Positions 1 to 64,000 of a stretch of 64,000 nucleotides of DNA are shown here, one piece after another. The notes beneath the pieces are model-generated. The model was not told the origin of the DNA. It did not search any database and was given only the letters and a program-made list of their open reading frames with translations. Origin of the DNA: a virus. Made by a program: the position numbers and the translations under genes. The DNA lies in the IMG/VR virus record IMGVR_UViG_3300003323_000666, positions 1 through 64,000 of that record; one strand, 5' to 3'. Position 1 is the first letter of the stretch, and every line of letters begins with the position of its first letter.

Positions 1-428
<428 letters not shown>

Positions 429-540
429 ATATTTTTTGGTTTATTAAGTATTAATCAATATAAATTTGACGTGAAAAAACGCGCCCCATTCCGAATAGTA
501 ATGGAGACGATTAAAAAATCAGGTGAAATATTACATTATC

Positions 541-903
541 TTATTCCTCAATCTCAATCTCGTGGTAGATAGCCGAATCAGGAACAAACCCGAGGCTTTG
601 GAGATAAGCCTTGTCAGCATACATGCACGTGGTTCCCCGCATATTTAGGGACGGCCAAGAAGCAAAATAGTATTTTGCCTTCTTAGTGGCCATGTATAAG
701 TCCCTCCGCGACGAACCTGTAGAATACTGACCAGTATCTGATGTATGGTAGAAGTCGCCATCTTCCAAGACCACAAATAATTTATAATATGGGTCGTCCA
801 CTTCAGGTACATAGACTATCTTTTTAATTTTTTTTCCCGATCCATTTACTACAGGATCACCGGCTAATGCACGGTTCAAATCAAATGGTTTTAAATTACT
901 CAT
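541..903 (-). CDS. Small phage protein with FDLxxALxGxPV motif
   Basis: 120 residues. The N-terminus (PFDLNRALAGDPVV) carries the FDLxxALAGxPVV motif that recurs in many small phage proteins of unknown function. The rest is unremarkable, with an acidic end (EIEIEE). It is a likely paralogue of the next gene upstream (896-1342), which starts the same way (TFDLRKAMSGHPVI). It ends the cluster of small leftward genes before the Imm5-like gene. No enzymatic motif is seen. Confidence 0.85.
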   Translation of the reverse strand: MSNLKPFDLNRALAGDPVVNGSGKKIKKIVYVPEVDDPYYKLFVVLEDGDFYHTSDTGQYSTGSSRRDLYMATKKAKYYFASWPSLNMRGTTCMYADKAYLQSLGFVPDSAIYHEIEIEE

Positions 904-1342
904 TACGCGTGATTTTATGTGTTTGAATTGTTGAGTGGTCTATATACTTTCCACAGTATAGATCCTTTAGGTTTTGAATGGCTTTGTCTTCTGAAGGCTG
1001 TGGATTAGAGGCAAACAGAGGGGAGGGAGTGCATTCGTAATTCCCCTTAAACCGGCATGTTGCAATCCAATATTCGGTTATATCAATTTCATCGACCAAC
1101 GCTAATTGGCCCTTATCATCACCATATATCCACATGAATTCCCCGTGATCATTCGCGATAATAAAATATTCATGCTCTCCGTCAAATTCCTCACCTTCAA
1201 CATCTTTCATGATGAAAAGATGCCTAAATCCATCTCCCATCTCACACTGATTAGTAGATAATTTGTAATATCCGATGTCAATTCCTGATATTACCGGGTG
1301 CCCGGACATTGCTTTTCGTAAATCAAAAGTTTTTTTGATCAT
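896..1342 (-). CDS. Small phage protein with FDLxxAMxGxPV motif
   Basis: About 148 residues from the start at 1342 (MIKKTFDL). An in-frame ATG at 1441 exists, but the 1342 start places the FDL motif at the N-terminus as in the paralogue 541-903 and limits overlap with the upstream gene to 20 bp. The protein overlaps the next gene by 8 bp, which suggests translational coupling. The middle is rich in acidic and aromatic residues. Function unknown. Confidence 0.82.
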   Translation of the reverse strand: MIKKTFDLRKAMSGHPVISGIDIGYYKLSTNQCEMGDGFRHLFIMKDVEGEEFDGEHEYFIIANDHGEFMWIYGDDKGQLALVDEIDITEYWIATCRFKGNYECTPSPLFASNPQPSEDKAIQNLKDLYCGKYIDHSTIQTHKITRNE

Positions 1343-1637
1343 CTGGTATGTTTTTAGTTGATTGATTAAAAAGTGATTCTGAAATAGACATTGGGGGCTG
1401 AATTTCACGGAACCAGTCCGAATCATACCAATGTCGATCATTATCTAGCGGGTGTATGTCCGGATATTCAAGCAGGCTAATCCATTTTTTACCATCTTCT
1501 TTTTTGACCCCGTCCACAGTTGAAATTTCTTTATAGCCTGGACCATAATTATGAAGTGATCTGTCATGTGTGAATTGCCAGCAGCCTTTATTATTAAGAC
1601 ATTCAACCAGACTACCTTCCTGTATTGTGTTATTCAT
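1323..1637 (-). CDS. Hypothetical phage protein
   Basis: 104 residues. It has an N-terminal GSLVECLNNKG segment and a C-terminal YDSDWFREIQPP segment, a layout seen in small phage accessory proteins in which an early Cys/Gly strand is followed by a DxFRxIQ-type end. That likeness comes from memory of the pattern, not from a search. It overlaps the downstream gene by 20 bp within the leftward operon. Function unknown. Confidence 0.8.
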   Translation of the reverse strand: MNNTIQEGSLVECLNNKGCWQFTHDRSLHNYGPGYKEISTVDGVKKEDGKKWISLLEYPDIHPLDNDRHWYDSDWFREIQPPMSISESLFNQSTKNIPDDQKNF

Positions 1638-1648
1638 GTCTTACGCTT

Positions 1649-1870
1649 TTAATTAACGATAATGTGCCAAAAAGATACCTCTTCACCGTATATGCTCATT
1701 TCACTTACGGGAATAACCCATTCCGGGTAATATACGCACTGGTCATCCGCAACCGAATTGCTGGCATCTGAAACTAGACGTACGAATGGAAAGGTATGAT
1801 ACGAACGGAGCAGCGATATAAAGGACACCGTTCCGGACGCAATGATTGATTTTGTGATGTCTTTTTTCAT
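1649..1870 (-). CDS. Hypothetical protein
   Basis: 73 residues, packed 11 bp from the next gene in the same direction. It has a Ser/Val-rich N-terminus and aromatic stretches (YYPEWVIPVSEM). No motif is recognised and there is no signal peptide or membrane segment. The case for it as a real gene is spacing and strand consistency. Confidence 0.65.
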   Translation of the reverse strand: MKKDITKSIIASGTVSFISLLRSYHTFPFVRLVSDASNSVADDQCVYYPEWVIPVSEMSIYGEEVSFWHIIVN

Positions 1871-1907
1871 AACGTTTTATTTTTAACAAGTCCACGGATT
1901 AATTACT

Positions 1908-2162
1908 TTACTTTAGCAGAGGTAGGACCTTGTCATCATAAAAGTCTTTACTCTGTCTCAAGCTCCATCCTGTACGATCTTTTATTAATTTTATGAGACT
2001 AAGACCACTATCGGTTTGATTGTAACACCCTATACAATCATCTATTAATTTTTTTTCATCAACAATCAAAAGGCCGCTACATATGAGGTATATATCCGCT
2101 ATTTCATCTCTTATAGCTCCATTTTTTAGCCATCCAATGACTATGTCTTTAAAGTGAGTCAT
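1908..2162 (-). CDS. Small protein with ribosomal L7/L12-like C-terminal motif
   Basis: 84 residues. The C-terminal half (LIKLIKDRTGWSLRQSKDFYD) resembles the IKxxRxxTGLGLKEAKDLVD helix-turn-helix of the ribosomal protein L7/L12 C-terminal domain, the surface that binds translation factors. The upstream half is a hydrophobic/acidic helix instead of the L12 dimerisation region. The motif is visible in the sequence; interaction with the translation machinery is inference. Isolated L7/L12-like domains do occur in phages. Confidence 0.72.
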   Translation of the reverse strand: MTHFKDIVIGWLKNGAIRDEIADIYLICSGLLIVDEKKLIDDCIGCYNQTDSGLSLIKLIKDRTGWSLRQSKDFYDDKVLPLLK

Positions 2163-2194
2163 AATAGTAATTTTTGTTAATGTATGTCATTTGT

Positions 2195-2596
2195 TTAATC
2201 ACGCTCAAACATTCTGCAAACCTCTTCCGCTGCAAACCAGGCCATGAGATTTGTAATTGTTCCTTGCTCAGGTTTACCACCGCCTAAATATTTGTAAAGG
2301 TCTTTTCTATCATCGTCATCCATTTTTGAATGACGGAATACCCCGAACCCTGAAACCATCTCAACGACTTCCACACCCATGTCATTTGCTTGCTCTTCTA
2401 GTAGTCTTACGATTAACTTCCTGTAGCGCATTGCAAATGCATGCGTATCAGAATAGTATATAAAGCCAGAAAAGCCTCCGTCTATCCCGTGGTTGTTAAT
2501 GTCTTGTACAGAGTCAAGCCCCACGCGGTTAATTACAGCGTTAATAAGTGTTTTGTAATCTGAATTATCTGCTAATACTTGTTTTTTGCTAATCAT
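2195..2596 (-). CDS. Conserved phage protein of unknown function (DUF7222-like)
   Basis: 133 residues. The sequence around residues 35-60 (NNHGIDGGFSGFIYYSDTHAF) has the GI-HG-x-GxSGFxYYxDT pattern of a small phage family of unknown function, for which I recall the label DUF7222. The C-terminus is helical (LMAWFAAEEVCRMFE). Nothing in it points to an enzymatic role. It lies in the leftward accessory operon. Confidence 0.8.
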   Translation of the reverse strand: MISKKQVLADNSDYKTLINAVINRVGLDSVQDINNHGIDGGFSGFIYYSDTHAFAMRYRKLIVRLLEEQANDMGVEVVEMVSGFGVFRHSKMDDDDRKDLYKYLGGGKPEQGTITNLMAWFAAEEVCRMFERD

Positions 2597-2649
2597 AGCT
2601 TATACGGTGTTTTTGCTGCTTATCCGTCAGCAGGGGTTTATTAGTTAAG

Positions 2650-2664
2650 ACCCCTTGATGGGGT
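2650..2664 (-). terminator. Short hairpin downstream of 2684 gene (weak)
   Basis: ACCCC-TTGAT-GGGGT forms a 5-bp stem just after the stop of the secreted-protein gene. The minus strand lacks a clear U tract, so it may be only a weak pause or processing site. Confidence 0.3.
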
Positions 2665-2683
2665 TTCGGCTATTCAAGCCTCA

Positions 2684-2992
2684 TCAGTTAACCTGTGTAA
2701 GAACTGGCTTATTAAGATATTGCTTATACTGCTTGCCATTTTTTGAAGTCCGTAATGCGTAAATGCGACCGGTGGAAGTTTTGTAGACTGGCCATTTGTT
2801 CCCTTTTGGATCCGTAAAATATACAAGATGCCGGTTGCCGTTAGCATCAATAAATATTTCTGGAGTAAGGGACGTATCCTTTTTAGCCCTTACGGATTGA
2901 TAGTTGCCTTGTGCGTCCCGGAGGATAGTCTGAGCAGAGGCAGGAAATGCGAGACAGGAAACGAGTGCCAGAATTGAAAATATACGTTTCAT
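2684..2992 (-). CDS. Small secreted basic protein
   Basis: 102 residues. The N-terminus MKRIFSILALVSCLAFPASA is a classic Sec signal peptide, with likely cleavage after ASA. The mature part is basic and ends with GRIYALRTSKNGKQYKQYL, resembling small repeated GxxYxxxTxxGxKxY modules (PBCV-type basic adaptor). A phage-encoded exported protein could act at the envelope, for example in superinfection exclusion or host surface alteration, but that is inference. It overlaps the start of the upstream gene's end (2989) by 4 bp. Confidence 0.85.
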   Translation of the reverse strand: MKRIFSILALVSCLAFPASAQTILRDAQGNYQSVRAKKDTSLTPEIFIDANGNRHLVYFTDPKGNKWPVYKTSTGRIYALRTSKNGKQYKQYLNKPVLTQVN

Positions 2993-3249
2993 GATGTGTG
3001 TGTTTGATCGTTTTCTAATTGTTCTAAATCTTTTTCAAGTGCGTGGCCCCATTCTCTTAATGAAGAGTTAGCGGCCCGTAATTCTTCCATAATGTTTTCT
3101 AGGCCGTATAAGTCATCAAATATTTCAGAGAATAAATGGGCAGATTCGTGATGTGTTCTCCGTCCATCTTTCGCTATTGCCCGTGCTGATTTTATTTTAT
3201 TAATCACCAAGTCTATAGCAGGACATGTATGTTTAACCGGAGAGGACAT
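2989..3249 (-). CDS. Helical phage protein with TCPxID motif
   Basis: 86 residues, mostly helical. The N-terminal HTCPAIDLVINKI and the later ELRAANSSLREWG segment match a recurring layout in small phage proteins (TCPxID near the N-terminus, then LRxxNxxLRxWG). Function unknown. It is coupled to the secreted-protein gene by a 4-bp overlap. Confidence 0.8.
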   Translation of the reverse strand: MSSPVKHTCPAIDLVINKIKSARAIAKDGRRTHHESAHLFSEIFDDLYGLENIMEELRAANSSLREWGHALEKDLEQLENDQTHTS

Positions 3250-3267
3250 GATAATTCATTTAATGTT

Positions 3268-3708
3268 TTACAGGCCTTTTTCTTTTAACTCAGCGATGAG
3301 GGCTTCGACTGCTGGTAGTTGCTCTTCCCAGTTTTCAGTTTTAAGAAAAAATCTCTCGTCATAATCAAAATCATATTGCCACACCAAATCAAAAAATAAG
3401 AATAAAAGATACATATCACCTAATCTTGCCGCATTTATAGACATTTCAAACGCAGATAAATGATCAAAATCATACCCTAATTTAAGTGACTGATTAGCCA
3501 CGTCAATATCCTCCACAGTAAGATTTATCCCTGATATCTGTTGAACAGCGCATGTCGCAGCACATCCAAAACATATTTCACCCCTTGATTCACCATATGT
3601 GCTCATGTTTATAACAAAATCCTTGCGCTTTGACTGTTTGCGTAAGCCATCAACCATGGCCTGTAATGCCGCAGAAGGCACTTTGAGTTGTTCTTTAATT
3701 GATTTCAT
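3268..3708 (-). CDS. Hypothetical phage protein
   Basis: About 146 residues if started at 3708 (MKSIKEQLKVP). A longer frame begins at 3756, but its extra N-terminus is unusually basic and the 3708 start has the A/T-rich leader typical of this genome. The N-terminal half has a Cys cluster (CFGCAATCA) and the C-terminal half is acidic and helical (WEEQLPAVEALIAELKEKG). No family recognised. Confidence 0.78.
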   Translation of the reverse strand: MKSIKEQLKVPSAALQAMVDGLRKQSKRKDFVINMSTYGESRGEICFGCAATCAVQQISGINLTVEDIDVANQSLKLGYDFDHLSAFEMSINAARLGDMYLLFLFFDLVWQYDFDYDERFFLKTENWEEQLPAVEALIAELKEKGL

Positions 3709-3774
3709 ATTGAAATGTTTTAATGTTTTTTTAATCCTTGCCGCACGCAGTGCCAAAAAGACATTAGCCGTGTG

Positions 3775-3924
3775 TTAGTACAAGTAAACGTCTTTAGCCG
3801 TAACGTTATACCCATGCTCAATAAACCGTTCAACAGCCTGTTTCTTGTTCTTTGCATAGACAATAACAGCACCTTGGCGCTCGAGGGTGATAGCGTACTT
3901 TAAGAAGATAATACGTGTTTTCAT
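3775..3924 (-). CDS. Small protein, 49 residues
   Basis: A 49-codon frame with ATG at 3924 and TAA at 3775. The protein (MKTRIIFLKYAITLERQG..., ending AKDVYLY) has a beta-alpha-beta look with a KNKKQAVERFIEHGY helix, as in small phage proteins. It fills the only sizeable gap between its neighbours on the same strand. Function unknown. Confidence 0.68.
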   Translation of the reverse strand: MKTRIIFLKYAITLERQGAVIVYAKNKKQAVERFIEHGYNVTAKDVYLY

Positions 3925-3948
3925 TGGTTTAATTTAAAAATGAAAGGA

Positions 3949-4167
3949 TTATCTGATACTGCCGGTGCGAGACAAATACTCATATTCGGCATATGAGGCG
4001 TTGTACAGGTTGCAGGTGTCCTTGCCATCAACATATGTAATGTTATAGCCCCAATTGGTTTGCTCAGTAGCAATAATGCGCTTGTTGTGTCCGCCAATAA
4101 CCATGCATAAAACAGCAGAGGCAAACAAAACAGAGACAATTATAGAGGCGATATTGTTGAATTTCAT
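3949..4167 (-). CDS. Small membrane-anchored protein
   Basis: 72 residues. An N-terminal hydrophobic segment (residues ~6-26, IASIIVSVLFASAVLCMVIGG) is followed by a short basic/aromatic tail (YNITYVDGKDTCNLYNASY), so it is probably anchored in the inner membrane with a small periplasmic domain. Function unknown. It is the second gene of the leftward operon. Confidence 0.78.
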   Translation of the reverse strand: MKFNNIASIIVSVLFASAVLCMVIGGHNKRIIATEQTNWGYNITYVDGKDTCNLYNASYAEYEYLSRTGSIR

Positions 4168-4185
4168 AACGAATGATTGAAGGAA

Positions 4186-4533
4186 TTAAGAAATGAATTT
4201 TTCCAAGGAGCGAACAGTCTGGACGAATAATACATCCTTTTGCTGATCTATCAGCGATAGTTCGGAGAAAGGAATGAGGCAAGGGTGAGTTTTAGCATTC
4301 CAATCCTTATCATGTCCATAGACCCAGCCATCAGCAATTTTGCTATTACACCACTCTTCATGGCAAGAGCCAAAGGTAGCGGAAGGATTATCAAGCAGAT
4401 ACAGAACACCCTCAATAGTTGAGGCCTGCATCGCTGGTGCATCATCCCATGCGGGCAAACTGTGGTCACCAACTGATTCACAAAAGGCTTTCTGAATTTC
4501 ATGCACAACTTGGGAAATTTGTTCGATGGTCAT
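4186..4533 (-). CDS. RyR-domain protein
   Basis: 115 residues forming one RyR (ryanodine receptor-type) domain. Visible hallmarks are GDHSLPAWDDAP, a central GVLYLLDNPSATFG-x-CHEEW, then K(I)ADGWVYGHDKDWNAKTHPCLIPF and a final QQKDVLF. The family is common in phage and bacterial genomes and may bind ligands or nucleotides, but its role is not established. It is the first gene of the leftward left-arm operon, about 40 bp after promoter 4580-4609, so it is probably the most expressed. Confidence 0.9.
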   Translation of the reverse strand: MTIEQISQVVHEIQKAFCESVGDHSLPAWDDAPAMQASTIEGVLYLLDNPSATFGSCHEEWCNSKIADGWVYGHDKDWNAKTHPCLIPFSELSLIDQQKDVLFVQTVRSLEKFIS

Positions 4534-4579
4534 AAGGATTATATTTTTTAGAGGTTACTTATATAGCGTTTCAACAATT

Positions 4580-4609
4580 CAAAGATACAACTATTTTCAA
4601 TTACGCAAA
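4580..4609 (-). promoter_or_regulatory. Bacteroidota-type promoter of left-arm operon
   Basis: On the minus strand TTTG (4609-4606), 18 bp, then TATCTTTG (4587-4580), matching the TTTG/TAnnTTTG consensus of the Bacteroidota primary sigma factor. The leader to the RyR gene start at 4533 is about 40 nt. Confidence 0.8.
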
Positions 4610-5968
4610 AATATTTGTGTCATAAGTTTGTCAGAAATCAACGATCATAAACCAGCAATAAAGCCAGCAAAACAAAAGAAAATAACCACAAAATATTTGA
4701 ATTTCGCAACCTCAGCACAGCAACAAATATCCAGCTGATAAACAGAACTCAATACAGTAAAGGAAAACAACTATTCAATTTACACCTACAGCAACATCAT
4801 AAAAACAATAAATGTTTGAATTTTACAATGAGAACATATGGAGAGGGGCAGAATTAGTTAAAGGTTTAACCATTTTTATAGGGGCTTACCTATTTCTGTT
4901 TATTTACTGAACACTGTTTAGTACCTGATAGACAGAGTGAAATTTATTTCAGTTCGATTCTCTTTTTTTAAAATCCTATCTGCCGAAGGCCATAAAAGAC
5001 GAATTGCCCGCATTTATTATGCAACGTAAACAATATTATTTGTCATATAACTGTCATTGAAAGCGCTTATTTTAACATTTAGTTAACTTGACTTAACATA
5101 ATGGATGTTATTGGCAACTATTGTTGCGGATTTAGTCAACTAGGATGTCGTCTACAATCGCTTATATGAAATCGATCAAGGGTGTAGTGCGATATAACTC
5201 ACTGTAAACGCATTCATTATGTTAAATAGGCCCTAAAAAGGCAAGCTCATTCAACAATATTTGTCGCAACAACAATCAGAAACAATCAGCTAAACGCCGA
5301 AAATAGTTCCCGGAAGACTAGTTGTCCAGTTAGAACACTTATCAATATCAGTTGTAACAAATATCTGAGTTTTCCGGACCCACCCGGTCCAAAGTTTTTG
5401 CTTTCCCCGGCAGTCCAATTCGCCAGCGCGTTACGGGTAGCCCACAGACTATAACCATCTACCAAATATTACACCGCCTATGCGCATATGTGGTGGTCCC
5501 GGGGCTGTGTATAGGCTACTTTTAGGCTGTATTCATGGGTACTACTACTTACTCATCAGAATAATTACAATTGCGTGACATTCAGATAGTTGTGCTTTCA
5601 TAATGCATATTATTATGATTTTACAATATACATAACTGTATTTTTATCAGAAATCAATTCATGCCTGTTAATCAGACTTCAATTTATTTCTAATATCTTA
5701 CGCTTATGTTTTTCGCATTTTAAGGCGTTTTTACGGCCTATTTTTGTTTTTGTGACATTCGGAGTTAACTGTATTGCCACTGCGGGATTTTAGGTGCCAC
5801 TGGCTGCGATTTTGAAGTACTGTTTTGATTCGATCAATCCTGAATTATTGCGGCGAGGGGGATTTGTGAATTGGCGATTTAGCCAGTTTCACAAAAATCA
5901 CCTTGTTGCAATAAGAATTAAGGGCGTTTTCTAAATAATTGGTTTTCAATAAGTTGTGAGGCCTGTTT

Positions 5969-5985
5969 TTGAACGATTCGTTCAA
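5969..5985. promoter_or_regulatory. 17-bp dyad, candidate operator
   Basis: TTGAACGA-T-TCGTTCAA is a perfect inverted repeat with 8-bp arms around one central base. It lies about 100 bp upstream of the Acb2-like gene in the divergent control region, where a dimeric repressor would be expected to bind. Confidence 0.6.
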
Positions 5986-6036
5986 TGAGAATTTTCGTCA
6001 CTATACAAATCGTACAGTGAAATCGGAATATTTTTG

Positions 6037-6044
6037 TATCTTTA
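6037..6044 (+). promoter_or_regulatory. Candidate -7 box for the 6091 operon
   Basis: TATCTTTA lies 47 bp upstream of the ATG at 6091 and differs from TAnnTTTG only in the last base. No TTTG is found 18-20 bp upstream, so this is a weak call. Confidence 0.35.
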
Positions 6045-6090
6045 TTGAGTCGAAATTAAAAACACTATTTACCAATTAAATAAAAATATA

Positions 6091-6405
6091 ATGAAAGTAT
6101 TAACACCTGGATACAAGTATGTGGCAGCAAACTTCGAGAATCGTTTTAAGGGTCAGGAGATTCAATTTATAGAGAAAAGGGCAAAATGGGCGGATTACCC
6201 AGAAGACATTACAACTGTAAATGATGGCACTACAAACGAGGAGCTGCTATTGATCCTGATTGATCGCATTGAATTTCTGGATAAGCAATTCGCAAGTCAG
6301 CATAACCATTATGCCCTTAATCATCTCTGGCAGGCCTTGTATGTGCTTCAGGCCAGAACATATGATCGTCAGCAGCGTGGAGTTGAAGGTAAAGCCAAAT
6401 TATAG
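6091..6405 (+). CDS. Probable Acb2/Tad1-type cyclic nucleotide sponge
   Basis: 104 residues. The C-terminal half is a helical hairpin with the layout LLLILIDRIEFLDKQF ... NHYALNHLWQALYVLQART-x-DRQQRGVEGK. This is the signature of the Acb2/Tad1 hairpin domain: two helices ending in RTxDRxxRGVEG. The N-terminus (TPGYKYVAANFENRFKGQEIQFIEK) is the PGHxYxLxNFE...QxIxFIEK strand pair frequently joined to it in phages. Acb2 proteins sequester cyclic nucleotide signals of CBASS and related immunity. The family call rests on motif recognition; the bound ligand is unknown. It is the first gene of the rightward operon and is followed 3 bp later by an AAA ATPase. Confidence 0.8.
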   Translation: MKVLTPGYKYVAANFENRFKGQEIQFIEKRAKWADYPEDITTVNDGTTNEELLLILIDRIEFLDKQFASQHNHYALNHLWQALYVLQARTYDRQQRGVEGKAKL

Positions 6406-6408
6406 CCT

Positions 6409-7665
6409 ATGTCTATTATCTCAGAATTTTTTAAATCACCGGCCATGTCCATCGTTTTGATGGGCTTGGTTGGTTCTGTGGGTTATGCACTCCGCGATTT
6501 TCCCGGGAAGTTATTCAAGCTGATTAATGCCAAAATCGTCTCTCGGTTTGTATTCACAGTGCATATCTATGAGTATGATGAGCTGTTTGATGTTTTTGAG
6601 AAGTGGCTGTGCGTTAATTACCAGCAGCAATACCGGGATGTACAGGCATATATTTCCCAAAGTGCGCCTACGGATGGAGATAAACGAGCAATCAAGGTGC
6701 CTCCAATATTTTTGAAACAGGCTCCAAATATGTTCATTATCTCCCATAACGGGAAGAAAATTGTTGTTACTAAGAAGGAGCAGGTGCTTAACCACGCCAC
6801 CTCTTTCAGCAGCATGTTTGCCTATGAATACATCATTCGGGGTTATCTGGCTAAAAACGAGATCCTGAATCTGTTAGATAATATCGTAAAGGATGCATAT
6901 TCTAAGCTGAGCGCAAATACAATCCGGGTATATACCCATACCGACTATGGCACTTGGGAGTTCTCGGATAATATTTCGGTGAAGCCAATAGATAAAATCA
7001 TACTGCCGTCGAGCTTGAAGGACGGTATGCTGGCGGATGTGGAGAAGTTTTGCGCCAGTAAGGATCGGTATATTAACCTGGGCATTCCATATAAGAGGAC
7101 ATACTGCCTGCATGGCCCTCCCGGTACAGGAAAGACTAGCATATCACTCTCGATAGCATGCCACTTAGGAAGGAATGTATATTCGCTGAACATGAACTCC
7201 ATCCGAAATGACTCTTACCTGCAGAGGGCCTTTAAGGAAATCAGCCCAAATTCTATACTAATTATAGAGGATGTGGACTGTATTTTCAAGAAAAGGGAAA
7301 GTGTTGATTCTGAGGTGTCTTTCTCATCACTGCTCAACTGTATGGATGGCGCTTTCTACAAGGAGGGACTTATTACTTTCATGACCACTAACCACATAGA
7401 GTTATTAGATCCAGCATTATTGAGGGCCGGCCGTACGGATGTGAAGTATGAAATCGGATATCCGGAGGTAGAGCAAATATCCGATTACCTCAGCACATTT
7501 TACAATCAGGCGATAGATCTGGGATTTTACTTCACCAACGAGTCCGTTCCAATGTCAGCCATTCAAGAGGTGTGTATAGCTAATATGGACGACCCCGATG
7601 CTGCCATTGAGGCAATATACGACCTCGTAACCGTTAATAAAAAGTCATTAAAGCATATCGCATGA
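6409..7665 (+). CDS. BCS1-like membrane AAA+ ATPase
   Basis: 418 residues. It has an N-terminal membrane segment (~residues 10-28), a BCS1-type N-domain (to ~210), then an AAA+ module with Walker A GPPGTGKT (236-243), Walker B ILIIEDVD (283-290), and sensor/arginine-finger region TTNHIELLDPALLRAGR (~327-343). Mitochondrial Bcs1 translocates folded protein across the membrane; bacterial and phage homologues have unclear roles. It follows the Acb2-like gene by 3 bp and overlaps the next gene by 4 bp, so all three are probably co-translated. A counter-defence or membrane-remodelling role is inference. Confidence 0.9.
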   Translation: MSIISEFFKSPAMSIVLMGLVGSVGYALRDFPGKLFKLINAKIVSRFVFTVHIYEYDELFDVFEKWLCVNYQQQYRDVQAYISQSAPTDGDKRAIKVPPIFLKQAPNMFIISHNGKKIVVTKKEQVLNHATSFSSMFAYEYIIRGYLAKNEILNLLDNIVKDAYSKLSANTIRVYTHTDYGTWEFSDNISVKPIDKIILPSSLKDGMLADVEKFCASKDRYINLGIPYKRTYCLHGPPGTGKTSISLSIACHLGRNVYSLNMNSIRNDSYLQRAFKEISPNSILIIEDVDCIFKKRESVDSEVSFSSLLNCMDGAFYKEGLITFMTTNHIELLDPALLRAGRTDVKYEIGYPEVEQISDYLSTFYNQAIDLGFYFTNESVPMSAIQEVCIANMDDPDAAIEAIYDLVTVNKKSLKHIA

Positions 7666-8084
7666 CAAATGATATAGATCAACAAGATAAGACATCGTAC
7701 ATAGAAAGCATACAGCGTAATATAGATCGGGCGAGAGCATGGTCATACCCGGTTGGTCAGCTATCCGACGGCTACCACACATTTGATGAGCTTTATGCTC
7801 ACCGTTACATATTATGGGTGAAGTTGTGCGAAATGATGTATATAACCGATAAAACAACTGGAGATCCAAATTCATTGATAAAGGCTAAAAAGAATCATGA
7901 CGGAACAGAGTATGTCGGATACTTCATTCTTGGTTATACTGATCCGACTTCAAAGAAACAGATATCCTATCATCTGCCTATGAAATATTGGGACATGTGT
8001 TATTTTTCCAAAGAGTATGACATTTATCCTGATTACGACGGCCATACATCTACTGACGTTTTAACGCGCCTATCTCAGTTATGA
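7662..8084 (+). CDS. WDGH-type conserved phage protein
   Basis: 140 residues. It carries the full pattern of a widespread phage family: SDGYHTFDELYAHRYILW near residue 34, a central YVGYFILGYT and KQISYHLPMKYWDM, and a C-terminal YDGHTSTDVLTRLSQL (WDGHTxxDVxxRL in most members). Function unknown. It overlaps the ATPase gene by 4 bp and the following gene by 4 bp. Confidence 0.9.
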   Translation: MTNDIDQQDKTSYIESIQRNIDRARAWSYPVGQLSDGYHTFDELYAHRYILWVKLCEMMYITDKTTGDPNSLIKAKKNHDGTEYVGYFILGYTDPTSKKQISYHLPMKYWDMCYFSKEYDIYPDYDGHTSTDVLTRLSQL

Positions 8085-8311
8085 GTAATTTGAACAAGGA
8101 TTTCATCGATCATCTAGCTATCGACGCTTCCATATTGGGAGCAAATCAAATAGTGTTTTATATTAACGAAGATAGTTGGAGTAGGGTTTATATTGAACTT
8201 GAAGAATTTGTTCATTCTAATTTTTATCTTCATGAGATCAAGATAGACGCATTTATTATTACGACTGCCGGAGTTGACATTATCTTTTGTAAAAAGTATA
8301 AAATTAACTAG
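8081..8311 (+). CDS. Hypothetical protein
   Basis: 76 residues, overlapping the upstream gene by 4 bp (ATGA). Alternating hydrophobic strands (QIVFYINEDSWSRVYIEL, AFIITTAGVDIIFCKKYKI) suggest a small alpha/beta protein. No family is recognised. The operon spacing supports it as a real gene. Confidence 0.75.
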   Translation: MSNLNKDFIDHLAIDASILGANQIVFYINEDSWSRVYIELEEFVHSNFYLHEIKIDAFIITTAGVDIIFCKKYKIN

Positions 8312-8323
8312 AATCATAGAACC

Positions 8324-8824
8324 ATGGGCTGCGATATACATTTATTTGTACAATACAGGAGAAATGGGAATCCACCTAGTAGGTGGCTGGATTTCGGAGG
8401 CGAATTTAGATTGGATCGTGATTATAAAATGTTCTCATGCCTCGTCGATAGAGTTAGGTCAAAAACTGAGGGCGCTATCATGAAAAGAGGATTGCCAGAT
8501 GACTTAACAGGAGGGCTGCCATTTAGGGTCTTTTATAATGATATAGATGAGTCGGAAGAATTTGGAACTATCTCCATGGATAGGGCTATAAGTAGGGGGC
8601 ATCCAATATTATCTTATCCGTGGTCTCCCAATGAAAAATATACATTAAATAGTGATTTCCATTCACATTCTTGGCTGACGGGTGCAGAATTTTACAAGGC
8701 CATAACATTATACTTAGACACATGCAACCAATTGCCGTCTAGTGATTATATAGCTTTAGAAAGCGCTATACACGAACTGGAGAATGGGAATGAGGTTCGA
8801 GTAATAATTGGGTTTGACAATTAA
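8324..8824 (+). CDS. MGCDIH-family phage protein
   Basis: 166 residues. It begins MGCDIHLFVQYR and contains the downstream landmarks of this widespread phage family: DFGGEFRLDRDYKMFSCLVDRVR, RGLPDDLTGG and DFHSHSWLTGAEFYKA. Several conserved His, Cys and Asp residues suggest a metal site, but no activity is established. The start is fixed by the invariant N-terminal motif. Confidence 0.88.
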   Translation: MGCDIHLFVQYRRNGNPPSRWLDFGGEFRLDRDYKMFSCLVDRVRSKTEGAIMKRGLPDDLTGGLPFRVFYNDIDESEEFGTISMDRAISRGHPILSYPWSPNEKYTLNSDFHSHSWLTGAEFYKAITLYLDTCNQLPSSDYIALESAIHELENGNEVRVIIGFDN

Positions 8825-8829
8825 TTGAT

Positions 8830-9006
8830 ATGTGCCAGAAAGTATCATATAAATCAAGGCAATCGGCAGAATATAATGCCAATAGGATAAAATGCAGTGG
8901 GGCTATTCCTGCAAGGGCATTTCTTAATTCATACTTTTGTAAAACATGTCAATCTTGGCATTTGACCAGATCAACTAGCTGGGATTGGTTTAATAAACTA
9001 AAATAA
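8830..9006 (+). CDS. Small CxxCxxxHLT zinc-binding-like protein
   Basis: 58 residues from ATG 8830 to TAA 9006, whose last base is the A of the next ATG. The N-terminal half is basic (YKSRQSAEYNANRIK). The C-terminal half has YFCKTCQSWHLTRS, which with the preceding Cys residues suggests a zinc knuckle. A relative with YYCDECSGYHITSRP sits at 16094-16282 on the other strand. The YxCxxCxxxHLTS end is typical of tiny phage proteins of unknown function. Confidence 0.8.
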   Translation: MCQKVSYKSRQSAEYNANRIKCSGAIPARAFLNSYFCKTCQSWHLTRSTSWDWFNKLK

Positions 9007-9203
9007 TGAATAAAGAGGAACTACAACATGAAATAGAATGCGCCATTTATGATCATTTTGTGTCGATGAGGCGCGAAATTCAGAAAGCTCACAAGCGACC
9101 TCTTAACAAAGAGGAAATTCGTCAATGTGCCGGAGATGCAGCTGATCATATTATAGATTTTATTTTGGACATATCTTTTAACGAAAATGAAGAAACAAAA
9201 TGA
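9006..9203 (+). CDS. Hypothetical helical protein
   Basis: 65 residues, translationally coupled to its neighbour (TAATG at 9004-9008). It is helical and charged throughout (IECAIYDHFVSMRREIQKAH, KEEIRQCAGDAADHIIDFIL). No motif beyond coiled-coil-like helices. It overlaps the next gene by 4 bp. Confidence 0.78.
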   Translation: MNKEELQHEIECAIYDHFVSMRREIQKAHKRPLNKEEIRQCAGDAADHIIDFILDISFNENEETK

Positions 9204-9415
9204 AGGCATACATTGGAGTAAAAATAGTTCAAGCTGAGCCGATGGGATTATTAGAGTTCAGTCGCACCCATCTCAGAAATATTACTATACCATCCGGCAC
9301 TCCTGAAGAAGGGTATAAAGTAGTATATGAAGATGGCTATACTTATTGGTCACCTAAAGGGACTTTTGAGCGCTGCTACCGTGAAATTACTGACGCTGAA
9401 AAAGATTTGATATGA
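9200..9415 (+). CDS. Conserved small phage protein (YIGxKxxxAxPM)
   Basis: 71 residues with the layout AYIGVKIVQAEPM ... EEGYKVVYEDGYTYWSPKGTFERCYR. This pattern (IGxKxIxAxPMxxxEF, then GYxVxYxDGYxSWSPKxxFExAYR) recurs in accessory regions of many phages. Function unknown. It is coupled to both neighbours by short overlaps. Confidence 0.85.
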   Translation: MKAYIGVKIVQAEPMGLLEFSRTHLRNITIPSGTPEEGYKVVYEDGYTYWSPKGTFERCYREITDAEKDLI

Positions 9416-9525
9416 TTTGCATGATTTCTTGGGACGTGCTAGGTATATTTTTTATATATACCGCCGTTATTTTATGGGCTGGGCTTTGTTGGGGATATGA
9501 TATGGGTAAAAAAGATCGTAAATAA
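9412..9525 (+). CDS. Small membrane protein, 37 residues
   Basis: 37 codons from ATG 9412 (ATGA overlap with the upstream stop) to TAA 9525. A single hydrophobic segment (VLGIFFIYTAVILWAGLCWG) is followed by a basic tail (GKKDRK), giving one membrane span with the C-terminus probably cytoplasmic. Function unknown. Confidence 0.65.
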   Translation: MICMISWDVLGIFFIYTAVILWAGLCWGYDMGKKDRK

Positions 9526-9531
9526 AACACT

Positions 9532-10149
9532 ATGGCTTTAACATTCGAACAATTACAATCTGCCGTTAAAAATGGCGATCATATTACAATTGACGGTCAA
9601 GATGTTTATGATACCCACATCTGTATCATGGGAAGGCCGAATGGATTCGGGGCAGTCCACATCGCACTTTGGGCTGGGGATAAAAAATATGATTGCTATA
9701 GTGATGATAATATAAGTAGTTATGGTCGTCTGAATGCGACTGAACAGATGTCTATAGAGTCACAATATGCAAAACAGGCGGAAGAGCGTGCTATACCATA
9801 TAATCCATATAAAACGACTGGTGAAATGATAGAGGCCTATAAAAAGAGGGCTGCTGAAGACGTAGTTGATCGATCAGGTTTGCCTACTGAAGAAATAGTT
9901 CTCTCTAGTATTTTTACCCAAGAGGAGGTTAAAGAAATGAAAAGAAACAAAGAATCTGAAAAGGAAAATAGATCTGCATTACTGGTTGAAACAGAAAACT
10001 TTGTTGTAACATTTGTTACAGATAATAATCATGTGATTGCTTTCTGCGAACACGACCGCAGCCTTATTTCACAACACCATACTAAGGAAGAGGCACTACT
10101 AGGTCTTGTGAATTTATATGTAACATCTCAAAAAGATAAAAACATATAA
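9532..10149 (+). CDS. Hypothetical protein
   Basis: 205 residues. The N-terminal ~80 residues form beta-rich segments (GDHITIDGQDVYDTHICIM, GFGAVHIALWAGDKKYDCYS). The rest is helical and highly charged (EEVKEMKRNKESEKENRS) with a final beta segment (FVVTFVTDNNHVIAFCE). No family is recognised. Confidence 0.8.
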   Translation: MALTFEQLQSAVKNGDHITIDGQDVYDTHICIMGRPNGFGAVHIALWAGDKKYDCYSDDNISSYGRLNATEQMSIESQYAKQAEERAIPYNPYKTTGEMIEAYKKRAAEDVVDRSGLPTEEIVLSSIFTQEEVKEMKRNKESEKENRSALLVETENFVVTFVTDNNHVIAFCEHDRSLISQHHTKEEALLGLVNLYVTSQKDKNI

Positions 10150-10151
10150 TA

Positions 10152-10334
10152 ATGAAAATCAAAGATGAGTTTCAATATCAATGTGTTGTAAGGGAGTTGA
10201 ATTATTATGAGCGTCGGATCAATGAAAACAATCCATTATTGCCCACCGAGGAATCCAGGCGTCAAGAGTTGGAGTTGGCAATAGCTGAGTGGGAAACAGA
10301 AACTAAGGATAACGAATCATCTAAAATAGATTAA
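10152..10334 (+). CDS. Small helical protein
   Basis: 60 residues, 2 bp after the upstream stop. Helical hairpin-like composition (YQCVVRELNYYERRINENNP-LLPTEESRRQELELAIAEWE). The NNPLLPTEES turn resembles short helical antitoxin-like or HTH-adjacent phage proteins, but no partner is seen. Confidence 0.7.
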   Translation: MKIKDEFQYQCVVRELNYYERRINENNPLLPTEESRRQELELAIAEWETETKDNESSKID

Positions 10335-10344
10335 AATTAGGAAG

Positions 10345-10758
10345 ATGAAGTATTATACGCCTGCGGAAGAAGATATTCGGGTAGGGTTGAAGTGTGAAAG
10401 GTATTATCCAACCGGTCTAGATATTCTACCTGGTGGATGGTATGAGCATGTGATATCAAAATCAGATATATGTTATTTAAATTCAACTGAAGGTAATATT
10501 TATAATATACGCGTTCCCTACCTCACCGCTGAGCAGATAGAGGCTGAAGGATGGGAACGTTGTTTTTTGGACAATGAATTTAAAAAAACGATCGGCCCAA
10601 ATAAAACTAGGGCCTCTGAATATTGGATGATTGTCTTTAATCATCTAAATGAGATCGATATTAAGGAGACAACTAATGATAGTCATAAAAGACTATACTA
10701 TGGATCATGTCGCTGCATTAATGATTTGCGCCTGATATCCAAGCTACTAGGCATTTAA
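10345..10758 (+). CDS. Conserved phage protein of unknown function
   Basis: 137 residues. It begins YYTPAEEDIRVGLKCERYY, where P-x-EEDIRxGxxxE resembles the YxPxxEEFxVGFxYE opening of a small phage family. The centre has a tandem of charged helices (LTAEQIEAEGWERC) and the end is basic. No catalytic motif is obvious. Confidence 0.78.
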   Translation: MKYYTPAEEDIRVGLKCERYYPTGLDILPGGWYEHVISKSDICYLNSTEGNIYNIRVPYLTAEQIEAEGWERCFLDNEFKKTIGPNKTRASEYWMIVFNHLNEIDIKETTNDSHKRLYYGSCRCINDLRLISKLLGI

Positions 10759-10781
10759 TTATATCACCTAAACTATACACT

Positions 10782-11075
10782 ATGGCTATTTTTATCGTTA
10801 ATGACAGCATGTGTAAAGAGGCTTCGGCCAGTGCATGTTTTGATAAACTGTTTGATACCTATGGTACGCCGGTGTCCTGCACAACATCGGAAGATATCCT
10901 CAATAAGCGCACAAGATTAAAATTTGATATCCCTGGGATAGGCGAATTGGACGAAGTGAGTATTGAATTTGGTGTTTCAGTGGATGGAACGGTTAAAATG
11001 GGCAAGCCGGTGGTTGTTATGAAATATTCTGATAAACCATATCGGTTGGATATGCCATCAAAAAAAAAGATTTGA
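10782..11075 (+). CDS. Hypothetical protein
   Basis: 97 residues. The N-terminal part (DSMCKEASASACFDKLFDTYG) is helical and the rest is beta-rich (VSIEFGVSVDGTVKMGKPVVVMKY). No family is recognised. It is the last gene before a strong terminator-like hairpin at 11119-11146, so it probably closes the first early transcription unit. Confidence 0.75.
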   Translation: MAIFIVNDSMCKEASASACFDKLFDTYGTPVSCTTSEDILNKRTRLKFDIPGIGELDEVSIEFGVSVDGTVKMGKPVVVMKYSDKPYRLDMPSKKKI

Positions 11076-11118
11076 TAGATCATTTTCTGTGGATGGTTCT
11101 ACAGCGATAAAGAAGATG

Positions 11119-11146
11119 CCTATCATACGCTTTGATAGGATTTTTT
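11119..11146 (+). terminator. Rho-independent terminator
   Basis: CCTATCA-TACGCTT-TGATAGG forms a 7-bp stem followed by six T residues, 43 bp after the stop of the 10782 gene. Confidence 0.8.
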
Positions 11147-11167
11147 AACAATTATGGTGTATGTGCG

Positions 11168-11189
11168 TCCCGGTTAATCTTGACCGGGA
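11168..11189 (+). promoter_or_regulatory. Leader hairpin before 11212 gene
   Basis: TCCCGGT-TAATCTTG-ACCGGGA is a 7-bp stem 22 bp upstream of the ATG at 11212, followed by TATTTAAAA rather than a strong U tract. It could be a second weak terminator or a structured 5' leader. Confidence 0.45.
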
Positions 11190-11211
11190 TATTTAAAACG
11201 CAGATATAAAT

Positions 11212-11445
11212 ATGATGATACAAGAATTTAGAATTTACAGAAGCAATGAAGAGGAAGAACAGGACTTGATAACGCCATGCTCTATTTTGATGGACCAGAT
11301 ATCATCCGCGTATCCTGGAATAGAAGAGCCTGATGCGACTTGTATCAGGTTAAAATGCGGCACGTCGTATATACTAGATATTCCATATAATGATTTCATG
11401 TCAATTTGGAGGGCTTGCATAGATAAATTAGACATAAATATATGA
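11212..11445 (+). CDS. Hypothetical protein
   Basis: 77 residues, acidic N-terminus (RSNEEEEQDLITPCSILMDQ) and a beta-rich centre (ATCIRLKCGTSYILDIPY). It overlaps the IHF-like gene by 4 bp (ATGATG context), indicating coupling. No family is recognised. Confidence 0.75.
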   Translation: MMIQEFRIYRSNEEEEQDLITPCSILMDQISSAYPGIEEPDATCIRLKCGTSYILDIPYNDFMSIWRACIDKLDINI

Positions 11446-11747
11446 TGCGATCAGACTTTAAGCAAAGAGTGGCAAGAAGGGCTAAGACGCCACGGGAGGA
11501 TTCAGATATTGTTGTGGAAGCGGTATTTGAAGAGCTGAAACAATGCCTTTTAAATGGGGATGAGGTGAATATTTACAACTTTGGCCGCTTTTTTTGGAAG
11601 AAATTGAAGGCCAAGAAATGCCAGATAATGAGCATGGGATCATCCAAATCAACACCTATCACGGTTCCTGAGCGATGCATACCCTGGGTGGTGTTTTCCC
11701 CTAAAATAGTGGAAGAAGTAAAGAAAAAATCAATGAAGAATGAGTGA
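11442..11747 (+). CDS. HU/IHF-like DNA-binding protein
   Basis: 101 residues. The order of elements follows the HU/IHF fold: N-terminal helices (SDFKQRVARRAKTPREDSDIVVEAVFEELKQCL), the GDEVNIYNFGRFFWKK strand pair (GxxVxIxxFGxF signature), a beta-arm region, and the C-terminal FSPKIVEEVKKK helix. Family members bend DNA; phage versions act in replication, packaging or transcription. Similar genes are a recurrent element in crAss-like phages. It overlaps both neighbours by 4-8 bp. Confidence 0.88.
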   Translation: MMRSDFKQRVARRAKTPREDSDIVVEAVFEELKQCLLNGDEVNIYNFGRFFWKKLKAKKCQIMSMGSSKSTPITVPERCIPWVVFSPKIVEEVKKKSMKNE

Positions 11748-12252
11748 AATATACCATAAAGAGAACCCTTTTTTGGATGAAATATATAAAGTCGTCATTC
11801 CGGTAACTAAGCGGAAAAGGCTACGGGCCGTTATAATGGATTCGTCCACCGGGCAGCTAATATCGGATGCTACCGGTTATAATGTGGTGACCACTAAAGA
11901 GCATTTGTTCCCGGGGTATCAGGATATTCAACCATATGTAAAACTATATGCCAACCAAGTATCGTTTTTGAGGCGGATATCTATCCCCGCCATCCATGTA
12001 TTTTCATATATTATAGAAAACCTGAAGTGCAAGCAGACTAACATTGTCCTGGAGCCAACCATTTTGGCTAAGGAATTAAATTATAAGACCGATAGATCGA
12101 TTTACAATGGCATATTAGATCTGGTAAAAGAAAAGGTTATTGCTCGGGCATATACCGGCAAGCGGGCAACCCCTACCTACTGGATAAACCCTACTTTTTT
12201 TTATAATGGGAACAGGCAGAACCTATTGGCAGATAAATCTACTGGTGAATAG
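11740..12252 (+). CDS. RepL/RepA-like winged-helix protein
   Basis: 170 residues. The region 65-160 reads as a winged helix of plasmid-replication initiator type: YVKLYANQVSFLRRISIPA, then VLEPTILAKELNYKTDRSIY, GILDLVKEKVIARA, and the closing YWINPTFFYNGNR, a motif typical of RepL/firmicute Rep proteins (YxINPxxFFxGxR). It follows the IHF-like gene with an 8-bp overlap. A replication-initiation or transcription-control role is inference; the class call rests on the C-terminal motif. Confidence 0.78.
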   Translation: MSEIYHKENPFLDEIYKVVIPVTKRKRLRAVIMDSSTGQLISDATGYNVVTTKEHLFPGYQDIQPYVKLYANQVSFLRRISIPAIHVFSYIIENLKCKQTNIVLEPTILAKELNYKTDRSIYNGILDLVKEKVIARAYTGKRATPTYWINPTFFYNGNRQNLLADKSTGE

Positions 12253-12312
12253 GCATGCTTTATGTGCTAAAACTATTGTAACTTTATTTTCAAATACTCA
12301 AAAATTATTACA

Positions 12313-12684
12313 ATGAACGCTCAGGATCAATTCTCTGAAGTAAAACAGGCCATTCGTGCTGGCGGTCCTGCACTTGAACACATGCAGGCTATGATGTCAC
12401 ATGTATTTTTTGAAGAAATGCAGCGAGCCGGATATCCTAATCAGCCGGATCGAATTAAAGAAGTATCTTTTATTGCTACCAAACGGTTCCTTCAGGAGTG
12501 GTCTACCGAACCACATAAAGCTGATCCATCGGTTGAGACTGAGAATGAACGGTTGGCTCGTGTCGCTAATGAAGATCGTGAGAACAGGGAGGCACAGCTG
12601 GAATCAGAGAAGTCAGAAGAAAAACCAGGTGAGGCCGAAGGTGAAACATCTGTAAAGAAAGACAATTCAAGAAAAACCAAGTAA
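12313..12684 (+). CDS. Acidic helical protein with charged tail
   Basis: 123 residues. The N-terminal 70 residues are helical (MQAMMSHVFFEEMQRAGYP, FIATKRFLQEWS), followed by a highly charged disordered tail (EDRENREAQLESEKSEEKPG, then KKDNSRKTK). No family is recognised. A terminator-like hairpin at 12690-12745 follows. Confidence 0.75.
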   Translation: MNAQDQFSEVKQAIRAGGPALEHMQAMMSHVFFEEMQRAGYPNQPDRIKEVSFIATKRFLQEWSTEPHKADPSVETENERLARVANEDRENREAQLESEKSEEKPGEAEGETSVKKDNSRKTK

Positions 12685-12689
12685 ATGAT

Positions 12690-12745
12690 CGGGGCGGCAT
12701 GCAAGAAGCGTTTTTACGAGCGTGAATTTTGTCGTCCCGGTTTTT
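12690..12745 (+). terminator. Rho-independent terminator with long stem
   Basis: CGGGGCGGCA at 12690-12699 pairs with TGTCGTCCCG at 12730-12739 (10 bp including two G-U), followed by five T residues at 12741-12745. It falls between the 12313 and 12757 genes. Confidence 0.65.
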
Positions 12746-12756
12746 AAATAAAATCT

Positions 12757-13026
12757 ATGGACAACATAAATTATAATGATATAATAGATCAGAAAATTGG
12801 CGGATTCATCTTGCCGGCAGAAGATAAAATGGCAGTTCAAAATAAGGATCCTCATATTGCGGCTAGGTGCTTAGAACTTGCGCTTAAGAAGTGCGACATG
12901 ATGCAAATCGAGAACGGTCAAGTGTATAAAATGGCTGATGACTTCTACAACTATGTAACTAAACCCGTACCAAATGGACAGACCAAACCTGGTCAATGTG
13001 GACCGACGCATATTAGAGTATATTGA
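12757..13026 (+). CDS. Hypothetical protein
   Basis: 89 residues. A helical centre (IAARCLELALKKCDMMQIEN) is flanked by polar segments. It overlaps the next reading frame by 53 bp, longer than usual here, and both appear genuine from composition. No family is recognised. Confidence 0.7.
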   Translation: MDNINYNDIIDQKIGGFILPAEDKMAVQNKDPHIAARCLELALKKCDMMQIENGQVYKMADDFYNYVTKPVPNGQTKPGQCGPTHIRVY

Positions 13027-13312
13027 ACACCTGGAAAATAAGCTGAATGGATTCAACAATAACGGGGCGGTCAAATTTATGGCGGCCCTTAACCGCAAAC
13101 TCGAATTATTGGCAGAGCAAATCGACAACGCTAAGATTGATTTCGAGGCGAAGGACGATAAGCTATACGAAAGGTTTCTTAATACAGCCAAAATCGGTAA
13201 AGATCTTGCGTCCGATTTTAAAGCCTTTATCCTGGAGTATGGCGACACCATCAAAGAAGATACTTCAAAGAAAATACCACTTGTTGAAAGACATGCTCGC
13301 AAAGTTTCTTAA
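12974..13312 (+). CDS. Coiled-coil protein
   Basis: 112 residues, almost wholly helical and charged (NVDRRILEYIEHLENKLNG, LNRKLELLAEQIDNAKIDFE). The C-terminal part continues as an amphipathic helix. A 53-bp overlap with the upstream gene and a 20-bp overlap with the small membrane protein downstream suggest coupling. Function unknown. Confidence 0.75.
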   Translation: MDRPNLVNVDRRILEYIEHLENKLNGFNNNGAVKFMAALNRKLELLAEQIDNAKIDFEAKDDKLYERFLNTAKIGKDLASDFKAFILEYGDTIKEDTSKKIPLVERHARKVS

Positions 13313-13403
13313 TGACCATGAAGAGATAGCCCCAACAGTATTATTCCTGTGGGGCTTTAGTATAGGGATGGCGATATGGTTAATAATTAAATTGATCTTT
13401 TAG
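13293..13403 (+). CDS. Small membrane protein, 36 residues
   Basis: ATG 13293 to TAG 13403 encodes 36 residues with a single strong C-terminal membrane segment (TVLFLWGFSIGMAIWLIIKL). The same frame is open further upstream (13047), but the extension overlaps an accepted gene and looks like shadow sequence. The end overlaps the GTG start of the wHTH gene by one base. Confidence 0.65.
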   Translation: MLAKFLNDHEEIAPTVLFLWGFSIGMAIWLIIKLIF

Positions 13404-14071
13404 TGAGGCATAAGATAAAAACACTGGATCCGCGCCGTGCTTCAAGGGCCGTCCTTATAGACGCATATATAAAGATGCGTGATACATTGATGTCATACCG
13501 CATCGCCATTCATAAAATGCGTAAAACGAGAAAGGGACTGAAGGAGCGTGTTACCAATAGGGCATATCAACACTACAATTTCATATACAAAGCCCGATTC
13601 AAGAATTATAAGAAAGAACAACAGCGCCGTGCCAGAGTACAGGTTAAAAAGAGGGCCAATAAGCGTGTGGCAAAGATCAAACGCCGCGTATTTGTAACAC
13701 GAGCCAGTACCCGCTTTAGGGAGGTTGGGCTATATGGCATGCTATTATTCATCCTTGCCAAGAGAACACAGATCCGAGGAACTTATCTATCATTTTTCAT
13801 ATGGGCTGGAGAGTTTGAAATGTTTGACTATAAGACCTTCAAAATACAGCTAAGGAAATATGGCCCTTCCAGATTTACAATTACTATCAAGTATTTGATT
13901 AATCTTGGATTGGTATACAGGGTCAATGAGTTTGGAACGAGTAAGATATATGCTTTGACCGCAGATGGGAGGGCGCTACACGATAAAATAAGGAGGTTTT
14001 TAAGAAACCATGCCATTCTAAAGACTACCGAATTACGAAAACAGATCGAATTTAAGAAGCATGCAGACTGA
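13403..14071 (+). CDS. Basic winged-helix protein upstream of TerL
   Basis: 222 residues with a GTG start sharing a base with the upstream TAG. The N-terminal ~100 residues are extremely basic and helical (KEQQRRARVQVKKRANKRVA). The C-terminal ~120 form a winged helix (FTITIKYLINLGLVYRVNEFGTSKIYALTADGR resembles a MarR-like recognition helix and wing). It overlaps TerL by 11 bp. Position directly upstream of the large terminase makes a small-terminase or packaging-DNA recognition role plausible, but this is inference from position. Confidence 0.78.
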   Translation: MRHKIKTLDPRRASRAVLIDAYIKMRDTLMSYRIAIHKMRKTRKGLKERVTNRAYQHYNFIYKARFKNYKKEQQRRARVQVKKRANKRVAKIKRRVFVTRASTRFREVGLYGMLLFILAKRTQIRGTYLSFFIWAGEFEMFDYKTFKIQLRKYGPSRFTITIKYLINLGLVYRVNEFGTSKIYALTADGRALHDKIRRFLRNHAILKTTELRKQIEFKKHAD

Positions 14072-16097
14072 GTATATATATGGAATTGACTATGCCGCGC
14101 CAACACCAGCATTAGAGCCATCGAAATACAAATGGACGGATATCATTGGGGATCAGGTATGGGTAAGGACGCCCATACCTGAATCTTTTGAGGACATAGA
14201 GTTTGATGACGAGGGCAACGCCATTACCACTCCGGAACAGGAAGAATTTATCCTACAAGAGCTTGACCGTATAAAACACGGTCATTATTTTTTTAACCGC
14301 GGTGAGTTAACATATATTACCGGTCATCACTATTTCTATCTCCAGTATTTTACACTAGAAGATGGCACTATACCTGAATATCGTGATTCGGATCGGAAGT
14401 GGTTCCTGTTCTTCGATTATTGCTACAGTAAGCCATATATTACCGGCATCATTAGGATTAAAAAGAGACGTGAAGGGGCAACATCGCAGGCAGCCAGTAT
14501 TTTGCTCTGCCTGGCGCTAACACAGCCAATGTCTAACTGCGGTATTATCTCAAAGACCAACAAAGATGCCTCGGACGTGTTCACGAAAATGGTCGTAAAT
14601 GCATATCAAAATCTTCCGGTATTCCTTCAGCCACGAGTAGAAGATGATAACCCTAAAACACAGCTAGTATTTGCTAAACCCAAGAATAGGAGGCAGAATA
14701 AGCAGAAGATAAAGGGACAGCTCTATAATCGGGATCGTGGATTGCAGTCCCGTATCGACTATAGGGCCACTGCACTTAACAGCTATGACTCTGGCCGTGT
14801 GAGCATGCTATTATGTGATGAGGCCGGTAAGTGGAACGTAGAAGTGCCGATCAACCAATATTGGCCTATCGTAAAGAAGACTCTTACCCAAGGGATCAAG
14901 CGAGTTGGATTTGCTTTGATTGTCTCTACGGTGAACGATGCTGAAACGGGGGGCGCTGCATATAAAGAAATATGGGATGATTCCAATCAGTTCAAAAATA
15001 AAATAACCGGTACAGGACTTTATAGATACTTTTCACCAGCTTACGAAGGTTTCCCTGGATTCATAGACAAATATGGTCACTCCATTACAGAGAATGCATC
15101 TGCGGAAATGCGACGGATGTTCTTGGAAACATATGGCGAAGAATATGACGGTTCAAAAGACTATCTGATGAAAATCAGGGCTAGGATTACTGACCCCGTG
15201 GCGCTTTCAGAAGAGCGAAGGATGAATCCATTTGATGAGCGAGAAGCCTTCATGATTTCCGAGTCAAAAAGCCATTTTAATACCCAAAGGATCTCTCAGC
15301 GCATGGCTGAATTAGAGGAAGATCCGCCTAACCTGCGACAAGGTAGATTTTATCGTAAGGAGGATGAATCTATTGGCTGGATGGACGAGGCGAAAGGGCC
15401 TTGGTTTATTTATAAATTCCCGCCGGTACATAAACAGAATAGGCGTATAATGACCGACAAAGGATGGGGACCGGCTAATACAGATAGCTATGCTAATGGC
15501 ATAGACCCTCATAGGCATACTTTCGTAAAAGGAAGCCGTGATTTATCGAAAACCTGCTGCTGGATAGGAGAAAAGGTAGACCAGAATGATCCAGAGAATA
15601 CCGGCATGCCTATTGCAATGTATCTCGATCGTCCTAAACTGAAGGAGTACATGTATGAGCAAATGTTATTTGCTGCCATGTTTTACGGATGTAAGCTGCA
15701 CTTTGAGACGGATGCCTCTGATGACTTCTACATGTGGCTCAAGGTTCAGGGATTAACAGCATATGTTAGATGGACTCCAACATGTGCCATTAATCCACTA
15801 AACCCTGGCAAGCGTTTACCAGGTACCTCTTCTAAAGATCCATTTGCGTTGGCAAAACAACTGGAATTGTGCATCGCTTTTATAGAGCACCACTGCCACA
15901 AAATTATGTTCTATAAGCTCCTGGTTAAGTTATTAGAATATGATCATGAGGATCGTCAAGTGCATGATATGGTTGTAGCTTTTATGATCATGTTGCTAGA
16001 TCTCGCCGGCGATACTAAACCTATTAACCAGGACAAGAAAATAAATAGACCTATCGTTAAAACATACAACCTATTAAAAGGTAATGATTACAACTAA
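14061..16097 (+). CDS. terL: Terminase large subunit
   Basis: 678 residues, the packaging motor ATPase plus nuclease. The ATPase has an atypical Walker A region (KKRREGATSQ, ~134-143) and a Walker B plus coupling motif LLCDEAGKW (~251-258). A motif III-like segment FALIVSTVN follows at ~284. The nuclease domain starts near YANGIDPHRH with D482 as first metal ligand. The size and DEAGK motif fit terminases of crAss-like and other Bacteroidota podoviruses. It overlaps the upstream wHTH gene by 11 bp. Its stop codon overlaps the stop of the convergent gene 16094-16282, with no terminator between. Confidence 0.93.
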   Translation: MQTEYIYGIDYAAPTPALEPSKYKWTDIIGDQVWVRTPIPESFEDIEFDDEGNAITTPEQEEFILQELDRIKHGHYFFNRGELTYITGHHYFYLQYFTLEDGTIPEYRDSDRKWFLFFDYCYSKPYITGIIRIKKRREGATSQAASILLCLALTQPMSNCGIISKTNKDASDVFTKMVVNAYQNLPVFLQPRVEDDNPKTQLVFAKPKNRRQNKQKIKGQLYNRDRGLQSRIDYRATALNSYDSGRVSMLLCDEAGKWNVEVPINQYWPIVKKTLTQGIKRVGFALIVSTVNDAETGGAAYKEIWDDSNQFKNKITGTGLYRYFSPAYEGFPGFIDKYGHSITENASAEMRRMFLETYGEEYDGSKDYLMKIRARITDPVALSEERRMNPFDEREAFMISESKSHFNTQRISQRMAELEEDPPNLRQGRFYRKEDESIGWMDEAKGPWFIYKFPPVHKQNRRIMTDKGWGPANTDSYANGIDPHRHTFVKGSRDLSKTCCWIGEKVDQNDPENTGMPIAMYLDRPKLKEYMYEQMLFAAMFYGCKLHFETDASDDFYMWLKVQGLTAYVRWTPTCAINPLNPGKRLPGTSSKDPFALAKQLELCIAFIEHHCHKIMFYKLLVKLLEYDHEDRQVHDMVVAFMIMLLDLAGDTKPINQDKKINRPIVKTYNLLKGNDYN

Positions 16098-16282
16098 CCT
16101 TTCTTCTTAAGATGCCTGGTCCAATCACGGCTCCATTGCATAGGTCGAGACGTTATATGATACCCGGAACATTCATCACAATAATAAATGTTCGTTAATT
16201 CTCGTCTTTGGACAGTCTTCATGAACTTGCGCCAGTGCTTTGCCTCTTTTTTTGTTTCATACCGTTTCTTCTCACATGCCAT
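16094..16282 (-). CDS. Small CxxCxxxHxTS zinc-binding-like protein
   Basis: 62 residues. The N-terminus is basic and helical (KKRYETKKEAKHWRKFMKTV). The C-terminal half carries YYCDECSGYHITSRP, the same layout as the 58-residue protein at 8830-9006. The family is frequent in phages; a zinc knuckle is likely from Cys-x2-Cys and His. It is the last gene of the inverted block; its stop overlaps the TerL stop by 3 bases. Confidence 0.82.
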   Translation of the reverse strand: MACEKKRYETKKEAKHWRKFMKTVQRRELTNIYYCDECSGYHITSRPMQWSRDWTRHLKKKG

Positions 16283-16460
16283 CTAGGTTATATTCTTTCA
16301 TGTAATACCTACTTGTTTCATTGGTTAAATTTGAATTCTTATATGCCATCATTTCTTCAGCACTATTTTTATCACCAAATATTTTATAAATACTCATATA
16401 TTCTCGGTCACTTAGATAATCATATTCTAATAAATATACAACATACACTCTCACTCTCAT
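16272..16460 (-). CDS. Small hypothetical protein
   Basis: 62 residues overlapping the downstream gene by 11 bp and the upstream by 4 bp. Rich in Tyr and charged residues (YVVYLLEYDYLSDREYMSIY). No family is recognised. The coupling pattern supports it as a real gene. Confidence 0.68.
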   Translation of the reverse strand: MRVRVYVVYLLEYDYLSDREYMSIYKIFGDKNSAEEMMAYKNSNLTNETSRYYMKEYNLDGM

Positions 16461-16789
16461 CTTTTCACCGTATTACCGAGCACATATTCCTTCATTTTAG
16501 CAATACCTTCGTAATGCCGTTTCCGTATTCCAAAAGGCATAAATGCAATATGAATATGGCCTAAGTGTTGTACCAATTTATATTGATTATACGTATATGT
16601 ATGACCGTATTTTGACTTTACAATATTCTTTGTCCTCAGTACTTGGACTCCGAAATCACCTTCTATCAGCCTGGATATTTCCCGTGGTAAATTTGTGATA
16701 CCAATTTTTTTGAACCCATCCATAATAGAAAGTGTTGCTCCGTTTAGTAGCTCATGGCATAATGCTGCCTTTTTTGTTTTGAATTTCAT
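16457..16789 (-). CDS. Helix-turn-helix-like protein
   Basis: 110 residues. The N-terminal segment KKAALCHELLNGATLSIMDGFKKIGITNLPREISRLIEGDFG resembles the phage winged-helix module that begins KxxxIxxxLxxGxxLTxxxALxxxGxxxLxxRIxxLR and ends in a wing (here RTKNIVKSKYGHTYTYNQYKL). This suggests a small DNA-binding regulator; the match is by pattern. Confidence 0.72.
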   Translation of the reverse strand: MKFKTKKAALCHELLNGATLSIMDGFKKIGITNLPREISRLIEGDFGVQVLRTKNIVKSKYGHTYTYNQYKLVQHLGHIHIAFMPFGIRKRHYEGIAKMKEYVLGNTVKR

Positions 16790-16799
16790 ATGTTGTGAT

Positions 16800-17060
16800 T
16801 TAAAGTTGCTTTAATATTTTTTCAATGAATTCTTTTTCTCCTATCAGCCAACTACGATACAATTCTTTTATCTTATAGAACTGCTCCTTATTGTCTCTTG
16901 TACCGGCCTCCAGTTGCACATATACCGGTTGTGATACATTAATTAACTTAGCAAGTTCAATTCCTTTCATCCTCATATGCTTTCGCATCTTTACTATTAA
17001 TTCACCTCGTTCTGATCTTAATATAGACTCTATATGAGTTACTTTTTCAGTATTTGCCAT
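16800..17060 (-). CDS. XRE/Cro-like HTH protein
   Basis: 86 residues. Residues ~22-60 form a helix-turn-helix of the Cro/CI type: MRKHMRMKGIELAKLINVSQPVYVQLEAG has the Q-x2-(Y)VxxLExG spacing seen in XRE proteins. The C-terminal helix may dimerise. As the only compact XRE regulator in the window it is a candidate binder of the dyads at 5969 or 56718, but nothing in the sequence links them directly. Confidence 0.75.
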   Translation of the reverse strand: MANTEKVTHIESILRSERGELIVKMRKHMRMKGIELAKLINVSQPVYVQLEAGTRDNKEQFYKIKELYRSWLIGEKEFIEKILKQL

Positions 17061-17067
17061 GATTCAT

Positions 17068-17469
17068 TTAGTATTTCTTACCGTGCTTATGTGGACGTAA
17101 TTTATTATACTCCAACTTGGCTCTGATAAAAAACGGAAGATCAATCTGCATGCCCTCACATATATCAAATAGTCTAATAACAGCATCAGCCAATTCATCC
17201 TCAAAAGTATTCTTTATATCCTTTTCGAATGCCTCCTTATATTCTTGTGCATTTGTAATGATCCCCGTTTCTATATACTTTAATGTTGCTTCATACGGAG
17301 AGCCCATGGTTCTATTGGGCATGTTATCGCCATTCCTATCCGCCTCAAGTGCTTCTGATAATTCAGATGTCACAAGCATCAGCATCTCGCCTATATTCCT
17401 TGTCTTGTCCCAAAACCCTTTAGCGACATTGGTTTGGTATATTTCAACCATAGTTTGTTTAATATCCAT
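17068..17469 (-). CDS. MazG-like nucleotide pyrophosphohydrolase
   Basis: 133 residues. The all-alpha NTP-pyrophosphatase layout is visible: LMLVTSELSEALEADRNGD (ExxE/A helix) then FEDELADAVIRLFDICEG (EDELxDxxIRxxD metal-binding helix). These Glu/Asp residues coordinate Mg2+ and hydrolyse NTPs. Phage MazG proteins are thought to affect nucleotide pools or alarmone levels. A YopX-like gene follows upstream on the same strand. Confidence 0.85.
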   Translation of the reverse strand: MDIKQTMVEIYQTNVAKGFWDKTRNIGEMLMLVTSELSEALEADRNGDNMPNRTMGSPYEATLKYIETGIITNAQEYKEAFEKDIKNTFEDELADAVIRLFDICEGMQIDLPFFIRAKLEYNKLRPHKHGKKY

Positions 17470-17485
17470 ATTTAATATGTATTTA

Positions 17486-17893
17486 TTATTTTTTATTTAA
17501 TAAGTTTGGATGTTTATAAATGTTTCCGATGACTTCAATATCATCTATAAATGCACTTAGCGGCCATTCTTGAGGGCATGTGTTCACTTCTTCAATGTAA
17601 TATCCATATGCGTATCCATCATGATAGTCAACAGGAACGTCATGGTCACCAAATTTTACCTGATATGTTTTCCCCATTTTTTTAACAATATCGCCTTCGT
17701 AAATACTAACGCCATTCTTATCCTTCAATCCTGTGAATTGCATGATAACGATCCGGTCAGGTCCAGCCTCACCCCAACTACCATCAGAATAAAGAAAATT
17801 AACCGTACCATCAATCTGTATAGAAACAGAATGGTTATAATACATATGATGATCCTTCACGTCCCATGCGCGGAACTTTAATTGTCTGCTCAT
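17486..17893 (-). CDS. YopX family protein
   Basis: 135 residues. YopX landmarks: RQLKFRAWDVKDHHMYY at the N-terminus, VIMQFTGLKDKNGVSIYEGDIVK in the centre (MQxTGLxDKNGxxIYEGDI), and a C-terminal DIEVIGNIYKHPNLL. The family is restricted to phages and prophages and has no established role. It starts about 10 bp after the upstream gene. Confidence 0.93.
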   Translation of the reverse strand: MSRQLKFRAWDVKDHHMYYNHSVSIQIDGTVNFLYSDGSWGEAGPDRIVIMQFTGLKDKNGVSIYEGDIVKKMGKTYQVKFGDHDVPVDYHDGYAYGYYIEEVNTCPQEWPLSAFIDDIEVIGNIYKHPNLLNKK

Positions 17894-17902
17894 GTTTTAT
17901 TT

Positions 17903-18325
17903 TTAAAGTATGTTTTGCTCAGTAACCTGTTCGCTAATTATATATGCATCATGTCCATAGAACCCATTGTGAGAGTTATAAGCGGCAAATTGCAATAACC
18001 CTTTAGATGTTTCCAGGTTGACGAACATCACAAATGTGCCGCCGCCATATCCATCTTCTTCACTACTTAGTTTTTTAGGAACGGCTTTAGTCATAAACTG
18101 GTCATCTACTAAAGAAATTCCAATTAATTCAGCGCCTATGTATTCTGTCAGTATATCATCGGAAAGGAAATATCCCCATTCCTCGCAACAGGATTGACCA
18201 TTACTAATAAGCAGCTTTATAGTTTGGTTGTTTGTAACTATTTCATATCCATCACATGTATCCCAGCTTCGCTTTACATCTGGTGGCACATTCTGTACCT
18301 CTTTTATAGAAATTATTTTCTCCAT
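17903..18325 (-). CDS. Conserved phage protein (DUF7448-like)
   Basis: 140 residues. The features CCEEWGYFLSDDILTEYIGAE, a GGGTFVMFVNLETSKGLLQF strand pair and YNSHNGFYGHDAYI match the CCExxG...DDxxxxxGxxI ... NxHNGYYGHxV layout of a small conserved family I recall as DUF7448. Function unknown. It is in a compact operon with 1-bp separation from the upstream gene. Confidence 0.82.
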   Translation of the reverse strand: MEKIISIKEVQNVPPDVKRSWDTCDGYEIVTNNQTIKLLISNGQSCCEEWGYFLSDDILTEYIGAELIGISLVDDQFMTKAVPKKLSSEEDGYGGGTFVMFVNLETSKGLLQFAAYNSHNGFYGHDAYIISEQVTEQNIL

Positions 18326-18637
18326 TTACTTTTTACCTTTTGGTACAGCCTTGTCAGAAACTGAATTAGGATATTCTGCGTATGTATCCATTTTCGCCCT
18401 AACAATCATATCCCCAATATCACGAAAGCTAACTGTCATTTCAGTCGGCGCTCCCTGACTTGATCCATGCCTTCTGGCGCGTTCCTGATGCCAAAGCTCC
18501 CACATACGGTGATGAAAAAAATCCAATGGTGCAGGAGCTAAATTCTCCCATGATTTTTCTTCCATAAATTTTTTAAGTATTATTTGTTTTATTTTTATTC
18601 GTTCGAGGTGTTTTTTTATGAAGCCGTCAATCATCAA
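18326..18637 (-). CDS. Hypothetical protein
   Basis: 103 residues overlapping the RNase H gene by 4 bp. Basic helical N-terminus (FIKKHLERIKIKQIILKKF), then a mixed region with WELWHQERARR. An alternative start at residue 25 (MEEKSWENL) would remove the basic helix. No family is recognised. Confidence 0.7.
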   Translation of the reverse strand: MMIDGFIKKHLERIKIKQIILKKFMEEKSWENLAPAPLDFFHHRMWELWHQERARRHGSSQGAPTEMTVSFRDIGDMIVRAKMDTYAEYPNSVSDKAVPKGKK

Positions 18638-19170
18638 TCTTTCTTTTCGTCGTTAAGCATTATCGCCACCACGTTGTTATCTATTTTTCGGTAATCTGTC
18701 TTATCTAATTCGTAAACAACATCATGTTCAGTCGGACTCTTAGCAGCCTCATTAGCCAATTTATCGCACATTTCATTGTATTCGTCACCATTATGTCCCT
18801 TTACCCACTTCACAGTTGGTTTCAATTTGTCATGCAATTTCATGTAAATCATCCATAAATCAAGGTTCTTTCTAACGCATCCAAGCTTAGACAACCAATT
18901 CTTTGCCCAGCCCTTATTGATTGAGTCAACAACATATTTACTATCTGAATGTATAGTAATTTCTGTATTTCCCATTTCTGAGCCAACAATATCCAGAGAA
19001 CATAAAGCCTTAATTAGCGCCATTAGCTCCATTCGATTATTTGTTGTCCACATAAAACCAACTGAATACTCAGTGAGTAAATCGCCAGATTTAACAACGA
19101 TACCAATACCACCCGGTCCCGGATTCGTTGGCAAAGCAGCTCCGTCTGTCCAAATTTCAATTTTTCGCAT
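18634..19170 (-). CDS. rnhA: Ribonuclease HI
   Basis: 178 residues, typical RNase HI size. The active-site acids are visible: D in IWTDGAALPTNPGPGGIG (~9), E in TNNRMELMALIKAL (~48), D in IHSDSKYVVDSINKGW (~73) and the last D in EYNEMCDKLANEAAK (~136), preceded by the KWVKGHNGD loop. It degrades RNA in RNA-DNA hybrids, useful for primer removal or restraint of R-loops during phage replication. It is the first coding gene of the inverted block after ~1 kb of non-coding sequence. Confidence 0.95.
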   Translation of the reverse strand: MRKIEIWTDGAALPTNPGPGGIGIVVKSGDLLTEYSVGFMWTTNNRMELMALIKALCSLDIVGSEMGNTEITIHSDSKYVVDSINKGWAKNWLSKLGCVRKNLDLWMIYMKLHDKLKPTVKWVKGHNGDEYNEMCDKLANEAAKSPTEHDVVYELDKTDYRKIDNNVVAIMLNDEKKD

Positions 19171-19574
19171 TTATATATTTTTATGTTAATAAATAATGTA
19201 TTTAACACTTGTTAATCTACTACTTATTGTAGACTGCTCCAGATTGGAGATTACCATACTATTTTCTCAGCGTAAGCAAAGAACCTCCAGCCTCCTATTA
19301 TGTATTATCATAATAAGAAGTGTATTGGTCTAGCTTATCTGCCCCGAGTTATCGACCCTTGACTACCCCCTCTCAACCGCACTTAACTGCTTTTCAGACT
19401 TGCAGCACGTATGTCATATACGCGACCTCCTATTTCCTCAGCCAGCACCCGCCACCGGGTTCAAACCATACCGCGAAGGACTTTCAACCTTCTGTCAAAT
19501 AGGTGACTATGATTGTCATTACAATAGGCGATATTTTATATTGAATTTTTTAATAATTAGTTACAAGTAAAAAT

Positions 19575-19668
19575 GAAAAAGCCCGGAATTAGTGCGACCC
19601 CATCCCGAGCTTAAGATCATTTTGCAAATGACCAGTATCTTTATGTTAGTGTGCGGGATCGCTATGCA
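19575..19668 (-). ncRNA. Candidate ~94-nt small RNA
   Basis: An independent unit on the minus strand: promoter 19674-19703, predicted start near 19668, terminator hairpin at 19581-19610 followed by U5. Inside are a TCATTT-GCA-AAATGA hairpin and a 5' segment TCCCG (plus-strand 19654-19658) that can pair with CGGGA (19603-19607). The same CGGGA belongs to the terminator stem, so two alternative folds compete. There is no open reading frame with a start in this span. It does not fit a tRNA: no T-arm is visible. Confidence 0.6.
19581..19610 (-). terminator. Terminator of candidate small RNA
   Basis: On the minus strand GCTCGGGA pairs with TTCCGGGC (8 bp with G-U pairs) around a 14-nt loop, followed by TTTTTC at 19580-19575. 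Confidence 0.7.
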
Positions 19669-19673
19669 CAATT

Positions 19674-19703
19674 CAAATGTACAATAATTTCCTTAATTGC
19701 AAA
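19674..19703 (-). promoter_or_regulatory. Promoter of candidate small RNA
   Basis: On the minus strand TTTG (19703-19700), 18-bp spacer, TACATTTG (19681-19674): both elements of the Bacteroidota consensus. Confidence 0.75.
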
Positions 19704-19712
19704 ATTAATTTC

Positions 19713-19743
19713 AAAAAAAAACTCCAAGGTGAAAACCTCGGAG
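19713..19743 (-). terminator. Strong rho-independent terminator
   Basis: On the minus strand CTCCGAGGT-TTTC-ACCTTGGAG (8 pairs, one mismatch) followed by nine T residues (19721-19713). Confidence 0.85.
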
Positions 19744-19820
19744 CAATTCTTGGCATCGTTAGACTGTGAAATCAGGAAAAAATATATGTATAGTAATTGT
19801 TGTCAACTCAGAAACACGTT

Positions 19821-19855
19821 TAAATAAAACGGTGTCAGTCTTTCACTAACACCGT
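19821..19855 (-). terminator. Rho-independent terminator downstream of tRNA-Tyr
   Basis: On the minus strand ACGGTGTTAGT-GAAAG-ACTGACACCGT, an 11-bp stem with one G-U pair, followed by TTTATTTA. Confidence 0.82.
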
Positions 19856-19913
19856 ATCTGAACAACAACAAAGAATAAACTCCTAGTATTTCACGCAAAC
19901 TAGGATTAAGCGT

Positions 19914-19999
19914 TGGTGGTCTAGGTGAGATTTGAACTCACTAAGCATTAAGCAGATGATTTACAGTCATCCCCGGCTCTCCAACTCCGGCGCACAACC
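19914..19999 (-). tRNA. tRNA-Tyr (GUA), with imperfect acceptor stem
   Basis: The minus strand folds as a class II tRNA: D-stem CCGG/CCGG, anticodon arm GATGA-CTGTAAA-TCATC with anticodon GTA, a long variable arm of ~13 nt as in bacterial tRNA-Tyr, and T-arm GTGAG-TTCAAAT-CTCAC, with encoded CCA. The acceptor stem GGTTGTG/CTAGACC has only five of seven pairs (one G-U, two mismatches at positions 5-68 and 6-67). It may be a functional but divergent phage tRNA or a decaying one. Confidence 0.8.
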
Positions 20000-20000
20000 A

Positions 20001-20030
20001 TTTTAAAAGCGCCCCGTTTAGATACGGGGC
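20001..20030 (-). terminator. Hairpin/terminator upstream of tRNA
   Basis: On the minus strand GCCCCGT-ATCTAA-ACGGGGC (7 bp) followed by GCTTTTAAAA. The U tract starts two bases after the stem, so termination may be partial; read-through would yield the tRNA precursor. Confidence 0.55.
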
Positions 20031-20115
20031 CAGATCACATGGACTATTAAGCCTATCTATGTTTGCGGCTCTTGGCAACGATTCCTCGCCACCTAAGTTT
20101 GAATGTTTGACGACA

Positions 20116-20146
20116 CAAATATCTAACTTATTTTCTTAAACGCAAA
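20116..20146 (-). promoter_or_regulatory. Promoter of the inverted RNA/cargo block
   Basis: On the minus strand TTTG (20146-20143), 19-bp spacer, then GATATTTG (20123-20116), one mismatch to TAnnTTTG. It would start transcription near 20110, producing the leader, tRNA-Tyr and possibly the downstream genes. It diverges from the portal promoter at 20181. Confidence 0.65.
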
Positions 20147-20180
20147 ACATTTTGAGTTTAAGAAAAATATATTTATATCG

Positions 20181-20188
20181 TACATTTG
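20181..20188 (+). promoter_or_regulatory. -7 box before the portal gene
   Basis: TACATTTG, a perfect TAnnTTTG, 18 bp upstream of the portal ATG at 20207. The region 19-20 bp upstream has only TTTA, so the -33 element is weak. Confidence 0.6.
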
Positions 20189-20206
20189 TTAAAACATGAG
20201 TGTTAG

Positions 20207-22549
20207 ATGGCCGACGAAAGACTTTTAGACTTCCATAAAAAAACTAATAGGGAGAAGGCTGATCCTAAATATGGCATAGAGGTAGCTCGATCTATTAGCC
20301 GCACCGTCAACACTGGTTATGATGGGTATTATGAAAAACGTAATCGCAGGATCACAGAATCTCGCCGACTCGTAGCTGGGGAGCAGGACATGAAGCGATT
20401 CATGGATTTAATGAATATAGACGGTAAAAATTCGTTTGTTAACCTAGATTTTAAAGCCCCAAAAATTGCTCAAAAATTTCTTGATATAATTGTCCAACGA
20501 TTCATGGAGCGATCTGAACAGCCGGTAGTGTCTGCTGTTGATCCTCAATCTAGGCGCAAGCGCCAGCGAGAGAAAGATGAGGCTCAGTTCAGGATGGAGG
20601 AAGGTGCAAATATTGCCGGATTGGAGCAGGCGGCGGGTATCCCATTAGAAGATAAATCGAAGTTTACTCCGGAAGATATGGATGACCTGGAATTTTATTA
20701 TGGGTATGAATATCAACTTCCTGAAGAAATCAGATTTGAAAAGGCACTCAGTTTTATATTGGCAGATTGTGACTGGAATCCGGTGTTAAAGCGTAGATTG
20801 ATTGAAGATCTTTGCATTGCCGGATTTGCTTTTACAAAGACAGAGGTGGATGTAAATGGTAAAATAAGGGCATATGCTCGCGATCCGGAATCAGCAATTT
20901 ATTCTTGGTCTACCTATGACGATATGCGAGACAGGTCGTGGTGTGGTGAGATCTATAAAATGAAAGTGACTGAATATCGGGCCAAATTCGCTGCCGATTA
21001 TGAACGTGACTACCCCGGGAAGGGAGAACAGATGTTGTTTGAAGATGTCATGAAGGCCGCTATTGGATGCGATGGGTATGATTATAACTTAAACTGGGAT
21101 TGGCATTGGACCTCTTCATTATACAGACCATATGATGATTGGGTAGTAGAGGTAATGGAATTCGAGTTCAAAACCGTAGATAATAACATCTTCGTGTCAA
21201 AGAAAAACCGTTTTGGCAATATCATTGCGGTTGATAGAAAGGATAAATACCCGAAAGAAGTTCCTGAAAATAAAGAAGTTAAGGTTAGGCAAGTATACAA
21301 TATATACCGAGGGAGCTATATCAGAAAATTGGATAAATTGTTCTGCTGGGGATTAGCTGAAAATATGGTTCGCCCGCAGAGCAATTTGTCAGATGTGTAT
21401 TTTAGCTATCGGATAATCATGCCCCATAATCGCCGGATGGTCAATCACACGCTGCCTGAGCGTATTGCCACCTCTGTAGATATGATGATCCTTAACCACC
21501 TGAAAATACAACATTTGGTGGCAAAAATGCGGCCTTCGGGATATGCGATAGATGTTAATGGGCTAAATGACCTTGATTTAGGATTAGGACATACGGTAAC
21601 CCCATTAGAGCTACTTAAGGTGGCCGATAATACTGGTAACGTATTTTATAGGTCGGTAAAGGAAGATGGGGAAACACGTACAACGATACCTATACAAGAG
21701 ATGCCAAATGCCGGCTCTGTACAGCAAATACAAACTTGCATAACTGTTTATAACTTCTATCTGGAGCGCATCAGGCAAGATATTGGAACGAATGAATATA
21801 CAGAAGGCCAGTCTGTTAGTCCGAAAACACCTGTTGGCGTTATGGAAAACCAGGTTACCGCATCTAATAGGGCTACAGAATTTATTTATGAAGCATATTT
21901 AGACTTGATGAAAGGAACTTGTCAGAACCTCGGCATACTGCTTTGGGACAACATTGTTTTCGGAGGGAAAGAGTATCGCGATCAGATAGGGGAAATGCGA
22001 TTGGAAGATACTCAATTTGATGTAACGATCGAAATGCTGCCAGATGAACTGAAGCAGGCCAAAATAGATGCCCAGGTAGAGCGTGCGTTGACTGCCGGCT
22101 TGATAGACTTCCAGGATGCTTTCAAGATTAATAATATCAAGAATATTAAGCTAAAAGAGCTATATCTGTCAAGGGCACAAAAACGTAAGCAGAAAGAACA
22201 AATTGATAATCAGCAAGCGGCCATACAGGCAACCGCACAGTCACAACAACAGTCCGCAATTGCCACATCAGAAATGAAGCAACAGGAGATGAATTTGGAG
22301 GCAGAAACTAAGACAGCAATAGAAAAGACAAAGAATGAAGGACAAATGAAATTGTCTCAGCAAAACTTCATTCAGGAACTTGTCCTGAAGGGACTAGAAA
22401 GCGGCGTCCCATTGCCAAAAAATCTACAGGACATGGTTGATGCTTATTTTGATAGCAGGGCCGATGAGGAAGAGCAAGCCTCTGTTGCAAATGAAGCCGC
22501 TATGGAGCAAATGATGGGACAACAACAACAAGGTCAACAAGTAGCATAA
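20207..22549 (+). CDS. Portal protein
   Basis: 780 residues, the dodecameric head vertex through which DNA is packaged and ejected. Supporting features: size and position after terminase and before scaffold/capsid, an N-terminal/central alpha-beta region, a long central domain with TLPERIATSVDMMI and GQSVSPKTPVGVMENQVTASN (clip/wing-type segment), and a C-terminal Gln-rich helical barrel region (QQAAIQATAQSQQQSAIATS, and QQQQGQQ at the end). It resembles the portals of crAss-like and other large podoviruses. The Q-rich barrel would line the DNA channel. Confidence 0.85.
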   Translation: MADERLLDFHKKTNREKADPKYGIEVARSISRTVNTGYDGYYEKRNRRITESRRLVAGEQDMKRFMDLMNIDGKNSFVNLDFKAPKIAQKFLDIIVQRFMERSEQPVVSAVDPQSRRKRQREKDEAQFRMEEGANIAGLEQAAGIPLEDKSKFTPEDMDDLEFYYGYEYQLPEEIRFEKALSFILADCDWNPVLKRRLIEDLCIAGFAFTKTEVDVNGKIRAYARDPESAIYSWSTYDDMRDRSWCGEIYKMKVTEYRAKFAADYERDYPGKGEQMLFEDVMKAAIGCDGYDYNLNWDWHWTSSLYRPYDDWVVEVMEFEFKTVDNNIFVSKKNRFGNIIAVDRKDKYPKEVPENKEVKVRQVYNIYRGSYIRKLDKLFCWGLAENMVRPQSNLSDVYFSYRIIMPHNRRMVNHTLPERIATSVDMMILNHLKIQHLVAKMRPSGYAIDVNGLNDLDLGLGHTVTPLELLKVADNTGNVFYRSVKEDGETRTTIPIQEMPNAGSVQQIQTCITVYNFYLERIRQDIGTNEYTEGQSVSPKTPVGVMENQVTASNRATEFIYEAYLDLMKGTCQNLGILLWDNIVFGGKEYRDQIGEMRLEDTQFDVTIEMLPDELKQAKIDAQVERALTAGLIDFQDAFKINNIKNIKLKELYLSRAQKRKQKEQIDNQQAAIQATAQSQQQSAIATSEMKQQEMNLEAETKTAIEKTKNEGQMKLSQQNFIQELVLKGLESGVPLPKNLQDMVDAYFDSRADEEEQASVANEAAMEQMMGQQQQGQQVA

Positions 22550-22557
22550 TTATTTCA

Positions 22558-22565
22558 TACATTTG
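22558..22565 (+). promoter_or_regulatory. -7 box before scaffold gene
   Basis: TACATTTG 31 bp upstream of ATG 22597, in the 47-bp gap after the portal; it is the left part of an imperfect dyad ATTTGTAACAAAT. No TTTG -33 element. Confidence 0.5.
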
Positions 22566-22596
22566 TAACAAATATTAGTGCACCAAATAAATATTT

Positions 22597-23730
22597 ATGG
22601 AATTTGATATTTTAAATCCAGCTCCAGGAATGGCCTTCGATAAAGAAGGCAATGTCGTGGAGAAAACTACAGATGCCGAAATTGATACGCCTGCACAAGC
22701 TGCTGCCGCACCTGATCCGAGCCAAGAAGCGCGTCCGTCTCAGCCTATGGAAATTAACTGGGAAGAGAAAACCGGAGGGAAATTCAAATCTTGGGAGGAT
22801 ATAGAGGCTCGACTGAATACAGAAGTTTCTCCAGAACCAGTCACATTTGCTAACGAGGAAGCAAAAAAAGTATATGAGCTTCTGAAAGATGGTAAGGTTG
22901 ATGACGTGCTTCAGGTATATAACGAACAGCGCCGGTTATCTAATCTGGATAAAATGTCGCCAGATGACATGATTAAATTGGCGTGGGAATATAAAAACAC
23001 CGGCCTAGATGCGAGGGATATTGAGGAAGAGTTTGAGGCCAAGTATAGTGTGGAAAAGCCAGAGGCTCCGGTAGAGGATGATTATATTGATGATGATGCT
23101 TACGCCGCTGCAAAAAAGCAGTATGATAAGGCCATGGTAAAATATGAGAAAGAGTTGAAGGCTGTTGAGCGCAGAAAGAAAATAGACGCGGCTGAAGCCA
23201 AAGAAACACTCTCTTCTTACAAGAAGGATATAACCCTCCCAGATATCCCGCAGGCTAGTACTGCGGACCAGATTGATCCTGCTGAAGAAGCGCGATCTTT
23301 AGAGGAATACAAAAAGAATCGGAATGAGTATTTGACTTCGCTTGAAAAAAGCGCTGAATCTTTTAATGAAATCGCCTTTAAGGTTAGTGACGAGGGTGTC
23401 AACTTTGAAGGCTCTTTTCAGATCGACAAAGAAGAATTGGCGCAGCTAAAAAAAGACCTGACCGAAAAAGATGTAGTGAATGACATTTTGCTTCCAAGGT
23501 ACGTCAAGGGAGACGGCTTTGATACAAAACAGCTCTTAGAGGATGTCTATTACCTTAGGAATAGGGAAAAGATAACCTCCGCTGCTATCAAACAGGCAGT
23601 TGCTAAAGAGAAGTTAAATATTCTTGCTGAGACAAAAAATGTCAATCTGAATGACAGTCCACGGGAAGCGTTTGTTCCATCAACAGAAGCAAAAATAGAA
23701 GAGTTTGGAAACAAATTCTTCGGAATTTAA
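22597..23730 (+). CDS. Scaffold-like capsid assembly protein
   Basis: 377 residues, very acidic and helical. The N-terminus is Pro/Ala-rich and disordered (PAQAAAAPDPSQEARPSQ), and the middle has long charged helices (DDYIDDDAYAAAKKQYDKAM, YEKELKAVERRKKIDAAEAK). Gene order portal-this-capsid and composition fit a scaffold. No protease motif is visible. It ends 20 bp before the capsid gene. Confidence 0.72.
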   Translation: MEFDILNPAPGMAFDKEGNVVEKTTDAEIDTPAQAAAAPDPSQEARPSQPMEINWEEKTGGKFKSWEDIEARLNTEVSPEPVTFANEEAKKVYELLKDGKVDDVLQVYNEQRRLSNLDKMSPDDMIKLAWEYKNTGLDARDIEEEFEAKYSVEKPEAPVEDDYIDDDAYAAAKKQYDKAMVKYEKELKAVERRKKIDAAEAKETLSSYKKDITLPDIPQASTADQIDPAEEARSLEEYKKNRNEYLTSLEKSAESFNEIAFKVSDEGVNFEGSFQIDKEELAQLKKDLTEKDVVNDILLPRYVKGDGFDTKQLLEDVYYLRNREKITSAAIKQAVAKEKLNILAETKNVNLNDSPREAFVPSTEAKIEEFGNKFFGI

Positions 23731-23750
23731 CAATTTAAAACAAACAAAAA

Positions 23751-25127
23751 ATGGCAGCACCTTTAATGCCCGCAGCTATATCATTGCCGGTAAGTAACCG
23801 GCAGTTGCTCACAGACCTTGATCTGTTGCAGCGTCACTTCATGCGCCAGTTTTTTCAGAAATATGGCAATCAGAATTACAGTGACTTCCTGACAATGGAA
23901 GGTGGCGCAAAAAAAGTCACCGTGCAGGGTCGCGATTTCTATCACCACGAATCTCGTGGCAAACTTCATTCGAAAGTTACTGTAAATGCTCAGATTACAG
24001 CTCCTGCCGCTGGTGCGGACGTTACTGTAACTATTACAGCAGGGGACCATTTCCGTTCGGGCGCTGATTCTCCGTTAAGAGTCGGTGAAGTGGTTAGGGT
24101 TTCTACTTCCGGTATCGAAGGTAAGATCGTTTCTGTTAATAAAACCACTCCTTCCGCCCATACAGCGACTATTCGTCCGTTGAAGTCTACACAGGCATTT
24201 GTTTCTGCTGGTTCTGCGAACCTGGCAGCAGGCGAGTTGCTGGAATTCCGTGGCGTAACCGAAGCTGGCGAAAGATCTACTGCACCAGATCCGCTGATCA
24301 ATCTGACAGAAAAAATCAGCAACTCAACTACTGAAATTCGTGAGTGCTGGAGAGAAACCGATCGTTCGCTGATTGAAACAATGGAATTTGACTATGAAGG
24401 TCAGCCATTCTTCAAATACAAAGGGATGGACGAGACTCAGCGTCGGTTCTTGAATAACAAAGAGTTCAAGTTAATGTTCGGCGATAAGGCCGATAACCTG
24501 TCAGCCGTAGGCGGATCTGTCGGAACTCAGGGCGTTATCCCACGCGCTATCGCTGGTGGTCAAACCGTGAACTATACCCCTGGGTCATTTAGTATTTCCA
24601 CCCTGAATGACCTTACCCGCGCAGCTCTGTTCAATGGCGGCCCAATGGATTATCATGGCTTGCTGGATATTTACCTCCGCCAGGAATTTGATGCAGAATT
24701 GTTTAGCCAATATGATGCTGGTGCTATCAACTGGGCAACAGCCGGCGGCACTCAGCAAATCGCAATTGGATATGGTTTCCGTGGTATTTCGCTGGACGGC
24801 TTTAGCTTCTTGCTGAAGACATATAAACCATTCAGCCCAGAAGCTGTATACGGTGCAACTCCGACTACTGGATTACCTCAGTTCAGAAACTTTGGACTCT
24901 TCCTGCCACAAGGTCAGGTATCCGATCCTAAGTCAAGTTCAATGGTGCCAAATATCAGGATTGTTATCAATACTGTAGAGGGTGAGCCAGAAATAAAAAC
25001 ATGGCAGACCGGTGCCTATGCAAAACCACAGCCAATCGGAGAGGTTGCAGAGGTTGCGGTACACTGGATCACTTATCAGGGTATTGAAATGGCCGCAGCC
25101 AATCAATATTTAATATTATCAAGATAA
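23751..25127 (+). CDS. Major capsid protein
   Basis: 458 residues, following the scaffold. The N-arm (AISLPVSNRQLLTDLDLLQRHFMRQFFQKYG) is helical, followed by a beta-rich insertion (~75-170, GADVTVTITAGDHFRSG, with a SAGSANLAAGELLEF turn) and a C-terminal part with GVIPRAIAGGQTVNYTPGSF and a final MAAANQYLILSR segment typical of HK97-fold capsids of crAss-like and other Bacteroidota phages. Codon usage here is richer in C/G-ending codons than in neighbours, as in highly expressed genes. A terminator hairpin follows at 25172-25201. Confidence 0.83.
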   Translation: MAAPLMPAAISLPVSNRQLLTDLDLLQRHFMRQFFQKYGNQNYSDFLTMEGGAKKVTVQGRDFYHHESRGKLHSKVTVNAQITAPAAGADVTVTITAGDHFRSGADSPLRVGEVVRVSTSGIEGKIVSVNKTTPSAHTATIRPLKSTQAFVSAGSANLAAGELLEFRGVTEAGERSTAPDPLINLTEKISNSTTEIRECWRETDRSLIETMEFDYEGQPFFKYKGMDETQRRFLNNKEFKLMFGDKADNLSAVGGSVGTQGVIPRAIAGGQTVNYTPGSFSISTLNDLTRAALFNGGPMDYHGLLDIYLRQEFDAELFSQYDAGAINWATAGGTQQIAIGYGFRGISLDGFSFLLKTYKPFSPEAVYGATPTTGLPQFRNFGLFLPQGQVSDPKSSSMVPNIRIVINTVEGEPEIKTWQTGAYAKPQPIGEVAEVAVHWITYQGIEMAAANQYLILSR

Positions 25128-25171
25128 ATAATAATATGTTTATTATTTAAAATAAGCATATTATTTTATTA

Positions 25172-25201
25172 AAATAGCCCACAAATTTTTGTGGGCTATT
25201 T
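25172..25201 (+). terminator. Strong terminator after the capsid gene
   Basis: AAATAGCCCACAAA pairs with TTTGTGGGCTATTT (14 bp, minimal loop), with T-rich flank; near-symmetrical, so it may act in both directions. It isolates capsid transcription from the head-fibre-like genes. Confidence 0.85.
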
Positions 25202-25203
25202 CG

Positions 25204-25211
25204 TATATTTG
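25204..25211 (+). promoter_or_regulatory. -7 box before head-fibre-like gene
   Basis: TATATTTG directly after the capsid terminator, 29 bp before ATG 25241. No TTTG element at -33. Confidence 0.5.
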
Positions 25212-25240
25212 ATTATTGTAAATTGGTAAAATTATAAACC

Positions 25241-25579
25241 ATGTCTTTGAATCCTCGCGTTAAACCGCTACTCAACTCTTCGGGCGCTACCTCTGGCGCA
25301 ATTACGATAAACACTAATTTTGGTAAAAAATATTATGGTACGCTAACTGGTAATGTTACATTGACATTATTTGGTATGAATAGTGGCGATATATGTTCTT
25401 TGTGGCTCACTCAGGATGCCACGGCAGGACGTACGCTTACTATTACGCCAGCTTCCGGTGGTGCTAATAAAGTTCTTGGACCGAGCACCGCCATCTCTGC
25501 TGTTGCTGCCAAAACGTCTAAAGTTGTTATAGCACTAATTAACGGAGTATATAACATAGAAATTATTGCACAGCCGTAA
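25241..25579 (+). CDS. Small beta-rich fibre-like decoration protein
   Basis: 112 residues forming a single beta-rich module: TINTNFGKKYYGTLTGNVTL, GDICSLWLTQDATAGRTLTI, KVVIALINGVYNIEII. The same ~90-residue module occurs at the N-terminus of the next protein (25645) and, in variants, at the C-termini of fibres at 46994, 48877 and at 51762. As the first gene after the capsid it could be a head decoration or head fibre. No enzymatic motif. Confidence 0.8.
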   Translation: MSLNPRVKPLLNSSGATSGAITINTNFGKKYYGTLTGNVTLTLFGMNSGDICSLWLTQDATAGRTLTITPASGGANKVLGPSTAISAVAAKTSKVVIALINGVYNIEIIAQP

Positions 25580-25605
25580 GTTATTTTTTATTTGGTGGTA
25601 GTTTG

Positions 25606-25632
25606 GCCGGAGGTGTATACTTCCGGCTTTTT
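25606..25632 (+). terminator. Rho-independent terminator between decoration genes
   Basis: GCCGGAGG-TGTATA-CTTCCGGC, 8-bp stem (one G-U), followed by five T residues. It falls between the stop at 25579 and the ATG at 25645 and argues against a longer upstream start of the next gene. Confidence 0.85.
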
Positions 25633-25644
25633 AAAATAATGCAT

Positions 25645-27108
25645 ATGTCAATTCAACGTCCAAGGCTTTTATCGGGAACAGGTAATGTTATTTTTAATAC
25701 CAGACAAGGATATAGAGCCTCAATGAATATTACGGGAGATGTGAATCTGTCTTTATTTGGTTTTGAAAATGGAGATGCTGTGTATATTTCGGTCATACAA
25801 GATTCCGCGGGCGGACATAAATTAACGATTATGCCTCCGAACGGTTTTGTGAATAAAGAAAGCGGACCGGGGATTGATACGGCTCCAAGTGCAACTACAG
25901 ATATTTATATACACAACGTAAAGGGGGTATATAATATTGTATATATACAACTAAATGGCAGCGGCATGGTCTCTCCACAGCAAGTAGGGATGAGTTTTGA
26001 TAAGAATAACTTTACCGACTTAAGCGATTTTGCCATAAACACATTAGGGGCTACTGTGTCTGGTGGTAAAATTTCAGTGCCTAATGCTGGAGTTACTGAT
26101 TTTACGAAAGCACTATCTTTGTCTGCGTATTCTTGCATTAACCATTGGAAAATGGAGATAGAGTTTCAACTAACTCAGACTATATCTGCCTCAACTACTG
26201 GGATCTCTATCGGATTGCAGGGCACAAATGCGGACTCATTAAATTCTATTGCCGTATATTTTAGTTGTTCTACAACAAATACAGGCCGAATGGAGTTTTT
26301 TAATCAGCCGAATGGCGGAGCTTTTTATTCTGTCGGCGCGGCTGGATCCAATCTTTCTTTTGTGGCTAACGATATTATACGTTTGTCGATCGAAAGATTG
26401 AATCAAAATGTATACATGAGAGCAGAAAATTTAACCAATCCGGTCGCCATGGTTTATTATGCTACGACGATGCCATATAATACTAATCCAATACCCCCCA
26501 GTACGGGCAGATATACCATATATGGACAAGGAGGGACATTTTTAGTAAGGAAGGTTACAGTTTGGAATAAAGAATTGAAATATCCCAATATAATGTTTGT
26601 GGGAGATTCTAAAACCATGGGATTTGGTGCCAGTTCTTTTTATACCACTTATCCTGGACAATTAGGAAGACGATTTTCAAATGTCGCCATAGGGGCAGGA
26701 TTTGGAGATAAAACACAAGAGTTAATCAATAGACTTCCTGAGATTTTATCTATAAAACCCAAACAGGTTATCTTATCAATTGGATCAAATGATGCTAGAT
26801 TTGGCATATCTAACACTACTTTCCAGAATAATTATAGCAACATAGTATCTCAATTGATAAATGTCGGCATAGATGTGATCCACCTATCTCCATCATATGA
26901 ACCCGGACTGGACCTTACGGCCCAATTAAATTTTATTACGGCCAACTTTCAGAAAGTGGTAAATTGTTTTTATACTATTAGGCAGTCGGGCGCTCTTTAT
27001 TCTGATAATATTCATTGGTCAGATGTTGGAAATAGAGAAGTATCTAGGCTATTACTGGATTCTGGATTGTTAACAGGAGCAAAAACAGATCAGGAATATA
27101 ACCCATAA
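25645..27108 (+). CDS. Head-fibre-like protein with SGNH/GDSL esterase domain
   Basis: 487 residues from ATG 25645, chosen because MSIQRPRLLSG aligns with MSLNPRVKPLLN of the preceding paralogue and lies after the terminator; the frame is open from a TTG at 25603. Residues 1-~110 repeat the beta-rich module; ~120-300 form a lectin-like jelly roll region. The C-terminal ~170 residues are an SGNH hydrolase: FVGDSKT (D321, S322), GAGFGD, ILSIGSNDAR, and DNIHW (D454, H457). Such esterases deacetylate surface sugars and, on virions, aid adsorption. Confidence 0.83.
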   Translation: MSIQRPRLLSGTGNVIFNTRQGYRASMNITGDVNLSLFGFENGDAVYISVIQDSAGGHKLTIMPPNGFVNKESGPGIDTAPSATTDIYIHNVKGVYNIVYIQLNGSGMVSPQQVGMSFDKNNFTDLSDFAINTLGATVSGGKISVPNAGVTDFTKALSLSAYSCINHWKMEIEFQLTQTISASTTGISIGLQGTNADSLNSIAVYFSCSTTNTGRMEFFNQPNGGAFYSVGAAGSNLSFVANDIIRLSIERLNQNVYMRAENLTNPVAMVYYATTMPYNTNPIPPSTGRYTIYGQGGTFLVRKVTVWNKELKYPNIMFVGDSKTMGFGASSFYTTYPGQLGRRFSNVAIGAGFGDKTQELINRLPEILSIKPKQVILSIGSNDARFGISNTTFQNNYSNIVSQLINVGIDVIHLSPSYEPGLDLTAQLNFITANFQKVVNCFYTIRQSGALYSDNIHWSDVGNREVSRLLLDSGLLTGAKTDQEYNP

Positions 27109-27124
27109 ATTAGTCACTATACTT

Positions 27125-27168
27125 TTTGTATAGTCATTTTTCTTTCATAAATTTGTTTAAACAAATAT
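27125..27168 (+). promoter_or_regulatory. Full promoter with overlapping dyad
   Basis: TTTG (27125-27128), 19-bp spacer, TAAATTTG (27148-27155): both elements are perfect. A 16-bp perfect dyad ATTTGTTTAAACAAAT (27151-27166) overlaps the -7 box and the predicted start site. The same sequence, 25 bp before the ATG, precedes gene 45641. Confidence 0.8.
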
Positions 27169-27172
27169 ATTT

Positions 27173-28078
27173 ATGGCAGAAAGAGGACGACCATCAACTA
27201 AAAATATTGATCCATTAGAGGTATTGAGTGATTCAGGTGAAATAGCGCCTCAGTTCAACACAAAGAAACAGGAGGAAGAAAAAGAACCGGAATACTACAC
27301 TTTTGAGATGGTAGGTGATTTCCCGAAAGATCCAGAAAACGGGACCACACGTTATCCTGGGTGGACCATGAACAATCAGAAAATGGTGTTTGATCCAGAA
27401 ACAGGAAAAACCAGAATGGCTCGACTGCTATATGGGGTAGATACAATCTGGATGGATGAGCAGGAGAAGATACCAGAAAAATACGCCTCAAGAAATAAAA
27501 TTCAGTTGTCTTTTAATAATGGGCAACTAAAAATACCCTCCTATCAAAAGAACATTCTTACGTTTTTGCGGCTGAGATCTGATAATGAGGATTGTAAGAC
27601 GCCGGCAGAAAACATAATGCCTCGGTATAGAGAACTTAATATGGCTAAGAAGGAAGAATTGAGCTTCCAGGAGCTTAAAAAGAAGCGCCAAGCATCTAAC
27701 CTTGCCTTTGAGGCTGACGAAGAAGAGATGATGGCCCATGCGAAATACTTAGGAGTGGTTATGATAAATTCTCAGGGAGAACAAATGATTCCAGGTGCTA
27801 TCAGAAAGGCTTATGTGGAAAAGGCGGAGCAAAATCCGAAGTTGTTCTTAGACACATACAAAAATCCAAAAGTAAAAATGTTTGGACTGGCCAAGTCTGC
27901 GATGGAAAAGGATAAAGTAATATTCATTGATGGGCAATTCATTTGGAATAATGACGCCAAGACGGTTTTCTTACAAGTGCCACAATCTTATAAGGATAAG
28001 CCGGCAGATTATCTGGCGGAATATATGCTAACAAAGGATGGCATTGAAATAAGAAACCGGCTGGAAGGAATGAGCTAA
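27173..28078 (+). CDS. Putative virion or assembly protein
   Basis: 301 residues. It opens with a basic AERGRPSTKN tail, then an acidic patch, then a folded region (TFEMVGDFPKDPENGTTRYP, MNNQKMVFDPETGKTRMARL), and a C-terminal domain (FIDGQFIWNNDAKTVFLQVP). No family is recognised. Location between capsid genes and connectors, and a dedicated promoter, suggest a capsid auxiliary or head-completion role. It ends before a bidirectional terminator. Confidence 0.78.
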   Translation: MAERGRPSTKNIDPLEVLSDSGEIAPQFNTKKQEEEKEPEYYTFEMVGDFPKDPENGTTRYPGWTMNNQKMVFDPETGKTRMARLLYGVDTIWMDEQEKIPEKYASRNKIQLSFNNGQLKIPSYQKNILTFLRLRSDNEDCKTPAENIMPRYRELNMAKKEELSFQELKKKRQASNLAFEADEEEMMAHAKYLGVVMINSQGEQMIPGAIRKAYVEKAEQNPKLFLDTYKNPKVKMFGLAKSAMEKDKVIFIDGQFIWNNDAKTVFLQVPQSYKDKPADYLAEYMLTKDGIEIRNRLEGMS

Positions 28079-28118
28079 GCAATTTTTCATTAACATATAA
28101 TAACTTTACGGAAAAAAC

Positions 28119-28142
28119 AAGCCTCCTGTTTAGGAGGCTTTT
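28119..28142. terminator. Bidirectional terminator
   Basis: AAGCCTCC-TGTTTA-GGAGGCTT with TTTTC on the plus side and (minus strand) GTTTTTTCC on the other. It lies between the convergent genes 27173-28078 and 28145-28918. Confidence 0.88.
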
Positions 28143-28144
28143 CT

Positions 28145-28918
28145 TTATAATTGATATTCAAGTCCAGTTACAATCGCCCCCGCAAAATCTCGTTCAAAAT
28201 TCACTCTGATAACCGTACGATATTCATTATCCCATTTATAAGCCAGTTCAATGTCGGACAACTTTTTAACAACGATAATATCCCCCTCCTTAATACAGTC
28301 CATACGAATTACATCTCCAATCAACCTTCCCTCTCTCTGCGATTCAGTCACAAAATATCGCTCTGGGAAGGCAGGCATTTTATCTACACGAACATAACAG
28401 AGATATTTTTCTTTTTTCTCCATGGCTAGTCTCACATTAGCAAAGTCATCCGTACTGGACGATATTTTACCTCTAAAAGAGTCCATAAAGGCGCGATCTT
28501 CTTCTGTAAATTGCCCTGGTAAATACAATCTGGAACATACCATATTGCTGCCCAACGGGAATAATTCTCCCTCTTCTATTTTGAACCAGCACATGCTATA
28601 TGGTACGCAAAACGCCTGCTCATTATCATTTATCTCAATTCCCATTTTTTTTAGCTGTACTGTATCCATCTCCAAGGCATCATTCCTATATGCCTGATAT
28701 GAGGTTAATAGATAATCTCCAGCTTTTATTTCCCCGGAGTCGCTTAATGCACGCCCTAATGTCGCCCCGTCCCAGCCATTAAATGACCATTCTGGAAATC
28801 CAACAAATAGTTGTGCGTAGGTGCCATCATTTTTACGGATGTTTTTTGTTGTTTTTTGGTCTTTAAACACAGAAATGATAACGCGTTTTTGACCTAGGTG
28901 ATCGTTTGTAGCTCTCAT
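28145..28918 (-). CDS. Isolated inverted gene of unknown function
   Basis: About 257 residues from ATG 28918 (MRATNDHLGQKRVIISVF). The frame is open from 29050, but the extra part is unusual in composition and likely leader. Alpha/beta composition with Trp/Gly-rich N-terminal part (FVGFPEWSFNGWDGATLGRA) and a C-terminal beta domain (DIIVVKKLSDIELAYKWDNE). No family is recognised. It is the only leftward gene within the virion operon, closed by a terminator and facing the divergent gene 29139. It could be a moron expressed independently of late transcription. Confidence 0.78.
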   Translation of the reverse strand: MRATNDHLGQKRVIISVFKDQKTTKNIRKNDGTYAQLFVGFPEWSFNGWDGATLGRALSDSGEIKAGDYLLTSYQAYRNDALEMDTVQLKKMGIEINDNEQAFCVPYSMCWFKIEEGELFPLGSNMVCSRLYLPGQFTEEDRAFMDSFRGKISSSTDDFANVRLAMEKKEKYLCYVRVDKMPAFPERYFVTESQREGRLIGDVIRMDCIKEGDIIVVKKLSDIELAYKWDNEYRTVIRVNFERDFAGAIVTGLEYQL

Positions 28919-29123
28919 GTTCCTGAAAATATTAAAATCATAGAAATTATTAACATTAAACTGTATAAAATGGCAAGAAATATACTTCCTGAGATTAATG
29001 ACCAGATAAGTAGAAATAAAGTTGCTACTGATGATAGCCTGATTAGCCATTCATAATCTATTCGATATTTTTTCATTTACGTAAACTACTCAATAATTAT
29101 ATATCTATCAAATAGTTTTTTCA

Positions 29124-29131
29124 TAAATTTG
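29124..29131 (+). promoter_or_regulatory. -7 box before the ring-like gene
   Basis: TAAATTTG 7 bp upstream of ATG 29139, so the transcript would be almost leaderless. No TTTG at -33. Confidence 0.5.
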
Positions 29132-29138
29132 TTGTATC

Positions 29139-29810
29139 ATGGATTTAGGATATATATACGATATGATACAATTTATCTCGAATAAACATCAATCGGGATA
29201 TATCTCTCCAACTGAATTCCAAAACGCAGCAAACCTCGCCCAAAAACAATATCAGGACGAGCTTATTGATGTATTAATTGGCTGGGATGCAAGCAATAGA
29301 AAGAGAAAGTACCCCATAGGCAATACCCAGCAGGTAATTAAAAAGCTGTCTCCATTTATTGTTCGATTACAAAATGAAGCTGTATCGCCCAATGGGCATC
29401 TAACAAAACCGGCAGATTTACAGAATTTATTAAGTATCCGCACCGCCAACGATACAAATCGCATATGGAGGACGGAAGAAGATCGGGTATTTTCTCATGT
29501 CTCATCGGTCATAGACTCTCCCTCAGTTGCTCCTATTTTTACTGAATACGATACATATTATCAAATATATCCAGTCGGAATTGGAGCAGTAAATATGTCG
29601 TATATAAAAATCGCTCCAGAAGTGGTGTATGCGACAACATTGGACGCAAACGGGAGGCCTATATATAATCAAGGTGCTAGTACTCAATTTTTGTGGGAAG
29701 ATCTTGAAATGACGAATATTATTATTAGAATATTATTTATGTTCGGAATTAGTATTCAGGCAAATCAATTGATACAGTATTATGGATCTGTTAAAAATGA
29801 TGGACAATGA
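29139..29810 (+). CDS. Head-tail connector/ring-like protein
   Basis: 223 residues. The N-terminus (IYDMIQFISNKHQSGYISPTEFQNAANLAQKQYQ) matches the opening of small structural proteins in Bacteroidota podoviruses (FIxNKxQxGYISPxEFN), which in crAss-like phages are ring proteins of the neck. The remainder is mixed, with a beta-rich centre (YDTYYQIYPVGIGAVNMSYI). It overlaps the next gene by 4 bp; the following three genes are also closely packed, as expected of a connector complex. Confidence 0.78.
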   Translation: MDLGYIYDMIQFISNKHQSGYISPTEFQNAANLAQKQYQDELIDVLIGWDASNRKRKYPIGNTQQVIKKLSPFIVRLQNEAVSPNGHLTKPADLQNLLSIRTANDTNRIWRTEEDRVFSHVSSVIDSPSVAPIFTEYDTYYQIYPVGIGAVNMSYIKIAPEVVYATTLDANGRPIYNQGASTQFLWEDLEMTNIIIRILFMFGISIQANQLIQYYGSVKNDGQ

Positions 29811-30448
29811 TCAGTACCAGAGGGAATATATGTGAGCTAATACAGCGTGCGCTAAATGGCGGATTCGCATCTGATGATACTGAAATAACAATCCCATTAA
29901 TAAATCTATATCTAAATAGTGCTATTGGGTTTGCTGTTAAATCAAATTATAAAGAAACGATTCAACTAGAAGGAACGGAAGGCGTTTCCGATGGCTTCTA
30001 TGCGATATATACAGGGATCTCGATAACAAAAGATGCTTTGACGGGGCTATACTCAGCCACTCTGCCCCAGCAACCGGCTGGGGTGGGTGCTGGCTGGGAT
30101 GTTTCATATTTCATGATCATAACTGGCAGTGGCAAGAAGTTGTTTGCTTATCCGATATCGGCAAGAGAAATACCATATCTCTATGATAATGGGTCTGATT
30201 GCAACGAAATATATTATTGGACTAACAAGAATATAGCTACCCTTCATTCTTGCAACGATATTACAAAATATAAGGCTCAAGTAAGAATGATATGTACGCA
30301 GTCGGATGATATGAGTAGTACAATCACGTTGCCGGATGGATATTTGCCAGTAGTGATAGAGTATATGGCAAAGACATTAGGCATTCAAATACAGGTGCCA
30401 ATAGATGTTTCTTCGGATGGAGTGCCGACTACACAAATAAAAGGTTAA
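29807..30448 (+). CDS. Head-tail connector/ring-like protein
   Basis: 213 residues, coupled to the upstream ring-like gene. The N-terminus is helical (NICELIQRALNGGFASDDTE, LINLYLNSAIGFAVKSNYKE), then a beta domain (YAIYTGISITKDALTGLYS, then YFMIITGSGKKLFAY), and a C-terminal helix. Similar architecture to neck ring proteins; identity is inferred from order and size. Confidence 0.72.
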   Translation: MISTRGNICELIQRALNGGFASDDTEITIPLINLYLNSAIGFAVKSNYKETIQLEGTEGVSDGFYAIYTGISITKDALTGLYSATLPQQPAGVGAGWDVSYFMIITGSGKKLFAYPISAREIPYLYDNGSDCNEIYYWTNKNIATLHSCNDITKYKAQVRMICTQSDDMSSTITLPDGYLPVVIEYMAKTLGIQIQVPIDVSSDGVPTTQIKG

Positions 30449-30449
30449 T

Positions 30450-31208
30450 ATGGCAAATGTCAGTTTAAAAGAGGTCATATTTGACTATGCGGATGAGGCT
30501 GAATTAAATACTGCGACGTATCGTAGATTGCGTCGCATTGCTGTGCGCGGAGTAAAAAAACTACAGCTATTTGCCACGGGTAAGCCAAAAAGTTGTCGAT
30601 TATGCGTTGATGCAAATAAGACCGTTCAATTGCCAGAGGATTATTTAATGTGGAGTAAGGTAGGCGTATTGAATGGGAATGGTGAGGTTGCTACTTTAAA
30701 ATATAATAGCTCTTTAACGTCTTATGCCGCAAATGATCCAAATCGGCTCAACAAAAATACAGATGGTCTACGATTCGATGCTGATTATGGTTGGTATCCA
30801 TATTTGAATTATTGGGGAGACGGGTACTTCGGCTGTAATTTATATGGCATATCGGGCAATGAGGCGACTAAAATAGGAGATTTTAAGATAGATGACGAAT
30901 GCGACCTTATCATATTGGATAATTGTTTCCCATATGATTATATAATATTGGAATATCTATCAACACCATCCTATGATGAGGACTATAAAATACCGGAGCA
31001 GGCAAGGGAAGCTATGATTGCGTGGCTTGCATGGCGGGATATTGCTCAGAAGGCCGCCTCCAGGAAGGTTAGTGTATATGATAAAACACAAAGGAAGCGG
31101 GAATTTTATAATGAACTGAACAACCTTAGATATCTACTGAAGCCATTTCGGATTCAGGATGCTATTGATGTTTCACAAGATGCTATAAGATTAGTAGTAA
31201 AATCATAA
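30450..31208 (+). CDS. Tail tubular/connector-like protein
   Basis: 252 residues. The N-terminal helical part (FDYADEAELNTATYRRLRRI, AVRGVKKLQLFATG) and a CRLCVDANKTVQLPEDYLMW strand pair resemble gp4-like connector proteins, followed by an aromatic loop region and a C-terminal helical segment (EQAREAMIAWLAWRDIAQKA). Its TAA overlaps the ATG of the large tail gene (TAATG). Confidence 0.74.
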   Translation: MANVSLKEVIFDYADEAELNTATYRRLRRIAVRGVKKLQLFATGKPKSCRLCVDANKTVQLPEDYLMWSKVGVLNGNGEVATLKYNSSLTSYAANDPNRLNKNTDGLRFDADYGWYPYLNYWGDGYFGCNLYGISGNEATKIGDFKIDDECDLIILDNCFPYDYIILEYLSTPSYDEDYKIPEQAREAMIAWLAWRDIAQKAASRKVSVYDKTQRKREFYNELNNLRYLLKPFRIQDAIDVSQDAIRLVVKS

Positions 31209-34200
31209 TGATAGATTTAAAAACATTCACCCAAGGCGGTCTTAATTATGATACTGAACTGCATTTATTGCCAAAAACGGACTGGATAGATGCATTGAAT
31301 ATCCGTATTGCGGCATCTGATGAGCAACAAGGGGCTGCTATTACCAACATGGAGGGTAATATAAGGATTGGTGAGTATAATTATCATGACGGAGAGAACA
31401 AGTGCATTGGTGCTTTCTCAGATGAGTTAAGAAACGTTGTATATGCCTTTATTGCCAATATAAATAAGTACCATGAAATCATCGAAATAAATATAGAAAC
31501 AGGAACAATAACCCCGGTGTTCAAAAACATGGTTTGGACTGGCCTTGTAGATGTCCTTCAGTTTGATCCTCGTTTCAAAATCCATAGCATAGATATCATT
31601 CACCGCGCGGACGATGAAGGGGATTTGCTGTTTTGGACAGAGAACAAAACTAGGCCAAGGAAAATAAATATTCTTAGGGCAAAGACATTCGGGCAGCCAA
31701 CCGGGTATCCATCTCCAATAATATACGATTATACAACTGTAATTAAAAAGCCTCCCAGGCCGGTTCAAATGGTTTGGGCTGACGATCTTGATAGATCTGT
31801 GAACAATGTTAGGGGGAAGCTCTTCCAATTCCAGACCAGATATGTATATACCGATTATGAAAAATCGGTGTGGAGTAGCTGGAGCGATTATGATTTACCC
31901 TATCTTCCCTTCTATCCCGATCGTGATTCAGATCCAGCAATCAATAATTACATCAATTTGACACTTACAACGGGAGACGCTGAGGTAGTTAAAATAGAGC
32001 TGGCAGTAAGGCAGAATATAGAAAATGTCTGGGGGAAGGCATATTTGATAGAAACATTTAACAAAGAAGAGCTATCTATCCCAGACAATAGTACATATAC
32101 ATATAAATTTTACAATGACACCTCTGGAGTGTTACAAGATGACACAGAGACTGGTCAATTATTTGATTATGTGCCATCTCTGGCGGGAACTCAGGCTTTG
32201 GCTAATGGGAACACTCTCGTATACGGAGACATAACTGAAGGTATTAGTTTCGATGATTCATTAGAAGTCGTAATGGATAGCTATGATTCCGAGTTATATA
32301 CACTCAATCCAGGTGATAATATATTAGGATACAAGCATTCGTCTAAATATAAATTTGGTCTGGTATATTTTGACGAATATAATCGGACTGATGGTGTGCA
32401 TAATAAGCAGGTGGCATCGGAGCCTAATAGAAAATTTGATGTTGATACAACTCAGTATTTATCAGATGCGACTGGCGGCACTGATTCTTATAATATCTTC
32501 CTGCCTAAGATAAATGCTGCAATTTTTCATCAACCTCCAGTATGGGCCAAAACTTATAAATGGGTTAGAACTAAATGCCTATCTGTAAACAAATACCTGT
32601 ATTATATAGTGATTCCTGTGGCTACACCGGATACGGGAAACATCTATTTATGGTTATCCAATCTATCTGACTCGTTTTCTTATGACGGGAACACAGCGCT
32701 GTCATATGATTTTACACCGGGGGACAGAGTAAGGTTCGTGAGGCGTATGTCTAAAAATGCAGGTGGCTTGCCGATGCCGGGTGCAGAAAATCTAAATATT
32801 GACCTAGAAATATCATCCTTGATTAAGGATCCGGAAATTGGATCTGAAGATTTTAAGGGTGAATTCTTGAAGATTCGGAAAACTACGCTTTCCTCTGGAT
32901 TTTTAGATGTTCCTTATCTTGTTGAAATATACACACCTTCGAATATTGTTGAAACTGATTTCTACTATGAATTTGGTAAGGAATATAAAATTATAAATCC
33001 AGGAACACCAAGTAGATACCACGAAGGGATGATTCAAAACCAGACGATCAGCCAACCGGCTAAATTTACATTTATGACGGATGGAGATGTGCATTATAGG
33101 CGGAGAGCCTATATGTCTTCTTTAGTGTACGGTCGCGATGTAAATGACGGATTAGTATGGTTCATAGACCTTCCTGTGTCAGATTTTAATTACTCTGATA
33201 AATATCTAAGCGGAGTGAATGGAAATGGTAGAGCTTACATTGTGGATGACAATGCTAAGGAACAGCGCCTACCCACTACTATCAGGTATGGGGGTGCTTA
33301 CATCCAGGACACCTTCATTAATAAAACAAACAACTTCCAGCCCGCAAATATAATAGACACATGTGATAGGTCTTTTGGTGTAATAAAGCGGTTGGTTGTT
33401 CGGGATAGGCAATTAAGGGTATTCCAAGAGCTTAAATGTGGATGGATACCGGTAAAACAACAGGTATTACAAACCGGAAACAATACTTCCCTGGTATCAC
33501 AGAGTGATCAATTATTGAATGAAATACAGTATTATTCTGGAGAGTTTGGAATAGGGAATGCACCATGTTCGCTGGCTTCAAAAAACTTTGTCGATTATTT
33601 TCATGATACAAATCGTGGTGTAATCTGTAGGCTGTCATTAGATGGCCTAACGCCAATATCTATTACTTCAAACATGAATAGATGGGCGATTACTAATGAT
33701 ACAAAGTATAAATCGGCATATAATATTCCTATAGGGCAAAGTTCATTCTTTGCAAGCGATTTTCAGGGTGTGGCACAGATATATGGAGTGTTTGATACGA
33801 AGAACAATGAGTATATTTCAGCTTATGAAGAATTAGCTAAATATGACGATGATGGCAATCGTACGGTGATAAATGAAGCAAAAACATTGATTTGGAACGA
33901 GACAGGAAATAGATTCCTTACTCCGGCAAGCTATCATCCGGAGTGGATGACAACTCAAAAAAACGAGCTTATTACTTTCAAAAATGGGATACCTTATATA
34001 CACAATCAAAAACAGGATGGGGGAAGGTGTAGGTTTTATGATGTAAATTACCCATGTAGTATTACATTGGTGTTTAATGATGGATTTACGGCAAAGAAAA
34101 CGTTCATGACAATTGAAGAGGTAGGAAATGTGGTTATGGCTTGTCCTGAAATAGAAACGTCTATTTTAAATCCAAATTACAATATAACACCCAGCCAATC

Positions 34201-34414
34201 TTCCAATTTGGTCGAAGCTGATTTTAGATGGCTAGAGTCTCATTGGCATGCAGCATTCTTAAGAGACGAAAATAGCCCTGGAGGTATTATTAATGGAGAT
34301 ACACTAAAAGGTGGCTATATTAAGGTAAGATTGCAGAAAGAATTAGCACAAAACTTAATATCTTTGAGATCGGTTGCGGTTACTTATATTCCTAGTCAGA
34401 AAAATAGTCAATAA
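31208..34414 (+). CDS. Large tail protein (muzzle/stabilisation-like)
   Basis: 1068 residues, beta-rich. It opens FTQGGLNYDTELHLLP-x3-WIDALNIRI then GAAITNMEGNIRIGE, the pattern (GGxNxDxxxxLLxxxxxxDAxNxR ... GAxTNxxGN) of large tail proteins in crAss-like and related phages, where such proteins form the distal tail muzzle or stabilise the tail. Repeated YxxxYxxExxVWSSWSDYDLP-type strands suggest a propeller-like body. It follows the ring genes and precedes the internal proteins. Confidence 0.8.
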   Translation: MIDLKTFTQGGLNYDTELHLLPKTDWIDALNIRIAASDEQQGAAITNMEGNIRIGEYNYHDGENKCIGAFSDELRNVVYAFIANINKYHEIIEINIETGTITPVFKNMVWTGLVDVLQFDPRFKIHSIDIIHRADDEGDLLFWTENKTRPRKINILRAKTFGQPTGYPSPIIYDYTTVIKKPPRPVQMVWADDLDRSVNNVRGKLFQFQTRYVYTDYEKSVWSSWSDYDLPYLPFYPDRDSDPAINNYINLTLTTGDAEVVKIELAVRQNIENVWGKAYLIETFNKEELSIPDNSTYTYKFYNDTSGVLQDDTETGQLFDYVPSLAGTQALANGNTLVYGDITEGISFDDSLEVVMDSYDSELYTLNPGDNILGYKHSSKYKFGLVYFDEYNRTDGVHNKQVASEPNRKFDVDTTQYLSDATGGTDSYNIFLPKINAAIFHQPPVWAKTYKWVRTKCLSVNKYLYYIVIPVATPDTGNIYLWLSNLSDSFSYDGNTALSYDFTPGDRVRFVRRMSKNAGGLPMPGAENLNIDLEISSLIKDPEIGSEDFKGEFLKIRKTTLSSGFLDVPYLVEIYTPSNIVETDFYYEFGKEYKIINPGTPSRYHEGMIQNQTISQPAKFTFMTDGDVHYRRRAYMSSLVYGRDVNDGLVWFIDLPVSDFNYSDKYLSGVNGNGRAYIVDDNAKEQRLPTTIRYGGAYIQDTFINKTNNFQPANIIDTCDRSFGVIKRLVVRDRQLRVFQELKCGWIPVKQQVLQTGNNTSLVSQSDQLLNEIQYYSGEFGIGNAPCSLASKNFVDYFHDTNRGVICRLSLDGLTPISITSNMNRWAITNDTKYKSAYNIPIGQSSFFASDFQGVAQIYGVFDTKNNEYISAYEELAKYDDDGNRTVINEAKTLIWNETGNRFLTPASYHPEWMTTQKNELITFKNGIPYIHNQKQDGGRCRFYDVNYPCSITLVFNDGFTAKKTFMTIEEVGNVVMACPEIETSILNPNYNITPSQSSNLVEADFRWLESHWHAAFLRDENSPGGIINGDTLKGGYIKVRLQKELAQNLISLRSVAVTYIPSQKNSQ

Positions 34415-34415
34415 A

Positions 34416-34706
34416 ATGGGGTTTCAGTGTAAGAAATGTGGTGCATGTTGTAAACTGGTAAAAAAGCTAATTGGCAATACTCCTTTCCCATATTCATTTA
34501 CTGAAGATGGGACATGCGAGAAGTATGATCCTGTTATTGGCTGTACGGTATATGAAACCCGTCCGGATGTCTGTAATATAGAAGCGGGATATGAGGTTTA
34601 TAACCGCATTTTGCCGATGGGGAAAGAAACATATTATGAATTAACTAAGATTAACTGCAACAGGTGGATGGACCAATTGAATATAGATAAATCTTTTAAA
34701 TATTAA
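34416..34706 (+). CDS. YkgJ-like cysteine-cluster protein
   Basis: 96 residues from ATG 34416, one base after the upstream TAA; the longer frame from 34374 lies inside the tail gene. Cysteine layout FQCKKCGACCK ... GTCEKY ... GCTVYETRPDVC corresponds to the Zn/Fe-chelating YkgJ family (CxxCGxCC, C, CxxYxxRPxxC). It probably binds a metal ion or cluster. Presence inside a virion operon is frequent in Bacteroidota phages but unexplained. Confidence 0.87.
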   Translation: MGFQCKKCGACCKLVKKLIGNTPFPYSFTEDGTCEKYDPVIGCTVYETRPDVCNIEAGYEVYNRILPMGKETYYELTKINCNRWMDQLNIDKSFKY

Positions 34707-34709
34707 TAA

Positions 34710-35357
34710 ATGGCATGGTTTGTTCCATTAATTATAGCTGGCGCAAGTGCCGCTTATCAAGCGATAAAAGGTGCTAAACAAAAGCGGGAAGCCAGGAAGC
34801 TACAGGCAGAAGCAGATAATGAAGAGGCCGCAAATCTTTCATATGCTAGGCGTATGGCTATGACCGGAATGCCAGACGCTCAGTACCAACAGGCATTACA
34901 ACAGATAAATAGAAATCAGTCTTTGGCGTTGGCTGGTCTTCGAGATAGGAGGTCGGCCTTGGCCGGTTTGCCGGCAATCCAACAGGCGACAAATGATTCT
35001 TTGTTATCCCTGAATGTTCAAGATGCGAATGCTCGTCGTGAAGCAGAAGTGAGGGCATTGGGCCAGGCGAACAGGAGAGCTGGTCTATTGGGGGAACGTG
35101 CAATGCAAACGAGATTATCTGGTGAAGCGTTGACCGGTGCGGCCTTACAAAATTTGTATAACACAGGTGTATATGCTGCGGGAAGTATGTATGGCGATTC
35201 GGGTTCTAATACAGGTAATTTGTTTGGTAATACTCCGGATGGGTATCTCAATAGAAACATACTTGGCACGAGTCCCATTTATGGAGGAAGCTCTATTAAT
35301 GGCATTTCCGCCGGGTTATCAAATAAATTGCCAACGATTAATTATGCCAGACCGTAA
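34710..35357 (+). CDS. Ala-rich internal virion-like protein
   Basis: 215 residues. An N-terminal hydrophobic segment (FVPLIIAGASAAYQAIKGA) is followed by long Ala/Gln/Arg helices (KLQAEADNEEAANLSYARRM, QINRNQSLALAGLRDRRSAL) and a Gly/Asn-rich tail. This matches small ejected or internal proteins that insert into the host membrane during DNA delivery; identity is inferred from composition and position. It overlaps the next gene by 14 bp. Confidence 0.72.
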   Translation: MAWFVPLIIAGASAAYQAIKGAKQKREARKLQAEADNEEAANLSYARRMAMTGMPDAQYQQALQQINRNQSLALAGLRDRRSALAGLPAIQQATNDSLLSLNVQDANARREAEVRALGQANRRAGLLGERAMQTRLSGEALTGAALQNLYNTGVYAAGSMYGDSGSNTGNLFGNTPDGYLNRNILGTSPIYGGSSINGISAGLSNKLPTINYARP

Positions 35358-36393
35358 TCAAAATATAGGGCCAATAAAGGGGACCAAACTATCTCCTGAA
35401 AAAGAGAGATTATACCAGCAGTGGCGTGCAAAACTACCTAAACCGCTTCAATATGAGGGGGACTATGATCTTCGTGGCTTATGGAACGAAAATCCAAATG
35501 TAAAGCCGTCTCCCAATTTACATTTTACGGATAAGTATAAACTACCAAACCATCCTACCTTCTCGAACGAAAGTAAATATTTCAATGAGGCAAATAAACA
35601 TATGGGTGGCCAATGGCAAGAAACGGATAGCTCATTTAATTACATACCATTTAACCCAAATATAAAAGACACTGTAATAGAAATGAAAGAAGGGGTAAGA
35701 AAGCAGGCCTTGGCCCCAAATCCAGATGTTGAATCAATTAATTGGGCAAAAAGCTATGTGGCCTCGCCAAAATATAATGAAAGATTATCGGCCTTTTATA
35801 AATATCCGGATTACATTCAGAGGAAACGAGCAGATGTATTGAATGGGATTAAAATATCTGAAAACGCAGGAACTGCAAGCAAGTATTGGCCGCAAGATAA
35901 CGAAATACGAGTTAGCCCTACTCAAATCCAGTCATTAGGTGCATTGCGTCCAGAAGTCGTTGTTCATGAAGGCGCACATGCCCTAAATTGGGGGAACAAC
36001 AAGGCTGCGGCACTAACCCCAAATGAAGCCAAGTTCATCTTAGAGAGGAATAAAAATGTGAGTGGGGCAAGGGCGCAAGAACTATTGAAGTCCGCCAAGG
36101 AATCTAATCAATATATAGGAGATTATTTATCCGGATCAACACATGATATAAATCCAGCAGAATCCCTTTCTGATATACAGGCCTTCAGGTTTTTATTAAA
36201 TAAACGCGGCATTCATGATGCAAGGAAGGAAAATATTACGCCGGAAATGCTGAAGAGGGCCAAATCAGATCCTATATTGAAGAAATCATTCACAATGAAG
36301 CGATTATTAAATAACTTTAATGACGAACAGCTTATAGAAATAATGAATAAAGTTGCTTCTAATACTGGCAATAAACCATCAAATATAGCATAG
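35344..36393 (+). CDS. HExxH metallopeptidase-like internal protein
   Basis: 349 residues from ATG 35344 (MPDRNQNIG), which overlaps the upstream gene by 14 bp; the frame is open to 35137 but that part is shadow. Residues ~40-75 contain GDYDLRGLW and KLPNHPTFSNES, a YDxRGxWK...KxPNHPTFSxES motif common in phage structural proteins. VVHEGAHAL places an HExxH zinc site at 208-212, with a downstream acidic helix (ESLSDIQAFRFLL) as possible third ligand. It may remodel host envelope or act in the virion; this is inference. Confidence 0.8.
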   Translation: MPDRNQNIGPIKGTKLSPEKERLYQQWRAKLPKPLQYEGDYDLRGLWNENPNVKPSPNLHFTDKYKLPNHPTFSNESKYFNEANKHMGGQWQETDSSFNYIPFNPNIKDTVIEMKEGVRKQALAPNPDVESINWAKSYVASPKYNERLSAFYKYPDYIQRKRADVLNGIKISENAGTASKYWPQDNEIRVSPTQIQSLGALRPEVVVHEGAHALNWGNNKAAALTPNEAKFILERNKNVSGARAQELLKSAKESNQYIGDYLSGSTHDINPAESLSDIQAFRFLLNKRGIHDARKENITPEMLKRAKSDPILKKSFTMKRLLNNFNDEQLIEIMNKVASNTGNKPSNIA

Positions 36394-36394
36394 C

Positions 36395-36913
36395 ATGGAA
36401 GAAGAAATATGGAAGGATATGGTGGGATATGAAGGGAGATATATGGTGAGTGATTTAGGTAGAATTTATTCATTTATCACTAAAAAATATCTAGTCCTTA
36501 GGAAAAATAGGGGTGGATATCAATATTTTACAGCTCACAATAAAGAATTCACTGCGACATGTGTGACAGTGCACAGGACAGTAATGAAAGCATTTCGTGA
36601 AAACGAGCATGGTTACCCATACATCAACCATATAAACGGCATTAAATCTGATAATCGACTGTCAAACTTAGAATGGTGTACTCCTAAACAAAATGTACAA
36701 CACGCGATACAGAATAGTTTAAGGAAGAAAATGGTTCAAAAAAAGAGGCATTCTCGCTGCAAGTTAACAGACGATCAGGTTATAGATATTAGAGCAAGCG
36801 GCCTAACACAAAGAGCATTGGCAAAAATATATGGAGTGACATCTGCCAGCATCCATTTGATAAAAAAATACAAAATATATAAAAAACTAGTATCCAATGT
36901 CGACTTATGCTAA
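36395..36913 (+). CDS. NUMOD4-HNH homing endonuclease
   Basis: 172 residues with the full order of this class: NUMOD4 (EIWKDMVGYEGRYMVSDLGR), HNH domain (VHRTVMKAF ... YINHINGIKSDNRLSNLEWC), and a C-terminal HTH (LTQRALAKIYGVTSASIHLI). HNH endonucleases make site-specific breaks and spread between phages. It sits between two internal-protein genes, starting one base after the upstream stop and overlapping the next gene by 17 bp; no intron or intein is evident. Confidence 0.93.
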   Translation: MEEEIWKDMVGYEGRYMVSDLGRIYSFITKKYLVLRKNRGGYQYFTAHNKEFTATCVTVHRTVMKAFRENEHGYPYINHINGIKSDNRLSNLEWCTPKQNVQHAIQNSLRKKMVQKKRHSRCKLTDDQVIDIRASGLTQRALAKIYGVTSASIHLIKKYKIYKKLVSNVDLC

Positions 36914-38324
36914 TGGTGAGAGCGTTGTCTTTAACCAACAACCTTTTTACATGATGATGCAGCAGCGTGCCCAACAAAAGAGGCTGGAGGATGCCGCATT
37001 GAATAAACAGATAGAAGACGATCTTGGTAAAATACAGACTAAAGGTATACGTGATGTTGATACTGAAAACATATTGTCCCAATATGCCCGGATAAAGGAT
37101 ATGGGAATTGCCTATCGGGAAGCGATACGTAATCCAGCCAAGAACCCAAAAGCCTACAGAGAATATAGGGATGCCTGGCAGAAAATACAAAATGATATCG
37201 CTGCTTCCCAAGATGCCAAGGAAAGAGCAAAAACGCTATATACCTTTTACGGGTCTAATCATGATAAAATAGATACTGATGCCTTCAAGCAAAAAATGAG
37301 TGGAATCAATGCCGCCATAGGAACGCCGGAATATGAAACTACAAAGAATTTTAATCTGGATGACATCGTATTTAAGGATGAAAAATTCGACATGGGCAAA
37401 TGGAATACTGCAATTTTAGCAGCGGCCCCAGGTAAAAATGTAAATATCCCCGAGCGACTGCCAAATGGACAATATAAGAATGTTAAATCATTCGAAAGGG
37501 ATCCGGTAGCATTAGGCACTGCTGCGGCTACGGCATATGATGCAAATTTACATGGTGCTGAAAAATATTTTAATAATCAATTTGCCAAATTAGACCCGGA
37601 ACAGAAATTAACATATGAAGAATATGTAAAGCAATATGACCCTAAATTTGAGATAAAAACTCCAAAAGATCTTGCAGTCGCTACGGCCCTGTTCGGGAAG
37701 GTAAAACAGGATATGGGGTATGATATTTCTGGACCTGACCAAGCCTTCGCCATGGCACAACAGCAAAGGGCATTTAATCAGGCAGAGAAGATGGCCGCGT
37801 TACAGGAGCAAAACATTAGGACTCGACCTACCAAATCAAAATCTGAAGAAGATTATGTTTTGGCGAAAGATATTGCAAAAGATATGTCTAGTGGGAATAT
37901 AAGCCGCGCGTTGGAGCCATTCCAATCATATGCAAGTCCCGGGACAGTTGTCACATACTTGCATAGTAAAGTATTGGACAATGGCATGCTAGATAGAATT
38001 TATAAAGACTTAAGGAAAGATGGGGTTGATGCAAAAACACGGCTGATAGACAGGAGTGCATTAAATGATGGAGCTATTGTTGTAGGAGTTCCTAAAATTA
38101 ACCCTCAAACGAAAGAACCAATGCCGGGATATAATTATATGATCGTAACTAATAAAGATAAACGCCCGGAATCCAGGATAAATGCATTATTAAATTATGC
38201 TAAAGGTGGTACAATTACCCCTTTAAAAGATAGTTATTATAAAAAGAGAAGTGAAGAAGAGCCTTTAATTCAGCCACAGATGCTTTCAGAAGGTTCATTA
38301 AACGATGTTGACGAAAATCAATAA
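36897..38324 (+). CDS. Putative internal virion protein
   Basis: 475 residues, helical and charged, Gln/Lys/Asp-rich (QQRAQQKRLEDAALNKQIED, and AMAQQQRAFNQAEKMAALQE). The middle includes YDANLHGAEKYFNNQFAKLD. No family is recognised. Position between the metallopeptidase-like protein and the 2426-residue protein suggests a cargo or ejection role. It lies 3 bp before the giant gene. Confidence 0.72.
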   Translation: MSTYANGESVVFNQQPFYMMMQQRAQQKRLEDAALNKQIEDDLGKIQTKGIRDVDTENILSQYARIKDMGIAYREAIRNPAKNPKAYREYRDAWQKIQNDIAASQDAKERAKTLYTFYGSNHDKIDTDAFKQKMSGINAAIGTPEYETTKNFNLDDIVFKDEKFDMGKWNTAILAAAPGKNVNIPERLPNGQYKNVKSFERDPVALGTAAATAYDANLHGAEKYFNNQFAKLDPEQKLTYEEYVKQYDPKFEIKTPKDLAVATALFGKVKQDMGYDISGPDQAFAMAQQQRAFNQAEKMAALQEQNIRTRPTKSKSEEDYVLAKDIAKDMSSGNISRALEPFQSYASPGTVVTYLHSKVLDNGMLDRIYKDLRKDGVDAKTRLIDRSALNDGAIVVGVPKINPQTKEPMPGYNYMIVTNKDKRPESRINALLNYAKGGTITPLKDSYYKKRSEEEPLIQPQMLSEGSLNDVDENQ

Positions 38325-38327
38325 TTA

Positions 38328-41300
38328 ATGCCAGAAGATAAACCATATATTCAGAAAATATACAATTTCTTAAATTCAAGCTATGGGGCCAATGGGCAAT
38401 TATCTCCTGGCGCTTTTACACTTGGATTTGATGATTTTTACAATAAAATAACAACCAACGATAAGTATGCTAATAAAATATATTCTGCACTCAATACGGC
38501 ATATGGGCCTACAGGAAAACTAAAGGCGGGTGCTTTTACACTAGATGAAGGTACATTTAAAAGTAAGGTAATGTCGCCTGTTAGTCCTGCTCCAGTAGGT
38601 GTATTGGCTCCTGTAAATACAGCACAACCAAAATATTACGAGACACAGCCTGTGGCTACTGCCACCACAGAAGATCCCGCTCTTTCTGTAATGAAGAGTG
38701 CAAGTGATATACCACAAGAAATGTTTCTGGATAAAGATGGACAGTTTAAGACACATAAATCTCCGGGCGTAATGTCCGATATATCTGCATTTGATCCTAT
38801 TTTAGCAGCCAAGGAGGAAAGCGACCAAGAGGCGGTAAAGAAATTTAATCAAAGTGTATTTAATGTTACGCCTAAAATAGATCCTCTGACGCAAAAGGAG
38901 CTGCCCTTATCTGACTTCCAATTCCAAATGAGGAATAAATTAAAGGAGTGGGATGAAATCGATAAAAACTTACACGAACAACAGCAAAAGGCCGATGAGT
39001 TTTATAAAACTACTGCGGGTGGATTATACTATAGCTTTGTGCGGCCAATATATAAAACCATGCTTAATGCAGGTAAAAATACAAGTGCATTAACGCTAAG
39101 GGCCGCTGGAGAGCTAGGTGCATCTTTAGGCTTAGACGAATCTAAAGAAATATTAGATAAAACAGCAGATGGCCTTGTTGATTACTTTGATTTTAATAGG
39201 CTTGCAAGGCAAGGTAATTCAAGTGGTTATCTGAACTTAGAACCTACCGCACAGCAAGGGGCTTTAAATAAAAAAAACATATTACCTCGTGCGATGGAGG
39301 CCATATCGTCTATGGCGGCACTTATGGGTGGAGCAAGGGCAGCAGGCGGTGGAACATCCGGTCTATTCGCTTCTTCGTATGCAATTACATTCGAAGACTA
39401 TAGGAAACGTGCGAAGGATGCCGGCTTAAATAATGAAGAGGCGGATAGGTTTGCAACAATTAGCGCTGGCGTTACCTCTGCATTAGAAATGATTAGCCCA
39501 AACAGATTTTTATTGGGCGGAGAGGGGCTGGCAAAACAGAGCATCTTTTCGGCCATAAAAAATGGTGTTCCCGTCAAAGAGGCAGTTAAACAAGGAGCAC
39601 GTACAGCTTTTAAGGAAATAGGGAGGGAAAACATACAGGAATTTTCACAAAACGTGGCCGATAAGGTTATAAGGGGTGGCACGGATCTCGTAACCAATCA
39701 AAATAGATTCAACGAAGATGGGATATTGCCATCATTTCAGGAAAATTTAGAAACTGCGATATTAACTACTATCGCTACCGGCGTAATGTCTGCAAGGCAT
39801 ATAACTCATAATGCCTCTCCATCGTCAATAGAACGAAGTGCATGGAGTCAGGCCGCGGATAATATAGAATCTTTCACCCAAACGGTTAAGGGCGCTATAC
39901 AAGAAGGGCAAATAGATCCGCATGCTGGTCGGAGGATGATTGAACGGGTAGGAGAGTATAAAGAGCTTTATGACGCCCTTCAGGACCATGCATACTCCGC
40001 TGACAAGGCGGCTAATATTGCGATAGAGGGCATAAAGTCAAAGCGTATACAAGAAAGGTCAAAGCCGCTATCAGGACTGAAGTCATTGCAAAATCTTGCC
40101 ACACAAGATGAACAATCTCAATCAGAAATAGAGGCAAAAATTAGTGATATAGAAAATGATATTCCAGAGGTGGGAACAGAACTCTCATCCACGGAAGTGA
40201 AGGATTTGCTCACTCAGGTAGGTGGACAGGATAAAATCGATATGGTTTCGGATAATGGCTATAAGGTAACACAGATTGATTTAAATGATTTATACAATGA
40301 AAATGAAGAATTTAAGAAGTATGTAGATGACGGGAAATTAAGGCCATCCGCAAATAAAAATTCGCTCAAGGTTCCGGCTATTGTAAATATGGACGGAAGG
40401 GTGGTTGACGGAATGAATCGATTGGCACAGCTATATGTGGATGGTGCTAATAAAGTAAATGCACTTAAGGAAATGTATCGTCCGGATGTATCTATTATAC
40501 AATCTATAAATCCGCCAAGAATAGTCCCGATTCAGGGTGAACGATCTAATGTATCAGTAACTAGACCAAATACTCCAAACATAGTCGAAATACAACCTAA
40601 ATTATCAGAAGATGCCATTCAAGTCGAAAGCCCAACAAAGATTCCTGTTCGCAACGAAACTGGAAATAGCGAAGAAGTGGGCCAAGGAAACGCCGAACTT
40701 CAAAACATTAGTGGAGAAGGTGAAGTCAGGAATGAAGCCTCACCACAAGAAGAAATAGAATCAAAAATCCAGAAGCCACAATCTATTGAAGAGGCTAAAC
40801 AGAGAAGGGATGATGCTATAAACAGGCTAAAAGAAGTTTATAACAGTATAAACACAACGGATAATACCGCTGATAGGAATCTATTGCCTGTAGATGAAAT
40901 GCAAGTAAGAGACAGGGCATTGTATGACGCGATAAAGGAGGAATTGAGTTTTCGTGGGAATAGGATCGAATCAATGCCAGATGACATAAGAGAGAGCGTT
41001 AAAGAAAGAACATACAAAGAAATATCTAATACCATCCCGATTCAGAAAGAAGTGTTTGATAGGGTTTTTGACCAGGTATATGCCGATCAAAGAAATCCAT
41101 TAGATGCTGAAAAAAGAACCGTGGAAAGCCTGTTTGACGGCACAAAGACATCTGCTGAAATAGTTCAAAGGTTATCTGATTTAGCAGAAGATAAATTTCT
41201 TTCTGATCGTGTTAGGGAATTAGTGCCATACCTGCAACAAAATCCAGAAATAAAATTTAGTAAGCTGTTCACTACTGCTGTTGGCGAAGCATTCCCAACT

Positions 41301-44300
41301 GGAGATTGGACCGTCTTACCTGCAAATGCTAAAAACAAAAAAATACTCTCGTATGCTGTAATACATGAGTTGTATCATGCAATTTCATTGAATGAATTGA
41401 TGAATAATGAATCATTTAATGAAAAGATAAGCGACCTCGTTTACAAGCTCAGAGAACAGCTAAATTTGAAAACATACTTCGACGGCGTGAGCAGTATTGA
41501 ATACGGGGCTAAGAAAAACATGAAGTATTACGGATTGATTAACAGCGCAGAGTTTATAGCTGAAATATTCAGTAATAAGTCTTTCTCGGAACTAATTGAT
41601 AAAACTGATCTGGGAGAAAAAAAGCCGATTCTGACTAGAGTGATTGACTATATAAAATCGGCGCTGGGAATTAAGTCTTCCTCATCCACTAATTCTGATA
41701 AAATCAGGAAGATGATCTTATCCTCCATAGACAATAAGATAAACTTTGATCGAAGTGGGAAATATGATGTGGAGATAAAAAATATGCGAGAGAATGCTCG
41801 TGAAGGTGATTTTAAATTTACTCCACAGGCTGAAAATAAATGGGCGGACAAAACTAGCAGAGACAAAGCTATTGACAGGCTTAAAGAAGCGTATAATAAT
41901 TTGGGCAATCTTGGATTTGCTTTTGATCCTAAACAGGCAGCACAACGCCAAGTTGCCTTCGACAAGGCCCTTGTTAATTATATAAAGGAAGAGATCCTAT
42001 ATCGCGTAAACGTGGTTAAGGGATTTGCTAAATATAAAAAAGGGCAAATTCGTACAGCGATATCCAGAGCAATGCGTGCTGAAGGAATTAAGCCAGATGT
42101 GGAGGTGTTTAATAAAGCATTCGAAGAAGCGTATAAAAATATTAAATCTATACCAGGCGTACTAGGGAAAAATTTGGATAGAATTTCGTTTAAAGAATAT
42201 ATTAAAAGTAAGATAAAAGCTCGTGAAAAGGGAAGAAAGGAAGGGCTTAAAGAGGGTATTACAACAGCCAAGCAGCGGGTATACGATGTTAAAAAGGGGA
42301 TATCCGAGGCGATAAAAGGAACAGGCATTAAACTGTCCATTCAGCAGTTAAGGAGAATCACTGAATTACTTCAACAATCCATTACCGCAAAAGATACCCA
42401 AAAATCAATAGATCATGCTGTTGATGTAGCTACCCAAATGGTATGGGAGAGCAAAAACAAGCAGAAGATAAATACGGCCCGTGGATTAATCAAAAAAATC
42501 AGATCGATGAAACGATCTGCATCCATGGTTATATCAGATATAGAGTGGATTAATCAGTTAGATTTACCCTCTCCCAATAAGGTAGATGATGTGGATACGT
42601 ATGTTAATATGCTTGATGACTATCTAAAATCTCGTAAGGGGAATGAAGATAGTCCAACATATACAAAGGAAGATATAGCTGACTTTATACAGAATGAAAA
42701 TGACCGGATCTATAGGGAGAAAAGATTATCTCAACAGCAGGAGTTGGATGAGTTAATATCTAAAGGGTTGATGCCTTCAGATGTAACATTGGATGAATAT
42801 ATAGCTTTATTGGACAATGAATCTCCAGCAAAAGTTTCCGAAGGACTTAGCAAAAAGGCTGAACAATTGAAGGATTTCATTCGCCCCAAAGCCGCTGACT
42901 TTAGAAGACGATTAAGAGATATGGAACAGCCAGGGAATGTTGACCCTCTATTTGATTTGATGTCTACCGCCCAACGTGATGTTGTTAAGCGTTTGGCAGA
43001 AATTGATGTTGCTGACTTGAAAACAGAGGATCTGGTAAAATTAAATAATGTTCTCAATAATATCGCAGAAGATGGGACCGTGGATGGAGCAGGACAGCTC
43101 ATCACTTCTTATGAAGCGGCACAAGATGTAAAGGATCTTGTAGAATCCGAGGACAAGATCCGCCAATTGCCATCTGTGGGAGTTCTTTCTAAAAAGAATA
43201 TATCAAACTTTAGTGCTGCCTTATTCTATAACGATAATGCAATTTCTAGGTTTAGATCAAAAACCATTGGCCCTATAGAGAGAAAACTGTCACCAGCCTT
43301 TAAAAAAACTCAGCGGGTTGTTCAACAATTCGTTGCGTTAAATAAAAAGCATAAGATAGACGCTCAATCAAATGCTAGGCTGCATGCGTTTTCCTATATA
43401 AACCAGTATAAAGGGATAGAAAAGGGAGAAATATCAGATGCACTAAATACAAAGGTAGAAGAACTGATTGATGATGCTGAGTATGTATATAGTGAAGGAG
43501 TTAGAATGTCTGGAAGAAGGGGGGGGCAAATGTTGAGAGAGTCACAGCAAAGATTGGACGCTTTAAAGTCGTTAGGACTGATTGACTATCATATACAGGA
43601 TGGGCAATTAAAGATTGACCGTACTGAAAGATTTGATAGTGAAAATCCAGAACGTGCCGTGAAGGAGGTTTATAAAAAGCTCTCCTTCGGAGAAAAGGCT
43701 GTTTATAATTACGTAAAGGATCATTATGCCTCTATTGCAAGTGACTTAGAGTTTGTAACCAGGACATACGCCAATAAAGAATTTGTAAGAGAGCGAAATT
43801 ATGTTTCACAAGTCGCAAAAAAGAAGTCTGGAGAATCATTTAACGACAGCGAATTATCTGATAATACCGACATACTAGTGGATCGCAGATCTGTAAATAG
43901 CAAGCCTGCTGGAACCACTATGACTCGTTCAGATAGGAAACCGGCGAGCGTTTACTACGATGGAGATTTCTTTTCAAATTTTGTCAATAGGTATTATCAA
44001 TCCCTCTATACAATAGAAGTGCTCCCGGAGCTACAGCGAGTTGCAAAAGTTGCAAATGATAAGCAATTTGCAGATTTTGTTAATGGAGCATTGGATGAAG
44101 GATTCAAGGGCGAACGTGGATATAATTACCTTCAATTTAAAAAGAAACTTGCGCAAGCGATCAATGAGGGGAAATATTCCCCATTTTTTAAGAGAGAAAA
44201 TCAAGGACGATTTGATAAAATAGCTTCGAATATTATAGGAACCGGTGTTAAGTTAGCGCTTAATAATATTTGGCAAGGTCCAAAGCAGTTTGCGCCGGCT

Positions 44301-45608
44301 ATTGTGCATAATTTTGCAATCGCCCATCCCAAAGCGGTGTCTTTTGCTATTGGCACCGGATTAAAATCATTGATAGATAAATCATATGGAGAAGACAGGG
44401 CCAAGTTCCTTTCTAATTTTACTGGAGTTAAACGTGCCGCTCTTGGATCAGAGGCGTATGACACTTATATCAAGCGATTTAAAGACAATCCCGGATGGTG
44501 GACTAAAACCACAGAGGTATCAGATAGGCTTGCCAAATTATCTGCCTTTTCATTAGAAAGGGGGGATAGAGCAGCTCAAAATACCGCTTATATTAGCGGG
44601 TATATTACGTCCTTGCTTAATCAGGGCAAGATTAAGCATATATCCGAATTTGATTTCGCCAAAGAAGCTGAGAATCCGAATAAAGAGGCATTGGCATTTG
44701 CAGAGCAAATAGCGTCCGCAATCAATAATGAATCGGCCAGGGAATATAAACCGGATGTATTAAAGGACTCTGATAAGGCTAGACTGTTATGGCTGCTTCA
44801 AGGATTTTCTTTAAATGCATATCAGAATGCAATGAATAAAATAAAAATAATAAGTGATAATAGGTCAACCGGTGAAGAGCGACAAGAGGCGGCCTTGCAT
44901 TTTGTTGGATATCTTGGAGAAATGGCTACCTATCAAATGGTAGGGAAAACCGCTAGAGGCCTTCAATATTCAATTGCCGCAGCGTTGTTAGGCACATTAT
45001 TGTCTCAATTTGGGATCCGCTTAAAAGATGAAGATGAAGAAGCTAAAAGGAATAGGAAAAAGAAAGAATCTATCCGGACTGCCTCAAATATAGGCGCAGA
45101 CATAGCCTTGTCCGGATTGTCTGCTCCATATCAAATAACAGCTAAGGAGTTATTTAATATGGGGTATAAGGAGTGGGCCAAACACGAAGTTTCATTAAAG
45201 AAAAAGGAAGCAAAAGCAAAAGGAGAAAAATTTGATCCTAAAGGGACGTATCTCAGTCCATATTTTGTTCCCTTTTATGGAGCTGACGGCCCTGGCGGTG
45301 GTGCGGAATTCTTCTTCGCAAATGGTAAGGCTGCGTTAAAGGTCATAGGCGATCAACTTGGATGGTCTGCCGAGGAAGAGAAAAAGAAGTCGGAGGAAGA
45401 TAAGGAGATAGAGGCTATAGCCAAAAAGCTAAATGTATCTATGATGGCAGCGGCAGCAATTTTAAGATCAGGAGATCTGGCGTTATTAAACAACAAGATG
45501 CAGCAGCAGATAAAAAATGCCACCAAAGATGCGCATAAACCAGCATCGGCAGCAGCCGGCGGCCATAGGCGTACCCGGACAAGAAGAAGAACGGCGAATA
45601 ATCGGTAA
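38328..45608 (+). CDS. Giant polyvalent internal protein (ParB-like, HExxH, repeats)
   Basis: 2426 residues. Visible in order: a tandem ~40-residue N-terminal repeat (KIYNFLNSSYGANGQLSPGAF / KIYSALNTAYGPTGKLKAGAF); a glycine/alanine hydrophobic stretch ~320-345; a ParB/sulfiredoxin-like segment with PAIVNMDGRVVDGMNRLAQL (VVDGMNRL 692-699); a duplicated helical module (~819-920 and ~1177-1270, RLKExYNxxx...DxALxxxIKEE) flanking a zincin with HELYH (1013-1017) and third ligand in SAEFIAEIF (E1079); then >1000 residues of helix. It fits the large polyvalent proteins of phages that are ejected with DNA. Which activities function is unknown. Confidence 0.85.
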   Translation: MPEDKPYIQKIYNFLNSSYGANGQLSPGAFTLGFDDFYNKITTNDKYANKIYSALNTAYGPTGKLKAGAFTLDEGTFKSKVMSPVSPAPVGVLAPVNTAQPKYYETQPVATATTEDPALSVMKSASDIPQEMFLDKDGQFKTHKSPGVMSDISAFDPILAAKEESDQEAVKKFNQSVFNVTPKIDPLTQKELPLSDFQFQMRNKLKEWDEIDKNLHEQQQKADEFYKTTAGGLYYSFVRPIYKTMLNAGKNTSALTLRAAGELGASLGLDESKEILDKTADGLVDYFDFNRLARQGNSSGYLNLEPTAQQGALNKKNILPRAMEAISSMAALMGGARAAGGGTSGLFASSYAITFEDYRKRAKDAGLNNEEADRFATISAGVTSALEMISPNRFLLGGEGLAKQSIFSAIKNGVPVKEAVKQGARTAFKEIGRENIQEFSQNVADKVIRGGTDLVTNQNRFNEDGILPSFQENLETAILTTIATGVMSARHITHNASPSSIERSAWSQAADNIESFTQTVKGAIQEGQIDPHAGRRMIERVGEYKELYDALQDHAYSADKAANIAIEGIKSKRIQERSKPLSGLKSLQNLATQDEQSQSEIEAKISDIENDIPEVGTELSSTEVKDLLTQVGGQDKIDMVSDNGYKVTQIDLNDLYNENEEFKKYVDDGKLRPSANKNSLKVPAIVNMDGRVVDGMNRLAQLYVDGANKVNALKEMYRPDVSIIQSINPPRIVPIQGERSNVSVTRPNTPNIVEIQPKLSEDAIQVESPTKIPVRNETGNSEEVGQGNAELQNISGEGEVRNEASPQEEIESKIQKPQSIEEAKQRRDDAINRLKEVYNSINTTDNTADRNLLPVDEMQVRDRALYDAIKEELSFRGNRIESMPDDIRESVKERTYKEISNTIPIQKEVFDRVFDQVYADQRNPLDAEKRTVESLFDGTKTSAEIVQRLSDLAEDKFLSDRVRELVPYLQQNPEIKFSKLFTTAVGEAFPTGDWTVLPANAKNKKILSYAVIHELYHAISLNELMNNESFNEKISDLVYKLREQLNLKTYFDGVSSIEYGAKKNMKYYGLINSAEFIAEIFSNKSFSELIDKTDLGEKKPILTRVIDYIKSALGIKSSSSTNSDKIRKMILSSIDNKINFDRSGKYDVEIKNMRENAREGDFKFTPQAENKWADKTSRDKAIDRLKEAYNNLGNLGFAFDPKQAAQRQVAFDKALVNYIKEEILYRVNVVKGFAKYKKGQIRTAISRAMRAEGIKPDVEVFNKAFEEAYKNIKSIPGVLGKNLDRISFKEYIKSKIKAREKGRKEGLKEGITTAKQRVYDVKKGISEAIKGTGIKLSIQQLRRITELLQQSITAKDTQKSIDHAVDVATQMVWESKNKQKINTARGLIKKIRSMKRSASMVISDIEWINQLDLPSPNKVDDVDTYVNMLDDYLKSRKGNEDSPTYTKEDIADFIQNENDRIYREKRLSQQQELDELISKGLMPSDVTLDEYIALLDNESPAKVSEGLSKKAEQLKDFIRPKAADFRRRLRDMEQPGNVDPLFDLMSTAQRDVVKRLAEIDVADLKTEDLVKLNNVLNNIAEDGTVDGAGQLITSYEAAQDVKDLVESEDKIRQLPSVGVLSKKNISNFSAALFYNDNAISRFRSKTIGPIERKLSPAFKKTQRVVQQFVALNKKHKIDAQSNARLHAFSYINQYKGIEKGEISDALNTKVEELIDDAEYVYSEGVRMSGRRGGQMLRESQQRLDALKSLGLIDYHIQDGQLKIDRTERFDSENPERAVKEVYKKLSFGEKAVYNYVKDHYASIASDLEFVTRTYANKEFVRERNYVSQVAKKKSGESFNDSELSDNTDILVDRRSVNSKPAGTTMTRSDRKPASVYYDGDFFSNFVNRYYQSLYTIEVLPELQRVAKVANDKQFADFVNGALDEGFKGERGYNYLQFKKKLAQAINEGKYSPFFKRENQGRFDKIASNIIGTGVKLALNNIWQGPKQFAPAIVHNFAIAHPKAVSFAIGTGLKSLIDKSYGEDRAKFLSNFTGVKRAALGSEAYDTYIKRFKDNPGWWTKTTEVSDRLAKLSAFSLERGDRAAQNTAYISGYITSLLNQGKIKHISEFDFAKEAENPNKEALAFAEQIASAINNESAREYKPDVLKDSDKARLLWLLQGFSLNAYQNAMNKIKIISDNRSTGEERQEAALHFVGYLGEMATYQMVGKTARGLQYSIAAALLGTLLSQFGIRLKDEDEEAKRNRKKKESIRTASNIGADIALSGLSAPYQITAKELFNMGYKEWAKHEVSLKKKEAKAKGEKFDPKGTYLSPYFVPFYGADGPGGGAEFFFANGKAALKVIGDQLGWSAEEEKKKSEEDKEIEAIAKKLNVSMMAAAAILRSGDLALLNNKMQQQIKNATKDAHKPASAAAGGHRRTRTRRRTANNR

Positions 45609-45615
45609 ATTTATA

Positions 45616-45636
45616 TAAATTTGTTTAAACAAATAT
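45616..45636 (+). promoter_or_regulatory. -7 box with dyad, copy of the 27148 cassette
   Basis: TAAATTTG (45616-45623) overlaps the dyad ATTTGTTTAAACAAAT (45619-45634), identical over 21 bases to 27148-27168 and at the same 25-bp distance to the ATG (45641). Here the -33 TTTG is absent. Confidence 0.7.
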
Positions 45637-45640
45637 CGTT

Positions 45641-46150
45641 ATGGCGTTTGTAGTGGCATTTACGGTAACCCAATCAGCAGATGGGAAGACATTGACGCTA
45701 ACAGATACTTCAAATTATGGAGATGGTGGCTCATTCAATAAAGTTGATATGGTAAGCCGAACGCTGTATATTACCCGCGGTGATACACTTACCGAGCAAG
45801 TAGTGAATTTTCCTTATACCAATACCACTAATTCTATACAGGATCAATATGTTTTTACTCAGGATCAGGACTATGTTTATTCTATTAAAATGACATTGGT
45901 TGATAACGTATCGGTAGAATATACTGTTACTAATCAAGTAATTACGAGTGAGTTTACATTGAAAAAACTAAGGGAGATACTGGCTGATACCGGATGTGGA
46001 TGCGACTGCGGCGATGATTGCAGGGTAGTCATGAAGATAGAATGTGGATTGGATGCCGCCACGGCCAGAACGTGTGCTGGAGATATTTCCGGTGCTCAAC
46101 AAATATTAGAATCGGTAAATGAAATAGCCGATAATCATGTAAACTGCTAA
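45641..46150 (+). CDS. Tail fibre adaptor-like protein
   Basis: 169 residues. The first ~100 residues are beta-rich with FTVTQSADGKTLTLTDTSNYG, a pattern common in adaptor proteins of Bacteroidota phages (F-x-xSxDGxxLTLTDxSxY). The C-terminal region has a Cys-rich helix-hairpin (DTGCGCDCGDDC). It precedes another adaptor-like gene (46154) and the tailspike, suggesting it links spikes to the tail. Confidence 0.7.
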   Translation: MAFVVAFTVTQSADGKTLTLTDTSNYGDGGSFNKVDMVSRTLYITRGDTLTEQVVNFPYTNTTNSIQDQYVFTQDQDYVYSIKMTLVDNVSVEYTVTNQVITSEFTLKKLREILADTGCGCDCGDDCRVVMKIECGLDAATARTCAGDISGAQQILESVNEIADNHVNC

Positions 46151-46153
46151 TGA

Positions 46154-46987
46154 ATGCCATATATTGATGCAGAAAAAGCAAAACAAATTGTGTCGATAGC
46201 CAAAGATTATATTGGCACTCAATATCAGTCGTTTGTTCAAAAGGACGCTAATGGATGCGCCATCCCTACATCCAAATGGTCCGATTTGTTATGTTTTTAT
46301 CAATTATACCGAATCGCTGGGCATAGAATAGATGATTTCATCAACGACGATACTTATCAAAAAGTAATAATTAAATTACTTGGAAAGATCGCGTTGACAC
46401 CTAATTACTCTTTAATTACATGCAATAATAATGTAATAAATATTAATGGTGGCTGTGGATGTGGTGGTGGCACCTCTACTACCGGTCCAACTGCGGGCTG
46501 CCGTGATAGCATTCTTCCTTTTACCTTATCCCCTTCGCAGACAACCATATCTACTCCATTATTAATTGGTGTGGACATTTTGATCGCTATCAGAGAGGGT
46601 GTAGTAATGAGTGCCAAACCATCCAATATCAATGGATATATTTTTGATAATGTAACGGGAACTTTTGTCGCAAATGCTCCAGCGAGTCCAGCGGGGGAAG
46701 ATTTTATAATATTGTATAGGAACTGTAATACTGGCGGAGGACCACCAATACCGCCAATTGGATTAAGGACCGATACGGCAATTTTTAGTGGAGACGGGGT
46801 TACAACGCAGTTTGATATACCTCATGGGGGGACTAGCATTCCAGATTGGTATAGCATAGGTGTGGGATCTGCGGCAGCGGCAGGCGTGTATTACACTATT
46901 GCTACTCCTACTTACTTGAGAGTAGTATATGATGTGGCCCCTACGCCAGGTGCGCAAAATATTGTTTTAACTTGGGCAGCTAGATAA
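46154..46987 (+). CDS. Tail fibre adaptor/short fibre-like protein
   Basis: 277 residues. The N-terminal half is helical (AEKAKQIVSIAKDYIGTQYQ), the centre has a Cys/Gly-rich turn (GGCGCGGGTSTTGPTAGC), and the C-terminal half is beta-rich with AIFSGDGVTTQFDIPHGG, a repeat-like fibre module (DGxxTxFxIPHG). Position next to the tailspike supports a receptor-binding apparatus role. Confidence 0.72.
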   Translation: MPYIDAEKAKQIVSIAKDYIGTQYQSFVQKDANGCAIPTSKWSDLLCFYQLYRIAGHRIDDFINDDTYQKVIIKLLGKIALTPNYSLITCNNNVININGGCGCGGGTSTTGPTAGCRDSILPFTLSPSQTTISTPLLIGVDILIAIREGVVMSAKPSNINGYIFDNVTGTFVANAPASPAGEDFIILYRNCNTGGGPPIPPIGLRTDTAIFSGDGVTTQFDIPHGGTSIPDWYSIGVGSAAAAGVYYTIATPTYLRVVYDVAPTPGAQNIVLTWAAR

Positions 46988-46993
46988 ATTAAT

Positions 46994-48880
46994 ATGGGAG
47001 GATATAACGCAGCCATAAGAACATTTGAAACTGTTACCGATCTACGGCAGCAAAGAGGAACAGCCAATATCAGCGTAAATGTATTGGGGAACCTTACGGT
47101 TGGTGATGGGGGAGAGGGTGAATTTTATTGGGATAGCACTTCTGTAGAAACCGATAACGGAGCAACAATATTTTCTCCAACCGTGGGAAGTGGCGCTGGC
47201 CGGTGGAAAAGGAATTTCAACGGCTGCGTATACCCTAGATGGTGGGGCGCTGTCGCAAATGGCACTACTGATGATTCTGCTGTTTGGCAGGCTGTAATCA
47301 ACTTTGCCGCCCCACTAAACATCCCGATTAATGGAGAGGGGAAATCCTATAAAATAGCAGCCCTGAATTTATTAGAAAAAACAAATATTCAAAATGTCAA
47401 GTTTGTTTTAACAGCCGGTACATATGGGCTTAAAATAAATGAGATTGGGCAGGCACCTACTGTTTACAAACGGAACATAACACTACGGGATATTGTATTT
47501 TCCGGCTCATGCACGTACGCTCTCATAGTAAGCACAATCACTGGTGTTACAATAAAAAATCTGTCATTTGAGGCATGCAACTGTGCTAATGATATATTTT
47601 ATTTATTGAATACATATGACTCTGTTGTAGATGAGTTGACATTCATTGGCTGTACCGCTGGTCCAGGGTGTGCCTGTTTAAATATGCCCGCTGGAGTAAA
47701 TGCCATGACTGTATCGAATGTATATACGAGCGCCTTTACTGATTTTGGAATTAAGTTAACCGGCGGATCGGCTTTATTTCTGCCAAACCACACCATCCAA
47801 GGGGCTACTACGGGAATGGCCTTTAATAGCTGCCTCGGTGTCACTGTCGAAAGTCCTTATTTCGAGAATACGGTCAATCCTGTTGAGATAACCAGCACGC
47901 CTGCTGATGTAGGCAGTATTCGCTTTCATGGCGGTAACTGGTTTGCTCCTTACGCAAGTCACCCAAACTTGAGCCTGAATAATGGTGTCATGATACGATA
48001 TGTTGGAGGTAGAAATAGTATTTCTTTGTTTGGGGGTGTATTTGATGTTAGTGTAACATCTGGGAAAAAGATGGCCAGTGTTGGCAATACGGGCATTTTA
48101 AATATATACAGACCTCATTTAATCAGCGGAAGTAACACCCCGGAGGTTACGGATTATCTATTTAAAGAGGTAGGGGCTTCTTCGGTTGCGGGATTTTATG
48201 TAGAATACACACGTACTTCAAATGCATATACTGTAGTTCGTAGGACTAGTGGTATTGGGAATGCTCATATTGTTGAATGTTATGACTCTAACTCCAATTT
48301 AACTAAATCTGCATGGTCCCCACCAACAATAGGAAGTGCGGCGAATGCCCTGTCATTTTATCAAGAACGGATAAGCGCGGCAAAAACGACTTCCTACTCT
48401 TTATTAGGGACGGACGATACGGTGAGATTTAATACGACGAGCGCTAATTTAACCGCAACACTGCCGGTAGCCAATATCCCGCCAGGGAAAATATTTACCA
48501 TTAAAAAAACCGCTGGTAATAATGCTTTAACGGTGATAGTAAGCGGAGGGGGAACCATAGATGGCTCGACAAGTTATATTATAAATGGTATTGGAGATGT
48601 GATTCGGTTTCAATGGGACGGTACAGTATATATCTTGTATGGTATTGGGATCGCTCAAACTCCTATAATAAATCCATTATACTTCAATACTACGCTTATA
48701 GATAGTAGTACCATAACTAATTCATTTCTGAATACGACATATCCAATCGGCGCAACTTATCCGATTGGTACTACTATTTCATTTACTAATTTATCAGACT
48801 TATCAACAAATGTGGCCGAATCTACTAGGATGACAAACACCACATGGTATACGAAAATGGTTTCATATAAAAACTCATGA
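46994..48880 (+). CDS. Tailspike with beta-helix (pectate lyase-like)
   Basis: 628 residues. The N-terminal region (RTFETVTDLRQQRG ... GDGGEGEFYWD ... TDNGATIFSP ... GRWKRNF) is the classic phage spike stem, followed by WWGAVANGTTDDSAVWQAVI, the entry to a right-handed beta-helix (DDTxAxQxAI). The C-terminal ~100 residues (TTSYSLLGTDDTVRFN ... FTIKKTAGNNALTVIVSGGG ... IRFQWDGTVYIL) form a beta module shared with other fibres in the window. It probably binds or degrades surface glycans. It overlaps the next gene by 4 bp. Confidence 0.87.
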   Translation: MGGYNAAIRTFETVTDLRQQRGTANISVNVLGNLTVGDGGEGEFYWDSTSVETDNGATIFSPTVGSGAGRWKRNFNGCVYPRWWGAVANGTTDDSAVWQAVINFAAPLNIPINGEGKSYKIAALNLLEKTNIQNVKFVLTAGTYGLKINEIGQAPTVYKRNITLRDIVFSGSCTYALIVSTITGVTIKNLSFEACNCANDIFYLLNTYDSVVDELTFIGCTAGPGCACLNMPAGVNAMTVSNVYTSAFTDFGIKLTGGSALFLPNHTIQGATTGMAFNSCLGVTVESPYFENTVNPVEITSTPADVGSIRFHGGNWFAPYASHPNLSLNNGVMIRYVGGRNSISLFGGVFDVSVTSGKKMASVGNTGILNIYRPHLISGSNTPEVTDYLFKEVGASSVAGFYVEYTRTSNAYTVVRRTSGIGNAHIVECYDSNSNLTKSAWSPPTIGSAANALSFYQERISAAKTTSYSLLGTDDTVRFNTTSANLTATLPVANIPPGKIFTIKKTAGNNALTVIVSGGGTIDGSTSYIINGIGDVIRFQWDGTVYILYGIGIAQTPIINPLYFNTTLIDSSTITNSFLNTTYPIGATYPIGTTISFTNLSDLSTNVAESTRMTNTTWYTKMVSYKNS

Positions 48881-51756
48881 GATATCTACTTATATTGATT
48901 TCGTTTTTTATTTCTATCCACCTATCTGCACAGACAATTAATTGGCAGTCCCAAGGCAATTTTGAAATGCAGAGAAGCCGATCTTTACAACAAATGGGCA
49001 TCCCAGTAAGGGACTCTGTCGGCGGTGTGGGGTTTAGCAATAGAGACAGCATTGGCAGCATCATCTTTCATCCGAATGGCGGATTTTACATTTTAGATAG
49101 ATATGGATGGCAGCGATATTATAATGGAATAGAATCAGATAATAGATATGTATTAAGCCCCTCGGGTAAAATTACCGCTAACTGGATTCAAGCATGGAAC
49201 TATGCTATAGGCGCTGAAATGCCAAATGTGACAAATCCTGATCTTAAGTATTTGATAGTCAATGGAAATGCTGGCGATACGATTTTAAATGTTATAGGCG
49301 GAACTGGTACAGTAGATTTTACTCCGCTTTTTGCCGGAGTAGCATTTGATAAAGCTGGTGATCATTATTTCTCTTTTTTAGTAACCAGGCAGTCTGGAAG
49401 TGTTTATAATATAGACCGACCATTAAAATACAACCTAGTAGCCGATACCATTAAATTCATGTGGAGTTCATACCAGGGACAGCATATGACGGATTATGGC
49501 TATAGAGGATATGCGGACAATATTTATGATTATCAAAAAAATCTTGCGGCAAAGGACTATAAACTATATTCGTTTTATCCAGAGGACAATCCAACCACCA
49601 TTCCCTTTACCGCAATAGGAGGCGCTGTCCAAGGGGGACTGATCCCAGGTACGTCTTCTCCACAACTGATCCAGATAACGACAGCTACGATAAACTACTC
49701 CCAACGAGCCACAATGCATTATAGAGTACAACAGGGAACGGCTGCAGATCGCGGTGTTGAATGGACAACTAATTTAGGGAAAAAAAATGGATACTTAGAG
49801 ACATGGGTGGGAACGAATTTGGATCTGCCAGGATTCACTAAGGTCCTATTTTATTTGGATGGAGTATTAAAGAAAACCGATACAGTTCGTGGTGCTATTC
49901 AAAAATTAACATATAATTTTTCTGGTGCTTCTACTGGAAAACTTCAAATAGTTACCGGAGATGCACAACCAACCGACATTCGAATAGGTACAACCGTTTG
50001 GTATCAGACAGATATTTCTACCACCGGCAAAGTATATACTGGAGGCAAAATAATGTTTGTGGGAGACTCGTGGACTCAGCACTATTTAAATGGAGGAGTC
50101 TTTTTCCAGTCTTCTCCTGTAAGGTTTAGGGCTAGATGGGTGGCCAATGGGGGTAATCCAAATGACATCATAAATGTTGGACGTGGTGGTATGACTTCCG
50201 CATGGGGAAAATATTGGTTTAAGTATTGGATAAACTTATATAAGCCTAAATACATTTATATAGAATTTTATATAAATGATTCGAATAGTTCGAGTTTTGT
50301 TGGAGACAATACCAATACAACCTGGAATTTTAGCAGTACGGACCCATACAGCGCTGGGGTGGATGTAGATGGAAAGGTAACCCAGCAAAACTGGATAGAC
50401 AACTTAAAATGGATGCGCGATACTGCTATCGCATATGGAGCGACGCCCATTCTTTTAATGAATACCCCAACCGGATCATTAACACAAACACAGGGACAAT
50501 CTGCGTGGTTTAGTGCATTGCGTCCAGCCAGCCAATATTACGATATTGAAACTCTTTTCGCAAGCGGTGTATATGCGGACAATAGTGTAAACGCCCCAAC
50601 AGTGAACGCTACGTATGGTAATATAGACACTATAAATAATAAAGTGACTCGTGGAGGGGCGGCAACTACAGCATTATCCGGTGCTTATTTAATAGGATTG
50701 AAAGCCACGAATAGCTCTATCACAAAAGGGATGATAATATATCCAGAAACGAATTATACTGGAAGCCTGGGGAAAATATTGAGCGTTCAAAATGTACCGA
50801 CAATAGGAAGTGGGGAGGTGTTCTCAATCGCGAATAATGGCTTAACAACTTCTGCTGTTGGGTTTTCTGCGGGTGTAAACGGATATGTGATCACACCATT
50901 TAGCATAACATATAGTTCTAATATAGCCAGAATATCTGCTACAAATAGTACTACTATAAATGATCTATATATAGGAGATAGTTTAAAGGGAGTTACCCGT
51001 ATGCGCATCCCGACAGTGATGGTGAACTATGCAACGGCAGCGTTGCCCACAAGCGCACTACAAAGGGTTAAGGGTGGATTAGCATACGATAGCGATGTTA
51101 ATAAACTTGCTGTTACTGATGGCGCAACTTGGAAATATGTTGCAACAGAGGATTTCGTTAACACAAAATCTGGGACGTATAATTATGCTGGACCTACTGG
51201 TAATTATACGGTTCTTTCTTCTGATCAATATATAACCAACTTGGACAATACAGCCCCAGCGCCTACATTCACATTGCCGGCAGCTTCTTCGGCGGGGGTA
51301 GGGAAGTGGTATCTGATCTCTAATGAAAATTTAAATGGGAATCTTGCCATAACACTATCCCAATCAGTCGCTTTATTAGACGGAACGACAACAGCCACTG
51401 TGCCACCTGGCATGTCGATTAGGATTATGTCTGATGGAACTGCATGGCGAGAGATACAGTCGTCACGAAGGTCAAATATATACACCGTAACCACCGCGAC
51501 AGATGCAAATTACACCATCCCAGATGCAGCTACAATTGTAGTACTACCAGTGATAACAGCTAATCGTACTGTGACACTGCCCGCATTACAAACCGGCCAA
51601 ACACTTACTATACATAATAGAAATTCCGCTGCATTTAATTGGTCATTTACAAATACAAATGTAAAAGACGCAGCTGGAAATACAATTACTAATATGATAA
51701 ATCAGAGTGTATATCAGTTCTATTATGATGGCACTAACTTATATAAGACAAACTAA
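48877..51756 (+). CDS. Fibre-like SGNH hydrolase with signal peptide
   Basis: 959 residues. The N-terminus RYLLILISFFISIHLSAQ is a Sec signal peptide (LSAQ junction), unusual for a virion protein. Residues ~390-560 contain an SGNH hydrolase: FVGDSWT (D397, S398), INVGRGGM, FYINDSNS (N467, D468). The C-terminal ~200 residues hold two copies of the beta module found in the tailspike (YTVLSSDQYITNLDNT, YTIPDAATIVVLPVIT). The gene is coupled to the tailspike by a 4-bp overlap. It may be a virion esterase or an exported one that modifies the host surface. Confidence 0.84.
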   Translation: MRYLLILISFFISIHLSAQTINWQSQGNFEMQRSRSLQQMGIPVRDSVGGVGFSNRDSIGSIIFHPNGGFYILDRYGWQRYYNGIESDNRYVLSPSGKITANWIQAWNYAIGAEMPNVTNPDLKYLIVNGNAGDTILNVIGGTGTVDFTPLFAGVAFDKAGDHYFSFLVTRQSGSVYNIDRPLKYNLVADTIKFMWSSYQGQHMTDYGYRGYADNIYDYQKNLAAKDYKLYSFYPEDNPTTIPFTAIGGAVQGGLIPGTSSPQLIQITTATINYSQRATMHYRVQQGTAADRGVEWTTNLGKKNGYLETWVGTNLDLPGFTKVLFYLDGVLKKTDTVRGAIQKLTYNFSGASTGKLQIVTGDAQPTDIRIGTTVWYQTDISTTGKVYTGGKIMFVGDSWTQHYLNGGVFFQSSPVRFRARWVANGGNPNDIINVGRGGMTSAWGKYWFKYWINLYKPKYIYIEFYINDSNSSSFVGDNTNTTWNFSSTDPYSAGVDVDGKVTQQNWIDNLKWMRDTAIAYGATPILLMNTPTGSLTQTQGQSAWFSALRPASQYYDIETLFASGVYADNSVNAPTVNATYGNIDTINNKVTRGGAATTALSGAYLIGLKATNSSITKGMIIYPETNYTGSLGKILSVQNVPTIGSGEVFSIANNGLTTSAVGFSAGVNGYVITPFSITYSSNIARISATNSTTINDLYIGDSLKGVTRMRIPTVMVNYATAALPTSALQRVKGGLAYDSDVNKLAVTDGATWKYVATEDFVNTKSGTYNYAGPTGNYTVLSSDQYITNLDNTAPAPTFTLPAASSAGVGKWYLISNENLNGNLAITLSQSVALLDGTTTATVPPGMSIRIMSDGTAWREIQSSRRSNIYTVTTATDANYTIPDAATIVVLPVITANRTVTLPALQTGQTLTIHNRNSAAFNWSFTNTNVKDAAGNTITNMINQSVYQFYYDGTNLYKTN

Positions 51757-51761
51757 CAATA

Positions 51762-52073
51762 ATGAATAGACCCGAAGGAATACAAGTAGTTACGTCTGGA
51801 ACCTCAGTAAGCGTCTCCGGTGGAGTTGGAGTATTATTAATAAATCCGGCTACACTTCTAGCCTCATTGGCTGTTACATTGCCTTCTTCTCCGGCTGATC
51901 GAGATGAGTTATATATCATCGCTGGAGGTACAATTACTGCCGGAGTTGTTGTTACGGCTTTTTCAATAGCTGGCGTTTCTGTTATTGGCTCAGTCCCTAC
52001 TGGCGTAACCGCTGGGCTATCGCAGGTATATAAGTATTTCCAATCAACCGGAAAGTGGTATAGGATTATTTGA
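51762..52073 (+). CDS. Small beta-rich fibre-like module protein
   Basis: 103 residues, 6 bp after the upstream fibre gene. It consists of one beta module of the kind at the C-termini of the upstream fibres (VLLINPATLLASLAVTLPSS, then DELYIIAGGTITAGVVVTAF, and FQSTGKWYRII). It may be a decoration protein or a separately encoded fibre tip. No enzymatic motif. Confidence 0.75.
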   Translation: MNRPEGIQVVTSGTSVSVSGGVGVLLINPATLLASLAVTLPSSPADRDELYIIAGGTITAGVVVTAFSIAGVSVIGSVPTGVTAGLSQVYKYFQSTGKWYRII

Positions 52074-52110
52074 TGATCTGTATACCATATAGAGTCACCT
52101 AATAATTCAG

Positions 52111-52118
52111 TATATTTG
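52111..52118 (+). promoter_or_regulatory. -7 box before the lysis cassette
   Basis: TATATTTG 20 bp upstream of ATG 52138, followed by TTTATAAATTT. No TTTG at -33. Confidence 0.5.
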
Positions 52119-52137
52119 TTTATAAATTTCATCTAAA

Positions 52138-52386
52138 ATGGGCGAAGAGGTTTCAACCAAAACGGTTATCAGTATCCAAAGTCCTACACCTATGTGGGCT
52201 ACATGGGTATTTAGAATCACATTTATATTAACAACAGCTGCGACTATGGTAATTGCTGCTGATCCTACTATACCGGATGGTGTAAAAGTTAGAATTGGTG
52301 CATATTTAAAGGGGTTGGATTTTGTGATATGGGGTATATCCCGGATGTTAGGAGTACAAATTGATCAATCAGATTTTAAACGATAG
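52138..52386 (+). CDS. Holin-like membrane protein
   Basis: 82 residues. Following a polar N-terminus, TPMWATWVFRITFILTTAATMVIAAD forms a membrane segment, and a second amphipathic/hydrophobic region (FVIWGISRMLGVQI) follows after a KVRIGAYLKGLD loop. This PTPxWATWVFRxxFxLTT pattern is a recurring small membrane protein upstream of lysins in Bacteroidota phages. The holin role is inferred from position. Confidence 0.75.
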   Translation: MGEEVSTKTVISIQSPTPMWATWVFRITFILTTAATMVIAADPTIPDGVKVRIGAYLKGLDFVIWGISRMLGVQIDQSDFKR

Positions 52387-52392
52387 ATAAAA

Positions 52393-52623
52393 ATGGGAGA
52401 GAAAATCACTGTAACACAAGAAATACTCGACATGAATCCTTGTTTGGTCGACCAGGGCGTAAAAATTGGTGAAGAGATAGAGCTGGGAGAGGCATGTAAT
52501 GAAGATGGAAGCGCCTTAACCGGCGAACCAGAAATTAATCCGCCGTCTGTAGATGATAGGCAAAGCAAGGAAGCTAATTCAACCACTGATATCATTGGAG
52601 GTAGGGAAAAAGATGATAGATAG
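52393..52623 (+). CDS. Small acidic protein of lysis region
   Basis: 76 residues, acidic, no membrane segment. It opens with GEKITVTQEILDMNPCLVDQ and has a disordered, charged C-terminus. It overlaps the following membrane protein by 11 bp. Function unknown. Confidence 0.65.
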   Translation: MGEKITVTQEILDMNPCLVDQGVKIGEEIELGEACNEDGSALTGEPEINPPSVDDRQSKEANSTTDIIGGREKDDR

Positions 52624-52954
52624 ATCTCGAACAGCCACTTGGATGTTGGCAATTGGCATTTTGGTTATTATCGAATATTATATATTTGGTAAGGATCATA
52701 TTCCTGGGTACAATGTCCATAAGGCCCGAGCTATCACATTTATATTTTTTGGATCGGCTACATGGCTGATTCCAACTAAAGCGCCTCAGTTTAATCGCTG
52801 GGGGCGCTTTTTTGTTATTATCGCTATCGGGAACTTTATTGATGAGTTCTTCTTGGATCCTTATAGCAAGGAGCCTATAGAATTTATCATTGGGGGACTA
52901 GCCGCATTAACCTTATTGCCTGTAAAGAAATTTTTAAACAGGATTTCCAAATAG
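52613..52954 (+). CDS. Multi-spanning membrane protein
   Basis: 113 residues from ATG 52613 (MIDRSRTATW), preferred to the 52553 frame start because it overlaps the upstream gene by only 11 bp. Four hydrophobic segments are visible (WMLAIGILVIIEYYIF, AITFIFFGSATWLI, FFVIIAIGNFIDEFFL, IIGGLAALTLLPV). Possible second holin or antiholin; not matched to a family. Confidence 0.7.
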   Translation: MIDRSRTATWMLAIGILVIIEYYIFGKDHIPGYNVHKARAITFIFFGSATWLIPTKAPQFNRWGRFFVIIAIGNFIDEFFLDPYSKEPIEFIIGGLAALTLLPVKKFLNRISK

Positions 52955-52971
52955 CAAAACCGAATACTGCA

Positions 52972-53256
52972 TTGGATAACGAGTTTAGGAGATATGGAAT
53001 CCCTCAAAAATGGAGGAAATGGATTTGGATTGGCACCATTTCTGGATTGATATATATTATCAAGTGGCTGGCTGCTGAAAATAAGCGACTGGATAAAGAG
53101 GTAAAAGAATGTAATGCAGCCCGTATGAATGATGCAGAAATGAGGCGTAAGGCGGATAGTACCATGATATATAAAGTGATGGAAGAAGCATTCTATAAAT
53201 CGAAAGAAAAAATAATACAACCAGTACTAGACTCGGCTAGTAAATCTCAATTATGA
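52972..53256 (+). CDS. i-spanin-like membrane protein
   Basis: 94 residues with a TTG start at 52972; no in-frame ATG lies between the upstream stop and the membrane segment. An N-terminal membrane segment (WIWIGTISGLIYIIKWLAA) precedes a periplasmic-type coiled coil (ENKRLDKEVKECNAARMNDA...). This is the layout of an inner-membrane spanin. It overlaps the next exported gene by 4 bp. Confidence 0.65.
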   Translation: MDNEFRRYGIPQKWRKWIWIGTISGLIYIIKWLAAENKRLDKEVKECNAARMNDAEMRRKADSTMIYKVMEEAFYKSKEKIIQPVLDSASKSQL

Positions 53257-53594
53257 GGAAGGTATTATACATATTAATATTTCTGCCCTTTCTGTTTATG
53301 GGATCTGCCGGCAAACTAACGCCACAAAACAAGGACCGACAGGAGCCAACTACCCTTATCGATACGTTTTATCTGAAAGTGAGGGCACAGCAAATGGCAG
53401 ATAGTGCTGCGCATGCTGCTGTGAAAAAAATAGATACTCTTTTGGGAAAAGAAACCAGATTTATAGGCGGAGTGGATATAGAATACCGCCCGGTAGGCAA
53501 AAGAATATATAGATTTGATTGGATACGGGTCTATAAGGCATTCTTAGGCGATACAACATACGATACAACATACATAAAAAGAGTAGATGAATAA
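53253..53594 (+). CDS. Exported protein of lysis cassette
   Basis: 113 residues. The N-terminus MRKVLYILIFLPFLFMGSAG is a signal peptide or signal anchor without a lipobox Cys. The mature part is helical then beta-like (AQQMADSAAHAAVKKIDTLL, DWIRVYKAFLGDTTYDTTYI). It overlaps the spanin-like genes on both sides. Function unknown; likely periplasmic. Confidence 0.7.
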   Translation: MRKVLYILIFLPFLFMGSAGKLTPQNKDRQEPTTLIDTFYLKVRAQQMADSAAHAAVKKIDTLLGKETRFIGGVDIEYRPVGKRIYRFDWIRVYKAFLGDTTYDTTYIKRVDE

Positions 53595-54114
53595 ATATAT
53601 AATATTATCGTTATTACTGTTGTTTTGCTTTTGCAGGTCTTCTAAGGATATAGAAAAAAGAAAGCTGAAAAAAGAATATGAAACCAGGCAAAAAGATATT
53701 GAAGAGAGGGAAGCCTTTAGAAAAAAATATCCCTGTGATACCGCAACTAACACCATTCTTCGAACTGACACTATTGTACAGTATGGCACTCCAGACACTA
53801 TTATCGGCCCTGGCGACACAATCTATATTCACAGGCCAAGTACAATAACTCGTTATGTGGATAAAATTATCACAGTAATAGATGAGGCACAAGTAAAGAA
53901 TGCCAGAGATAGCATTGCTCAGTTTGATTACCAATTGAGTCAAATTACCGAACTTGCAAATAAGCAAGCAGCCGACTTAGAATCAAAAGAGACACAGCTT
54001 AAAACATATTCGAAGACTCAACATGTATGGATGTGGCGAGCTATTGGGACATGGATTGCCCTAGCTTTATTTACAGGAGGCCTTGTGTTCTTGAAAATTA
54101 AATCAATAATATAA
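53587..54114 (+). CDS. u-spanin-like lipoprotein with C-terminal anchor
   Basis: 175 residues. N-terminus YIILSLLLLFCFCRSS has a lipobox-like Cys, suggesting a lipoprotein; the C-terminus has a membrane segment (AIGTWIALALFTGGLVFLKI) with basic tail. Between them is a helical/charged region (KLKKEYETRQKDIEEREAFR) and a coiled-coil-like stretch. One protein tethered to both membranes is the u-spanin architecture. It ends one base before the endolysin start. Confidence 0.7.
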   Translation: MNKYIILSLLLLFCFCRSSKDIEKRKLKKEYETRQKDIEEREAFRKKYPCDTATNTILRTDTIVQYGTPDTIIGPGDTIYIHRPSTITRYVDKIITVIDEAQVKNARDSIAQFDYQLSQITELANKQAADLESKETQLKTYSKTQHVWMWRAIGTWIALALFTGGLVFLKIKSII

Positions 54115-54677
54115 TGGCTAATTTCCTCAAGGCTTTTTCTAAGATAATGCCCGCTGAAGGAGGGTACGTAAATCATGCCTTAGACCGTGGAGGCGAAACC
54201 TACAAAGGGATTTCTCGTAATTATCACGGTACTTGGCCTGGATGGATTTTGATAGAGCGTTACAAACGGCTCCCTAATTTCCCGGATAATTTAGAGGAAA
54301 GTCAATCATTGAAAGATCATGTACAGGTTTTCTATAAATCTAACTTCTGGGATATAAATAAGTTGGACCTGATACAAAATCAAGATATCGCGGAAGAGCT
54401 TTTTGATACAGGCGTTAATATGGGAACCAAAATAGCTGCTGAATTCTTACAAAAAGCATATAATTTATTATCTAAGAACGGCGTGGAGTATGATAAAATC
54501 TCGGTTGACGGGATAATAGGCAATAAAACATTATCAGCAATCAATAATCACAAATACCCTAAAAGAATATTCAAAACCCTTAATATATTACAGGGATCCA
54601 GATATATTTCTATATGCGAGAAAGATCCTTCTCAAGAAGAATTCTTTGCCGGATGGATTAGCCGAGTGGAGATTTAA
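54114..54677 (+). CDS. GH108-type endolysin
   Basis: 187 residues. The N-terminal EGGYVNHALDRGGETYKGIS motif is the active-site region of glycoside hydrolase family 108 lysozymes (EGGYxxxxxDxGGxTxxGIS, E catalytic). The C-terminal part (LFDTGVNMGTKIAAEFLQKA, YDKISVDGIIGNKTLSAINN) matches the family peptidoglycan-binding domain. No signal peptide, so release needs a holin. Its stop overlaps the stop of the convergent gene by 4 bp, without a terminator. Confidence 0.93.
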   Translation: MANFLKAFSKIMPAEGGYVNHALDRGGETYKGISRNYHGTWPGWILIERYKRLPNFPDNLEESQSLKDHVQVFYKSNFWDINKLDLIQNQDIAEELFDTGVNMGTKIAAEFLQKAYNLLSKNGVEYDKISVDGIIGNKTLSAINNHKYPKRIFKTLNILQGSRYISICEKDPSQEEFFAGWISRVEI

Positions 54678-56710
54678 GGATAAAATGTAATGATACCCAT
54701 TCCTGCCGTAACATCGCCGGAAGCCCCACCCAATCCCCAAAGGCCAAATGATATGGGGGCTGTGTAATTAAGTCCCGTTATTTCAACATATGCAGAATTC
54801 ATGCGACCAAAATCTACGGTCAATCGGCCCGTAGTAGTTCCCGTTCGAATAAATGCAACTCGAACAGACCATCTTTCACCACTATATGCCGCTTGATCAC
54901 TGGAAGAGGATCCGGTGCCATTTACAAACATCTGCAACCCCTTAGTATTTGCATTGGCGGCGAAAGCCCCTCCATACTCTGCAATTATATATTGTCCATT
55001 AGATGTGAGGGTATTTGAAGGGATAGAATATCCATATAATTGCGAAAAAGTACCAGAAGAACTATTAGAAGCATCAGTAAAGAAAGTTGTTAAAGTCCTT
55101 GGGGCACTAGAAGTGACATTTGTTAATAAATTCTTGGTTCCGGTCACTTTCCAGGCTGCTCCATCGCTAATTATTGTTACGCCCTTGATCGTATCGCCTA
55201 ATTCATAAGTAGTAAGCCCATCTATATTATTAGATGCCACGTAGCCTCTGCCACCATTAAAATCCTTTATAATGGAATAGATCTTCCCATAATTAGAAGG
55301 CGCTGCATTTGGGATTGTTACTGTAACTCCATTAGTAATGATATTCAATACCGTTTCAGAAGTCAAGCTGGCAGTAGAACTGGTGGACTTATTAACGATG
55401 GCGGCTCCATATCCGTCACTATAAGTAATCCCATTTTGAACAGATAGTTTATATGCCGGAGAAGTAGTTCCAATTCCCACAAATCCATCCGATCTACGAC
55501 CATAAAGTAAATTGCCTAAAAAAACTCCCACATCATCAAATCTATTATAAATAAGATCAGAACCAGAATTAGATCCGGCTTCCACTCCCGTCAACCCCAT
55601 TGTAATACGATCTAATGAATTATTCCTCATTAGCAGATGCGATTGTGAAGAACTTCCAGTCCCAGCATTGGTGAAAATCTTATTTAAAACGCCAGATCCA
55701 GATATATTAAAATTAGCAGATGATTGAGTTGTTGAAAAGTTATTATATATATAATTGCCACTATTGGGCTTTCTTCTTATGCTATCCCATGAAACGGCAA
55801 TTGGGATAGACTGAATATTTGTTATCAAGCCTTTATTATCAACAGTCGCTCTTACCGAGGTTGTATCAGATCCATATGTGCCTGGCGAAACACCATTTAT
55901 AGGGAAATCGGAATTAGCTAATGATCTAAAGGATGGAGGGCCAGATACTCCATTTGGAGATGCAAATACTAAATTGGCTAATTGATTAACAAACGATCCA
56001 GTTAGTATACCACTTGAAGTAACGGGTGATCCTGTAACATTAAATATCGGAGGCAGGGATAAGCCAACAGAAGTCACCGTTCCGGCAGGTGGGGGTGTAA
56101 ATGGTATGTATTGAGAACCATTATATTGCAGCACCTGCCCCGTGGTTGGAGCAGTACCGATAACAGGGATACCTTGTATTTGATTAGCATTCCATAACGC
56201 TGTGGTATTTTGTGCGGAAATAGTGGCAACTGGATTAGTTGATAATGCTTGAGCCGTACCATTGCTTACATTAATACCTGTTCCGGCGATCCACCTAATT
56301 GTTTTAGCATTTGCGACAGGGTCACTCTCAGCAGAAAGATAATTTCTCGGATTAGACCAATAAGGATAATAAATAGTAGAATCTGATATCTTTAGATATC
56401 CACTTCCATCAGAGACTCTACGATACCCAAATTTATCGCGATAGTAAACATAGTTGTCCTTTATTTGGTAAAGTAGGAGCCCATATTTAGGACTAGGAAT
56501 ATCTGCGGTATCCACTACTCGGGGAATGAGCATGGCCCTTGTCGAGCTGTCTTTACCTACTTCCAGATAAGAAGATGGATGCGTTAAGCTGCCATTAGTT
56601 TTTCCAACTCCTACCTGATAATAGTAGATATAATCTGATCCTTTAAATGGTGTTTGTCCAATCGCCATAAAGGACATAGAAATTAATAACATCAACAGAA
56701 AGAACCTCAT
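54674..56710 (-). CDS. Fibre-like protein with signal peptide
   Basis: 678 residues. MRFFLLMLLISMSFMAIGQ is a Sec signal peptide. The rest is typical of fibre-like proteins: low-complexity Ser/Thr/Asn-rich body, PTTGQVLQYNGSQYIPFTPP, many SxNSSSGTFSQ repeats, and a C-terminal trimeric-lectin-like domain. Residues ~50-90 resemble the N-terminus of the 959-residue fibre. No chaperone is seen. It is alone in its unit with its own promoter/dyad (56718-56737) and a terminator between it and the upstream operon. It may be a host-derived secreted protein captured by the phage. Confidence 0.8.
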   Translation of the reverse strand: MRFFLLMLLISMSFMAIGQTPFKGSDYIYYYQVGVGKTNGSLTHPSSYLEVGKDSSTRAMLIPRVVDTADIPSPKYGLLLYQIKDNYVYYRDKFGYRRVSDGSGYLKISDSTIYYPYWSNPRNYLSAESDPVANAKTIRWIAGTGINVSNGTAQALSTNPVATISAQNTTALWNANQIQGIPVIGTAPTTGQVLQYNGSQYIPFTPPPAGTVTSVGLSLPPIFNVTGSPVTSSGILTGSFVNQLANLVFASPNGVSGPPSFRSLANSDFPINGVSPGTYGSDTTSVRATVDNKGLITNIQSIPIAVSWDSIRRKPNSGNYIYNNFSTTQSSANFNISGSGVLNKIFTNAGTGSSSQSHLLMRNNSLDRITMGLTGVEAGSNSGSDLIYNRFDDVGVFLGNLLYGRRSDGFVGIGTTSPAYKLSVQNGITYSDGYGAAIVNKSTSSTASLTSETVLNIITNGVTVTIPNAAPSNYGKIYSIIKDFNGGRGYVASNNIDGLTTYELGDTIKGVTIISDGAAWKVTGTKNLLTNVTSSAPRTLTTFFTDASNSSSGTFSQLYGYSIPSNTLTSNGQYIIAEYGGAFAANANTKGLQMFVNGTGSSSSDQAAYSGERWSVRVAFIRTGTTTGRLTVDFGRMNSAYVEITGLNYTAPISFGLWGLGGASGDVTAGMGIITFYP

Positions 56711-56717
56711 AGAGAGC

Positions 56718-56737
56718 TGTATTTTTACAAAAATACA
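56718..56737 (-). promoter_or_regulatory. -7 box inside 20-bp dyad, candidate operator
   Basis: TGTATTTTTGTAAAAATACA is a perfect dyad with 9-bp arms around a two-base centre. It contains TATTTTTG (minus strand, 56735-56728), a TAnnTTTG -7 box, 8 bp before the signal-peptide fibre gene start at 56710. No TTTG at -33. Confidence 0.65.
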
Positions 56738-56739
56738 AA

Positions 56740-56763
56740 AAGCCCGGCAAGAATACCGGGCTT
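56740..56763 (-). terminator. Terminator between replication operon and fibre gene
   Basis: On the minus strand AAGCCCGG-TATTCTTG-CCGGGCTT, 8-bp stem, followed by TTTGTATTTTTG. It ends the leftward operon and separates the fibre gene. Confidence 0.85.
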
Positions 56764-56782
56764 GTTCTCATTATGAAACCAA

Positions 56783-57103
56783 CTATATAAGTGAACTTGT
56801 TGAAGCCATTTTCTGAAGTTGCTGTAGTAATTTCACGTTGTCACATGATGAAATGAGTGTGCCTAAGGCGTCCATAATTTGCTGATCTAAAAGATTATCC
56901 GCAATCCATCTAATACCGCTAGATCGTCCCCCTGTTTCTATTTTTTGCACGTTATCGTATAATTCTTCCAGTTCATCCAGTTTTTCTTCTTCCTCTTCCT
57001 GAGCGCTTATCTCTTTTTCAATGTAATACTCAATATCATCTATACTATTTCTAGCGTTTGATATGTAACGCTTAGCATCTTCAAGGTAGTCTCTTTTTGA
57101 CAT
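56783..57103 (-). CDS. Small coiled-coil protein
   Basis: 106 residues, very acidic and helical (KEISAQEEEEEKLDELEELY). Last gene of the replication operon, followed by the terminator at 56740. No family; probably a structural or binding helical protein. Confidence 0.75.
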   Translation of the reverse strand: MSKRDYLEDAKRYISNARNSIDDIEYYIEKEISAQEEEEEKLDELEELYDNVQKIETGGRSSGIRWIADNLLDQQIMDALGTLISSCDNVKLLQQLQKMASTSSLI

Positions 57104-57120
57104 ATTTTATTTATTTGGTG

Positions 57121-58203
57121 TTATTGAAATCCTAATCCCATAATTAAGCCAAAGTATCCAGGATCATCGGGGTGTGAAAGGATGAAGCCGGCCTTATTAT
57201 CTTCTTCCTGTAGGCGCACTGTGACATATTCATATGGCAACGCCCTCAAGCACCGAGACAATGTTCTGACACCAAACTCCACATTTGTTTTAAATCCAGA
57301 GCACTCAGAGTGTTCCACAGCTATATCAGCAACTAAATCTATGTCCATACCCGGTTGCTTACACTCAAGTATCATTCCCGAATCACACGAGTTTATTACT
57401 ACATTCGGTATGACTTTCCCTCCCGAAACAGATATGGCGGTATCGCAGAATGATATAATATGATCCTTAAAAAGAGTCGCCCTATTATCACTCCCCTTAC
57501 GATTAAAAAGTTTTTCCACTGGGAGTGGCGTGAAATCATTTTTTATGAAGCCATAAGTCGTAGTCCCGTTAGTAAAAAGATCGTAATTCCCTGCCGTATA
57601 ATATTGACAGCCGTTTAGTGAGCCGACAAGTGTTGCGGCCTCTTTGTTTAAAGAAAACAATGGTAAAATCTCGTCAAACCGTTTAACATATAGGCCTCCA
57701 TTTGATTCACAGCCATAAATCAGCGTATTATGTTGCCTAGGGACCGAGAATACAAATGAGAACTGATTGGGTATTTCCATTTCCATCACGTAGTTCTTTG
57801 CCACGTCAATTGCCTCGGTCATCTCTGGAGATAGCGCTGTCATTTGGCCGTCACCCTCCGGAAATTTTTGGTACATATCCGGGTTTTCTTTCGAGAACGT
57901 AATCTTGGAAACAGTATCAGAAATTTCTATGCCGTTTTTTCGTTGCTGGATATTTATTACGTCGTCAATAGTATTGCTTATCAACGCAGACAGCTTGCCT
58001 TCGTCAATGAGAATAGTGCAGTCCTCTTTTGATGCAACCTCTACCTGGTGTAGGCAGTAAGAATGAAGATTAGTCTTTGTGAATATTCCCACGTCTCCTT
58101 TTATCTCCAATTTAATATAATCCAAAATTGGGAGTACTCTATTTTGCTTAATAGGCTTGGAAAGTTTCAGAAATTCTTTAAGCTCCTTTGTTGATATAAT
58201 CAT
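57121..58203 (-). CDS. dnaN: DnaN-like sliding clamp
   Basis: 360 residues, the length of a DNA polymerase III beta subunit. Clues: TKELKEFLKLSKPIKQNRVLPILDYIKLEI (first domain with LPIL segment), ILIDEGKLSALIS, a three-domain layout of ~120 residues each, and the C-terminal AGFILSHPDDPGYFGLIMGL, resembling the end of bacterial beta clamps (xxPVxI...YLIMPM-like). Clamps tether polymerases to DNA. No phage polymerase is seen in the window, so it may recruit the host replisome. It overlaps the next gene by 26 bp. Confidence 0.82.
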   Translation of the reverse strand: MIISTKELKEFLKLSKPIKQNRVLPILDYIKLEIKGDVGIFTKTNLHSYCLHQVEVASKEDCTILIDEGKLSALISNTIDDVINIQQRKNGIEISDTVSKITFSKENPDMYQKFPEGDGQMTALSPEMTEAIDVAKNYVMEMEIPNQFSFVFSVPRQHNTLIYGCESNGGLYVKRFDEILPLFSLNKEAATLVGSLNGCQYYTAGNYDLFTNGTTTYGFIKNDFTPLPVEKLFNRKGSDNRATLFKDHIISFCDTAISVSGGKVIPNVVINSCDSGMILECKQPGMDIDLVADIAVEHSECSGFKTNVEFGVRTLSRCLRALPYEYVTVRLQEEDNKAGFILSHPDDPGYFGLIMGLGFQ

Positions 58204-58621
58204 GCAGATCTTTTAATACGTTTTTAAAATCTTTTGCTGTGTATCTAAAAACAGTAATGCCCATCTTCGCGGCTTCTCGGTATTTTTCTACGTCACCAGA
58301 ATATCCTCCTTGGGTTGTGTGTCGGCTTTTCTTTGAGAAAATTCCTTCATACTCACATGCCACTTTGAGTGTAGGGATAAAAAAATCAAATCGCCATTTC
58401 CTAATGGGGTGAAATTTCCATTCCCGTTCTACCATTATTCCGCTCTTCATTGCCCAATCGGCCAACAATCCCCACATAGCTTGTGCTTGTTCACACCGTC
58501 CACCTGGAGGTACTTTATAGTGTTTCTTCTCTGGTTGTTTCGCCATCTCAAATGCCATCTTATTCAACTGTGCAACCTTCGACTTTCTAAGATCTTCTAA
58601 TGTAAAACGAATCTTTTTCAT
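58178..58621 (-). CDS. Vsr/DUF559-like endonuclease
   Basis: 147 residues. Motifs of a PD-(D/E)xK-type nuclease: HPIRKWRFDFFIPTLKVACEYEG (WRFDF-x-IPxxKxAxEyeG), the RHTTQGGYSGDVEKYREAAKMG loop (conserved YxxDxxKYxxA) and a C-terminal VFRYTAKD strand. It may be a Holliday junction resolvase-type or nicking enzyme for replication. Its start is shared with the adjacent gene (ATGA overlap). Confidence 0.83.
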   Translation of the reverse strand: MKKIRFTLEDLRKSKVAQLNKMAFEMAKQPEKKHYKVPPGGRCEQAQAMWGLLADWAMKSGIMVEREWKFHPIRKWRFDFFIPTLKVACEYEGIFSKKSRHTTQGGYSGDVEKYREAAKMGITVFRYTAKDFKNVLKDLHDYINKGA

Positions 58622-59448
58622 AAAATAGATTTGATCTGATGTCCTGATAGCCGCTCAAATATGTATAACAAAGTACGTCTCTTCCCATCATTAATTATGA
58701 TTTGCTCCTCTCCAAACGAAAGGCTGTCTGATAGAAAGTCTTGTAACAACATCTTTGCCTTATCTCGCTCTTGCTTATCCTTATTTGGAAGAAGTAACTG
58801 CTCCTTTCTATGTTCTTTTGCCAAATGATAGAATCGGTTTCTAACCGGTTCGGGCGGGATAAGGTCTGGTCGTTTTGCCTTTATCACATCATACGCCATC
58901 CAACAGTATGCAAGCCTTGGCTCCGTCATGTCGCCTGCTAAATAATGCGCATATAGTCCATTCACAAGTTGTTTGTCCTGCATATCAATCTCTTCTTTCG
59001 TTGGATTTCGCTCGACAACTGGCGGCGGTTCAGACAACTTTCGGTGCGTTGCCGCACGTTTTGATTTATATGCTGTCAAAACCTGGCCAATGTGTTCAAT
59101 TGTCAAGTAGCCACCATAGAAAATCACTTTTTCATCACCCGACTCTGTTGCATTTATTGAAAAGGCAGCGACCACTTCGTCAATTGTAAGATTACCATAG
59201 TGACATAATAAAAACTTACAGATTTCCTCAGCGAACATATCAGCTGAGGATTCATCGGTTTTAAGACCGGTGATAACAGTAATCCTTTTAACGAGGTCGG
59301 ACATCTTACTGCCTATGGAACGTCCGTTAATAGACTTTATTTTAGTCCCTTGGGCACATTGCTGTATTAATACGTCCCTGGAGGTTAGCGAAAGCGGACT
59401 CCGTTGCTTTGAAACTATTACTGATCGCTGTTGCTCGTGATGTTCCAT
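58618..59448 (-). CDS. Replication-associated protein of Bacteroidota phages
   Basis: 276 residues. The N-terminus contains LIQQCAQGTKIKSI ... VITGL, then a helical region (FLLCHYGNLTIDEVVAAFSI) and YLTIEHIGQVLTAYK. I recall a Bacteroidota-phage family with this layout (LIxQAxxGTLIRxI ... ENYGNxTxDEIxxAF ... LSxxYxxxVxxAY), near replication genes. The long start at 59448, although overlapping the upstream gene by 107 bp, is kept because the motif begins there. Possibly a helicase loader or initiator; that is inference. Confidence 0.72.
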   Translation of the reverse strand: MEHHEQQRSVIVSKQRSPLSLTSRDVLIQQCAQGTKIKSINGRSIGSKMSDLVKRITVITGLKTDESSADMFAEEICKFLLCHYGNLTIDEVVAAFSINATESGDEKVIFYGGYLTIEHIGQVLTAYKSKRAATHRKLSEPPPVVERNPTKEEIDMQDKQLVNGLYAHYLAGDMTEPRLAYCWMAYDVIKAKRPDLIPPEPVRNRFYHLAKEHRKEQLLLPNKDKQERDKAKMLLQDFLSDSLSFGEEQIIINDGKRRTLLYIFERLSGHQIKSIL

Positions 59449-59671
59449 TTGGCATGTTTTTCGGAATATAAATGCCTTCCCAAGTGAGGCGCATACATTC
59501 GTATATTACAAATACGGCCTGCTCCACTGTTAGCCGATTTGTTCTGAACCATCTCAATTGCTGCATGATGGACCTCTTGCTTTTATATGGCCTTTTTATT
59601 TCTTTTCTATAGGCAATCCATTCTTCCCAAGCGGATTTAAATTCTGGCTCTTGATAAGGAAGTTCCTCCAT
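59342..59671 (-). CDS. Helical replication-type phage protein
   Basis: 109 residues. SAWEEWIAYRKEIKRPYKSKRSIMQQLRWF matches a short helical protein widespread in phage replication modules (FWxEWxxYKxEIxxPYKSxxSxxxxLxxL), then AVFVIYECMRLTWEGIYIPK (IxxSIxxxWxGIFPxK). It resembles DnaD-like helicase-loader fragments; function not proven. It overlaps the next gene by 107 bp. Confidence 0.82.
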   Translation of the reverse strand: MEELPYQEPEFKSAWEEWIAYRKEIKRPYKSKRSIMQQLRWFRTNRLTVEQAVFVIYECMRLTWEGIYIPKNMPNGTSRATAISNSFKATESAFANLQGRINTAMCPRD

Positions 59672-59683
59672 GAAAACAAGTTT

Positions 59684-59872
59684 TTAAATTTCAACATCTG
59701 GATACCAATCATTGTCAAAATCATAACTTGTAGTTGGTGGTGGGTGATAGCCGGTATGTCCACAATCTCTACAGGAATACATTTTCATGTCATGAAAAAA
59801 TCCAATAAAGGATATGTTTTCTTTGCCACAACAGTGACAGTATGGTGTTTTTTCTTGCATATTTAAAAACAA
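59684..59872 (-). CDS. Small zinc-ribbon protein
   Basis: 62 residues. PYCHCCGKENISF and YSCRDCGHTGYHPPP give two CxxC knuckles typical of a zinc ribbon. The acidic C-terminus (YDFDNDWYPDVEI) may mimic or bind DNA/protein. No family assigned. It overlaps the next gene by 10 bp. Confidence 0.78.
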   Translation of the reverse strand: MFLNMQEKTPYCHCCGKENISFIGFFHDMKMYSCRDCGHTGYHPPPTTSYDFDNDWYPDVEI

Positions 59873-60138
59873 ACTTTAGCCCAACCATCAATGTCAAAAA
59901 AGCCATCTGTTCCCTCCCAGGGGAAGTCATTATTGAAAAGCGATTTTTCTCTTTTCTTGACGGCATACACATATTTAAACCCTTGCAATAGCCCTCCGCA
60001 TTGTATAGCATCGCGCACCTCAACATACCTTATTCCCAGCTCTTTCACTATCTCAGCTATTTTTCTATATTCCGCTAACTCCGTTATACCATCATGATCT
60101 AATTTTAAAATACAATTCCCATTTTTACCCCTTCCCAT
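59863..60138 (-). CDS. Hypothetical protein
   Basis: 91 residues, alpha/beta (KNGNCILKLDHDGITELAEY, then ELGIRYVEVRDAIQ). It overlaps both neighbours by 10-14 bp. No family is recognised. Confidence 0.7.
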   Translation of the reverse strand: MGRGKNGNCILKLDHDGITELAEYRKIAEIVKELGIRYVEVRDAIQCGGLLQGFKYVYAVKKREKSLFNNDFPWEGTDGFFDIDGWAKVCF

Positions 60139-60532
60139 TTGTCTTCGATTTAATTAATTCAATAATAGCCTTATAGTCATCCTTATATTCGTTTTCATGC
60201 TTTGCTTCTAACAACTCTTTGACCACCAATACGGAATGCATAGATGTTGTATGATCTTTCCCATACATTTCTCCAATAGATTTATGGGTCATTTCAGTAA
60301 ATACTTTTAGTATATAAGATAATATTTGTCTCGGTTTAAGATGTGTTCTTTTTTGAGATCTACCACAAATAACTTCCAAAGGACGCCCATAATATTCACA
60401 TACGGCGCTACAAACGTTTTTTTTTGAAAACATTCTAATGGCCCCGATAGTATTTTTCTTGTCATTGAGCATATATGGCCTAATAATGCCAGGTATACAA
60501 TAAGCTGCACTATGCGTACTAGGGATAAGCAT
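60125..60532 (-). CDS. DnaA domain IV-like DNA-binding protein
   Basis: 135 residues. The C-terminal ~90 residues match the DNA-binding domain IV of DnaA: VICGRSQKRTHLKPRQILSYIL and KSIGEMYGKDHTTSMHSV, the DHTT loop that inserts in the DnaA-box minor groove. No AAA+ domain is present, so the protein can bind DNA but not melt an origin alone. Stand-alone domain IV proteins occur in Bacteroidota phages and plasmids. It could direct host DnaA-box usage. Confidence 0.88.
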   Translation of the reverse strand: MLIPSTHSAAYCIPGIIRPYMLNDKKNTIGAIRMFSKKNVCSAVCEYYGRPLEVICGRSQKRTHLKPRQILSYILKVFTEMTHKSIGEMYGKDHTTSMHSVLVVKELLEAKHENEYKDDYKAIIELIKSKTNGKG

Positions 60533-60541
60533 GTTTAATTA

Positions 60542-61195
60542 CTATTTTATCTTTAAACGTTTTTCAATTTGCTCCTTATATTCAAGCGCTTTTTCTATTT
60601 TTAGCATCATCTTTTCCTCATTTGCCTTTTCTTTCTCACGATACAGCCTAAATATAAACAATCCTAAATCACTATCGATACGAGGATCGAAAGAAACAAA
60701 GTCGCACCAGTCGGCGTTACACACCCTCATATTGCTCACCATTTGCCAATATTCTTCTTTATGAATATCATCTATGGACTCTATTAGGCAATGCTCTAGG
60801 TGATGTGCCGGATCATATGGTGCTTTTATTTCTATTATCCCATTACCCACCTTTATTCTCCCATCAGGGGATCCTCCATATCCAGGAATATCAGATTGAA
60901 TAAACTCGCATTCGGATACCACATTCCCTGTTTTAAGATGATAGTGATATCTCGCCATATCTTCTGCCGCCTTCCCCCAAGAAGTAGGCTCTGTTTTTAA
61001 TTCAAAAGGCACAGATACTTTAGATGCAATTACCTCCAATACATACGCTTTAGCCCCCTCTGATAAATTACCTGCTTCTATATCGGCCTTTAGCTTTGGT
61101 TTAGTCATAAGCCTATATATAGCTGAGGACGTAATATATCCTTTACGAGAATCTTTCCATTCCTGACTCCCCTGTTTTACTTGTTCTTCATCCAT
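60542..61195 (-). CDS. YqaJ-type exonuclease (lambda Exo-like)
   Basis: 217 residues. The YqaJ recombinase layout: QGSQEWKDSRKGYITSS (QGSxEWxxxRxGxxTxS), TSWGKAAEDMARYHYHL (WGxxxExxA), YGGSPDGRIKVGNGIIEIKAPY (GxSPDGL ... xExK active site), KEEYWQMVSNMRVCNADWCD. This 5'-3' exonuclease makes single-stranded tails for the annealing protein encoded just upstream (61177, 19-bp overlap). Confidence 0.92.
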   Translation of the reverse strand: MDEEQVKQGSQEWKDSRKGYITSSAIYRLMTKPKLKADIEAGNLSEGAKAYVLEVIASKVSVPFELKTEPTSWGKAAEDMARYHYHLKTGNVVSECEFIQSDIPGYGGSPDGRIKVGNGIIEIKAPYDPAHHLEHCLIESIDDIHKEEYWQMVSNMRVCNADWCDFVSFDPRIDSDLGLFIFRLYREKEKANEEKMMLKIEKALEYKEQIEKRLKIK

Positions 61196-61743
61196 CTTTC
61201 AGCAATATTAGTATAAGCATTATCACCAATGACATTATTTCTATTAAGGTCTTTTCCGAATATACGACCAAATTTTTCAGCTGCATCTTTAATTGCATAA
61301 CTTTCTGCGGATGGCAAGGCCATCATGACAGCTCCATTTTTAATTTTTGATAAATCCGCAGCTGAAGCGCCGGCATCGGTTTGTATTGGTGCCGCTCCAA
61401 CTCCGTCCTGCGATATTTCTTCTCCATTCAGTGGATTAATCACTTTGAGCCGCACATGTACATATACGCTTTGGAATAACACACCACAAGATATGATTTC
61501 AACTGACCATCTTTGAAATATTTTAGTCAATAGAAATTCAACCTTTTCTATGGGAATAAATTGAAGCGGAACGCTTTTTCCTTGATCGTTTTTGACATTA
61601 ATAAATGGATGCGGCTTTAGCCATGTATCAGGTGGTTTTTGATTGAGTAGATAATTGAGTTGATCATTTTTAAACGCCACCTCCGTATCGTGCTGTAGCT
61701 CTTCTAGCGTAGGCAGCTTCTTTTCATCTTTCATCAATTCCAT
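61177..61743 (-). CDS. Rad52-like single-strand annealing protein
   Basis: 188 residues. FIPIEKVEFLLTKIFQRWSVEI, VYVHVRLKVINPLNGEEISQDGVGAAPIQT, and MALPSAESYAIKDAAEKFGRIFGKDL follow the Rad52/Sak family (Rad52 motif with IxxVRLxVxxPxxG ... DGxGAA ... KxAxTDAxKRAxxxxG). With YqaJ it forms a two-component recombination system for DNA replication and repair. The C-terminus has a basic tail (AERWMKNK). Confidence 0.88.
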   Translation of the reverse strand: MELMKDEKKLPTLEELQHDTEVAFKNDQLNYLLNQKPPDTWLKPHPFINVKNDQGKSVPLQFIPIEKVEFLLTKIFQRWSVEIISCGVLFQSVYVHVRLKVINPLNGEEISQDGVGAAPIQTDAGASAADLSKIKNGAVMMALPSAESYAIKDAAEKFGRIFGKDLNRNNVIGDNAYTNIAERWMKNK

Positions 61744-61752
61744 AAACAGAGA

Positions 61753-62355
61753 TTAAATTCCAAATTTGTTGTCTGCGGTTATTTCCAAATCCTCCAGCTC
61801 CCTTTGAGCGTTCTTGATTGCAGTCTTTAATTCATTGCGTTTCTGAACAGTAAATCTTTTTTTTGCCATCTCAACCAGTTCAGAATAGGGCCGGCGGACA
61901 TCTGCCCATTTCCCCAGCAAATACTTTTCTGAATAGGCCCTTTTCCAGTATTCTTCTTTCTCCTTATAGCCATCCATAACCGCATACCCGACACATGCTG
62001 GATCAGGAGTATTTTCATCATACCATATTTCTATGAAGTCGAAGTATTTTTCTCTTCTTGAAAGAGATATCAACTCCAATATTTCTATCGGTATAGGGGT
62101 TTTGTTGTAGTCAATTACATCAACCTTTCTTGGGCAAAGAGTCGAGAATACATTTTCCGTAGACTGATTCATCCACATAAACGGTATAGGGGACTTGTCA
62201 TCTTTTAATAGCTTTTTTTGCCCTTTGAGGTCTAAAAAGGAAATCATGTCATTCCACCTGGTAAGCTCATCATTGTCATGAATTAGAGAGATAGTTTCCT
62301 CTATAAAGAAAGTTTCAACAACTGTCTTCATTTCATTTGAATTGTTTTGTAACAT
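61753..62355 (-). CDS. Hypothetical phage protein
   Basis: 200 residues. Mixed alpha/beta (TVVETFFIEETISLIHDNDE; EILELISLSRREKYFDFIEI), then a C-terminal coiled helix (KTAIKNAQRELEDLEI). No family is recognised. It lies between the recombination genes and a small gene, spaced 2-9 bp from its neighbours. Confidence 0.74.
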   Translation of the reverse strand: MLQNNSNEMKTVVETFFIEETISLIHDNDELTRWNDMISFLDLKGQKKLLKDDKSPIPFMWMNQSTENVFSTLCPRKVDVIDYNKTPIPIEILELISLSRREKYFDFIEIWYDENTPDPACVGYAVMDGYKEKEEYWKRAYSEKYLLGKWADVRRPYSELVEMAKKRFTVQKRNELKTAIKNAQRELEDLEITADNKFGI

Positions 62356-62357
62356 AT

Positions 62358-62612
62358 TTATTTGGTGTTTAGTGTTTCTATTTCTTCAGCTGTGATATCA
62401 ACATCATAACCATTTTCTTTGACAATAGAGATAATTCGTCCCAATGATAGCGATTTATCACTACGTCCGGATGTTGAATAATGTGAATAATAAATATATT
62501 TAAATTTGACAGCCAGTTCCTTATTTGATTCAAGCAGAGACTCGAACGCTGAAGCTAATTTTGGATAAAGCTCCCTGAGCCTTACATCGTTGTATCCCTT
62601 ATCTACTTTCAT
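62358..62612 (-). CDS. Hypothetical helical protein
   Basis: 84 residues, helical (VRLRELYPKLASAFESLLES, SLGRIISIVKENGYDVDITA). The Leu-rich spacing suggests a helical bundle. No family is recognised. Confidence 0.7.
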   Translation of the reverse strand: MKVDKGYNDVRLRELYPKLASAFESLLESNKELAVKFKYIYYSHYSTSGRSDKSLSLGRIISIVKENGYDVDITAEEIETLNTK

Positions 62613-62654
62613 TTTTTGTAGTAAAGATAGCGATGTTTTGCGAAAAAGAAAAGG

Positions 62655-62798
62655 CTATTTTACATTGTTTTTAATGTACTTTATTCCTAATGCCACCAAT
62701 ACAATGAGTATAGATCCAATAACATATGGAGCATATAGATTGAAAAAGCATGACAGGTAAATATAAAGCACTAAAAATGTTAAAATAATCAATTTCAA
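62655..62798 (-). CDS. Small membrane protein, 47 residues, TTG start
   Basis: TTG at 62798 to TAG at 62655. Two hydrophobic segments (LKLIILTFLVLYIYLSCFF and PYVIGSILIVLVALGI) and a basic tail (KYIKNNVK). No ATG is available; a TTG start is proposed. It fills a 200-bp gap in an otherwise packed operon. The gene itself is likely, the start is uncertain. Confidence 0.55.
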   Translation of the reverse strand: MKLIILTFLVLYIYLSCFFNLYAPYVIGSILIVLVALGIKYIKNNVK

Positions 62799-62808
62799 GG
62801 TAAGTGAT

Positions 62809-63006
62809 TTATTTGTTGTGGTTTACTCTAGTTTCGAACTCCCTATCGGATTCGTCCTCAGCAAATGTGATCCATCGCCATGCATACCTAATGTTGATTA
62901 GAAGATGTTCATGATAACTGCACCTGTAATGCTTCTCTTTTTCATACATCCACCAAGGGAGCACACCAAACCACAAGCAGTTAAGTATTGCCTTTATCCG
63001 CATCAT
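62809..63006 (-). CDS. Hypothetical Trp-rich small protein
   Basis: 65 residues. It begins MMRIKAILNCLWFGVLPWWMYEK, with Trp-rich hydrophobic helix, then IRYAWRWITFAEDESDREFE. A membrane-associated helix is likely. It overlaps the next upstream gene by 26 bp. Function unknown. Confidence 0.72.
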   Translation of the reverse strand: MMRIKAILNCLWFGVLPWWMYEKEKHYRCSYHEHLLINIRYAWRWITFAEDESDREFETRVNHNK

Positions 63007-63247
63007 TGTTGCCGACCTCCTTTGCCGGTGTTTTGTTTATACGTAGAGGTATTGAAAGATTCTTCATTACAGATTGTATATCAGATGGTATACAAGGCAC
63101 CTGAAGTCTTGTCCAATGATTGCCAAGCCCATTATACATAAATGCACCATTCGATAACTTCCTTTTACTTCCACATTTTTTGCAAATCTGAATGACAGAC
63201 TTAATACTCTTCTTTTCCCACTCATGCTGGTTTATTGTCTGTTCCAT
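62981..63247 (-). CDS. Small zinc-finger-like protein (HEWE family)
   Basis: 88 residues. INQHEWEKKSIKSVIQICKKCGSKRKL has the HEWE...CxxCGxxR pattern, a small zinc knuckle found in phage proteins. A paralogue with ITKHEWENHVYGKCIHCQVHR lies at 63489-63701, so the pair probably arose by duplication. The C-terminal part is unstructured. Confidence 0.78.
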   Translation of the reverse strand: MEQTINQHEWEKKSIKSVIQICKKCGSKRKLSNGAFMYNGLGNHWTRLQVPCIPSDIQSVMKNLSIPLRINKTPAKEVGNNDADKGNT

Positions 63248-63256
63248 AGTTTGATG

Positions 63257-63517
63257 CTATTTACCGCAAGTATGCGGAGGTGTTCTTCTGAATCTTACTC
63301 CATGTTTCAGCATGGCGCACGCAGTACAATTATTCCTTCTGTATTGATCTGGATTAATGGTAGAGACATGCTTCACACGCGTGTCTTCGTATTGATATCC
63401 AGTATCAAAGCAAAACTGCTTTCTCGCCCCCTCTTCTGAATCAGTCCAATATCCAGACATCACAGGTTGATCAGGGTGTTTGGTCTGTTCAATGATGTAG
63501 TATGCTTTCTTTTCCAT
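63257..63517 (-). CDS. Small protein with Cys pairs
   Basis: 86 residues. Alpha/beta N-terminus (AYYIIEQTKHPDQPVMSGYW) and a C-terminal Cys-rich part (NNCTACAMLKHGVRF...CGK). It overlaps the upstream gene by 29 bp. Possible metal-binding protein; no family. Confidence 0.72.
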   Translation of the reverse strand: MEKKAYYIIEQTKHPDQPVMSGYWTDSEEGARKQFCFDTGYQYEDTRVKHVSTINPDQYRRNNCTACAMLKHGVRFRRTPPHTCGK

Positions 63518-63701
63518 TGTCTGTGGTTTGTCTGGTTATGCATTTGGGTAACGTGCTTAGTATTACTCCATTCTTGTCTCTATATATGTACCGTCTTCCT
63601 CCATTCCAATAAGATTCTTGAAGCGATCTATGAACTTGACAGTGAATACACTTCCCATATACATGGTTTTCCCACTCATGCTTTGTTATCTGTCCTTTCA
63701 T
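63489..63701 (-). CDS. Small zinc-finger-like protein (HEWE family paralogue)
   Basis: 70 residues, opening with ITKHEWENHVYGKCIHCQVHRS, the same signature as 62981-63247. The remainder is short and basic (YWNGGRRYIYRDKNG). It overlaps both neighbours, indicating a compact operon. Confidence 0.75.
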   Translation of the reverse strand: MKGQITKHEWENHVYGKCIHCQVHRSLQESYWNGGRRYIYRDKNGVILSTLPKCITRQTTDNGKESILHH

Positions 63702-63943
63702 ATGCTATGATTATAGTAGTTGCCATTATGACACTTCATGCCGTGGTACTCTTCAGGCGTAGCATGTCTCCAATATTTTGAAGGCCGCAATTGTTCGCCC
63801 TTCTCTATGAATCGCATTTTGCCACGCTGTACCTCATCTCCTTCGGCTGAAGTATATGACGTATGGCAAACCACCCATCTGTTTTCCACGTTCGGGATGT
63901 CTTTAAATATCTCCTGTATTGTTATCTGTCCTTTCTCACTCAT
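63698..63943 (-). CDS. Hypothetical protein
   Basis: 81 residues from ATG 63943 (MSEKGQITIQEIF). This start overlaps the stop of the upstream gene by 8 bp, as elsewhere in the operon; the longer frame to 63979 lies inside that gene. Mixed composition with RWVVCHTSYTSAEGDEVQRG. No family is recognised. Confidence 0.72.
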   Translation of the reverse strand: MSEKGQITIQEIFKDIPNVENRWVVCHTSYTSAEGDEVQRGKMRFIEKGEQLRPSKYWRHATPEEYHGMKCHNGNYYNHSI

Positions 63944-64000
63944 CTTCCTTGCCCTCCTCCGGCTCTGTTTTAGGTTCAATGTATCCGTGTTCCAATAAAT
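63936..64000 (-). CDS. C-terminus of a gene entering from the right edge (partial)
   Basis: Reading leftwards from the edge gives LLEHGYIEPKTEPEEGKEDE and a TGA at 63938-63936. The acidic, Pro-containing tail overlaps the start of the next gene by 8 bp, the usual spacing in this operon. The rest is outside the window. Confidence 0.7.
   Translation of the reverse strand, partial: LLEHGYIEPKTEPEEGKEDE

Follow-up and report, generated by a model that had tools for sequence, protein, structure and literature searches.

The genes at the head of a rightward phage operon raise the question of whether a nucleotide sponge and a BCS1-type ATPase encoded side by side form a single counter-defence unit, as an earlier note made from the sequence had proposed, or whether they are separate genes that share a transcript. 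The window, which is the whole 64,000-nucleotide stretch of DNA that was analysed, comes from a virus record of 71,765 bases. Three co-directional open reading frames, separated by 3 bp or overlapping by 4 bp, had been described, and this arrangement is present at positions 6091-6405, 6409-7665 and 7662-8084 on the plus strand, predicting proteins of 104, 418 and 140 aa, respectively. Genes are referred to below by their first position. All three are real genes, taken as such because 6091 and 6409 have full-length homologues elsewhere. The product of 7662 had been named as a WDGH protein and does carry this domain (PF25311, E 1.4e-25, 89.9 bits against a cut-off of 27). A literature search for the WDGH domain gave nothing relevant.

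The remainder of the rightward early operon (8081-12252, plus strand) is made up of small accessory genes, mostly with no informative family matches. The gene at 11740-12252 is kept in relatives of the phage, with homologues in the contigs G044, G055 and G056. The accessory gene at 10345-10758 has no family match, and its homologues change position in the relatives G044, G045 and G055. The 101-aa protein encoded at 11442-11747 may be of the HU/IHF DNA-binding type, judged by eye. Junctions of 12 nt or less account for 11 of the 14 in the operon, and the tight spacing of 6091, 6409 and 7662 is therefore uninformative and does not single out a module. A scan for sigma-70 promoters and terminators gave no excess over shuffled sequences. 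A Bacteroidota-type promoter pattern, TTTG-N18-TATCTTTG, is matched at 4580-4609 on the minus strand, ahead of the divergent leftward operon. The host is assigned to the Bacteroidota because of this promoter type, the terminase, which is nearest to those of Flavobacterium and Cellulophaga phages, and a relative of the 6091 protein that sits in a Tenacibaculum genome.

Gene 6091 encodes a divergent member of the known Tad1 family, belonging to a phage branch of approximately 100 aa. Pfam and NCBIfam searches of the protein returned no match, and the assignment comes from phrog_2428 (E 1.2e-18), from a phmmer comparison with the solved Tad1 proteins (CmTad1, 8kbb, E 6.6e-6) and from a profile. 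Relatives are encoded by 42 viral contigs and align over nearly their full length, except for one partial match. With a profile of 36 sequences, the E-values are 1.6e-15 for CmTad1, about 9e-13 for CbTad1 and 2.6e-4 for gp184 (8y6v). The family alignment follows the plan MKVLTxGHKYxLxxFE, QFIEK, NDGTTNEE, KFPCREN and RTxDRxxRxVEG. Structure prediction, which the earlier note had suggested as a check, gave the Tad1 fold: the AlphaFold2 model (pLDDT 92.6) has beta strands in aa 2-44 followed by helices at aa 49-66 and 70-96, and the top 8 Foldseek matches in the PDB are all Tad1, with TM-scores of up to 0.72. The best matches include ligand-bound Tad1 (8kbf, E 2.3e-4, TM 0.72), and in the same search nothing besides Tad1 was significant, so that the significant matches include no Acb2 structure.

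The 6091 protein shares with CbTad1 (7uav/8kbf) and CmTad1 (8kbb) the overall fold, in which a beta region precedes a C-terminal helix pair, as well as the core motif (D)G..NE and the R..DR...G tail. It differs in being shorter (104 aa versus about 125-132 aa), with a reduced N-terminal region, in the hairpin turn, where FPCREN is replaced by FASQHN, and in an identity of only about 25% in the structural alignment. The 230-aa gp184, of phiKZ type, shares with it the Tad1-type C-terminal region. The gene product had been called Acb2/Tad1-like, and of this description the Tad1 part stands, on fold and profile, and the Acb2 part falls. Acb2 (PF24729) likewise has a two-helix hairpin but lacks a beta region, whereas the 6091 protein has an N-terminal beta region, matches only Tad1 structures and does not reach PF24729, which is absent above its curated cut-off from the whole window record. 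Of 17 further short-Tad1 records examined, 7 score above the curated Acb2_Tad1_hairpin cut-off. Few Bacteroidota genomes carry a short Tad1, with hits at E <= 0.001 in 3 of 395, including one weak match.

The hairpin turn of the protein is divergent. In 6091 it reads QFASQHN (aa 66-72), and the motif of the short branch, KFPCREN, is not kept. Among the 35 relatives compared, K66 is found in 32, P68 in 34, R70 in 26 and E71 in all 35, and the corresponding changes in 6091 are K66Q, P68A, R70Q and E71H. W85, present in 29 of the 35, is V in 6091. However, the turn motif marks the short branch and not the Tad1 family, and its loss weakens the claim of an identical ligand range but not that of family membership. 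The residues for ligand binding in CbTad1, which we take to be F82 and N92 for gcADPR and R109 and R113 for cyclic trinucleotides, align with F62, N72, R89 and R93 of 6091, with identical letters in all four. R89 is invariant in the family and R93 is present in 34 of the 35 relatives. Ligand binding is likely retained, because these four positions are unchanged, though the ligand range may differ, or binding be impaired, given the loss of the invariant E, P68, K66 and W85.

It is improbable that 6091 is a degenerate Tad1 that has lost signal binding and survives by chance or in a different role. The invariant E, the PCRE turn and W85 have all been lost, and the protein stays below the PF24729 model, as would suit such a gene. 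Yet the frame is open at full length and the predicted fold is confident, the NDGTTNEE, QFIEK and R/R/VEG core and the putative ligand residues are intact, and the turn stretch is also changed in the sister branch (L005, L011 and L017).

Gene 6409 encodes a true BCS1-family protein, a known kind of membrane ATPase. This identity, suggested previously, is confirmed by a BCS1_N domain (PF08740, 31.8 bits against a cut-off of 28.1) followed by an AAA domain (PF00004, E 3e-24), by alignment with yeast BCS1 (6sh3) at E 3.9e-38 over aa 50-407, and by Foldseek, where the top 20 matches of the model (pLDDT 76) are all BCS1 or the related YjoB. Walker A (GPPGTGKT, aa 236-243) and the Walker B region (EDVD, aa 287-290) are present, and the Walker residues and arginines R339 and R342 are invariant in the alignment. 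An N-terminal helix anchor at aa 10-29 is probable, being expected from BCS1 homology and a charge-free stretch at aa 10-28. The model has a helix at aa 11-29, at low confidence, and hydropathy here does not exceed the level of shuffled sequence.

The 6409 protein resembles the yeast and mouse mitochondrial chaperone BCS1, and phage BCS1 (phrog_7485), in its BCS1_N and AAA domains, its probable N-terminal helix and its whole-length structural match. It differs from mitochondrial BCS1 in coming from a bacterial virus, with no Rieske protein partner. In PADLOC and NCBIfam searches for known defence proteins, only the AAA domain matched, to IetA/IteA and TRIP13, and 6409 was rejected as such a protein. 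The likeness to the anti-phage ATPase IetA/IteA does not extend beyond the AAA domain (PADLOC E 3.7e-13, NCBIfam E 2e-8) and lies far below the NCBIfam cut-off, and no protease partner was recognised beside 6409.

Adjacency of the two genes in other phages was searched for from both sides. No BCS1_N domain was found in any of the 42 records with a Tad1 relative, in a search that could pick up the domain, since it did so in the window record and, below the cut-off, in one BCS1 relative. Conversely, none of the 10 records recovered via BCS1 relatives contained Tad1. In an annotated phage collection searched with phrog_2428, Tad1 occurs in 2 of 15 BCS1 phages, PA1C and Noxifer, where the two genes are about 80 kb and 68 kb apart, respectively, and not adjacent. 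Most of the records are fragments, and absence of the partner from them is not proof, but together these counts and distances speak against a conserved Tad1-BCS1 pairing. In the records searched, the adjacency was found in this phage only, an outcome that the earlier note had listed under what would refute its proposal, and the two-gene counter-defence module of the earlier note is not borne out.

Relatives of the phage show how the two kinds of gene vary. In contigs G044 and G045 (loci L057 and L058), most structural proteins are 42-65% identical to those of the window, and a BCS1 gene, with a product 44% identical to that of 6409, lies in a minus-strand pocket among the head genes. The homologue of window gene 28145 comes immediately before it in L057, and in L058 the two are separated by one small gene. 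Window gene 28145 (28145-29050) encodes a 301-aa protein with no Pfam or PHROG match, and its place is kept in the window, where BCS1 is missing from that position (compare L057 4342-6296). The intervening 121-aa ORF of L058 (9615-9980) has only sub-threshold Pfam matches and includes an HEIFH motif that looks zinc-protease-like to the eye. A more distant third relative, G043, carries BCS1 in yet another context. Much of the window gene order recurs in G055 (73 kb) and G056 (78 kb), which have neither Tad1 nor BCS1. On the minus strand of the window, at 54674-56710, is a gene for a 678-aa protein that neither PHROG nor Pfam recognises but that is matched in relatives at 52-59% over long stretches. 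It is perhaps a replication enzyme, because its surroundings include a sliding clamp-like gene (57121-58203) and a gene for a YqaJ exonuclease (60542-61195).

None of the five relatives, G043, G044, G045, G055 and G056, encodes Tad1, but each has a hairpin protein of the Acb2 type that exceeds the Pfam cut-off (PF24729, 36-51 bits). The genes are located at L093 1474-1833 (minus strand), L094 1495-1734 (minus), L095 1453-1659, L096 1495-1731 (minus) and L097 1396-1632 (minus), and in none of the five is the Acb2-type gene beside BCS1. Three of them, G044, G045 and G055, carry it within that same pre-terminase operon, among homologues of window genes 11212 to 14061. The window record has Tad1 at the head of the operon where these three have the Acb2-type gene. 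The group thus regularly carries a nucleotide sponge, independently of BCS1, as Acb2-type or Tad1 genes are present with or without it. BCS1 itself has been gained, lost and moved within the group, with no linkage to Tad1.

The reading that best fits these observations, with a probability of approximately 0.8, is that 6091 encodes a Tad1 signal sponge and 6409 an independent BCS1-type ATPase, the two being on one transcript because the operon is tightly packed and not because they form a module. A module in which the sponge takes up the signal of a defence while the ATPase inactivates its membrane effector, or pulls it out, is very unlikely. Many CBASS effectors work at the membrane, the two genes are adjacent, co-directional and 3 bp apart, and the three nearest BCS1 relatives are in records (G043-G045) that also contain an Acb2-type gene. 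Against this, no second adjacency was seen among the Tad1-relative and BCS1-relative records, the genes are far apart where both occur in a jumbo phage, the relatives G055 and G056 keep a sponge though they have no BCS1, and a 3-bp spacing is ordinary for this operon. The present survey refutes the module in weak form. A loose functional link between an Acb2-type sponge and BCS1 in the same cell is conceivable, as G043-G045 carry both. Very improbable, too, is that Tad1 and the ATPase act jointly against a membrane-linked nucleotide defence of Bacteroidota, with the altered turn providing this Tad1 with a new ligand or with a surface on which the ATPase docks.

Rather more plausible, though still less likely than not, is that 6409 is a chaperone for virion assembly or membrane translocation and has nothing to do with defence. 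An assembly role has been proposed for BCS1 of jumbo phages (PMC7824862), and in G044 and G045 the BCS1 gene has head genes around it and is next to, or not far from, the 28145 homologue. However, it is on the opposite strand there, in an accessory pocket, and in the window it belongs to the early operon. Two relatives with the same structural genes have no BCS1, which is consequently not needed for assembly in those phages.

Under the favoured reading of a sponge and an independent ATPase, 6091 is the first gene of an early operon of variable, accessory content in a phage of Bacteroidota. Tad1 sequesters the Thoeris signal, as reviewed in PMC12043709. By analogy with characterised Tad1, the 6091 protein would form dimers that join into trimers of dimers, and would sequester its ligand without cleaving it, that ligand being the Thoeris signal gcADPR and possibly also CBASS cyclic oligonucleotides. 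Capture of the signal would leave the host effector off, and the sponge would probably act against Thoeris and possibly against CBASS. BCS1 proteins are heptameric translocases of folded protein, and we infer that the 6409 protein works separately from the sponge, as an accessory ring ATPase whose probable task at the host membrane is to thread, move or remodel a folded protein. The patchy presence of BCS1 in the group suggests that this task is accessory and not essential.

These assignments place Tad1 sponges in a small group of Bacteroidota phages. The occurrence of Acb2-type genes in relatives where the window has Tad1 fits repeated exchange of sponges under defence pressure. Among members of a single phage group, BCS1 is an accessory gene that moves, and this bears on the function of BCS1 in phages.
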